Source: Natrialba hulunbeirensis JCM 10989
GTDB taxonomy: Archaea > Halobacteriota > Halobacteria > Halobacteriales > Natrialbaceae
Length of the DNA stretch: 35,851 nucleotides
Reading direction: 5' to 3'
NCBI RefSeq assembly: GCF_000337575.1
Contig: NZ_AOIM01000039.1
Span: 2,325-38,175 of the forward strand
A program made the position numbers and the translations under genes. Positions within the stretch are counted from its first letter, which is position 1. Every line of letters begins with the position of its first letter. Shown here in pieces: positions 1 to 35,851 of the stretch. Under the pieces are notes generated by a model that saw nothing but the letters and a program-made list of their open reading frames with translations, made no database searches and was not told where the DNA came from.

Positions 1-68
1 GTGATGCATAGCCGGTCATCGGTCACGGTGTGAAAATCGTCGAGAAACATGCGCTTATGCCCGCTCAG
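1..68. other. Probable chimeric stub left of an internal adapter
   Basis: These 68 bases lie outside an internal Tn5 mosaic-end adapter (69-87), so they probably come from another place in the genome or library. The minus strand is open throughout and reads like the inside of a protein (LSGHKRMFLDDFHTVTDD), which suggests a fragment of an unrelated coding region. It should not be treated as the true neighbour of dcd. Confidence 0.7.
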
Positions 69-87
69 AGATGTGTATAAGAGACAG
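69..87 (+). other. Tn5/Nextera mosaic-end adapter (internal)
   Basis: The sequence AGATGTGTATAAGAGACAG is the 19-bp hyperactive Tn5 mosaic end used in tagmentation libraries. An inverted copy closes the window at 35833-35851. This is a library artefact and not a native element. The bases from 88 to 265 hold no gene that I can support. Confidence 0.97.
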
Positions 88-265
88 GGCTGTCATCGCA
101 GGTGTGAGTTGGGAGCTGTTTTCCGTCCCCTCCAGTCCCGGCTCCATCCAGACACCAGTGACGCGTTGGATTAGCGCTCGCCCGCAGACGATCTGCTATA
201 CGGTATTCTCAGAGCAATTGCGAACCATCCCACCGTTTTCCAGTACATCGGTACCGCAGCCCGAC

Positions 266-865
266 TCAGTCGCGATTCAGTTGGTCGCCGCCGAACTCGT
301 GGTCGCTCTGAATACGCGAGGCCTGCGGTCCGTCCTGGTCCTGATACTTCGAGCCACGTTCACTGCCGTAGGGTCGCTCCGCTTCCGTCTTGAGCTCTGT
401 AAACGTGAGCTGTGAGATCCGCATTCCCGGCGTGAGCGCGACCGGCGCACTGCCAAGATTCGAGAGTTCGAGCGTGATCTGTCCGCGGTAGCCTGGGTCA
501 CAGAGCCCCGCAGTGGCGTGGACGACGACTGCGAGTCGGCCCAGCGAGGACCGTCCCTCGACGTGGGCGATCAGGTCCGCCGGGATCTCGACGCGCTCGT
601 AGGTCGTTCCGAGCACGAAGTCGCCCGGGTGGAGAATGAAGTCGTCGCCGTCCTCGACGACCGTCTCGGTGACGTACTCGTCGACCTCTCGCTCCGAGGT
701 CGGGTGGATACACGGAATGTTCGTCCGCTGGAACTCGAGGAACTCCCGTCCCAGTCGGAGGTCGACACTTGCCGGTTGAATCTGCAGTTCGGGGTCGTCG
801 AGCGGGTCGACGACGAGGTCGCCTTCCTCCAGTCGTCGGAGGATATCCGCATCGGAGAGGATCAT
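266..865 (-). CDS. dcd: dCTP deaminase
   Basis: This 199-aa protein matches the dCTP deaminase/dUTPase fold family, which deaminates dCTP to dUTP (some archaeal members also hydrolyse dUTP) for dTTP synthesis in the cytoplasm. The N-terminus [17 protein letters not shown] is typical. The core motif [10 protein letters not shown] (residues 101-110) is followed by HATAG and by [12 protein letters not shown], whose Glu (about 133) is the expected catalytic base. The length is normal for archaea. The start is supported by an AT-rich TTTACAC box about 27 nt upstream (889-895), which gives a leaderless mRNA. It appears to be transcribed alone: the next gene upstream on this strand ends 222 nt away. 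Whether it is mono- or bifunctional cannot be told from sequence alone. Confidence 0.93.
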
Positions 866-888
866 ATCCGACGAGTCGAACGGCGGGT

Positions 889-895
889 GTGTAAA
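889..895 (-). promoter_or_regulatory. TATA-like box for dcd
   Basis: On the minus strand this reads TTTACAC, centred about 27 nt upstream of the dcd ATG. That is the spacing of haloarchaeal leaderless promoters. Confidence 0.45.
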
Positions 896-1020
896 CTGTT
901 CGATCCAGCGTTTGGATAGGGGTGAGAGTTGGCGGCACTCGAGTAGCTGCTTCGGGGCAAGAGCAGGTGACAGCGGCAGAGTACGGACGGCTGGGTGTGA
1001 CTGGCGAGGGACAGATTACA

Positions 1021-1046
1021 GTAACGGATTGCAGTAACGGATTGCA
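1021..1046. repeat. Two tandem copies of a 13-mer
   Basis: GTAACGGATTGCA occurs twice back to back in the dcd/thioredoxin intergenic region (866-1087). A partial third match (GGATTGCAG-like) follows. No other feature is evident in this gap. Confidence 0.6.
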
Positions 1047-1087
1047 GGAACAGACTGCAAATACAGGCAACAGGCAAGCGCAGACAG

Positions 1088-1708
1088 TTACTCGAGTGCC
1101 GCGTCGATCGCCGCGGACGTCTCCTCGAGTGCCATCGCTTCGAAGTCCTCGGACTCGTAGAACTCGACGGCGTCGCCGTCGACGAAGACGGCGGGGGTGC
1201 CGCCGACGCTGTTAGAGTCGCCATAGGAGCGGTCCGCTTCAATCGTCGAGCGGTGGCTCTCGTCTTCGGCGGCCTCGCGGACTGCGCTTCCGTCGGCTCC
1301 GACCTCGTCGGCGACGCCCTCGATGGCACCGTAGTTGTACGACCCCTGGTAGGCGTAGATCTCGGTCGTAAACTCCCAGAACGCGTCGTTACCCGCACTC
1401 TCGAAGACCTCGCGGGCCGCGCTCGGAATCTCCCAGGACCACGGACTGTCGATGACGGGGAAGTCACGGTGCTCGTACCGAACGTCGCCTGGTTCGAGGT
1501 ACTGCTCCTCGAGCTCGGGGAAGACGCCGAGTTTGAAGTCCCGACAGAACGGACAGGAGAAGTCTTCGTACACCGTCACGGTGACGTCTGCGTCCGGATT
1601 GCCGGTGACTGGTGGCTCGGGCGGATCCTCGCTACCGAGACAGCCGGCAACGACCCCGAGACCGACGGCGGTCGTCGTCCCGAGGAAGGCACGGCGCGTC
1701 TGATTCAT
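1088..1708 (-). CDS. DsbA-family thioredoxin-fold lipoprotein
   Basis: This 206-aa protein starts MNQTRRAFLG, a twin-arginine type signal, with a lipobox ending VVAGC (Cys23). It is therefore probably exported by Tat and lipid-anchored outside the cell. The thioredoxin fold begins near residue 41. The redox motif CPFC lies at 52-55 in the context YEDFSCPFCRDF, and the cis-proline loop GGTPAVFVDG is at 169-178, as in DsbA/DsbG-like proteins with a helical insert. The expected role is thiol-disulfide exchange on secreted proteins. The frame stays open upstream to 2002, but that part is low-complexity. The ATG at 1708 is chosen because it places the RR signal and lipobox correctly. It is divergent from pth2. 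The partner reductase is not in the window. Confidence 0.88.
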   Translation of the reverse strand: MNQTRRAFLGTTTAVGLGVVAGCLGSEDPPEPPVTGNPDADVTVTVYEDFSCPFCRDFKLGVFPELEEQYLEPGDVRYEHRDFPVIDSPWSWEIPSAAREVFESAGNDAFWEFTTEIYAYQGSYNYGAIEGVADEVGADGSAVREAAEDESHRSTIEADRSYGDSNSVGGTPAVFVDGDAVEFYESEDFEAMALEETSAAIDAALE

Positions 1709-1772
1709 GCTCGCGACTAGCGATGCTGCCCCCAAGTGTGTATCGTCTCGCACGACGGGATGAGTACGGGTC

Positions 1773-1872
1773 TGGATGCTGATGCTGACACCGGCACTTG
1801 CACCGGCACCGGAACTGGTACCGCCACCAGCACCGATACCGATACCACTACCACCACCACCGGCGACGGCAA
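1773..1872. repeat. Degenerate hexanucleotide tract upstream of pth2
   Basis: About 100 bp of loosely repeated ACCGGC/ACCGAT/ACCACC-like units fill the space between the divergent thioredoxin gene and pth2. The units are imperfect, with a period near 6. Any frame through them gives Thr/Gly/Asp-rich nonsense, so I do not call a gene here. Confidence 0.6.
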
Positions 1873-1904
1873 CAAGGGCGATAGCTGCCAACGATCGTCG
1901 CTGC

Positions 1905-1909
1905 TTTAT
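1905..1909 (+). promoter_or_regulatory. TATA-like box for pth2
   Basis: TTTAT lies 24-28 nt upstream of the pth2 ATG at 1933, which fits a leaderless haloarchaeal promoter. An ACTCGAGT palindrome (1917-1924) sits between the box and the start codon. Confidence 0.5.
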
Positions 1910-1932
1910 CGGTTGCACTCGAGTACGGAGAC

Positions 1933-2271
1933 ATGAAGCAGGCCATTGTCGCCCGTACGGACATCGGCATGGGACAGGGAAAGCTCGCCGCGCAGGTCGC
2001 ACACGCGTCGCTGTCGGCCTACGAAAAGGCGGATTCGCAGCTGCGCGACCAGTGGAAGCGAAACGGGCAGAAGAAGGTCGTGCTCAAGGGCGAGAGCGAA
2101 CGGCAGTTACACGAACTCGCCGAGATCGCCGAGCGCGACGGCGTGCCGACCGCGGTGGTCCGCGACGCTGGTCACACCCAACTCGAGCCCGGGACGGTGA
2201 CGGCGCTCGCAGTCGGACCGGCAGGTGACGACCGAGTCGATAGTATCACGGGCGAGCTCTCGCTGTTCTAG
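1933..2271 (+). CDS. pth2: Peptidyl-tRNA hydrolase, archaeal/eukaryotic type (Pth2)
   Basis: This 112-aa cytoplasmic enzyme releases tRNA from prematurely terminated peptidyl-tRNA. The N-terminus [27 protein letters not shown] carries the conserved KGK/AAQxxHA-type segment of Pth2 ([10 protein letters not shown] at 16-25). [15 protein letters not shown] follows, then the Pth2 signature [19 protein letters not shown] near 78-96. Length and domain are standard. The ATG at 1933 is supported by the TATA box at 1905-1909. The gene is flanked on both sides by degenerate hexamer tracts of opposite orientation. truD follows about 1.2 kb downstream on the same strand. Confidence 0.95.
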
Positions 2272-2319
2272 CGGTCGCGTCGAGACGGTCGAGAGGCCGT
2301 GTGAGGTAGGATGAGGGGC

Positions 2320-2476
2320 TGTGGTTCTGGCACCGGTATTGGAGTCAACGTCGGTGCTGATACGATTGTGGTGCCAGATTTGGTACTGGTACGGCTGTTA
2401 GTGTTAGTATTAGTGCCAGTGTCGGTACTGGTACCGCTATTGCTATCAGTCGGTGCCGGTGTCAGCATCGTTGTCG
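2320..2476. repeat. Degenerate hexanucleotide tract downstream of pth2
   Basis: About 155 bp of GGTACT/GTTAGT/GGTGCC-like units, period near 6, lie between pth2 and the convergent DUF7344 gene and run into the last codons of that gene. The orientation is opposite to the tract at 1773-1872. Confidence 0.55.
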
Positions 2477-2865
2477 ACGCCGACATCGAGAGTCAGGTGG
2501 TCGATATCAGCGAGTTCGAGATATGGGACGAGGACGTGCGAGTCGACGAGTAACTCGACGAGTTCGGTATCCGTATCGTACTGGAGCAGGCCGATATCGG
2601 CCAGTTTCGGGAGGTGAACGTGACAGAGGGCGACCAGCACGCGTTCGTACTGGTCGTCCGTCGAGTACGGTCCGGTTGGGGTCTCCCGCTCTTGTCGAGC
2701 GATGTACGCGGCGAGGTCTGTGATTGAAACCGGGACCCGGTGTTGTGTGAGATATGCGAGCGCGTACTGTCGCCGGCGGGCAGCAAATGCATCGAACAGG
2801 TCGGTCGTGTCGATCAATCGCGTCTCTGTTGCTTCATCAGTAGGATTGCGTGTCTGGGTCTTCAT
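2446..2865 (-). CDS. DUF7344-like winged-helix protein
   Basis: This 139-aa protein has the layout of the haloarchaeal DUF7344 family of predicted DNA-binding proteins. It contains a helical segment FDAFAARRRQYALAYL, a recognition-type region VSITDLAAYIARQE, and YERVLVALCHVHLPKLADIGLLQYD (the usual HxHLPKLxxxGLxxYD signature). The expected role is as a transcription regulator, with the target unknown. The ATG at 2865 is preferred; an in-frame GTG at 2883 would add six residues. The C-terminal tail DNDADTGTD is encoded by the edge of the degenerate hexamer tract, so the native stop may have shifted. Confidence 0.72.
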   Translation of the reverse strand: MKTQTRNPTDEATETRLIDTTDLFDAFAARRRQYALAYLTQHRVPVSITDLAAYIARQERETPTGPYSTDDQYERVLVALCHVHLPKLADIGLLQYDTDTELVELLVDSHVLVPYLELADIDHLTLDVGVDNDADTGTD

Positions 2866-3024
2866 ACTCGCTCCGTACTTCACCTACACTGCTCCCGGTC
2901 GCCGACAACTCTCTCCGTCCGACTTCAGCAGAGTACATGTGCCCATAGACGAGGAGCGATATAACCTTTATTGTCTCTATCTACACCGGAAAGAAATAGT
3001 CACGGCGAGTGAAGGGTTCGCTCA

Positions 3025-3243
3025 TTACTCGACCGAAAAGCGGTCGTGCGGTGGATCAGAGTTCAAATCCTCGCGTTCGATCGTGACGATCCAGTCGGGT
3101 GCGTCCTCGATCGGCGTTTTGATCACCCACGTCGCCTCAATCGTCGCTCCGCGCGCGAACCCAGTCGTGACGAGCGTCTTTAGTTCGGACTCGAACGCAT
3201 CAGTTGCGTCAGTCTGGTCTTCCGGAGAGTGGTTTGTGTCCAT
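3025..3243 (-). CDS. Small acidic haloarchaeal protein, unknown function
   Basis: This 72-aa protein begins MDTNHSPEDQTDA and ends DPPHDRFSVE. The middle reads as a compact fold (LKTLVTTGFARGATIEATWVIKT and DWIVTIERED), probably beta strands after one helix. There is no Cys, signal peptide or membrane segment. I do not recognise the family. The start at 3243 is chosen because the upstream extension to 3393 runs through the heptamer repeat and is not protein-like. It is divergent from truD. Confidence 0.6.
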   Translation of the reverse strand: MDTNHSPEDQTDATDAFESELKTLVTTGFARGATIEATWVIKTPIEDAPDWIVTIEREDLNSDPPHDRFSVE

Positions 3244-3273
3244 GATGGGGTTTCCAAGACAGATCGGCAGTCC

Positions 3274-3301
3274 GTAGTCGGTAGCCGGTAGCCGGTAGTC
3301 G
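3274..3301. repeat. Heptamer tandem repeat GTAGYCG x4
   Basis: Four exact-register heptamers (GTAGTCG, GTAGCCG, GTAGCCG, GTAGTCG) lie upstream of the small gene starting at 3243. A second heptamer tract (GTGGTRG) sits upstream of aroC at 29171-29205. Confidence 0.85.
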
Positions 3302-3349
3302 ATCGCCTGTCGCTGTGAGACCACCAGTAGTAATAACCGTATCGGCGAT

Positions 3350-3364
3350 TCTACCATCGGTAGA
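3350..3364. promoter_or_regulatory. Inverted repeat in the truD divergent region
   Basis: TCTACC-ATC-GGTAGA is a perfect 6-bp inverted repeat with a 3-nt spacer. It lies between the start of the small minus-strand gene (3243) and truD (3441). It could be an operator or chance. Confidence 0.3.
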
Positions 3365-3440
3365 GCGAGCAGGGTGGACCGAACGCCGATCACCGATAAC
3401 GAACCGATTTACCGTCGGCACCCGAAGCCCCGCCATCAGC

Positions 3441-4877
3441 ATGCGCCCAGCACACCCCACGGAACAGGCCGTCGGAATGCAGGCCTACGTCACCGACACC
3501 GACGGCGTCGGCGGCCGCCTCCGCGCGGCCGACGACCACTTTCGCGTTCGCGAACGCGAGCGCTTCTCGACCGAACCGATTGACGCCCCGACCGATGCCT
3601 ACCCACACCTCGTCTTTCGTGCAACCCTGCGCGGCTGGGACACCAACGACTTCGCAACCCGCCTCTCGGACGCACTCGGCATCTCCCGCGAGCGCGTCAA
3701 CTGGGCCGGCACCAAGGACAAGTACGCCGTCACGACCCAGCTCTTCTCCGTCTACGATACCAGCAGCGATACCGGTGCCACCGCGCTCCCCGACATCGAC
3801 GGCGCCGACCTCGAGGTCCTCGGACGCGCCGGCCGGTCACTCGAGTTCGGTGACCTCGCGGGCAACGCGTTCGAGATCGTGGTGAGCGACGCCGACCACC
3901 CCAAAACGGCCTCGCAGATCGCAGATGAACTGTGTGAGTTTGGCGGTCTCGACGCCGCTACGGCCGGCGATAGTGGATCAGCAACGGAAACAACACCCGT
4001 CGGCGTCCCCAACTTCTTCGGCCAGCAGCGCTTCGGTAGCCGCCGGCCGGTCACCCACGAGGTCGGCCTCGAAATCGTCCGCGGCGACTGGGAGGGCGCG
4101 GTAATGGCCTACCTCGGCGCGCCGGCCGACGCCGAACCCGAGGGCACCCAGGAAGCTCGCCGATTTATCGAGGAGACGCGAGACTGGCAGGAGGCCCTCG
4201 ATCGGTTCCCGAACCGACTGCGCTACGAGCGCTCGATGCTCCACGAACTCGCGGAGTGCACGGCCAGCAGCGACGGAACCGGCGACCCCGACCCCGCCGA
4301 TTTCCGCGCCGCACTCGAGCGTTTGCCCTCGAATCTCCAGCGGCTGTTCGTCCACGCCGCCCAGTCGTACGCGTTCAATCTGATGCTCTCCGAGCGACTC
4401 GAGCGCGGGTTGCCGTTCGACCGCCCGGTCGCCGGCGATGTCGTGTGTTTCGCCGATACCGGCGACGACGTGCCTGAGGAACTCGTGCTTCCGGATACGG
4501 ACCGCCTCCAGCGCGTCGACGAGCGCCGTGTTCGGTCCGTGACGCGTCACTGCGAGCGCGGCCGAGCGTTCGTCACCGCGCCGCTGGTCGGCACCGAAAC
4601 AGAACTCGCCGATGGCGAACAGGGCGAGATCGAACGCGCCGTACTGGACGACCTCGATCTCGCACCCGAGGACTTCGACCTGCCCGGAGAGTTCCACTCG
4701 ACTGGCACGCGGCGGGCGGTCCTCGTGCAGACTGAACTCGGGGTCGAGACGGCCGGAGATGAGCAGTCCGAGGCGACAGCAGACTCGCTCACCCTCTCGT
4801 TCGCACTGCCGAAGGGATCGTACGCGACTGTCGTTCTTCGGGAGTTCATGAAGGTCGATCCGATTCACCTCGGATAG
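3441..4877 (+). CDS. truD: tRNA pseudouridine(13) synthase TruD
   Basis: This 478-aa member of the TruD family converts U13 of tRNA to pseudouridine. The catalytic motif [14 protein letters not shown] lies at 87-100, with Asp93 as the expected nucleophile. NFFGQQRFG at 191-199 is the second family signature (NxFGxQRFG). The C-terminal part contains [16 protein letters not shown], also typical. An acidic, variable insert separates the motifs (about 110-185). The ATG at 3441 gives a TruD-like N-terminus ([21 protein letters not shown]). The longer open frame from 3315 is not conserved-looking. TTTACC at 3408-3413 may be its TATA box. It is convergent with rps3Ae. Confidence 0.95.
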
Positions 4878-4945
4878 GGGCTGCGACGGTTGAGTTGATC
4901 GACAGTCGTGCTGGACCTGCCGCTGTGACTTCAGTGTAAGAGCCG

Positions 4946-4957
4946 CGAAAAAACGAA
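4946..4957 (-). terminator. T-rich terminator for the rps15-rps3Ae operon
   Basis: On the minus strand TTCGTTTTTTCG begins about 27 nt after the rps3Ae stop. Oligo-T without a hairpin is the usual archaeal termination signal. The identical 12-mer follows porB (35324-35335). Confidence 0.5.
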
Positions 4958-4983
4958 ATCGTCTCGAAACGGGACTCGAGTAG

Positions 4984-5625
4984 TTAGTCGTCGGCCGCGA
5001 CGTCTTCGTCGTCGACGTCGACGGAGGTCGCTTCCTCTTCAGCGACTTCCTCAGGGTGAGCCTCGAGCGTTGCCTTCTGAATCTCGACGCGGCGCAGCGG
5101 GTAGATCGTCTTGGCTTCGCCGTAAATTGCCGAGGAGAGTCGACCTTCGACGACGCTGTCGATCAGTTCCTCGAAGGTGCGCTCTTCGGCTGCCTCTTCG
5201 ATCATCTGCACCATCTGGTTGCGGATGGCCTTCTCCTGGCTCGCGTCGGCCTTCTTCGTCGTGAAGGCGACGGGCTGGATCTGGACGCGGTAGTCGTCCG
5301 TCGTGAGGACGGTGACGTAGGCCTCGATCTTCGAGGCACCGCGGCGGACGAGCGAGCGCAGGTAGTCACGGGTCAGGGAGTGTTCCATGAACTCCGTGTA
5401 CGCGGCGTCGCTGCCAACGTCAGTGATCTTGAAGGTCAGCTTCGTGTTGTTCTCGCTGGCGTTGTTGTTGAGGTCGCCAAGCGTCGTTTCGATGGTTCGG
5501 TCGTAGACCTTTTCCGGTTCGTCAGCAGGGGTCTCGCCGAGCTCCGTCCGGTCGAACTGCTCCGGAGCGAGCACGGTGTACCACCGCTTTTCCTGTTTCG
5601 CACGTGAGACTGAACGTTCACTCAT
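4984..5625 (-). CDS. rps3ae: Small ribosomal subunit protein eS1 (S3Ae)
   Basis: This 213-aa protein is eS1/S3Ae, a component of the archaeal 30S subunit near the mRNA exit platform. MSERSVSRAKQEKRWYTVLAPEQF is the standard N-terminus. The core contains KLTFKITDVGSDAAYTEFMEHSLTRDYLRSLVRRGASKIEAYVTVLTTDDYRVQIQPVAF, and IYPLRRVEIQKATLEA near the end is typical. The C-terminus is an acidic tail. The start at 5625 overlaps the pcc1 stop by 8 nt (ATGAGTGA), implying translational coupling. It is the last gene of the operon. Confidence 0.96.
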   Translation of the reverse strand: MSERSVSRAKQEKRWYTVLAPEQFDRTELGETPADEPEKVYDRTIETTLGDLNNNASENNTKLTFKITDVGSDAAYTEFMEHSLTRDYLRSLVRRGASKIEAYVTVLTTDDYRVQIQPVAFTTKKADASQEKAIRNQMVQMIEEAAEERTFEELIDSVVEGRLSSAIYGEAKTIYPLRRVEIQKATLEAHPEEVAEEEATSVDVDDEDVAADD

Positions 5626-6070
5626 TGGTATCGTGTGTGTTGTCGGTGTCTGTGTCGGACACAGTACCCGTGTCCGTCGGGTTGTCGCGCTGTTCGTCGG
5701 CCGCGTCTGCGTCTGCGTCTGCATCCGAAGTGGATGAAGCAGCTGAAGCGGCTGAAGTGGCTGAAGCAGGTGGTGCTGGAGACTGCGCAGTCGCGTCAGT
5801 AGCAACGCCGGCCTCGCGTGCCGTACGAGCAACGTCGACTGCAACCTCGAGATTGACGACGTAGTCGTCGACCGTCGAGTGCAGCCCACTCGTCGACTCG
5901 CGCTCGATTCGCGTGACGACGCTGTCGCCGTCCGTGACGGTCTCCATCTCGTCAGTGTTGTCCGGGCGTAGCGCCCGCGCAACGAGATCGGGATCGTCGT
6001 GGGACGTGCGGATCGTCGCCGTCGCGCGTTCGAGCGAGTCGTCCGTATTCGTGTTCGTGTGTGCCGGCAT
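5618..6070 (-). CDS. pcc1: KEOPS complex subunit Pcc1
   Basis: This 150-aa protein carries the Pcc1 domain in about its first 90 residues (RATATIRTSHDDPDLVARAL, then VVTRIERES and VDDYVVNLEVAVDVA). Pcc1 is the dimerisation subunit of KEOPS, which makes the t6A modification at position 37 of ANN-decoding tRNAs. It lies between the RecJ-like gene and rps3Ae, an arrangement common in Euryarchaeota. It is odd in having about 60 extra residues of Ala/Ser then Asp/Thr low complexity at the C-terminus. This tail is outside the usual fold and probably disordered. It starts 2 nt after the upstream stop and overlaps rps3Ae by 8 nt. Confidence 0.88.
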   Translation of the reverse strand: MPAHTNTNTDDSLERATATIRTSHDDPDLVARALRPDNTDEMETVTDGDSVVTRIERESTSGLHSTVDDYVVNLEVAVDVARTAREAGVATDATAQSPAPPASATSAASAASSTSDADADADAADEQRDNPTDTGTVSDTDTDNTHDTNE

Positions 6071-6072
6071 GG

Positions 6073-7458
6073 TCAGTAGTGTCCTCTCACTGCCGCGATG
6101 ATCGTCGATTCGTCCACCACTGCGTCCTGCGGGTCCGGATCGGCATCCGACGCTGGCTCCGACGCCGACTCGGCTGCACCGAAGCGCAGATAGCCACGTC
6201 GGTGACCCACGTCGTACGTCGCCTGTGCGCCATCGTCGGCGAGGTCGCGAACGATCGCCTCCACGGTGGCTCCGATCGATCCCGAACCCGGCCCCGACTC
6301 GCGGGTCGCAAGCGCCGCCTCGCCCGAGCCCACGGCGAGCACCGTTGGCTCCGGCGAGCGGTACGCGAGTGCGATCTGTGCGACCGCTTCGACCGGCCCG
6401 TCGTCGATTCCGACGACGAACAGCCCGTCGTAACGTCCCATCGAGGCCGACTCGAGTGCGGCGTGTGCGCGCGAGCCGTGTGCGCGCCAGGCGGCGAGTG
6501 CCGGCTCCCGAGCGTCGAGTCCCATCGCCAGCGCGGCTCCCGTGCCGGGTTCCGCGCGAGCAGTCGCCTCGAGGACGGCGGCGTAGCCGCCGACCGTCGC
6601 GAACGCGTACTCGTCACTCGTGATCGCGTACGGCCGGAGAACGCGCTGGATCGACGTCGCCGCCGTTTCCGTCGCGTCGTCCGCGCCGACGACATCAAGT
6701 GCGACGAGCGAACCGAGCGTCCGGTGGTCGTCCGCGTCGAACGTCTCGGGCTGGTCGAGATCGAGTCCGGTCGGCGAGAGCGCCTCCCGAGTCGCCTCGA
6801 GGTCGCCTGACCACGGTGCACACAATCGGGTCGAGTGTGCCAGCCCGTCGACCGGGTCCGCGGTCGGCACCGCGACGCCCGACCGGCGTTCGACGAGTCC
6901 GCGTTCGCGTGCGGACTCGAGTACCCACTCGCTCTCGCCGGCACCGGGATCGACCCCGGCGGCGACGAGACCTGCGAGTGCGAGTACCGGATCGAGTGTG
7001 GGCTCGGGTCCGGGTGGTTCGTCGGTCGGTGTCCCGGCCGGGCTACTCGAGTCGCCCGAGTCACCCGAACCGAGTTCGCGAACCGTATCCGCCGCGGCGA
7101 GTGTGGCCGGCCGCTCGTCGGAATCGAGGCGGATGGCGTGCTCGTGCGCCGGCTCGTCGACCGTGCCGAGGACGACGGTCAGTTCGTCACTGGCGTCCCC
7201 AGCATCGGCGTCGGCGTGGCGCGTTGCGCGCTCAGTTCGGTCGGCAATCGTCCGACCGACGGTCACCTGAAACGGCGTGTTCGTCGCCGAGAGTGCTGCT
7301 GTAAGCAGGCCGCTGGCCGCGAGCGCATCGCCGTCGGCCCGCGTGATGACGCGGACGAAGCCGGCGCTCTCGATGGCGGTGGCGGCTGTCACAGCGATGT
7401 CGGCGTCGGAACCGAACTCGGTGTCCGATTCGTGATCCGGGTGGCCGTTCGTGGACAT
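6073..7458 (-). CDS. RecJ-like (DHH-superfamily) protein, probably catalytically degenerate
   Basis: This 461-aa protein resembles the haloarchaeal RecJ3-type proteins found between rps15 and pcc1. The N-terminal segment VRVITRADGDALAASGLL (about 36-52) lines up with motif I of DHH phosphoesterases (IxHxDxDGxxAAxIL), but the His/Asp pattern is altered. I find no DHH triplet later. The C-terminal region with repeated VDGLAHS and LDVVGADDATETAATSI-type helices resembles the RecJ core and DHHA1 parts. RecJ-family exonucleases act on single-stranded ends in repair and replication. Loss of metal ligands suggests a structural or regulatory subunit, perhaps partnering an active paralogue elsewhere. 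It lies 97 nt after rps15 and 2 nt before pcc1. Confidence 0.7.
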   Translation of the reverse strand: MSTNGHPDHESDTEFGSDADIAVTAATAIESAGFVRVITRADGDALAASGLLTAALSATNTPFQVTVGRTIADRTERATRHADADAGDASDELTVVLGTVDEPAHEHAIRLDSDERPATLAAADTVRELGSGDSGDSSSPAGTPTDEPPGPEPTLDPVLALAGLVAAGVDPGAGESEWVLESARERGLVERRSGVAVPTADPVDGLAHSTRLCAPWSGDLEATREALSPTGLDLDQPETFDADDHRTLGSLVALDVVGADDATETAATSIQRVLRPYAITSDEYAFATVGGYAAVLEATARAEPGTGAALAMGLDAREPALAAWRAHGSRAHAALESASMGRYDGLFVVGIDDGPVEAVAQIALAYRSPEPTVLAVGSGEAALATRESGPGSGSIGATVEAIVRDLADDGAQATYDVGHRRGYLRFGAAESASEPASDADPDPQDAVVDESTIIAAVRGHY

Positions 7459-7555
7459 TGTGGGTGTCGTGTTCGCGGTCGCGGTTACCTACAGACTACG
7501 GACGCGGCGTCTAGGTTCCAGCTCCTCCCGTCTGCCGTCGCTCCCAGCTCAGAAC

Positions 7556-8026
7556 TCAGTGCTCCTCGAGGAGGTCGACTGCAACCTCGTAGGAGTACGT
7601 GAAGTCCGGCTCGAGCTCGTTGCCTCGGTAGTAGTCGACGAGGCGGCGAACCTTCGACTCCGTGTTCTGCAGCGCGCGCTTGTTCTGGTAGTCCTGTGGG
7701 TTCTCCTGGACGTGCTCGCGCAGTCGGACTGCACGCTCCATCAGGTTCCGAAGGTCCTCGGGAACGTCCGCCTTGGCGTCGTTCTCCTCGAGAATCTCGG
7801 TGATCTTCTTGTCGGTCACCAGCTTCACGTCAGGGACGGGGGTGCCGGTGACGCCTTCGTCACGCAGCTTGATGCCGATCTGACTCGGGTCGTGCCCCTG
7901 TGCTGCCAGTTCGACGACCCGTTCTTCGACATCTGCTGGGTCGACGTCGCTCCACTCCGGTGGTTCGTCTGCCGATGGCTTGTCCGAACCGGACGAGCCA
8001 CGACGGCGGGTATGCATTCGTGCCAT
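7556..8026 (-). CDS. rps15: Small ribosomal subunit protein uS15
   Basis: This 156-aa archaeal uS15 is longer than the bacterial form, as expected. MARMHTRRRGSSGSDKP starts it. WSDVDPADVEERVVELAAQGHDPSQIGIKLRDEGV is the archaeal/eukaryotic N-terminal domain. The 16S-binding helices carry DLRNLMERAVRLREHV and NKRALQNTESKVRRLVDYYR. The start at 8026 matches the family. The open frame to 8158 is upstream leader. It is the first gene of the rps15-recJ-pcc1-rps3Ae operon. Confidence 0.96.
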   Translation of the reverse strand: MARMHTRRRGSSGSDKPSADEPPEWSDVDPADVEERVVELAAQGHDPSQIGIKLRDEGVTGTPVPDVKLVTDKKITEILEENDAKADVPEDLRNLMERAVRLREHVQENPQDYQNKRALQNTESKVRRLVDYYRGNELEPDFTYSYEVAVDLLEEH

Positions 8027-8390
8027 TGGTGAGGATAGGAACCGCACTGACCGCTCGGAAGGATAGTGGTCGCACTGGATCGCATGACCCAGTCGACCGC
8101 AATCCGGCTCCGTGCAAGATGCACTTCCGCAATCCCAAGCCACCCAAGCGAGTGGCACTGTCAGATTTGCGGCCGTGCGCTTCCCACCGTCGCTTCCCGC
8201 GGCACGGACTAAAGGGTTTCTAGACAGCGGTCACAGTCGGTGTGGGTTGTAAACCGGACACCGTCGTGGGCGTGGTTGGGATGTGGGAAACGGTGGTGTA
8301 CTCGAGGTACCCCTGTGTGACAACGACAGGGCCGACCCGACGATTTCGAGGGGTTTATCTATTCCCGTGGGAAAGTGCGTATTGCGAAGC
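8027..8390. other. Intergenic region between rps15 and tRNA-Ala
   Basis: This 364-bp gap must contain the rps15 operon promoter. A weak minus-strand box CTTTAGT (8210-8216) would give a leader of about 160 nt. A plus-strand TTTATCT (8354-8360) could serve the tRNA. A 42-codon plus-strand frame (8084-8212) with one CxxC is noted but not called. I see no other feature. Confidence 0.4.
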
Positions 8391-8462
8391 GGGCTCGTAG
8401 ATCAGAGGTAGATCACTCCCTTGGCATGGGAGAGGCCCCGGGTTCAAATCCCGGCGAGTCCA
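8391..8462 (+). tRNA. tRNA-Ala (anticodon GGC)
   Basis: The 72-nt sequence folds as a full cloverleaf. The acceptor GGGCTCG pairs with CGAGTCC (one G-T). The D-stem is GATC/GATC, and the anticodon stem CTCCC/GGGAG encloses the loop TTGGCAT, giving anticodon GGC and decoding GCC alanine. The T-arm is CCGGG-TTCAAAT-CCCGG. The discriminator is A, and CCA is not encoded. There is no intron. A degraded accessory patch begins just downstream, as often seen at tRNA genes. Confidence 0.96.
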
Positions 8463-8545
8463 CTATTCTGCGGCGCGAACAAATTCGTGAGTGTCGCAAA
8501 TCGCCGTCGACACCGGGACTTGAAGCTCTGAAAGTCACAGCGTGA

Positions 8546-8731
8546 ACGGATCGAGCGGCTCTCCCTGTTGAATTCCGGTGTGCCCTATATAGGGTCAAAC
8601 ACCACGTCTCATATGATCCTGAAGATACAATCCTCACCTGTAGACCATGTCATACTAAAGTACATACTAATGAGGATCTCTATCCCGAATTAACCCCTGA
8701 AGAGGTTCCGCCAGATCGGCAGTACAGGTAG
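8546..8731 (+). pseudogene. Remnant of an HNH endonuclease
   Basis: This frame has no ATG, GTG or TTG start and follows a stop at 8543. It reads 61 residues with a clear HNH/zinc C-terminal signature: KHHVSYDPEDTI (18-29), then TCRPCHTKVHTNED (31-44), ending EEVPPDRQYR. HH-x(n)-CxxCHxxxH is the classic nuclease and metal-site layout. The upstream CxxC half expected in small HNH proteins is missing, so it is 5'-truncated. The base composition is visibly more AT-rich than neighbouring genes. It lies between tRNA-Ala and vapC (convergent, stops 7 nt apart) and is probably left over from a mobile or viral insertion. HNH identity is confident; pseudogene status is inferred from the absent start. 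Confidence 0.7.
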
Positions 8732-8738
8732 GAATACT

Positions 8739-9134
8739 TCAGCCGACTCGAAGATTCGTGACTTCCATCTTATCTTCGAGCGCGACAGTCTGAAAATCCG
8801 AGTCAGCAACGACGAGTTGGTCACCGGTTGAGCGCGCGGTCGCTGCGATCATGAGGTCGCGAACGGCCAGCCGCTCACCGTCGGCGAGCAATTCATCCTG
8901 TAGTCGGGCGGCCTCGAGTGCAATTTGCTCATTGAACTCGAGTGCGCGGACGCCACCGAAGCGCTGTCGCTCCTCTCGTACGTCCGTCTCGCCGCGGCCG
9001 AGTGTCCCCGCGAGAACCTCGTAGACACAGATCGACGACGTAAGATACGGGGTGTTCTGTGATTCGACGTAGGCGACGGTGTCGTCAACTCCTTCGAGCA
9101 TGTCGATAATAACCGACGAATCGAGAAACGTCAT
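8739..9134 (-). CDS. vapC: VapC-type PIN-domain toxin ribonuclease
   Basis: This 131-aa PIN-domain protein has the expected acidic Mg-binding set: Asp5 (TFLDSSVIIDML), Glu39 (SICVYEVLAG), Asp93 (LAVRDLMIAATA) and Asp111 (VVADSDF). VapC toxins cleave RNA, often initiator tRNA or rRNA, and are neutralised by VapB. The upstream vapB overlaps it by 4 nt (ATGA), a standard antitoxin-first operon. Catalytic residues are intact, so it is probably active. The target is unknown. Confidence 0.93.
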   Translation of the reverse strand: MTFLDSSVIIDMLEGVDDTVAYVESQNTPYLTSSICVYEVLAGTLGRGETDVREERQRFGGVRALEFNEQIALEAARLQDELLADGERLAVRDLMIAATARSTGDQLVVADSDFQTVALEDKMEVTNLRVG

Positions 9135-9328
9135 CGTTCGAAACTATCTCGTGATCGGGTGATAGCGTCACGAGCGCGCTCAGCGGTGTCGGAATCCCAC
9201 GACCCAATTACAATCGGTTCTTCGTCGTCCGCTAATCGCTCGAGTAACTCGTCGAAACTCTCGTCGTCCTGCTTGAGACGATTGAGTTTCTCTTTCGTCT
9301 CTTCGGAGACACGAATTGACGTGCTCAT
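9131..9328 (-). CDS. vapB: VapB-type antitoxin
   Basis: This 65-aa protein begins MSTSIRVSEETKEKLNRLKQDDESFDELLERLAD, a ribbon-helix-helix DNA-binding segment of the COG1753-like VapB group found in archaea. The C-terminus (IGSWDSDTAERARDAITRSRDSFER) would wrap the toxin. It overlaps vapC by 4 nt. Two direct repeats at 9330-9350 lie just upstream of the start, with a CTTAGA box (9352-9357) at about -26. That is a plausible autoregulated promoter. Confidence 0.9.
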   Translation of the reverse strand: MSTSIRVSEETKEKLNRLKQDDESFDELLERLADDEEPIVIGSWDSDTAERARDAITRSRDSFER

Positions 9329-9329
9329 A

Positions 9330-9350
9330 TGTATGCAGAGTGTATGCAGA
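9330..9350. promoter_or_regulatory. Direct repeats, candidate VapB operator
   Basis: TGTATGCAGA occurs at 9330-9339 and again at 9341-9350, an 11-bp period, or about one helical turn. It is placed between the probable TATA box and the vapB start codon. Ribbon-helix-helix antitoxins commonly bind such tandem half-sites to repress their own operon. This is inference from position and spacing. Confidence 0.5.
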
Positions 9351-9356
9351 ATCTAA

Positions 9357-9542
9357 GCCTTTTCGACGAACTCCAACGTTGCTAACAGCAAGCGCATCGA
9401 CGAGGTGTACCACGACCGGAATCTGCTCGCGATTGCGTTCGCGAGAGCAATCCGTCTCACCTGGGGATCGGACACCGCAGGCTGGTACTGGCACAAGGAT
9501 TGGCCGGTGATCAGGGTCGACATCATAAGGCAGGGACCGTGA
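9357..9542 (+). pseudogene. Remnant of a haloarchaeal DRN...DWPV-type protein
   Basis: This plus-strand frame opens after a TAA at 9354 and ends at a TGA (9540-9542). Its sequence is strongly protein-like: RIDEVYHDRNLLAIAFAR (about 13-30), then GWYWHKDWPVIRVDI (45-59). The pattern DRNxLAxAFA followed by GWYxxxDWPVxxVD resembles small uncharacterised proteins I associate with haloarchaeal plasmids and viruses; no exact family is claimed. There is no good start (only an internal GTG at 9405), and the conserved tail appears lost. It is therefore interpreted as a broken gene in the accessory patch beside tRNA-Ala. Confidence 0.42.
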
Positions 9543-9651
9543 CGAGAACGGATTCGACACCCCTGAGCAGGCAACGACTCTCTCACAGAGAACTTAAAGA
9601 GGCGATAGGCTTCGGGATCACTACGAACGACGCTCGCGTCAACTGTTCAGT

Positions 9652-10578
9652 ATGGACGTTCGACCGTGGGTACGCCGGAGCATCATTCTCGGAGCACTCG
9701 CCGCCGTCAGCTATGCGTGGTATCGCCGGCGGGTCGCGTCGACAGCGCACGAATCCCAGAACATCACTGAGCGCCACGCGAGCGCATTTCTCGTCCGTCG
9801 GTCCATCGACGGAGGCCGTCTTGAGCCCGTTCGCGAGGCAGTCGCCGAGCGCTGTGTCGACCCCGACGACCCGCGACCGCTGCTCGGGCTCGAGGGCGCG
9901 GCCACGGCGACGCTGTTTCTCGACGCTGGCGACGACCCGGAGCTGATCTGGTACGTCGAGGTGCCACACACCACGATGGCCGGCTGGGAGAATCCAGAAT
10001 CACGAATCGAGGCGGCGTTCCCACTCGAGGACGACGCGCTCGTCGCCGAGGAAGCCCGCGTCGACCGCGAGCTGCTCGTCCACGCGGTCAACCCACACCG
10101 ACCTCGGACCGCGACGGGGACCAACGACGGCCCCCTCGTCGTCAGCGGTGCAGCACTCGAGAACGGGGTCGATGTCGACCTCGTCCAGTTGCACCTGAAA
10201 CCGGGACTGGCCGAACGGCTCGCGGACCGATTCGCCGGACTCTCGCGGCGCGTCACAGCAGGTGAGATCGAGCTCGGCTCCGTCGAGCGGTGGAGCGCGG
10301 CGATGCTCGAGGCCGAATCCATGTACACTGAGTCGGTGGTGCTCGAGCGACGACCCGAAGGGTATGTGCTCTGTGGGTACATGGAAACTGCGGAGATGGC
10401 GGGCGTCTACGACGCCTACTACGATACCTGGAACCCGGTCGCACGAGCGTCTGAGCTGGTTTTCGGACGCGTGCTTGAGGAGCCGGCGGCAATTCTCGAG
10501 TACCCGCTCGGGACAGGACTCGAGGTGCTTGCGCACGCGGTCGATCCGGACCGACCGCGTCGGCCCGAGAATAGTTGA
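9652..10578 (+). CDS. Membrane-anchored protein with duplicated DUF6176-like domain
   Basis: This 308-aa protein has one N-terminal hydrophobic segment (SIILGALAAVSYAWY, about 10-24), then two similar halves. In half one, ASAFLVRRSIDGGRLEPVRE leads to ATATLFLDAGDDPELIWYVE and ends ELLVHAVNPHRPR. In half two, VDLVQLHLKPGLAERLADRF leads to MYTESVVLERRPEGYVLCGYMETAEM and ends EVLAHAVDPDRPR. The second half fits the DUF6176 pattern (a ferredoxin-like, possibly dimeric alpha/beta fold). Function is unknown. It is convergent with the AddAB-like operon. A 12-bp palindrome CAACTCGAGTTG (10657-10668) lies in the gap after it. Confidence 0.7.
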   Translation: MDVRPWVRRSIILGALAAVSYAWYRRRVASTAHESQNITERHASAFLVRRSIDGGRLEPVREAVAERCVDPDDPRPLLGLEGAATATLFLDAGDDPELIWYVEVPHTTMAGWENPESRIEAAFPLEDDALVAEEARVDRELLVHAVNPHRPRTATGTNDGPLVVSGAALENGVDVDLVQLHLKPGLAERLADRFAGLSRRVTAGEIELGSVERWSAAMLEAESMYTESVVLERRPEGYVLCGYMETAEMAGVYDAYYDTWNPVARASELVFGRVLEEPAAILEYPLGTGLEVLAHAVDPDRPRRPENS

Positions 10579-10745
10579 ATCGGGGTGTCCGATACGGCGT
10601 CGTCGTCGTAGTTGTAGTAGTTGACAGGACAAGTTCGATATGCAGAGCAGGTCGGACAACTCGAGTTGGTGCTGTTAGAGCCGCGGTGAATTTGACCGGA
10701 CATGGAGAAGATAGCCCGCAGAAACGAACCTAATCAGTCCAACGC

Positions 10746-13700
10746 TCACAATCCATCGATCTGGAACGCATCCAGAGACGGTGACTCGTCCTCGCCCTCG
10801 GAACAGCCGAGCGACCGATGCGGACAGAACTGACAGTGCGGCCCCGGTGTCGCGTTCGCGAACGACGAACTGTCCGCTGCCGACAGGTCCTCGAGTACCG
10901 ACTCCCACAGCGTGGCCAGTTCGTCGACCGAGAAGAGCTGGACTGCTGGTCCGGCGTCACCGACGTAGACGTAGCCGGCGTGGCTGATCGGCTCGTCGAA
11001 GCGGTCCCGACAGGCGCGGACGTAGAGCTCGAGTTGGTGGCTCGTCTCGAGTTCCTTCTGGGCCTGGCTTGTCTTGTAGTCCAGTACGACGAGGCCACCG
11101 TCTGGGTGGCGGCGAACGCTGTCGACGTAGCCGGTTACGTCGCCCTCGATAGCCGCGATGCCGTCGTCATCGTCGTCCACAGCCGTGATGTCGCCGTCCA
11201 CCTCCGCAATCTCGTCGCCATCGACAGCAATCGGCACCTCGGCTCCGACCGCCGGCCACTCCGGCACGTCGGTCTCGAAGTAGCGGTCGATGCACTCGAG
11301 TGCTGGCTCCAGCGCGTTCGTCAGGTCGCGGCTGCGGGCAACCCACTCGCAGGCGTCGCGCCACTCGGTTTTGCTGTCGTAGCCGCGCCAGTAGGCGAGT
11401 TCGGCGACGTCGTGGAAGAGCGAACCCACGTCGGCTTGCGTCACTTCTGCTGACCCCCCGGTAGCGGGGGTTGGGTCGGGGAACGCATCCACCACGTGAT
11501 CGAGGACGTGCTTTCGCTCGCAGTTGCGGACGGACTCGAGTGCGGTGTGGCTGTGCTGGCGGGCGAGTTCGACGTCGACGCTGGTGCCGAGGGGGGCGTC
11601 GGCGAAGCGGGCGGTGTTCGAATTTAAGGCACTGTCGCCATCAGCGAGCGTCCCGGCGACGACCCTGTCGGCGAACTCGAGTACCGTCTCGAGCGCTTCG
11701 TCGGTCGAGACCTCGGTCTGGTAGTACGTGATCGTCCCTGGGTCCTCGTCGACGCCGCGGTTGACGGCGTCCGTGTAGTCCCGGACGGCGTCGGGTGTGT
11801 CGGCCGCAATCTCGTCGTAGCTATCCATGAGGGCGTCCCAGACGGGGAACCGTGGTCCCTCGGCGGACCAGTGGATCGGCGTCTCGCTACGCTCGCCGGG
11901 CAGGTGCTCGTCCAGCATGTCGGCACCGGGGCCCTGCTCCTCGACGTCGTTACCGAAGAGGAACAGGTGCTCCTTCGCTCGGGTGAGTGCGACGTGGAGG
12001 ACGCGCCACTCCTCTGCGATCTGGTCGTCGCTGCAGTCGGCCCGCAGGGGATCGGCCAGTTCACCCTGCACGTCGTCGACGAGCACATCGTAGCGGTAGA
12101 GATCTCGCTGGTAGTTCGCGAGGGTGATATGGCCGAACTCGGATTCGGTGAGGAACGGCAGCAGAACGGTGTCGAAGTCGAGCCCCTTCGCCTGGTGGAT
12201 GGTCATGACGTCGACGGCATTCTCGGACTGCGAGCCGGGGCTGGTCGCCGTTTCGTCGTCGGCCGAGAGCAGGTGGGCCTGGCGCTCCAGGTAGTCGACG
12301 AACGCCGGCGTCAGCTCGGACTGGACAGGGCTGTCGTTGAACGCCTCGATCAGGCGCTCGACGTTGGCGAGGGCGTCCCGGTCGTGTTCCCGGAGGAACC
12401 AGTCGATACGCGTCTCTCGCTTGAAGTGGCGGTAGAGCTCGGAGATCGAGTGAGTGTCCGAGACCGAGCGAAGCGTGTCGTAGTCCGTGAGTGCCTCGCG
12501 AACACGGTCGGGACAGCGAAATTCGGCGGCCGGCTCTGCGAGCGCGTCGTACCCCGCCGGAACGGTCTCACCGGCTCGCAGCAATGTATCCACATCGGCC
12601 TCGGGGACGCGATAGAGATGCAGGAGGACGCGCTGCCAGCTCACGTCGTCGCCGGGTTCGATGAGAACCCGGAAGTACGACAGCACCGTCCGCACGCCGT
12701 GGCCGAGCTCGCCAGAGGCGTCACTCGACAGAGTGTAGGGAATGCTGTCTCGATCCAGCTGGGCCGCGATATCGCGGGCGTTCTGATTCTGGCGGACGAG
12801 CACCGCGATATCCTCGAGTTTGCGCTCTGGAACGTCCTCGAATCGACCCGTGAGGAGGTGTGAAATCGTCGTGCTCACCTGCGCCGGCGTGCGCTCGCCC
12901 TCGCTGTCGACTGTGACGACGCTGGGCGGGTTCGGCTCCTTGTACGCCTCGATTTCGTTCTTTTCGGGATCGAGATTCGTCGCCAGATCGAGAATCGGCT
13001 GGCGCGACCGGAAGTTCAGGTCCAGACCGATCTCCTCGAACGACTCGGGCAGTTTCGACATGTTCTCGGGGTCCTGCCCGCGCCACTCGTGGATGGCCTG
13101 ATCGCTGTCGCCGACGACCATGATGTCGAGCCCGTCGCGCAGTTCCTCGACCAACTCGAGTTGGGACTCGTCCGTGTCCTGGAACTCGTCGCAGTAGACG
13201 GCGTCCCACTCGGCGAGGATGTCGTCGCGGACCTGCTCGTCACGAAGCAGGTCGACGGTCCGGTGGATCAGTTCGTCGTAGTCGAAGGCGTTGCGCTCGT
13301 CCAGCGCCTCGAGATAGGCCTCGTACGCGCCGACGAACGCCCGCGCCCGCCGGAGCATGTGGACGTAGTTCGACAGTCTCCCCATCGGTGTCTGCGTGAT
13401 CGAGGTCAGTGGCCCGCACTCGCCCTCGAACATCGCCTCGGGGAGCCGAAACGCCTGCCACTCGAGTTCGGATTCAGTCCGGAGGTGGTCGGCCATGTTC
13501 TCGGCCGTTTCGGCCATTGCTTCGAGATGGGCGCTGACGGCGGAGTGAACCCGACCGTCGCCGTCGAACTGGCGGGCTTTCGCGCGGTAGACTCGCGGCA
13601 GGCGGTCACAGCGGTCGGCGAGCTCTTCGTCTTCCCACATAATGCCGTTCGCGTCGACGTTGATGACCTGATGGGCCATCTCTTCGAGGTCGGTGACGAG

Positions 13701-14339
13701 ACCGAGCAGATCTCGCAGGTCCTCGTCGCTGGGGAGATACGAGCGAATATCGGCCGGGGTGACGGCCTCGCGGCGCATCGCCTCGATGAACGAGGTGAGC
13801 GCGGAGAGCGTCTGGTCGCTCGTGCCGCCGGCGGCGGGCGAGCCGGCTGCGACGAACGAGAAGTCGACCGCCTCGTAGACGGACTCGATCAGCTGCGGAC
13901 GGTCTTCCTCGGTGACGAGGTCGAACTCGGGCGAGACGCCGACGTGGTAGGCGTACTCGGTCAGAAGCGTCGAGCTGAACGAGTGGTAGGTGTAGACGTC
14001 GATATCGAAGGCGACCTGCGGACCGAGCGCTTCGCGGAGTTTCTCCTGAATCGTGTGGGCGGCCTCGTTCGCGAAGGTGAGCACCAGCAGGCGGTTAGGC
14101 GCAACGTCGCGCGCCTCGATTTCGGCCTGCAGGCGCTTGACCATCGTCGTCGTCTTGCCGGAGCCGGCGACGGCCTCGACGGTGTGTGCGCCGCCGGTCG
14201 CGTCGATGACGGCCGGCTGGTTGCCCTTTGGCTCGAGAGCTGCGGCGTCGGGTTCGGCGTCCGTCTCACTGGTCGGTGCGACAGCGTCCGCGGTATCAGT
14301 CGTTGTCTCACGCTCACTCATTGTCTCACGCTCAGTCAT
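10746..14339 (-). CDS. AddA-like UvrD-family helicase with PD-(D/E)XK nuclease and Cys cluster
   Basis: This 1197-aa protein has all SF1 (UvrD/Rep) motifs. Walker A is AVAGSGKT (56-63), and motif II is CDEFQDTDESQ. Motif III is VVGDSDQAIHEWRG, and motif IV is LNFRSRQPI. Motif V is MTIHQAKGLDFDTV, and motif VI is LHVALTRAKEHL. The C-terminus is a RecB-type nuclease: GSLFHDVAELA, GYVDSV and an intact VVLDYKTSQ (DYK near 1087-1089). Cys near 940 (RNCERKH) plus CQFCPHRSLGC (1169-1179) form a four-Cys arrangement like AddB/Cas4 Fe-S nucleases. This points to processing of double-strand breaks for recombination. ATG 14339 overlaps the upstream stop by 8 nt. An alternative ATG lies six codons in. 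The first ~35 residues are a disordered acidic leader. Confidence 0.88.
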   Translation of the reverse strand: MTERETMSERETTTDTADAVAPTSETDAEPDAAALEPKGNQPAVIDATGGAHTVEAVAGSGKTTTMVKRLQAEIEARDVAPNRLLVLTFANEAAHTIQEKLREALGPQVAFDIDVYTYHSFSSTLLTEYAYHVGVSPEFDLVTEEDRPQLIESVYEAVDFSFVAAGSPAAGGTSDQTLSALTSFIEAMRREAVTPADIRSYLPSDEDLRDLLGLVTDLEEMAHQVINVDANGIMWEDEELADRCDRLPRVYRAKARQFDGDGRVHSAVSAHLEAMAETAENMADHLRTESELEWQAFRLPEAMFEGECGPLTSITQTPMGRLSNYVHMLRRARAFVGAYEAYLEALDERNAFDYDELIHRTVDLLRDEQVRDDILAEWDAVYCDEFQDTDESQLELVEELRDGLDIMVVGDSDQAIHEWRGQDPENMSKLPESFEEIGLDLNFRSRQPILDLATNLDPEKNEIEAYKEPNPPSVVTVDSEGERTPAQVSTTISHLLTGRFEDVPERKLEDIAVLVRQNQNARDIAAQLDRDSIPYTLSSDASGELGHGVRTVLSYFRVLIEPGDDVSWQRVLLHLYRVPEADVDTLLRAGETVPAGYDALAEPAAEFRCPDRVREALTDYDTLRSVSDTHSISELYRHFKRETRIDWFLREHDRDALANVERLIEAFNDSPVQSELTPAFVDYLERQAHLLSADDETATSPGSQSENAVDVMTIHQAKGLDFDTVLLPFLTESEFGHITLANYQRDLYRYDVLVDDVQGELADPLRADCSDDQIAEEWRVLHVALTRAKEHLFLFGNDVEEQGPGADMLDEHLPGERSETPIHWSAEGPRFPVWDALMDSYDEIAADTPDAVRDYTDAVNRGVDEDPGTITYYQTEVSTDEALETVLEFADRVVAGTLADGDSALNSNTARFADAPLGTSVDVELARQHSHTALESVRNCERKHVLDHVVDAFPDPTPATGGSAEVTQADVGSLFHDVAELAYWRGYDSKTEWRDACEWVARSRDLTNALEPALECIDRYFETDVPEWPAVGAEVPIAVDGDEIAEVDGDITAVDDDDDGIAAIEGDVTGYVDSVRRHPDGGLVVLDYKTSQAQKELETSHQLELYVRACRDRFDEPISHAGYVYVGDAGPAVQLFSVDELATLWESVLEDLSAADSSSFANATPGPHCQFCPHRSLGCSEGEDESPSLDAFQIDGL

Positions 14340-15342
14340 CGATCTCACCTCGCCCACCACACTCACCGCGAGTCGGCTCCCGATCGACAAACGCGAGCTC
14401 GGCACCCATCCGATCGGGACAGGCGTCCTGATAGGCGCAGTACTGGCAGGCTGAGTCGATGATCTTCTCGAACCGCCACGCTCGCGGGTCGGTTTTCCCG
14501 TCGCCAATTGCTGTGGCTCGCTCCTCGATCAGGTCCACGAGATCCCGCGTCTCCTCTTCGAAGGCATCCTCGAAGTGCCGTTGCTCCACGTCGACACGCA
14601 CGCCCGACTCGGACTCGTAGGCCGGCCGGCTCTCAGCCAGCGGCGCGACGTAAGCGAAGTCACAGGGCAGATCGAAGCCGTACTCGGCCTTCAGGCCCCG
14701 AATCGCAACGCCGGCTCTGACGAAGCTACCGATCTGTTGCGGGTAGTACGACTGGCCATCCACGAACTCCCGGACGTGCGTGTCAGACCAGCTCACCTGC
14801 AACACGCCGTGTAGCGTCGGGACGTACCTGATGCCGAGATAGCCCCTGTCGCGCTCGACCACGGCGTCAACGGTCGCCTCGTACCGGATACCGTCGCGCT
14901 CGTAGCTGACCACGCTATCCGCCTCGACCAGCCGCTCGGCGTGCTCGTGTCCGCCGTTCGCGAAGTACGCCTCGACTGCAGCCGCCAGCGCGTCTGCATC
15001 GTACTGCTCCTGTGCGTCTGCAATGTACGGCTGCCGGTCGCCGGCGCTGGCCTGTCGCCACTCGTGATCGAGCCACTCGAGTGCGGCCTCGACACGCCCG
15101 TCCTCCGTTCCTGCGTCTGATCGGAGCCCAGCGATGATCGACCGCCGGAGGAGTTGCCGACGACGGTCACGAACCCGGTCCGTACTCGTCTCGCGCGCCG
15201 AGAGCGGGCGTTCGAACGCGAACTCGTACTGGCGCGGGCAGACGATGTGCGTCGCGAGCGCGTCGGCGGTGACGACGGGCTGGTCCGCTTGCGGATCCGA
15301 CTCGCCATCTCGCTCACTCTCAACAGACGGGGGCGGCGTCAT
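14332..15342 (-). CDS. AddB C-terminal-like Fe-S protein with degenerate PD-(D/E)XK domain
   Basis: This 336-aa protein has Cys35 (IVCPRQYEF) and a C-terminal C-x2-C-x5-C (299, 302, 308; CQYCAYQDAC). This is the four-Cys Fe-S staple of AddB, Cas4 and Dna2 nucleases. Between them the nuclease core is recognisable (YEATVDAVVERDRGYLGIRYVP, about 154-175). Where active enzymes have D-Y-K this one has R172-Y-V174, so the metal- and water-positioning acid and lysine are missing. I infer a DNA-end-binding, non-cleaving subunit. It overlaps the upstream helicase-fold gene by 4 nt (ATGA) and the downstream AddA-like gene by 8 nt. Together with the 822-aa protein it corresponds to a split AddB. Confidence 0.72.
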   Translation of the reverse strand: MTPPPSVESERDGESDPQADQPVVTADALATHIVCPRQYEFAFERPLSARETSTDRVRDRRRQLLRRSIIAGLRSDAGTEDGRVEAALEWLDHEWRQASAGDRQPYIADAQEQYDADALAAAVEAYFANGGHEHAERLVEADSVVSYERDGIRYEATVDAVVERDRGYLGIRYVPTLHGVLQVSWSDTHVREFVDGQSYYPQQIGSFVRAGVAIRGLKAEYGFDLPCDFAYVAPLAESRPAYESESGVRVDVEQRHFEDAFEEETRDLVDLIEERATAIGDGKTDPRAWRFEKIIDSACQYCAYQDACPDRMGAELAFVDREPTRGECGGRGEIDD

Positions 15343-17807
15343 CGCGTCTCACCTCCGCCGTTTCCGCTCCGTCCATGTTCGTCCGCTCGCCCGCTCTCGC
15401 CACTCGCCGGCCGAATCGCCCCTCTCGCCAGATCGAACTGCGTCTCGACCGCCCGCTCGAATCGCGGGTCCACGTCATCGCTCTCCTCGAGTACCCGCTG
15501 GATCGCGGCCAGCGTTTCTTCGGTGGACTCGAGTGCGACCTCGCCGCCGGTGCTGGCTTCGGCCTGGACCGTCTCGAGGGCGTTCCAGGGCTGGGACAGG
15601 ATTTCGGCGGAGGCGCTGCCGAGGGTGTAGAGGTCGCGCGGCGGGATGGTCTCGTCCTCGTCCTCGCCGTCGCCGTCGCCATCGGCATCACTTTCGCCCT
15701 CGCTGTCGCCCACTCCGCCACCGCCGAGCGTCGACAGCGAGAGCGCGGGATGTGGGTGTTCATCAATTGCGTGGAGATAGCGCGAGCGGTGTTGGAAGCG
15801 GCCGACCGAGCCGTCCGTCTGGCGGTAAGTACAGAAATAGAGGTACTCCTCGGCAGCGCGCGCCCCGATCGCGAGCTGGCGGCGCGTCCGTTCGGCGTGA
15901 TAGCGTTCGAACGCGTTGTCCGTGATCTCGTCGGCGTCGACGGTCGCGTACGTCTCCGCGACGGCCTCCGGACTCGGATTCGTGACGGCCGGGTAGCCGT
16001 CCATCCGTTTGATCCAGGCGGTCGGAAAAAGCGGCGAGAGCGGTTCACTTCCCGGGTACTCGCCGTCGACGACGTTGAGCAGGAAGACGGCGGACCGGCT
16101 ATCGTGTTTCACGAGCCCCACGTCACCGACGGTGACACCACCTTCGGGGACGGCGACCTCGGCGGTATGAGCGTAGGGCGCGTCGTAGGTGATCGCCCGC
16201 TCGAGCATGGTGACGAACTGGATCCAGTCGCCCGCGAGGATATCCTGTTCGTCGACGAACTCGGCAATCGAGAGGAGTCGGGAGACGTTTCGGAACTGCT
16301 CTCTGGCGTCGATCGGGTCGGCGTCCTCGGCGATCCGTCGTTTGAGGTTCGTCGTGACGATCCAGCGCTTCAGACTCTTCGAAACCGAGTTCCTGACGAC
16401 ACAGCGCTGGACGAGGTCCTCGGTGAGATCTGGAATTCGCGCCGCGAGCAGGTCGTAGGCCCGCTCGCGGTCGTCGATGTGGTACTGGGCGAGCGCGTGC
16501 AGTTCCCGGACCGCGAGGTCCTGTTCGAGGCCGTTGACGCCCGCTGAGGCCGTCGGCACGCCGGCGTGCTGGAGGACTCTGCGAACGCGCGGCGCGGGGT
16601 TTCCGATGGATCGGAGCAGGACGGCTACGTCCTCGTATTCGAACCCGTGCTCCTGTCGGAGATACTCGATTTCGTTCGCGACGGTCTCGACTTGCTGGTC
16701 GAGCGTGGGTTCGCTGATCACGCGCGCAGCAGTGGTTGAATCGTGGCTTTCCATTTCTGCAGGCTCGCCGTTCTCTCCCCGGGGAGTCAGCCGCCCGGTC
16801 GCCAGAAACGCGCCGAACGGCTGCCCGACTCGTTCCGGTTCGGATACGGCAGTCGGCTGTGCTGCTGCCGTTCCCCCATCCGAGGCAACACCGGGTATCG
16901 CGTCAATATCTCGCTCTCCTGCCCCGTCAGCGGTGTGATCGACGATCTCGAGTTCGTCCGCGAACCGCCGAACCGATCCCGCCTCGGTCTTCGTCCGCTC
17001 GATACTCGCGTGCACCTCGGCGACACAGATCAGGTCGACGTTCCGGGTGAGCGTGCGCAGGTACTCCCGGTCGAGGTCGCCACACTCCTCGTACTCGACC
17101 ACGAGCACCGCGTCGAACTCGCGCTCGATCCGCTCGCGAATCGCCTCGCGCTCGAGTGCCGCGATCGCGCGTTCGATCGTCTGGGCCTGCTCGGCAAGGT
17201 TGCGCTCGGCGAGGTGGTCGTGGAAGGAGGCGTTGACGTCGGCCAGCTCTCGGAGGTAGTCGTCGTAGTCGTGACCGTCGTCTGTGTCGGCGTCGTCGCT
17301 CTCACTGGCATCATCACTCTCGGTGTCCGCAGCCCCATCGGCATCCACACCGAACCCACCGTTCCACGTAGCATCCAACAACAACTGCCCCACGTCCCGA
17401 CCGAACGAATCGTGCTCGCTCGCCCGCTCGAAGTACGACGACCAGTCGTAGCCATCGAGCACCCGCGCGAGAAACTCGATCCGCTCCTCGTAACTGAGTC
17501 GGGTCAACTCCGGTTCTGCCTCCTCCACGACCGCCGTCGCGTGCCGGGGCAACGACTTCACGTTCGGCCGCCCTTCGAGCCCGACTTCCTCGCGCAACGA
17601 CGCCGCAAACTCGTCGATCGACGTCGGCAAGCGCTTGAGCACCAGGACGTTCCGCGGGTCACCAGCGACTGCGTCGTGATCGAGGGTACTCGAGTAGATT
17701 TCTGCGACACGCGCGGCGAGCGAGCCGCCGCCGAAGGGGAGGATGTGGAGCGTGCCGGTGAGGGGAGGGGCTGCTGTGTCTGAAGCGGGTGGTTGAGACT
17801 GAGACAT
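15339..17807 (-). CDS. AddB N-terminal-like, helicase-fold protein lacking Walker A
   Basis: This 822-aa protein resembles the helicase part of AddB. The N-terminal loop reads ILPFGGGSLAARVAEIY (22-38): the P-loop shape is present but the GKT/GKS is lost, so ATP binding is unlikely. Later segments match SF1-like landmarks: FDAVLVVEYEECGDLDREYL, FEYEDVAVLLRS, VGLVKHDSRSAVFLLNVVDGEYPG (motif V-like), and RTRRQLAIGARAAEEYLYF (motif VI-like). An acidic low-complexity insert (near 155-190) and a DGDGDGEDEDE linker interrupt it. It is first in the operon and is coupled to the Fe-S gene by a 4-nt overlap. The probable role is a scaffold or DNA-recognition subunit, analogous to the Chi-scanning part of AddB, for the AddA-like motor. 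Confidence 0.72.
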   Translation of the reverse strand: MSQSQPPASDTAAPPLTGTLHILPFGGGSLAARVAEIYSSTLDHDAVAGDPRNVLVLKRLPTSIDEFAASLREEVGLEGRPNVKSLPRHATAVVEEAEPELTRLSYEERIEFLARVLDGYDWSSYFERASEHDSFGRDVGQLLLDATWNGGFGVDADGAADTESDDASESDDADTDDGHDYDDYLRELADVNASFHDHLAERNLAEQAQTIERAIAALEREAIRERIEREFDAVLVVEYEECGDLDREYLRTLTRNVDLICVAEVHASIERTKTEAGSVRRFADELEIVDHTADGAGERDIDAIPGVASDGGTAAAQPTAVSEPERVGQPFGAFLATGRLTPRGENGEPAEMESHDSTTAARVISEPTLDQQVETVANEIEYLRQEHGFEYEDVAVLLRSIGNPAPRVRRVLQHAGVPTASAGVNGLEQDLAVRELHALAQYHIDDRERAYDLLAARIPDLTEDLVQRCVVRNSVSKSLKRWIVTTNLKRRIAEDADPIDAREQFRNVSRLLSIAEFVDEQDILAGDWIQFVTMLERAITYDAPYAHTAEVAVPEGGVTVGDVGLVKHDSRSAVFLLNVVDGEYPGSEPLSPLFPTAWIKRMDGYPAVTNPSPEAVAETYATVDADEITDNAFERYHAERTRRQLAIGARAAEEYLYFCTYRQTDGSVGRFQHRSRYLHAIDEHPHPALSLSTLGGGGVGDSEGESDADGDGDGEDEDETIPPRDLYTLGSASAEILSQPWNALETVQAEASTGGEVALESTEETLAAIQRVLEESDDVDPRFERAVETQFDLARGAIRPASGESGRADEHGRSGNGGGETR

Positions 17808-18107
17808 GTGGGGACGAAATCGTATTCGTCCGGACGGTCGGCTGGCGGGTACTTATTGATTCGGGAGAAACTCGCGGTGGACAGATGCTCGTGTCTAACG
17901 CCCATAGTCGACGTTAGCGCGGGTGTAGGCGACTGGAGAGCCAGTTATTGCTGACTGTGCCAGTGATACTGTGACCATGAAAAGGAGAGTTTGGTATCGC
18001 AAGTATCGATTTATGACGCCCCCTCGCAGGTTGGTGAGCGGTACTACGGGTCCGATAAAAGCAGTCGCTATGGGTGTGTACGGACACGGTAGCGCGGGTG
18101 GTGCCGG
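17808..18107. other. Intergenic region with a possible AddB-operon operator
   Basis: This 300-bp gap holds the promoter of the three-gene operon. It contains the perfect inverted repeat GGACGAA-N6-TTCGTCC (17812-17831), 4 nt upstream of the start codon. An AT-rich ATCAATAAGT box on the minus strand (17853-17862 region) would place the transcript start near the repeat. Nothing else is supported. Confidence 0.4.
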
Positions 18108-18254
18108 TCAGAGCAGCAACGACACGACGGCCAGCACCAGGAACAATAACACGAGCCACTTCGCGATCGACATCGTCAGTCCGGCGACGCCACCTGCGCC
18201 GAGTGCACCGGCGATGATCGCGATCACGAAGAACAGGAGTGCAAGTTCTAGCAT
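18108..18254 (-). CDS. DUF1328 small membrane protein
   Basis: This 48-aa peptide, [22 protein letters not shown] then [23 protein letters not shown], has two membrane helices separated by a glycine-rich turn. That is the DUF1328 (YtjA-like) pattern common in bacteria and haloarchaea. Its function is unknown. The start at 18254 gives the standard length. A minus-strand TTCATATCC (about 18279-18287) is at the right distance for a promoter. The longer open frame upstream is not protein-like. Confidence 0.85.
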
Positions 18255-18566
18255 GGGGAGACATATGCCAGAGACGTGGATATGAATTCGGCATGCATAC
18301 GCCAAACCACTGGACATCACTGCTATTCTGTTCTCGGTCGGCGTTCTCTCACGTACTGAGGGGTACTCGAGAGGAACTCTCTGCAGCGGCTGACTCTCTA
18401 TAGAGGAAACCAAAGCGAGACACGTCTATTCGAGGTGGTGTCGGGAGGCGTCATCCGATAATACAGAAGATCGAAGAAATCGTTTGCAGACGAGTAGCGC
18501 TGTGCCGCGTGTCTCGTTCCACCCGTTGAGTAATTCAGGGCGTTCTACGCGTTGTCTGCTGTCGGT

Positions 18567-18971
18567 TCACTCACCGAGGTGTGACCGATACCCCTTCGGC
18601 TCGAAGCCGCGCCGGCAAATGACGCGCTTTCGGCCGACCGTGATCGCGCTGATCTGGTCCTCGTCCTCCATGCGATCGATCACCGACTCGAGTCGGTCGG
18701 CGGACCAGCCGGTTTCCTCGCGGACGGTCGACTCGTCGACGCGCCCGCCGCGTTTGACGAGGAGTCGAAGAACCTTGTCCTCGTCAGGCAGGTCGCGCTC
18801 GTCGACGCCGTACTCGATTTCCTCGGCATAACTGAGTGTCTCATTGTCGCTCTCGTCTGTCGATTCGTCGGTCGCAGTCGATGTCGATGTGGACTCGCGT
18901 GCGTCGCTCTCGTCCGTCGAGTCCCCCTGCCAGAGAGACGAGAGGCGAGCCCAAAGTGTACTGAATACCAT
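18567..18971 (-). CDS. Winged-helix (MarR/DUF7343-like) DNA-binding protein
   Basis: This 134-aa protein starts MVFSTLWARLSSLWQ, possibly an amphipathic or membrane-proximal helix. A Ser/Thr/Asp-rich linker (18-45) follows, then a winged helix: DLPDEDKVLRLLVKRGGRVDESTVREETGWSADRLESVIDRMEDEDQI, ending in a basic wing (VGRKRVICRRGFEPKGYRSH). The second half fits haloarchaeal MarR-like or DUF7343 regulators, so DNA binding is expected. The target is unknown. It is transcribed alone, perhaps from TTATATATC at 19050-19058 with a leader of about 50 nt. In the gap to SurE I see only this promoter. Confidence 0.72.
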   Translation of the reverse strand: MVFSTLWARLSSLWQGDSTDESDARESTSTSTATDESTDESDNETLSYAEEIEYGVDERDLPDEDKVLRLLVKRGGRVDESTVREETGWSADRLESVIDRMEDEDQISAITVGRKRVICRRGFEPKGYRSHLGE

Positions 18972-19049
18972 TGTCGATCACCCATTTCGTAGGTTTCGGA
19001 GCTGCGTGTCGCGCACCGTTGTCGGTACTCTCTTCTTCTGTCCTATCGG

Positions 19050-19058
19050 TTATATATC
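19050..19058 (-). promoter_or_regulatory. Strong TATA box, probably for the winged-helix gene
   Basis: TTATATATC (GATATATAA on the minus strand) stands out in a GC-rich genome. It lies about 80 nt upstream of the start at 18971, predicting a short leader rather than a leaderless mRNA. Confidence 0.45.
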
Positions 19059-19230
19059 TGTGCTCTGCCCGAGCAACGCGGCTGTCTGTCGGCCGCGTGT
19101 AGCGTCCGGTGGTTTTCGCCGCTGCGGTGGTTGAACACCGACGCCACTCCCACGATAAGTACGGTATCTGATACGATTGTGGGCTACGCCCGTGAGAGTC
19201 GTGTTCAGACGGAAGTCATCGGGAAACCCC

Positions 19231-20055
19231 TCAGTCACCAGCCGTCGCAACGCGGTCGTGGTAGGTCTCGGCGAGGTCAGTGAGCACCTCGTGGTGGTTC
19301 GTCGAGTGGGGCGCAGTGAGCGGAGAGATACTGATGCGGCCTTCGGCGACCGTGCGGCGGTCGGTTCCCTCGGGGTCCGGAATCGTCTCGGGATCCATCG
19401 ACTCCCAGACGCGGTCGTAGAGGGTGACCTGGTCACCATCCGACTCGGCGTCCATCTCGTAGCGCTTCGAGGGTCGCGTGATCTCGATCGGTGCAGGGCC
19501 GTCGTTGGCGTCTGCCATCGGGACGTTGACGTTGAGATACGCCGCGTGCTCGAACGCACCGGCAGCGAGAGCGTGCTCGGCGAGATAGGTCGTCACGCGC
19601 TGGGCCTCGCGGAAGTCGTCGACCGTAAGTTCGATCTCACCGAGTGGCACGTCGTTGACTGGGACGTACATCGAGGTCGCAATTGCAGGAACGTCGAAGA
19701 ACGCGGCCTCGACGGCGGCGCTGATCGTCCCCGAACGACCGAGGACGTACTCGCCGAGGTTCGCACCCCGGTTGCAGCCAGCAACGACGAGGTCCGGGTC
19801 GGGGCCGAGTTCTGCGAGACCGGCGACGACACAGTCCGCCGGGGTCCCCTCGACGGCGTAGCCGAGTTCGTGGTCAACGAGTCCGATCTCGCCGTTGTGA
19901 GAGAGCGAGCGGCCACAGGCGCTCTGGTCGCTCGCGGGCGCGACGACGGTGACGTTCGCGTTCACGTGGTCGACGAGTGCGTCGTGAATCGCGCGGATAC
20001 CGACGCTGTCGATCCCGTCGTCGTTGGTCAGCAGGATCTCGAGGGAGTCGCTCAT
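19231..20055 (-). CDS. surE: 5'/3'-nucleotidase SurE
   Basis: This 274-aa SurE-family phosphatase hydrolyses nucleoside monophosphates. The N-terminal EILLTNDDGIDSVGIRAI carries the metal-binding Asp-Asp pair. VAPASDQSACGRSLS and VEGTPADCVVAGL follow, then VVAGCNRGANLGEYVLGRSGTISAAVEAAFFDVPAIATSM, with the conserved N-R/GANLG and GTVSAAxE-type motifs. LNVNVP is near 175. The length is usual for archaea. A weak TTTT box lies near -27. It is a single gene. Confidence 0.95.
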   Translation of the reverse strand: MSDSLEILLTNDDGIDSVGIRAIHDALVDHVNANVTVVAPASDQSACGRSLSHNGEIGLVDHELGYAVEGTPADCVVAGLAELGPDPDLVVAGCNRGANLGEYVLGRSGTISAAVEAAFFDVPAIATSMYVPVNDVPLGEIELTVDDFREAQRVTTYLAEHALAAGAFEHAAYLNVNVPMADANDGPAPIEITRPSKRYEMDAESDGDQVTLYDRVWESMDPETIPDPEGTDRRTVAEGRISISPLTAPHSTNHHEVLTDLAETYHDRVATAGD

Positions 20056-20156
20056 ATCGGTGGGTTGGAGGCCGGCGCGAAAAGCACTCTGGTTTCGGAG
20101 ATTCGCTCGCTCGGTTCCGGCTGAACACCAGCGACGAGAGCCTGATTCTGGACCGC

Positions 20157-21752
20157 TCAGCCGATTCGGTCGACGATCGTCTCCTCGTCGACCACCAGAT
20201 TGTACGCCTCCTCGTCGTCGTTCCAGAGCGCGAGAATCTGTTCGAACGAACAGACCTCGCCGTACTCGGCCTCGAGTAGGGGTCGGTTGAGCGAGGTCTC
20301 CTTCGTGAGGACGGCGTAGTGGTCGGTCGCCTCGCTGCCGTCGCTGATCTTGAACAGCGGGTTCGACGAACTGCCGTACTCGGCGTCCTCGTCCGAACTC
20401 AGCGAGTGGCTCAGCTTCGCCGCGACGAGGTCGATCCGGTTCGGAACGTGGCGCTCCATATCGGCCATCTTTGCCCAGTCACCGTCGTCGAGTTCGAGGT
20501 CGATCCGGCGAGTGCCGTCCAGGCGCAATAGCGAGTGTGAGAACTGCACGTCGACGTTGATGAACTCGCCGGGTGCGTGCTCCTCGTCGTCCGCAGGGGT
20601 CGCTTCGTCCAGTTGGCGCTGAAACTCGGGAACCTCGAGGTCGGGGCGGACGTCGAACGACCAGCCGCGATCCGTGGGCCGCTCGTCGGGCCAGAGGCGA
20701 ACGGTCGGGCCGTAGACGGTGACGAGCCCGTGGCGGTCGTCTCGGCCGGCGGCGGTCGCACTCTCATCGTCATTATCACCGTCACCGTCACCGTCACCGT
20801 CACCGTTGCCGTCGCCCTCATCCGACTCCTCCGAGAACTCGCTCGCGTCTCGAATCCGCTCGTCCTCGAGTGTCCGCTCGAGTTCGCGCAGGCCGACGCT
20901 CGTGTTCTTGTCGGCCGGCTCCATCGCGAGGACGGTGCCATCGGGGGCGAGTGCGTCGAGCAGCGAGCGAGCGACAGTCGTGGGATCTGCGAGCTCGTTG
21001 AGGACGTTGCAAGCGAGGATGAGGTCGAACGGTTCATCGTCACCCTGCGTAGTAGTGCCGAGCGCTGCCGGATCTACGTCTTCGATCGCTTCGCGGTGAA
21101 TCGTCGTATGAATGTTCTGCCCCGTCTCTGCGAGCAGGGACTCGAGTACATCGGCGGCGGCGCTCGGCTCGACGGCGTGGTACTCGACGAGCGCGTCGTC
21201 GGGGAGGTAATCACAGAGTCCGAGCGCGGGGCCGCCGACGCCTGCACCGACGTCGAGGACGCGGAGGGTGCGGTCGAGCAGTCCGCGTTCGGCCAGGTCA
21301 TCGAGTGCGTACTGGATCGCGGCGTAGTAGCCCGGCAGGTGGTAGATCGCGTAGCCCGATGCCACGTCCTCGTCGTACGTCACTGCTCGGCGTTCGAGGT
21401 ACTGGGCTTTGAATCGGCGGATCGTCGACCGGAGGAGGTCGCCCACGCTGTCCGTGTGCCAGTTCACACCGTAGCGCTCGACGAGGAGGTCCTCGAGTGC
21501 TCGCGCGTAGCGGTCCGGGAACGCCTGAACTGGCCCCCGGTTCGGTGGAATTTGATCGTCCGAGACGGGGACGAACGTGCCATCGTCGCGCTCGATCAGT
21601 CTGAGATCCAGCGCCTCCTCGCGGAGATGCTGGCGAACGACGGCCGGATGTGGCGTGCCGGTAACGTATTCAGAGATCTCGTCGGGGTCGATCGGCCGGA
21701 CATTGCGCAGATACTTCGCGTTGGATCGGATGGCTTCTCGTTGGTCGGTCAT
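20157..21752 (-). CDS. Rsm22-like class I SAM-dependent methyltransferase
   Basis: This 531-aa protein matches the Rsm22 (COG5459) family, which includes the mitochondrial ribosome small-subunit factor METTL17/Rsm22. After an N-terminal helical region with a winged-helix-like start (RSNAKYLRNVRPIDPDEI), RFKAQYLERRAVTYDEDVASGYAIYHLPGYYAA leads into the SAM site LRVLDVGAGVGGPALGL (about 163-179). DLILACNVLNELADP follows. A variable Glu/Asp/Gly linker encoded by GTCACC repeats (20775-20816) splits the domain. The role is probably rRNA methylation or small-subunit assembly. Its start overlaps the tyrA stop by 4 nt, so the two are co-translated although unrelated in pathway. Confidence 0.8.
   Translation of the reverse strand: MTDQREAIRSNAKYLRNVRPIDPDEISEYVTGTPHPAVVRQHLREEALDLRLIERDDGTFVPVSDDQIPPNRGPVQAFPDRYARALEDLLVERYGVNWHTDSVGDLLRSTIRRFKAQYLERRAVTYDEDVASGYAIYHLPGYYAAIQYALDDLAERGLLDRTLRVLDVGAGVGGPALGLCDYLPDDALVEYHAVEPSAAADVLESLLAETGQNIHTTIHREAIEDVDPAALGTTTQGDDEPFDLILACNVLNELADPTTVARSLLDALAPDGTVLAMEPADKNTSVGLRELERTLEDERIRDASEFSEESDEGDGNGDGDGDGDGDNDDESATAAGRDDRHGLVTVYGPTVRLWPDERPTDRGWSFDVRPDLEVPEFQRQLDEATPADDEEHAPGEFINVDVQFSHSLLRLDGTRRIDLELDDGDWAKMADMERHVPNRIDLVAAKLSHSLSSDEDAEYGSSSNPLFKISDGSEATDHYAVLTKETSLNRPLLEAEYGEVCSFEQILALWNDDEEAYNLVVDEETIVDRIG
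20775..20816. repeat. Coding hexamer repeat (GTCACC)4 plus variants
   Basis: Four perfect GTCACC units (20781-20804) plus flanking variants encode an Asp-Gly repeat on the minus strand inside the Rsm22-like gene. Six-base units keep the frame, so copy number could vary between strains without loss of function. Confidence 0.85.
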
Positions 21753-22606
21753 TGGTCTGCTCCCTCTGCGGGCTGGTCGGCAGTCGCCGGGCTGTCGGCC
21801 GCGGTCTCGCTATCGTCGTGCCATCGGGCCCCCGCCTTCTGGTAGAGGGACTCGAGTTCGGCTGGGTCGGCGTCGGCAATCGTGCGTGCAGCGTCGGCGA
21901 TCGCCTCGGCACCGTCGAAGGTGGCCTGAATATCGGCGTAGACGCGGGGCGTGCCGCCGGTCATCTGTTCGGCGAGCGTTTGCAGCTGCTCGTAGATCGG
22001 GGTTTCAAAGCCGTCAGGAACTGATTCGGCAGCGAGAGCGAACGAGAGCACGGTTGCGTGGGTCATCGCCTGGACGGTTTCCATGGCGTCGTCGTGCTCG
22101 GCCGCCGTCGTTTCGACGAGTGCGTTCCCGCGGGCGGCGAGCGCTGCGAGCAGGTCGTCGGTGACCGGTCCCTCGGCGTCGCGAACGACGGCGATCGAGC
22201 CGGGGGCGCGTTCGGGGGCGAACAGCGGGTGGAGACTCACGCGTTCGCGGTCGGGTGCGTGTTCGCGCATCGCTGCGAGCGGCGGAGCCATGACGCCGGA
22301 GACGTCGATGACGGCGTGGTCGGCTCGCGAGGCCTGCTCGGCGATTGCCTCGGTGACGTGGGCCATCGGGACGGCGAGACAGACGGCGTCGTAGGTGTCC
22401 TGTTCCTTCTGGGTGTCCTCGCCGGCGACAGTGTCGTCGCGGCCGGTATCGTCACCGTCGAGCGTCGTTACGGAACCGCCAGTCGCCTCCGCCGCTGCAG
22501 CCGCCGCCTCCCGGTCGACGTCGGCGTAGGTGATCGTCGCGTCGCTCCCGATGGCGGTCCCAAGCCAGATCCCCATCGAGCCAGCGCCGACGATCAAGAC
22601 GTCCAT
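21749..22606 (-). CDS. tyrA: Prephenate dehydrogenase-like protein
   Basis: This 285-aa protein starts with the Rossmann fold MDVLIVGAGSMGIWLG (GxGxxG at 7-12). YADVD follows at the end of strand 2, then YDAVCLAVPMAHVTEAI and VIDVSGVMAPPLAAM, then the substrate-region motif SLHPLFAPE, typical of archaeal TyrA. It oxidatively decarboxylates prephenate to 4-hydroxyphenylpyruvate for tyrosine, using NAD(P). An acidic insert (TTLDGDDTGRDD) lies after the first strands. The C-terminal helical domain is shorter than in bacterial TyrA. The gene overlaps the Rsm22-like gene by 4 nt. A CTTTTGC box lies near -27. aroA and aroC are within 9 kb. No chorismate mutase domain is fused. Confidence 0.86.
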   Translation of the reverse strand: MDVLIVGAGSMGIWLGTAIGSDATITYADVDREAAAAAAEATGGSVTTLDGDDTGRDDTVAGEDTQKEQDTYDAVCLAVPMAHVTEAIAEQASRADHAVIDVSGVMAPPLAAMREHAPDRERVSLHPLFAPERAPGSIAVVRDAEGPVTDDLLAALAARGNALVETTAAEHDDAMETVQAMTHATVLSFALAAESVPDGFETPIYEQLQTLAEQMTGGTPRVYADIQATFDGAEAIADAARTIADADPAELESLYQKAGARWHDDSETAADSPATADQPAEGADQ

Positions 22607-22740
22607 CGGTGGCTCCTACCGTCTGCCGTTGCAAAAGCCGTTCGATCGATCAGTTCGTGTGAGTGTCACGCGCGCCAGTAGCTCTGCTCTCACCGCCACC
22701 ACCACCGCCACCCTCACCGCCGCCTCGCCGTCCGCCAGGA

Positions 22741-23931
22741 CTACTCGGCGACCGGCTCGAGTCCGACCCGATACTCAGTCAGGTTCTCGTAGCCGTCCTC
22801 GGTGACCACAACGAGGTCCTCGATGCGGACGCCGCCGACGGCAGGGTCGTAGATACCCGGCTCGATCGAGATGACGTGGCCTGGCTCGAGTTCCCCGCCG
22901 CTCGGAGAGACGCGCGGTTCCTCGTGAATGTCCAGTCCGACGCCATGGCCGGTGCTGTGGATGAAGCCGGTCTCAGTGTTCGGATCGCTGCGCAGCGTCT
23001 CGTAGCCCGCGTCCTCGATCACGTCACAGACCACGTCGTGGACAGCCTCGCCGGTAACACCCGGCTCGACCGCTTCGAGCCCTGCCTCGTAGGCTTCTCG
23101 CGTAACCTCGTAGCGTCGCGTCATTTCCTCGCTCGGCTCGCCGCGGACGAACGTGCGGGTCATGTCGCCGAAGTAGCCGGTCTCCTTGTCCCGCGGGAAA
23201 ATGTCGATCACGATGAGATCGTTTGCCGTCAGCTGACCGCTGCCGCGGTCGTGGGGGTCCGCACCGTCTGCGGCACAGGCGACGATCGTCTCGTCGAGTC
23301 CGCAGCCGTGGCGCAGCAGTGTTACCTCGATCTCCTCAGTGACGCGCTCGCTGGTGAGCGGCGTGCCGTCCAGGACGAGTCCGCCGTCGTCATCGACCTC
23401 CGCGCTCGCGATGAGTCGCTCCGCGGTCGCCATCGCGGCCTCGTTCGCCTGCTGGGTCGCCCGAATCTGGTTGACCTCCCAGGGTGTCTTGGTCGCGCGA
23501 ATCTCCTCGACGATACCCTCGCTCTCGACCGTCACCGTTAGGCCCTGCTCGCGCAGGCCGTCCGCGGTCCCGGTCGGGAACGAGCGCGGAACCGCGACGG
23601 ACTCGACGTCGTGGTCCGCCAGAAACGCCGCGAGCGTGTGCAGTTTCCCGCCGTATGGGCCGTGCTCGGCGCGGTGGTCGTGATAATCGTACGCCGACAG
23701 CCGGGACACCGACTCCGCGGCGGCCTCCGACTCCGCGCGGCCGTACTCGAGTCCCGACACCAGCAGGTGGACGCCGTCCTGTGTGACGAGCGTCTGGTAG
23801 GGATCCGGCGCGGTGAAGCCGGAGACGTAGCGCTGGTCAGAATCGGATGCGTCGGCGTCGATGAGGTAGCCGTCCAGGTCGTCGGTCTCGAGTGCGGCCC
23901 GCAGCGGGGTGAGGTCAACGGGGTCGTTCAT
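22741..23931 (-). CDS. M24 metallopeptidase (Xaa-Pro dipeptidase/aminopeptidase type)
   Basis: This 396-aa protein has an N-terminal creatinase-like domain (GYLIDADASDSDQRYVSGF; LLVSGLEYGRAESEA) and the C-terminal pita-bread domain. All five metal ligands are visible: DIFPRDKETGYFGDMTRTF (two Asp), the His in STGHGVGLDIHEEP, and the two Glu in ISIEPGIYDP and VRIED. It probably cleaves Xaa-Pro peptides in the cytoplasm, using Mn or Co. The ATG at 23931 fits the family and has a TTATGTA box at about -27 (23954-23960). The 134 bases between it and tyrA are (CCGCCACC)-like low complexity. It is divergent from the lipoprotein gene at 24069. Confidence 0.92.
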   Translation of the reverse strand: MNDPVDLTPLRAALETDDLDGYLIDADASDSDQRYVSGFTAPDPYQTLVTQDGVHLLVSGLEYGRAESEAAAESVSRLSAYDYHDHRAEHGPYGGKLHTLAAFLADHDVESVAVPRSFPTGTADGLREQGLTVTVESEGIVEEIRATKTPWEVNQIRATQQANEAAMATAERLIASAEVDDDGGLVLDGTPLTSERVTEEIEVTLLRHGCGLDETIVACAADGADPHDRGSGQLTANDLIVIDIFPRDKETGYFGDMTRTFVRGEPSEEMTRRYEVTREAYEAGLEAVEPGVTGEAVHDVVCDVIEDAGYETLRSDPNTETGFIHSTGHGVGLDIHEEPRVSPSGGELEPGHVISIEPGIYDPAVGGVRIEDLVVVTEDGYENLTEYRVGLEPVAE

Positions 23932-23953
23932 ACGTTCTCGTGTGATCGGCCCG

Positions 23954-23960
23954 TACATAA
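23954..23960 (-). promoter_or_regulatory. TATA box for the M24 peptidase gene
   Basis: TTATGTA on the minus strand lies 23-29 nt upstream of the ATG at 23931, which is leaderless spacing. Confidence 0.5.
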
Positions 23961-24028
23961 TGGCGAGGGTCTCGGCTGGGGTCGCCGCTGCCCGTGGGTC
24001 CCCCGATATATTCACTACCGACCTTCAC

Positions 24029-24057
24029 GGAACCATAGACTTATACCCGATGGTTCC
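24029..24057 (+). promoter_or_regulatory. Inverted repeat bracketing the TATA box of the lipoprotein gene
   Basis: GGAACCAT (24029-24036) and ATGGTTCC (24050-24057) form a perfect 8-bp inverted repeat. The 13-nt spacer contains the TATA box TTATAC (24041-24046), itself 23-28 nt upstream of the ATG at 24069. A dimeric repressor bound here would block TBP. The position is directly visible; function is inferred. Confidence 0.6.
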
Positions 24058-24068
24058 AACCCACGAGT

Positions 24069-25238
24069 ATGCGCCGCCGCCGGCTCCTTTCGACGGGTGT
24101 TGTTGTCGCGCTCGCAGGCTGTGTCGCAGTCCCTGCGGACGAAGACGAAACCGACGAGCAGACCGGCGAGAAGTACATCACAGACGCGATCGAGACCCGT
24201 ATCGCGCTCACCGATCTTCAGGCACGACGACGGGTGACCGTGGAGACACCCGACGAGACGACGACACAGGTCGAGGAGATCTACCGCAAGCCGCCGGCCG
24301 AGAAGCGACGCGCAGTTCGTCGGTCTGACGACGATGACCCGGCCGCGGGAACGGTGTCAGTCACGAACCGAGAGATCACCTGGGACTATTATCCCGAAGA
24401 GAATCTCGTGATGAAACGCCACCACCCGAACCGGGTCGTTGCCGACGGGCCGCGACTCGCACTCGAGAGCCTCCGTGAAAACTACGACCTCAGCTACGAC
24501 GGTCTGGATACCGTCGACGACCGCGACGTTCACCGGATCGAAGCGAGTCCGATCGACCCTGCGGGCGACGATGCCGGGCGTTCCATCGACCTGCTGGTCG
24601 GCGAAACGGTGTATCGGATTCCACTCGAGACGGTCTCCGAGTCGGAGTTGGACGAGGCCACCGTCTCGCGGACGGTCTGGATCGACGACGAACGCCGGTA
24701 TCCGATCAAGGAGCGCGATGACGTCCGAAGCGGCGATGGTGAGTTACTCCATCGGCTGACGGTGACCTACGAGGGGCTCGAGATCGACGCTGGTCTCGAT
24801 CCCGAGACGTTCGTCTACGAACCGCCCGAGGACGCCGAAGTCGTCACGATCGGACTCGAGCCGAGCGGAATCTACGACTCGCTCGAGGCGGCCGCGGCGG
24901 ACGCACCCTACGACCTCCCCGACCCCGACGTGCCAGCACCGTATGAACTCGACCGGGTCACCCTCGTCGAGAAGGAGCGACAGAGCGGCCCCACAACGAT
25001 GCTGTGGTATCTCGACCCCGAACGACCGGAGCGCGAACTCTACGTCGCCGTCCGAACCGATCCCCGGTTCAATCCGGACGCACTCGAGGAGACTGCGGTG
25101 AACGGCCACACGGCCTACCGTCGAGAAGGTCGAATCGACAGCCTGTTCTGGACCTGTTCGGCGCTGAGTTACGAGGTCTCGAGTGCGACTGGCGAGGAGT
25201 CGCTTACCGAGGTCGCGTCGTCGGTTGGCTGTCCGTAG
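24069..25238 (+). CDS. Lipoprotein with LolA-like N-terminal and DUF4367-like C-terminal regions
   Basis: This 389-aa protein opens MRRRRLLSTGVVVALAGC, a twin-arginine type signal with lipobox (Cys18). It is expected to be lipid-anchored outside the membrane. The middle (about 35-260) reads like the beta-rich LolA/RseB-like fold: TRIALTDLQARRRVTVETPDETTTQVEEIYRKPP, later RTVWIDDERRYPIKERD and LTVTYEGLEIDAGLDPETFVYEPPEDAEV. The last 110 residues form a separate domain (PAPYELDRVTLVEK to SSVGCP), with Cys363 and Cys388 perhaps disulfide-bonded. A related domain ends the truncated protein at 35471. The role is unknown. It is leaderless and its promoter is bracketed by an inverted repeat. Confidence 0.78.
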   Translation: MRRRRLLSTGVVVALAGCVAVPADEDETDEQTGEKYITDAIETRIALTDLQARRRVTVETPDETTTQVEEIYRKPPAEKRRAVRRSDDDDPAAGTVSVTNREITWDYYPEENLVMKRHHPNRVVADGPRLALESLRENYDLSYDGLDTVDDRDVHRIEASPIDPAGDDAGRSIDLLVGETVYRIPLETVSESELDEATVSRTVWIDDERRYPIKERDDVRSGDGELLHRLTVTYEGLEIDAGLDPETFVYEPPEDAEVVTIGLEPSGIYDSLEAAAADAPYDLPDPDVPAPYELDRVTLVEKERQSGPTTMLWYLDPERPERELYVAVRTDPRFNPDALEETAVNGHTAYRREGRIDSLFWTCSALSYEVSSATGEESLTEVASSVGCP

Positions 25239-25342
25239 CTGCTGGACCATGGCGGAGACACGAAGTGGTGTGGTGCGCTGTGGTGCGGTGTATTGCCACC
25301 AACCGACAGCACGAGCACAGATACTGGCGCGACCGGTACCGG

Positions 25343-25346
25343 TATA
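25343..25346 (+). promoter_or_regulatory. TATA box for aroA
   Basis: TATA in the context GGTATAGG, 25-28 nt upstream of the ATG at 25371. The preceding ACCGGTACCGGTATAGG stretch is again hexamer-like low complexity. Confidence 0.5.
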
Positions 25347-25370
25347 GGCCGGCCGGCCCACACCCCGAGC

Positions 25371-26666
25371 ATGAACGGTACGAACGTCACGATCACGCCC
25401 TCGCGCGTCGCGGGAACTGCGCGAGCGCCCCCCTCGAAGAGCTACACGCACCGGGCGATTCTCGCCGCCGGCTACGCCGACAAGACGACCGTCCAAGACG
25501 CCCTCTGGAGCGCCGACACGCAGGCGACCGCCCGTGCCGTCGACCTGTTCGGCGGCAGCGTCGAGCGCCAGGACGGCACGCTCGAGATCGACGGCTTCGG
25601 CGGCCGCCCCGGCGTCCCCGCGGACGTCATCGACTGTGACAACAGCGGGACGACGATGCGCCTCGTCACCGCCGCGGCCGCACTCGCAGACGGGACGTCG
25701 GTGCTCACTGGCGACGAGTCGCTTCGCTCACGTCCACAGGGACCGCTGCTCGAGGCCGTCGCCGATCTCGGCGGCGAGGCGGCGAGCACCCGCGGCAACG
25801 GCCAGGCACCGCTCGTCGTCACCGGTCCGCTCTCGGGTGGCGAGGTCTCGATTCCGGGCGACGTTTCCTCGCAGTACATCACGGCCTTGCTGATGGCTGG
25901 TGCGGTAACCGAAGAGGGACTCGCAATCGAACTCGAGACGGCACTCAAATCCGCACCCTATGTCGACATCACGCTCGAAGTGCTCGAGGCGTTCGGCGTC
26001 GAGGCGCGCAAAACGGACACTGGGTTTGCGGTCGAAGGCGGCCAGACCTACGACGCAACCGGCGGCGAGTACGCCGTTCCGGGCGACTTCTCGTCGATCT
26101 CCTACCCGCTCGCGGCGGGCGCTATCGCGGGCGACGACGGCGTTCGCATCGAGGGGGCACACCCGAGCGCACAGGGTGACACCGCCATCGTCGACATCGT
26201 CGACCGAATGGGCGCAACTGTCGACTGGGATCGAGCGGGCGGAACGATCGACGTGCGAACGGGTGCACTCGAGGGCGTCGAGGTCTCGGTGGAGGACACG
26301 CCGGATCTGCTGCCGACTATCGCGACGCTCGGAGCCGTCGCCGACGGAGAGACACACATCACGAACGCCGAGCACGTCCGCTACAAGGAGACCGACCGCG
26401 TGAGCGCGATGGCGGAGGAACTCGGGAAGCTGGGCGTCGAGACGACCGAAGAACAGGACTCGCTGACGGTCCACGGCGACGAGTCGGTACTCGAGGGCGC
26501 AACCGTCGAGGGCCGGGGCGACCACCGGATCATCATGGCGCTCGCGCTGGCGGGGCTGGTCGCGGAGGGCGAAACGACGATTCGCGGCGCGGACCACGTC
26601 GATGTCTCGTTCCCTGGCTTCTTCGACATGCTGGCGGAGCTCGGTGCGAGCATCAACCGGGCGTGA
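25371..26666 (+). CDS. aroA: 3-phosphoshikimate 1-carboxyvinyltransferase (EPSP synthase)
   Basis: This 431-aa enzyme makes EPSP from shikimate-3-phosphate and PEP, the sixth shikimate-pathway step. The phosphate- and PEP-binding motif [11 protein letters not shown] (Lys/Ser) lies at 19-29. NSGTTMRLV follows near 90, [10 protein letters not shown] near 120, [11 protein letters not shown] near 165, [10 protein letters not shown] near 308, and YKETDR near 340, all hallmarks of EPSPS. The start at 25371 matches the family and the TATA box. The frame continues upstream to 25293 through repeat-like sequence, which is rejected. The BASS transporter follows 56 nt later on the same strand. Confidence 0.96.
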
Positions 26667-26722
26667 ACCGCCTGTAAATCGAGGGCTCTTTCACACCGAG
26701 CGACCGAGTACTCGACGACTGA

Positions 26723-27556
26723 ATGGAGACCGTTCCGATCGGCGCCGCTATCGATTCTCTGACGATTTTCTTCGTGCTCACGACGATGCTGTCGATGGGA
26801 CTCGAGTTGACGCTCGAGGAGATTCGGGCGTCGCTTGAGCAGCGGCGGCTGCTCGCGCGGGCGCTCGTTGCGAATCTGGTGCTCGTGCCGCTGCTCGCGT
26901 TCGGACTCGTCCTCGCCGTGCCGATGCGGACCGAGTACGCGATCGGCCTGGTGCTGATCGCGATCGCCCCGGGCGCGCCGTTCGGGCCGAAACTCGCCGA
27001 ACTCTCGCGGAGTGATATCGCGTTCGCCAGCGGGCTCATGGCCGTGCTGGGCATCGTGTCGGTCGTCTCGATTCCGCTCTCCGTGAGCGTGCTCATGCCC
27101 GCGGGCGTCGCCGTCGATCCGATCGCCATCGCGGAGCTGGTGGTCGTGGCCCAGCTCGTGCCGCTCCTGCTTGGGCTGGGTATTAACGCGCGCTCGGCAG
27201 GTCTCGCAACGCGGCTGTATCCGCCGGTCCAGCGGCTCTCGACCGTTTCCCTGATCCTCCTGATCGCGTTGCTGGTGGCCGTCAACGGCGAGGAACTCCT
27301 GGGGCTGGTCGGGACCGGGACGCTGTTCGTCTCGGTCGTCGTCGTGGGGAGTTCGCTGCTGCTCGGGTACGCATTCGGCGGCCCGGCGCGCACTACGCGG
27401 GAGGTGCTCGCGACGACGACCGCGGCGCGAAATGCGGCCATCGCGCTCCTGATCGCGACGGCGAGCTTTTCGAATCCGAGCGTGCTCACGATTATCGTCG
27501 CGTTCAGCCTCATCAGTCTCGTCATGTCCGTGCTGCTGGCGGGCGAGTGGCGATAA
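26723..27556 (+). CDS. Bile acid:sodium symporter (BASS) family transporter
   Basis: This 277-aa membrane protein has roughly 8-9 hydrophobic helices. LTIFFVLTTMLSMGLELTLEEI (about 13-34) is the N-terminal BASS signature, and AIAPGAPFGPKLAELSRSD carries the conserved loop. TTTAARNAAIALLIATASF near the end matches the second sodium-site repeat (EvgxqN/ARNxAxA-like). It is shorter than many bacterial members but typical of archaea. The substrate is unknown. BASS members move bile acids, pyruvate or other organic anions with Na+. Its position between aroA and aroC suggests, weakly, an aromatic or keto acid. Large open frames on the opposite strand are shadows. Confidence 0.83.
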   Translation: METVPIGAAIDSLTIFFVLTTMLSMGLELTLEEIRASLEQRRLLARALVANLVLVPLLAFGLVLAVPMRTEYAIGLVLIAIAPGAPFGPKLAELSRSDIAFASGLMAVLGIVSVVSIPLSVSVLMPAGVAVDPIAIAELVVVAQLVPLLLGLGINARSAGLATRLYPPVQRLSTVSLILLIALLVAVNGEELLGLVGTGTLFVSVVVVGSSLLLGYAFGGPARTTREVLATTTAARNAAIALLIATASFSNPSVLTIIVAFSLISLVMSVLLAGEWR

Positions 27557-27686
27557 TCGGCAACGTGGCTGACCAGTGGTATATCGGATCTCACCCCGTC
27601 TATCGGGGGTACAGCGCGATCGAGAACACTCGCGACAGCGATGGCCGCTTGTGTCATGCGACTTCAAACCAGACCACCGGCAGGAC

Positions 27687-27690
27687 TTAT
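27687..27690 (+). promoter_or_regulatory. TATA-like box for the phosphatase-superfamily gene
   Basis: TTAT (in ACTTATTG) is 25-28 nt upstream of the ATG at 27715. This supports that start over the longer open frame beginning at 27547. Confidence 0.45.
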
Positions 27691-27714
27691 TGTCGGGATG
27701 ACGAATACCAGGTT

Positions 27715-29169
27715 ATGCTCCAGGAGTCGGTAGAACGACGACTGCTCGAAACACAACGGGAGCGCGGTCATCCCACCAGTGGCGACGGGAACGTCAGTGA
27801 GGGAGCCGGCAGTGGTGGTGGCGCTGGCGACGGTGAAGACGCTGACGAGGGCAGAGAGGCTGGCGAGGGAGGATACTGGTTCCCTGCATACGACAGCTAC
27901 TGCGTCGCCAACGTCCCCGAAACCGCGCTCTCGCTACTTTCACACTCGAGTTCGGACGCCTTCGAGCACCGACTCCCGGAATCCGTCTTCGACGGCGTCG
28001 ACCTCGACGGCATCGACACCGTCGTCCTGTTCCTCCTCGACGGCTTCGGCTACGAACACTGGACGCGCGACTATCGCGACCACGAGCTGCTCGCCCGGAT
28101 TACTGACCAGGGAACCGTCACGCCGCTCACCTCGATCTATCCCTCCGAAACCGCCGCAGCGATCACGACCCTCCAGACCGGTGCGCTGCCCGTCGAACAC
28201 GGCCTTCTCGGCTGGTTCCAGTACCTCGCATCCGCCGACCAGGTAATCACGACGCTCCCGTTCCTGACGACGAGCGGCGAGCCACTCGAGTCGGCCGCGC
28301 CAGCCGCGGATCCAGACGATCTGTTCGACGCCGAGCCGGTGTACTCCCGGGCGGCCGACGAGGGAATCGACAGCTACGCGATTCAACCCGAGGCATATGC
28401 GGAGTCGGGTTACAGCCGCGTAAGTACGGCCGGCGCAGAGCGGATCGGCTACGGCGATCCGGCCGAGCTCGCGGCGACTATCCGGGAAGTGTGTGAGTCG
28501 TCTGGGTCGGGATCAGAGTCGTCGGCGACATCGGCGCGGACGCCGACCTACGTCTACGCCTACGAACCGACCATCGACGCGGTGTCTCACGTCGAAGGGA
28601 CGACAGCCGACCGGTACCAGGACGAGCTCGGCACGATTACGACGCAGCTCCAGCAGGAATTTGTGGCGGCACTCGAGTCCTCGGTCGCCGAGCGGACGCT
28701 CCTGCTAGTGACGGCAGATCACGGACTCGTCGATACCGTACCGTCGGAGAACATCGAGATGGAGGCCTGGGAGGACTGGCCGGCCATTCGTGAGTCGTTC
28801 CGGCGCGACGAGCACGGCGAGCCGCGGCTGCCGACCGGCAGTCCGCGAAACGCCCACTTCCACGTGCAGCCTGATCGAGTCGCAGACGTTCGGGAACGAC
28901 TCGCGGCCCACCTCGGGGACGAGGCGATGATCGTTACTCGTGAGGAGGCACTGGAGCGCGACCTGTTCGGTCCCAGCACGCCGTCGTCGCTGTTCGACTC
29001 GCGCTGCGGTGACCTGCTCGTCATCCACCGCAATCGCGGGCTGTCGTGGCCGCTGCCGGGCACCGACGAGAGTGCGGTTGGGGACCAGATCGGCCTGCAC
29101 GGCGGGCTCACGCGCGAGGAGATGCTCGTCCCGCTCGCGGCGGTGCGACTGGATTCGCTTCGCGGGTAG
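27715..29169 (+). CDS. Alkaline phosphatase superfamily (nucleotide pyrophosphatase/phosphodiesterase-type) enzyme
   Basis: This 484-aa protein has the full metal-site set of the family. Asp109 is in LFLLDGFGYEHW. The nucleophile Thr146 is in SIYPSETAAAITTLQTG. Asp and His are in TIDAVSHVEG, and TADHGLVDT and HGGLTREEML supply the remaining ligands. These enzymes cleave phosphomono- or diesters using two Zn or Mn ions. A glycine/acid low-complexity stretch lies at about 18-53 (GDGNVSEGAGSGGGAGDG), before the conserved YWFPAYDSYCVANVP. There is no signal peptide, so it is probably cytoplasmic. It lies between a transporter and aroC. The substrate is unknown. The ATG 27715 is chosen from the TATA spacing. 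Confidence 0.87.
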   Translation: MLQESVERRLLETQRERGHPTSGDGNVSEGAGSGGGAGDGEDADEGREAGEGGYWFPAYDSYCVANVPETALSLLSHSSSDAFEHRLPESVFDGVDLDGIDTVVLFLLDGFGYEHWTRDYRDHELLARITDQGTVTPLTSIYPSETAAAITTLQTGALPVEHGLLGWFQYLASADQVITTLPFLTTSGEPLESAAPAADPDDLFDAEPVYSRAADEGIDSYAIQPEAYAESGYSRVSTAGAERIGYGDPAELAATIREVCESSGSGSESSATSARTPTYVYAYEPTIDAVSHVEGTTADRYQDELGTITTQLQQEFVAALESSVAERTLLLVTADHGLVDTVPSENIEMEAWEDWPAIRESFRRDEHGEPRLPTGSPRNAHFHVQPDRVADVRERLAAHLGDEAMIVTREEALERDLFGPSTPSSLFDSRCGDLLVIHRNRGLSWPLPGTDESAVGDQIGLHGGLTREEMLVPLAAVRLDSLRG

Positions 29170-29170
29170 G

Positions 29171-29205
29171 GTGGTGGGTGGTAGGTGGTAGGTGGTGGGT
29201 GGTAG
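29171..29205. repeat. Heptamer tandem repeat GTGGTRG x5
   Basis: Five contiguous heptamers (GTGGTGG, GTGGTAG, GTGGTAG, GTGGTGG, GTGGTAG) start right after the stop of the upstream gene. After ATTCTGG there are two more diverged units (GTGGTGA, GTGGTAA). The G-rich strand could in principle form a quadruplex. It is located 126 bp upstream of aroC. Confidence 0.88.
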
Positions 29206-29330
29206 ATTCTGGGTGGTGAGTGGTAACTGTCTGGAATGGGACTCGACTCGAGTACCACCGACCACCGGCAGCGGCGAAAATTCGCAGGGATCCTGCAGGG
29301 CTAAGTGTCCGCGTCTCCGAGGGGGAGCCA

Positions 29331-30482
29331 ATGAACGGCAATCGGTTCGGTCGCCTCTTTCAGGTGACCACGTTCGGCGAGAGCCACGGCGAGGCGATGG
29401 GGTGTACCATTTCCGGCTGCCCCGCCGGTCTCGAGCTCTCCGAGGAGGATATTCAGGCCGATCTGGACCGGCGCAAGCCGGGCCAGTCGATGATCACGAC
29501 CAGCCGCGGCGAACCCGACGACGTTTCGATCAAGTCCGGGATCCAGGACGGCTACACCACCGGCACACCGATCGGACTCGTGATCCAGAACAAGGACGCG
29601 CGCTCGGGCAAGTACGAGCCCTTCATCACCGCGCCGCGGCCCTCTCACGGGGACTTTACCTACTCGGCCAAGTTCGGGACGCGAAACTGGGGCGGCGGCG
29701 GTCGCTCCTCGGCACGGGAGACGGTCAACTGGGTTGCGGCGGGCGCAATCGCGAAGAAACTGCTCGCACGTGAGGGGGTCGAACTCAAGGCCCACGTGAA
29801 CCAGATTGGCGACGTCGAAGCGCCCGAGGTGAGCTTCGAGGAGATGCTGGAGCACTCCGAGGAGAACGACGTGCGCTGTGTCCACCCCGAAACGGCCGAC
29901 GAAATGCAGGCACTGATCGAGGAGTACCAGGAGGAAGGCGACTCGATCGGCGGTTCGATTTACTTCGAGGCACAGGGCGTTCCCGTCGGACTCGGCGCAC
30001 CGCGTTTCGATTCGCTCTCGGCGCGACTCGGACAGGCGATGATGGCGGTGCCGGCGACGACGGCGTTCGAGTTCGGCCTCGGAACGGAGGCCGCGGAGTG
30101 GACCGGCAAGGACCGAAACGATGACTGGGAGTTCGATGAAGAAGGAAACCCGACGCCCGTCGAGAACGACCACGGCGGGATCCAAGGTGGCATCAGTTCG
30201 GGCGAGCCGATCTACGGCGAGGTGACGCTCCACGCACCGACTTCGATCCCGAAGAGCCAGCAGACCGCCGACTGGGAGACCGGCGAACTGAAAGAGGAGA
30301 AGGTCATCGGCCGCCACGACCCCGTTCTCCCGCCCCGCGGCGTGCCGGTCGTCGAGGCGATGCTCGCGCTGACGCTGGTCGACTTCATGCTGCTCTCGGG
30401 CCGGCTCAACCCCGACCGCGTCGACGACCAGCCCGGCGAGTACGATACCGACTACCACCCGAGCAACCCGCAGAACGAGTAG
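29331..30482 (+). CDS. aroC: Chorismate synthase
   Basis: This 383-aa enzyme converts EPSP to chorismate using reduced FMN. The signatures are intact: FQVTTFGESHGEAMGC (10-25), RRKPGQS-type DRRKPGQSMI, GGGRSSARETVNWVAAGAIAKKLL, and GGIQGGISSGEPI. The C-terminal PVVEAMLALTLVDFML follows. MNGNRFGRLFQ is the expected N-terminus, so the ATG at 29331 is chosen. GAGGGGGAG just upstream could act as a purine-rich ribosome site, suggesting a leadered mRNA. The PHP gene follows 99 nt downstream. A 537-codon open frame on the opposite strand is a shadow. Confidence 0.96.
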   Translation: MNGNRFGRLFQVTTFGESHGEAMGCTISGCPAGLELSEEDIQADLDRRKPGQSMITTSRGEPDDVSIKSGIQDGYTTGTPIGLVIQNKDARSGKYEPFITAPRPSHGDFTYSAKFGTRNWGGGGRSSARETVNWVAAGAIAKKLLAREGVELKAHVNQIGDVEAPEVSFEEMLEHSEENDVRCVHPETADEMQALIEEYQEEGDSIGGSIYFEAQGVPVGLGAPRFDSLSARLGQAMMAVPATTAFEFGLGTEAAEWTGKDRNDDWEFDEEGNPTPVENDHGGIQGGISSGEPIYGEVTLHAPTSIPKSQQTADWETGELKEEKVIGRHDPVLPPRGVPVVEAMLALTLVDFMLLSGRLNPDRVDDQPGEYDTDYHPSNPQNE

Positions 30483-30581
30483 TCCCGGGCCGTTTGCAGT
30501 CTTTTCTGGACGATGACGATTCACAAAACGAGTACGTACGTCGGTCACAACACCTAACCCATCGTTCGCCGTGTCTCCGAT

Positions 30582-31364
30582 ATGCACGACTTCCACGTCC
30601 ACTCGAACTACTCGGACGGGAGCTTTCTTCGAGGCATGGTCCGCGCCGCCGAATCCGCCGGCCTCGATGGTATCGGCTTCGCAGACCACTGTAACGTCGC
30701 CGACCGAACCGGTGCAAACGGCATGCGCACACTGTACGGCTTCAATCTCGATCTCACCTACGAACGCCGCCGCGAGGGCATCGAGCGCGTCCGCGAAGAA
30801 ACGTCGATTCCGGTCTACGACGCCGTCGAAATGGACTACAACCCGCGCGACGAGGCCGAAATCAAGGCCTTTCTCGACGACGCTGGGTTCGACTACAGTA
30901 TCGGCAGCGTCCACACCGTCGCCGGCGAAAACGTTCAGATACCCTCAGCGTTCGCCGATGCTACCGATGCTGAACTGAACACTGTCGTCGACGACTACTT
31001 CGACACCCTCGTCTCGCTCATCGAATCCGAGCTGTTCGACATCGCCGCCCACGTCGACCTGATCGAACGCACTCCGCCACTTCGGGGCCGCGCAACCACA
31101 GACCACTACCGCCGGATCGCCCAGGCGTTCGCGGACTCGAGTACCATCCCAGAACTCAACGCGGGTCGGGCGCTCACGGATGCCGAAATTGTCCACCCGT
31201 CGTCGACGTTTCTGTCGACGCTGCGGGAGTACGACGTGCCGTTCACGGTGGGCTCCGACTCACACCGCCCCGGAGAGATTGGCGAGCGGGCGACGTTCCT
31301 CGAGGAGTACGCCGCCGAACTAGGTCTGGAGCCGGTCGCGCCAGCGACGGTACTCGAGTCGTAG
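30582..31364 (+). CDS. PHP-domain phosphoesterase
   Basis: This 260-aa PHP superfamily protein has nine metal ligands in place: His5/His7 and Asp12 (FHVHSNYSDG), Asp35/His36 (FADHCN), Glu83 (DAVEMDY), His111 (GSVHTV), His157 (AAHVDLIE), and Asp226/His228 (GSDSHRP). This is close to the HisJ-type histidinol-phosphatase and related PHP hydrolases, which use a trinuclear metal centre. Histidinol phosphate is one possible substrate, but no his genes are nearby and the assignment is open. It is cytoplasmic and follows aroC. The promoter is weak (CCTAACC near -27). Confidence 0.85.
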   Translation: MHDFHVHSNYSDGSFLRGMVRAAESAGLDGIGFADHCNVADRTGANGMRTLYGFNLDLTYERRREGIERVREETSIPVYDAVEMDYNPRDEAEIKAFLDDAGFDYSIGSVHTVAGENVQIPSAFADATDAELNTVVDDYFDTLVSLIESELFDIAAHVDLIERTPPLRGRATTDHYRRIAQAFADSSTIPELNAGRALTDAEIVHPSSTFLSTLREYDVPFTVGSDSHRPGEIGERATFLEEYAAELGLEPVAPATVLES

Positions 31365-31439
31365 TCTCGACTGCGGTCGGAACCTGGGGGAAGGGAGTCC
31401 GGTTCGTGGGCACTACGAAGAGGCCGCGCGCTGGCTCCG

Positions 31440-31868
31440 CTATTGCTCCGGACCGACGACTTCGACAGTGATCCCAATCGGGTCCTCGCAGTAGAGCGCG
31501 TAGTAGCCGCCGGCGTACGGGTGTTGGTCATCGTAGAGAACGGTCGAATCCACCCGTTCGCGGATGCCTGCGGTGAGTTCGTCGACCTGCGCTCGGGACG
31601 CGGCGTGGAACGCGAGGTGGTCCAGTCCCGGCGCGTGTCGGTCGAACGTGTCGTCGGTGTCGGTCTCTTTGAGGACGATGTAGGTCGGACCGTTGATCCA
31701 GGAGCGGCCACCCGCCCACTCGTTTTTGGGTTCGTACTCGAGTGCACCGAGCAGCCAGTCCCAGAAGTCGACCGCCAACTCGAGGTCCGTGGTGCAGAGT
31801 TCGACGTGGTGGAGTTGGCCGGCGTATTCGGGTGTGGCGTGGTCGGGTGCGGTGTGTTCGGTGTCCAT
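31440..31868 (-). CDS. VOC (glyoxalase/bleomycin-resistance) family protein
   Basis: This 142-aa protein has the vicinal-oxygen-chelate fold in two beta-alpha-beta repeats. LHHVELCTTDLELAVDFWDWLL (19-40) is the first. GLDHLAFHAASRAQVDEL (81-98) and YYALYCEDPIGITVEVV (122-138) form the second. Candidate metal ligands are His21, His84 and Glu136. It could be a glyoxalase-like lyase, a dioxygenase or a resistance protein; the substrate cannot be deduced. It is convergent with the PHP gene. The start codon lies 2 nt from a perfect inverted repeat (31871-31905), so specific regulation is likely. Confidence 0.85.
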   Translation of the reverse strand: MDTEHTAPDHATPEYAGQLHHVELCTTDLELAVDFWDWLLGALEYEPKNEWAGGRSWINGPTYIVLKETDTDDTFDRHAPGLDHLAFHAASRAQVDELTAGIRERVDSTVLYDDQHPYAGGYYALYCEDPIGITVEVVGPEQ

Positions 31869-31870
31869 GC

Positions 31871-31905
31871 GCGTTCATTGCGTCGAACTGTCAACCAATG
31901 AACGC
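31871..31905 (-). promoter_or_regulatory. Perfect 10-bp inverted repeat at the VOC gene promoter
   Basis: GCGTTCATTG (31871-31880) and CAATGAACGC (31896-31905) are exact reverse complements separated by 15 nt. They lie immediately upstream of the VOC start (31868) and cover the expected TATA position. A dimeric repressor site is likely; the protein is unknown. Confidence 0.65.
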
Positions 31906-32006
31906 CCCGGTGAGCAATGAGGGGAAGACGCGTCAAAGAAAATGGCAGTATGTTTATGTTGGTGTTGAGACATCACGACTAATGGGGCCTCTTCGAGCGA
32001 ATCGCT

Positions 32007-32180
32007 GTGACGGACCTGCAGTTCAGACTGATACTCGGGACTGCGACGGTCGGATACGCGTGGACCCTCGTTGTGGTCGTTCGGATGGTCGGGCAGGACG
32101 ATGGCGTCCGTCTTGGGTCACTTGCCGGACTCGTGGTGGCAGCGGGTCTCGGGTATGGAGTATACAGGCTGCTCCGATGA
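32007..32180 (+). CDS. Small two-helix membrane protein
   Basis: A GTG-started 57-codon frame encodes a peptide beginning MTDLQFRLILGTATVGYAW. It has two hydrophobic segments (about 7-25 and 38-53) joined by the charged loop RMVGQDDGVRLG, and it ends YGVYRLLR. Codons favour G or C in the third position, unlike the competing frame from ATG 31982, which is Arg/Cys-rich. An in-frame TAA at 31980 rules out a longer form. TTTATGTT (31953-31960) could be the promoter. The family is unknown. The following 232 bases contain only the upstream region of porA. Confidence 0.55.
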   Translation: MTDLQFRLILGTATVGYAWTLVVVVRMVGQDDGVRLGSLAGLVVAAGLGYGVYRLLR

Positions 32181-32412
32181 GTGTCTCACGCGCGCTCGTT
32201 TTCAGCGCAAATCGTGACAAATACCGGACTGTATAGGGGGCAAAAATGTGGACAATTCTGCACAGTTACGCCCACTTAGTAATGATTGTTCGTAGGGGTT
32301 AGCCGGCCGAGTATGGATTCTTCACGATAGATCCTTGGTAATCTATAGCAAAGGCTTTAGGGCAAGTGGGGCAAATCTCCGCTACGGTTGGCCCACCGGC
32401 CACTGATTTACT

Positions 32413-34317
32413 ATGAGCGACGACGAACTTATCTGGCGAATCGCAGGGGGTTCCGGTGACGGGATCGACTCGACGAGTCAGAACTTCGCAAAAGCGCTGA
32501 TGCGTTCGGGGCTCAACGTATTTACCCACCGCCACTATCCATCGCGGATCCGGGGCGGCCACACGTACGTCGAGATCCGAGCCGCAGAACACGAGGTACA
32601 GTCACGTGGGGATGGCTACAACTTCCTGCTCGCGCTGGGTGACTCCTTCGCCCGCAACCCGCAGGAAGAGGCCTACTACGGCAACGAGGAGATCAAGCCC
32701 CTCTCGGAGAACCTGGACGAACTCCGCGAGGGCGGTGTCATCATCTACGACGAGGGTCTCGTCAGCGAGGACGACGTCGAGGCGCTCAACCTGGACGAAC
32801 GCGCCGAGGAAAACGACTGGCACGTCTTCCCGCTCGACCTGCGCGGCCTCGCCAAGGAACACGGCCGCGAAGTCATGCGCAACACCGCCGGCGTCGGCGC
32901 GACCGCCGCGCTGCTCGATATGGACCTCGAGCACATCGAGGACCTCATGTCGGACGCCATGGGCGGCGACGTACTCGAGGCGAACCTGGACATTCTCCAC
33001 GAGGCCTACGAGGACGTCAACGAGGAGTACGAGTTCGAACACGACCTTCGCGTCCCAACGGGCGAACACGACACTGAGCAAGCGCTGCTGTCGGGCTCGA
33101 ACGCGATCGCCTACGGTGCGATCGACGCCGGCTGTCGCTTCATCGCCGGCTACCCGATGACGCCGTGGACGGACGTGTTTACCATCCTCAGCCAGAACTT
33201 CCCAGATATGGGCGGGATCTCCGAGCAGGTCGAAGACGAGATCGCTGCCGCTGCGCTGGCCGTCGGTGCCAGCCACGCCGGCGTGAAGGCCATGTCCGGT
33301 TCCTCGGGCGGTGGCTTCGCGCTGATGAGCGAACCGCTCGGTCTCGCCGAGATGACCGAGACGCCGCTGGTGCTCGTCGAGTCGATGCGTGCCGGTCCGT
33401 CGACCGGGATGCCGACGAAGCCAGAGCAGGCCGACCTCGAACACGTCCTCTACACCAGCCAGGGCGACTCCCAGCGCGTCGTCTTCGCGCCAGGGAACAT
33501 CGAGGAGGCCTACGAGCAGACCCGTCTCGCGTTCGACATCGCGTGGGACTACCAGATCCCAGTCATGCTCATCTACGACCAGAAGCTCTCCGGCGAGAAC
33601 AAGAACGTCGACGTCGAGTTCTTCGACCGCGAGCCGTCGCCTGACCTCGGCTCGACGCTGACCGAGGAAGAGCTGAAGGAGGCCGCACACGACAACTCCG
33701 GGAAGTTCAAGCGCTTCAACTACGAGGACGCCGAGGACGGCGTTGCACCGCGCTCGCTGCCCGGCCAGAAGAACGGGCGCTACCTCGCAACCGGGAACGA
33801 GCACAGTCCAGTCGGCCACATCAGCGAGGACCCAGACAACCGCGTCGCCCAGATGGACCGGCGTCTCGAGAAGCTCGAGGCGATCCGGACCGAACTCAAC
33901 GAGGAACGCGACTCGACACAGACCTACTTCGGCGAGGAAGATGCCGAGTACGGTATCATCACCTGGGGATCGAGCCAGGGTGCCGTCGAGGAAGCCGTCG
34001 ATCGTCTGAACGCGGACGGTCACTCCGTCCGCGGCCTCAGCGTCTCGGACATGATGCCGTTCCCAGAACAGGAAGTGACGGCGTTCCTGGAGAGCGTCGA
34101 CGAGGCGATGGTCGTCGAAATGAACGCCAGCGCGCAGTTCCGCGGCCTGCTGCAGAAGGAACTGGGCCGCTTCGGCGAGAAGCTCACCAGCCTCCTCAAG
34201 TACAACGGCAACCCGTTCGAGCCCGCCGAGATCGTCGAGGGCTACGAGGTCAACGTTGCCGAGGAAGAGCGCGAACCGACCGCACAGGTCCGAATCGAAC
34301 CCGCTGCAGGTGACTAA
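32413..34317 (+). CDS. porA: Pyruvate (2-oxoacid):ferredoxin oxidoreductase, alpha subunit
   Basis: This 634-aa fused gamma-alpha subunit belongs to the two-subunit haloarchaeal oxidoreductase that oxidatively decarboxylates 2-oxoacids to acyl-CoA and reduces ferredoxin. The gamma domain starts WRIAGGSGDGIDSTSQNFAKAL (about 9-30) with SRIRGGHTYVEIRA. The alpha part begins near 218 with LLSGSNAIAYGAIDAGCRFIAGYPMTPWTD and continues SGSSGGGFALMSEPLGLAEM. The size and the SGDGIDSTSQNF signature favour the pyruvate (Por) over the 2-oxoglutarate (Kor) version, which I recall as shorter with EAGDGIDSTG. porB follows 9 nt later. A CTTTAG box (32358-32363) may be the promoter. Confidence 0.85.
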   Translation: MSDDELIWRIAGGSGDGIDSTSQNFAKALMRSGLNVFTHRHYPSRIRGGHTYVEIRAAEHEVQSRGDGYNFLLALGDSFARNPQEEAYYGNEEIKPLSENLDELREGGVIIYDEGLVSEDDVEALNLDERAEENDWHVFPLDLRGLAKEHGREVMRNTAGVGATAALLDMDLEHIEDLMSDAMGGDVLEANLDILHEAYEDVNEEYEFEHDLRVPTGEHDTEQALLSGSNAIAYGAIDAGCRFIAGYPMTPWTDVFTILSQNFPDMGGISEQVEDEIAAAALAVGASHAGVKAMSGSSGGGFALMSEPLGLAEMTETPLVLVESMRAGPSTGMPTKPEQADLEHVLYTSQGDSQRVVFAPGNIEEAYEQTRLAFDIAWDYQIPVMLIYDQKLSGENKNVDVEFFDREPSPDLGSTLTEEELKEAAHDNSGKFKRFNYEDAEDGVAPRSLPGQKNGRYLATGNEHSPVGHISEDPDNRVAQMDRRLEKLEAIRTELNEERDSTQTYFGEEDAEYGIITWGSSQGAVEEAVDRLNADGHSVRGLSVSDMMPFPEQEVTAFLESVDEAMVVEMNASAQFRGLLQKELGRFGEKLTSLLKYNGNPFEPAEIVEGYEVNVAEEEREPTAQVRIEPAAGD

Positions 34318-34326
34318 CACAGACCC

Positions 34327-35262
34327 ATGAGTGCTTTCAACGCAATCGGAGACGAACGAGAGATCGACCGGGACGAGTACACCCCCGGTGTCGAACCGCA
34401 GCCGACCTGGTGTCCGGGCTGTGGCGACTTCGGCGTCCTGAAGGCGCTGAAGCAGGCCCTCCCGGAGGTCGGCAAGACCCCCGAGGAAGTGCTGACCGTC
34501 ACCGGGATCGGCTGTTCGGGCAAACTGAACAGCTACCTCGATACGTACGGCTTCCACACGATTCACGGCCGTTCGCTGCCCGTCGCTCGCGCCGCCAAAC
34601 TGGCCAACCCCGACCTCGAGGTCGTCGCCGCCGGCGGAGACGGCGACGGCTACGGGATCGGTGGCAACCACTTCATCCACTCGGCCCGCGAGAACCACGA
34701 CATGACCTACATCGTGTTCAACAACGAGATCTTCGGGCTGACGAAGGGCCAGACCTCCCCGACCAGCCCCAAGGGCCACAAGTCGAAGACCCAGCCATCC
34801 GGCAGCGCGAAGACGCCGCTTCGCCCGCTATCGATGTCGCTCAACGCCGGCGCGAGCTACGTCGCCCGCACGGCCGCAGTCAACCCGAACCAGGCCAAGG
34901 AGATCATCAAGGAGGCCATCGAACACGACGGTTTCGCCCACATCGACTTCCTGACCCAGTGTCCGACCTGGAACAAGGACGCACGTCAGTACGTCCCCTA
35001 CATCGACGTCCAGGAGTCCGACGACTACGACTTCGACATCCACGACCGAGCCGAAGCCGCTGAAATGATGCGCGAGACCGAAGACGTGCTCAACGAGGGC
35101 ACTGTCCTCACCGGCCGGTACTACGTCGAGGAAGACCGCCCATCCTACACGCAGGAGAAGAAGGCAGTCGGCGAACTGCCCGACCAGCCGCTCGCAGAGC
35201 GGTACTTCGACGACGACACCGAGTGGGAACGCAGCTACGACCTGCTCGACCGGCACAAATAA
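34327..35262 (+). CDS. porB: Pyruvate (2-oxoacid):ferredoxin oxidoreductase, beta subunit
   Basis: This 311-aa TPP-binding subunit carries TWCPGCGDFG with Cys29 and Cys32, IGCSGKL with Cys63, and LTQCPTWN with Cys212. These are the four ligands of its [4Fe-4S] cluster. The TPP/Mg motif is GGDGDGYGIGGNHF (103-116) followed by NN at 132-133. It completes the PorAB complex with the upstream alpha subunit and feeds electrons to ferredoxin instead of NAD. A T-run terminator follows about 60 nt after the stop. Confidence 0.92.
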   Translation: MSAFNAIGDEREIDRDEYTPGVEPQPTWCPGCGDFGVLKALKQALPEVGKTPEEVLTVTGIGCSGKLNSYLDTYGFHTIHGRSLPVARAAKLANPDLEVVAAGGDGDGYGIGGNHFIHSARENHDMTYIVFNNEIFGLTKGQTSPTSPKGHKSKTQPSGSAKTPLRPLSMSLNAGASYVARTAAVNPNQAKEIIKEAIEHDGFAHIDFLTQCPTWNKDARQYVPYIDVQESDDYDFDIHDRAEAAEMMRETEDVLNEGTVLTGRYYVEEDRPSYTQEKKAVGELPDQPLAERYFDDDTEWERSYDLLDRHK

Positions 35263-35323
35263 CCCGGCAACTAAGCGAGCCGTCTGGTCGGGTTTTGATT
35301 CGGACAGCAGAGAGGTACTCAAG

Positions 35324-35335
35324 TTCGTTTTTTCG
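35324..35335 (+). terminator. T-rich terminator after porAB
   Basis: TTCGTTTTTTCG lies 62 nt after the porB stop. It is the same 12-mer found after rps3Ae on the minus strand (4946-4957). An earlier TTTT (35293-35296) may contribute. Two CGTACAAGG direct repeats (35424-35432, 35442-35450) follow in the same gap. Confidence 0.5.
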
Positions 35336-35470
35336 TATCCACCGTACACCACCGAGCAACAGCTGTTCAGGTGCGCGAGACGACAGGCTACTCGAGTACG
35401 CGAGTCCAGTCAGTCGGAGATGCCGTACAAGGAGAGTAGGTCGTACAAGGCACAAACCTAAACAGTTGTG

Positions 35471-35832
35471 TCAGGGACAGCCGAGTTGCTGGCCGATCTC
35501 GAATGCAGTGTCGTCACCGAATTCGTGATCGGCGTAGATAGAGTAGTACTGCTCGTCACAGGACCACTGCAGTTCCGTTCCCTGTGGAGTCTGTTCGAGT
35601 GAGCCGGTGGCGTCTCCGACGGGGACCTCGTGTCCGTTCGTCGCGAATTCTCGCGGACCATCGCTCGTCGTGACCGACACTGTGCCCTCGGTCTCGCTTC
35701 GGTAGAAGAGAGAGACCTGCGTGCGGTCTTCGTCGGGGAACTCGTAACTCGTGACGCCGTCGAAGACGACGTCGTCGGGGAGTGTACTCGGACGGGGTTC
35801 TGCGACTGCGAACGGAACGGTCTCCTCGGCAT
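35471..35832 (-). CDS. Partial (lipo)protein with DUF4367-like C-terminal domain, cut at the contig end
   Basis: About 120 residues remain; the frame is open to the adapter, so the N-terminus lies off the window. Visible parts are VPFAVAEPRPSTLPDDVVF, then SYEFPDEDRTQVSLFYRS, TVSVTTSDGPREF, and the end WSCDEQYYSIYADHEFGDDTAFEIGQQLGCP in pieces. The layout (Pro-rich lead-in, beta strands, W-x-C, then LGCP-stop) parallels the last 110 residues of the 24069 lipoprotein (FWTC...SSVGCP). I infer a secreted or anchored paralogue of that domain. The two Cys may form a disulfide. Function is unknown. A GTG at 35680 is not taken as a start because the upstream frame is coherent. Confidence 0.68.
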
Positions 35833-35851
35833 CTGTCTCTTATACACATCT
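35833..35851 (-). other. Tn5/Nextera mosaic-end adapter (contig end)
   Basis: CTGTCTCTTATACACATCT is the reverse complement of the copy at 69-87. It is a sequencing-library artefact and not a transposon end. Confidence 0.97.

Follow-up and report, generated by a model that had tools for sequence, protein, structure and literature searches.

The enzymes closest to the locus described here are helicase-nucleases that process DNA double-strand ends. In AddAB, of the Bacillus type as well as in archaeal addB-addA gene pairs, an inactive helicase fold and a nuclease fold stand beside a UvrD-family motor fused to a PD-(D/E)XK nuclease, and the genes are adjacent and overlapping. In RecBCD the one working nuclease sits on the RecB motor, and both the helicase fold and the nuclease fold of the partner RecC are dead, the latter as documented in PMC1185551. 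Both subunits of mycobacterial AdnAB are motor-nuclease fusions with ATPase motifs, and UvrD-Cas4 fusions, in which a UvrD helicase is joined to a Cas4-like nuclease with a CxxC...C cluster, are reported as stand-alone genes, in restriction-modification and in other defence contexts (PMC5704561). Reviews of archaeal repair credit Mre11-Rad50 and, in thermophiles, HerA-NurA with end resection (PMC7690668, PMC7776575), and no AddAB-like machine is mentioned in the reviews searched, which covered repair in archaea and in H. volcanii. Archaeal AddAB itself seems little described. Weak matches to the gene 1 profile introduced below led to nine two-gene addB-addA loci (L163-L171) in non-haloarchaeal genomes of the same phylum, where a fused AddB of about 1020-1050 aa is directly followed by an AddA-like gene of about 1080-1140 aa; the proteins scanned from these loci score as AddB and AddA on NCBIfam, below the cut-offs.

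Here, we describe a three-gene locus of Natrialba hulunbeirensis JCM 10989 that shares features with each of these systems. It lies on the minus strand, as do all features given below, of the window, by which we mean the whole stretch of 35,851 nucleotides that was analysed. We consider it probable that the trio encodes a single-motor, single-nuclease DNA-end machine of the RecBC/AddAB kind with a two-chain AddB-type partner, most likely serving break repair; of the repair role alone we are less sure than of the reading as a whole. Gene 1 (15339..17807, 822 aa) encodes an AddB/AdnA-like subunit with an inactive helicase fold, gene 2 (14332..15342, 336 aa) an AddB/AdnA-like nuclease-fold subunit with an intact cysteine cluster and lost catalytic residues, and gene 3 (10746..14339, 1197 aa from its ATG) a UvrD-family motor with an active-type PD-(D/E)XK nuclease and a cysteine cluster of its own. 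The mechanical open reading frame of gene 3 extends upstream to a TTG at 14507, giving 1253 aa. The open reading frame coordinates and direct reading of the junctions confirm the order and the overlaps given in an earlier note on this DNA, namely a 4-nt start/stop overlap, ATGA, between genes 1 and 2 (15339..15342) and an 8-nt overlap, ATGACTGA, between genes 2 and 3 (14332..14339). Public records annotate the genes singly, as 'DNA helicase UvrD', 'PD-(D/E)XK nuclease family protein' and 'ATP-dependent DNA helicase', and a literature search, with subscription journals mostly outside its scope, found no paper joining the three into one machine.

Pfam finds only weak, sub-threshold UvrD traces and no nuclease domain in protein 1, and NCBIfam a trace of addB_Gpos (14.7 bits against a cut-off of 903.7). 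The Walker A motif GxxxxGK[ST] was sought in the 65-row alignment of the protein 1 family and was absent from every row (65/65), which, together with the UvrD traces, agrees with the earlier description of a helicase fold devoid of this motif. An AlphaFold2 model based on an alignment of 65 rows (pLDDT 77) was aligned by VIA-align with AddB (4cej_B) at Z 18.5 over 625 residues, model residues 17-798 falling on AddB 2-769, and with UvrD at Z 22.4 over only 423 residues; by Foldseek E-values UvrD and AdnB were equal in quality to AddB. Profile-profile comparison favoured intact archaeal AddB (probability 98, E 1.7e-13, score 118) over the trio's own motor, protein 3 (E 9e-10, score 91), and over UvrD-Cas4 fusions (E 8e-10, score 87). 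A segment reading YPG..LT.LFP......M..YP.VT is conserved at about the position of the Chi latch, and equivalents of the latch pair of Bacillus AddB (E129-R629) are not clearly conserved. A search of phage records with protein 1 gave no match.

Protein 2 matches PDDEXK_1 in Pfam at 5e-5, just above the cut-off. A PDB sequence search with its profile returned only chance matches, and the profile is non-discriminating, being equally close to the nuclease domain of protein 3, to UvrD-Cas4 and to AddB. The AlphaFold2 model (pLDDT 80, alignment of 61 rows) has its closest solved fold in the nuclease domain of AdnA (9np6_A, residues 788-1039; Z 16.3, rmsd 3.9, 235 residues, VIA-align), and aligns also with AddB (4ceh_B, residues 785-1137, Z 14.2), with Cas4-type nucleases and with RecC 827-1100 (Z 7.6). 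Since the modelled proteins 1 and 2 cover AddB (2-769 and 785-1137), or AdnA, end to end without overlap, the AddB-type subunit is, judged by these models, split at the helicase/nuclease border into two chains. The earlier note had proposed such a division and had named folds that do not match AddB halves as grounds against it; the two models instead fell on consecutive, complementary residues. AddB is split at every complete haloarchaeal trio locus and fused in other genomes of the phylum. This separates the trio from AddAB and equally from AdnAB, since AdnA is one chain with ATPase motifs, whereas protein 1 has neither a Walker A nor a nuclease domain.

The active site of protein 2 was surveyed in 89 aligned members, 35 live and 54 dead, and turned out to be all-or-nearly-nothing. 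Members of the live class carry the motif III D-x-K, the motif I His, the motif II Asp and the Q...Y, with His changed to Asp in one. In the dead class, to which the window and one contig-end fragment belong, Arg replaces the motif I His in nearly all, DYK has become RYV or similar (R172-Y173-V174 in the window, replacing D-Y-K in the alignment; 14821..14829) and QxxxY is gone; five of the six catalytic positions (H, D, K, Q, Y) are thus lost and the motif II Asp alone is kept. The four cysteines that are the predicted Fe-S ligands, C35 (15238-15240) and the C299-X2-C302-X5-C308 cluster (14419..14448), are invariant, and those checked are kept in the dead and live classes alike. The dead-nuclease lineage covers most Natrialbaceae, the window included, and the live lineage is its sister. 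In both the motor tree and the gene 1 tree the dead members make up a single clade (97 and 99, respectively), and the gene 1 tree requires a single change of nuclease state. The change was likely a loss of catalysis, because the AddB nuclease and the motor's own nuclease are intact.

All three genes are under purifying selection, with dN/dS against the two nearest Natrialba species of 0.13-0.18 for gene 1, 0.14-0.17 for gene 2 and 0.10 for gene 3, and of 0.10-0.34 in other dead-type pairs. The dead protein 2 is a working part, because it is kept under this selection. The single motor and single working nuclease that had been attributed to the machine hold for the window's lineage, but not for the sister lineage with its intact protein 2 nuclease. 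In having its one working nuclease on a RecB-like motor, beside a partner dead in both folds, the window's form resembles RecBCD; it differs in that the dead nuclease is a separate chain that has kept its cysteine cluster, E. coli RecC having no CxxC...C. Neither the operon nor the conserved neighbours that were examined include a gene for a RecD-type 5'-3' motor.

The motor and nuclease of protein 3 are readily recognised by Pfam (UvrD N 2.4e-52, UvrD C 2.2e-31, PDDEXK_1 8e-20). The Walker A, AGSGKT, occupies residues 58-63 (14151..14168, from the alignment), and the PD-(D/E)XK nuclease domain residues 930-1176 (10812..11552, from Pfam and the alignment). Across 85 aligned members the Walker A, Walker B and other helicase motifs are invariant or missing in one gapped row, and the nuclease residues H976, D1073, D1087, K1089, Q1102 and Y1106 are conserved in 84-85, as are C940, C1169, C1172 and C1179, which make up a second predicted Fe-S site (C1169-X2-C1172-X6-C1179 at 10803..10835, with C940). 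On NCBIfam protein 3 reaches 145.5 bits for addA_Gpos against a cut-off of 707.65; this score and that of protein 1 for addB_Gpos lie below their cut-offs, and the trio is therefore not AddAB by curated names alone. In PADLOC the matches of the motor, to GajB and to UvrD helicases related to it, reflect the common helicase fold, so that membership of a defence family was rejected, and protein 2 gave no match.

The view of the trio as an AddAB-like machine is borne out, but the motor is not clearly an AddA. It may descend from AddA, but a CxxCx4-7C cluster is present in UvrD-Cas4 fusions and absent from eight archaeal AddA and from E. coli RecB, and the helicase of protein 3 groups with UvrD and UvrD-Cas4, not with AddA/RecB, in one quick tree with very long branches; the comparison set here consisted of archaeal AddAB and E. 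coli RecB, RecC and UvrD. An AdnAB-like origin is a serious rival to this descent: a UvrD-Cas4-type fusion would have been doubled within archaea, one copy would have lost its ATPase and split, and the likeness to AddB would be convergent. The cysteine cluster and the tree fit such a history, as do the profile of protein 2, which is no nearer to AddB than to protein 3 or UvrD-Cas4, and its closest fold, AdnA. The preference of the protein 1 profile for AddB and the extension of its fold alignment through AddB to residue 769 speak against it, and the motor profile scores for AddA (547) and UvrD-Cas4 (535; archaeal UvrD-Cas4 E 1.3e-65) are nearly equal. We regard such a doubling as quite conceivable, if somewhat less likely than not. 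Whatever its ancestry, the motor differs from UvrD-Cas4 fusions in standing in an operon with two AddB-like genes, and from archaeal AddA in its second cysteine cluster.

In the reading that we prefer, that of a split-AddB machine, the three proteins would form one helicase-nuclease acting on DNA double-strand ends in the manner of AddAB, AdnAB and RecBC. Protein 3 would move 3'-to-5' along one strand and cut with its own nuclease, and protein 1, like AddB and RecC, would act as a splitter or scanner that receives the unwound strand. Protein 2, its catalysis lost and its four-cysteine clamp of the Fe-S type kept, may grip the DNA end and serve as scaffold of the complex; its function would then be structural, as is that of RecC's dead nuclease fold. 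Assembly, the 3'-to-5' polarity, Fe-S binding, any control by Chi and the repair role are all proposed by analogy with the families named. In the window's lineage the genes for the machine form a stable set on the chromosome, with break repair as their most likely function.

The gene 1 profile matches 140 of 391 Halobacteria genomes, 89 of the 101 Natrialbaceae and 51 of the 290 elsewhere. The machine is thus near-universal in Natrialbaceae; being missing from 251 of the 391 Halobacteria, it does not belong to the core repair enzymes of haloarchaea. Dead-type loci lie on chromosomes in a stable setting, with a CBS-domain gene adjacent or near at 37 of 49 and uvrA within about 10 kb at 18 of 49, and this context is suggestive of a repair role. 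SurE, methyltransferase and M24 peptidase genes lie beside the trio of the window, a setting common to other Natrialba. The live-type lineage is sporadic and scattered, and sometimes on plasmids. Gene 1 was found on sixteen haloarchaeal plasmid records, one of them a remnant and the other 15 at 29-35% identity. The remnant, 311 aa long and lacking the other two genes, lies at L172:6928-7863, which matches a Halorubrum lacusprofundi plasmid.

We infer from gene neighbourhoods whether the trio serves repair or the destruction of foreign DNA. A machine that destroys foreign linear DNA, also in the window's lineage, would sit well with the 15 plasmid relatives and with the company kept by the sister lineage, in which 10 of 32 named loci have an Argonaute gene upstream of the trio and nine of these also a PLD nuclease gene, McrB-like genes occur at three loci and BREX-5 genes near the trio on one plasmid. 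None of these genes, however, turned up among the neighbours conserved at dead-type loci, which have conserved surroundings of the housekeeping kind, and one family possesses the machine almost universally; we therefore judge a defence function in the window's lineage rather unlikely. RecBCD/AddAB-type enzymes are capable of both repair and foreign-DNA destruction, and the two readings are therefore not exclusive. Among the neighbours of live-type trios, a 464-aa protein follows the McrB-like gene, in the place of McrC, at L131:7003-8397 and L119:6035-7429, the one from L131 having no Pfam or NCBIfam match, and a 1644-aa protein is encoded upstream on the opposite strand at L127, L128, L130 and L134. 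On the Natrinema zhouii plasmid NZ_CP084884.1 (L189), genes annotated as 'DNA repair exonuclease' and 'AAA family ATPase' lie directly upstream of the trio, an arrangement that suggests coupling with a Mre11-Rad50-like pair.

At the Argonaute-linked loci (L122, L124, L125, L132, L133, L138, L139, L142, L143 and L146, the PLD gene being unseen in L139) the gene order is a divergent AAA-ATPase (AAA-DUF4143), Argonaute, PLD nuclease and trio. The Argonaute, of 888-895 aa, has a PIWI domain (Pfam 4.6e-20) and an N-terminal RPA-like match, and the PLD nuclease has about 706 aa. Across the 391 genomes, all 13 near-full-length relatives of this Argonaute (at least 86% identity) have a gene 1 match as neighbour; in 12 cases the two share a contig and are no more than about 5 kb apart, and in one they fall on contigs with consecutive numbers. 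Argonaute, PLD nuclease and trio are candidates for a single operon of five genes in which the Argonaute has a helicase-nuclease of its own. The 2024 description of a haloarchaeal Argonaute-PLD system (APAP), for which Haloarcula hispanica served as a host, mentions 'a helicase-encoding gene' in the vicinity of some of the operons (PMC11442185). At nine named loci a live-type trio directly follows the Argonaute and PLD genes, which suggests that this helicase gene belongs to a three-gene helicase-nuclease, although the passages of that report consulted here contain no such three-gene unit and the trio of the window is not beside an Argonaute.

The earlier note had regarded the trio as a third end-processing complex beside Mre11-Rad50 and HerA-NurA. 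An additional machine it is, but not simply a third, as the genome also encodes a haloarchaeal Mre11, a NurA-domain protein and a second AddAB-like pair. The NurA-domain protein (L194, contig C35 216697-217647) lies above the Pfam cut-off, and the same model also matches H. volcanii above the cut-off, although one review reports HerA and NurA as absent there; given these matches, the mention of HerA-NurA in the earlier note is not taken to be an error. The second pair (L186:4545-16000, contig C2 10000-26000) consists of two genes with a 4-nt overlap, encoding an AddB-like protein of 906 aa with a DFK motif and a UvrD+PDDEXK protein of 956 aa, and is followed by a Mre11/SbcD-like gene and a Rad50/SbcC-like ATPase gene.

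The trio stays together in relatives, the point at which the earlier note had expected its proposal to fail if wrong. The genes follow one another directly on one strand, in unchanged order, at 34 of 34 loci (in the genomes of 30 relatives, some with two copies), and complete and overlapping at 79 of 80 named haloarchaeal loci, the single exception (L077) being cut by its contig end; because of this constancy the arrangement is not a matter of chance. Natrinema gari (L093) is among the carriers of the trio. That the three proteins act separately and are merely co-transcribed is hard to reconcile with the strict adjacency and overlap of the genes and with proteins 1 and 2 matching consecutive parts of one chain, one-to-one, and we hold it to be very improbable. 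Least probable of all, and rejected here, is that genes 1 and 2, whose frames do overlap, are one protein made by programmed frameshifting or broken by a sequencing error, since every independent genome shows the split and the overlap is either 4 or 8 nt depending on the genome, within Natrialba too, so that the frame of gene 2 relative to gene 1 differs among genomes.

Taken as a single DNA-end machine, then, the trio occurs in two split-AddB forms that are one change apart. Tentatively, one may picture a two-nuclease form taken on by an NgAgo-like Argonaute-PLD defence operon as its dedicated partner in DNA processing, and a one-nuclease form that Natrialbaceae have tamed for the repair of chromosomal breaks, its AddB-side active site lost and its cysteine clamp kept. 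The two-nuclease form could feed guides to the Argonaute or shred its cut targets, as RecBCD reportedly does for CbAgo, an Argonaute that works together with RecBCD in degrading DNA in E. coli (PMC10164581). By this analogy, the linked loci suggest that some Argonautes may carry a RecBCD-like partner of their own where CbAgo borrows one. The dead and live sister forms constitute a natural experiment on the purpose of the second nuclease of AddAB and on the origin of a dead nuclease like that of RecC. End resection in haloarchaea is unsettled, and an AddAB/RecBC-like machine that is near-universal in one of their families would add a bacterial-style route to it.
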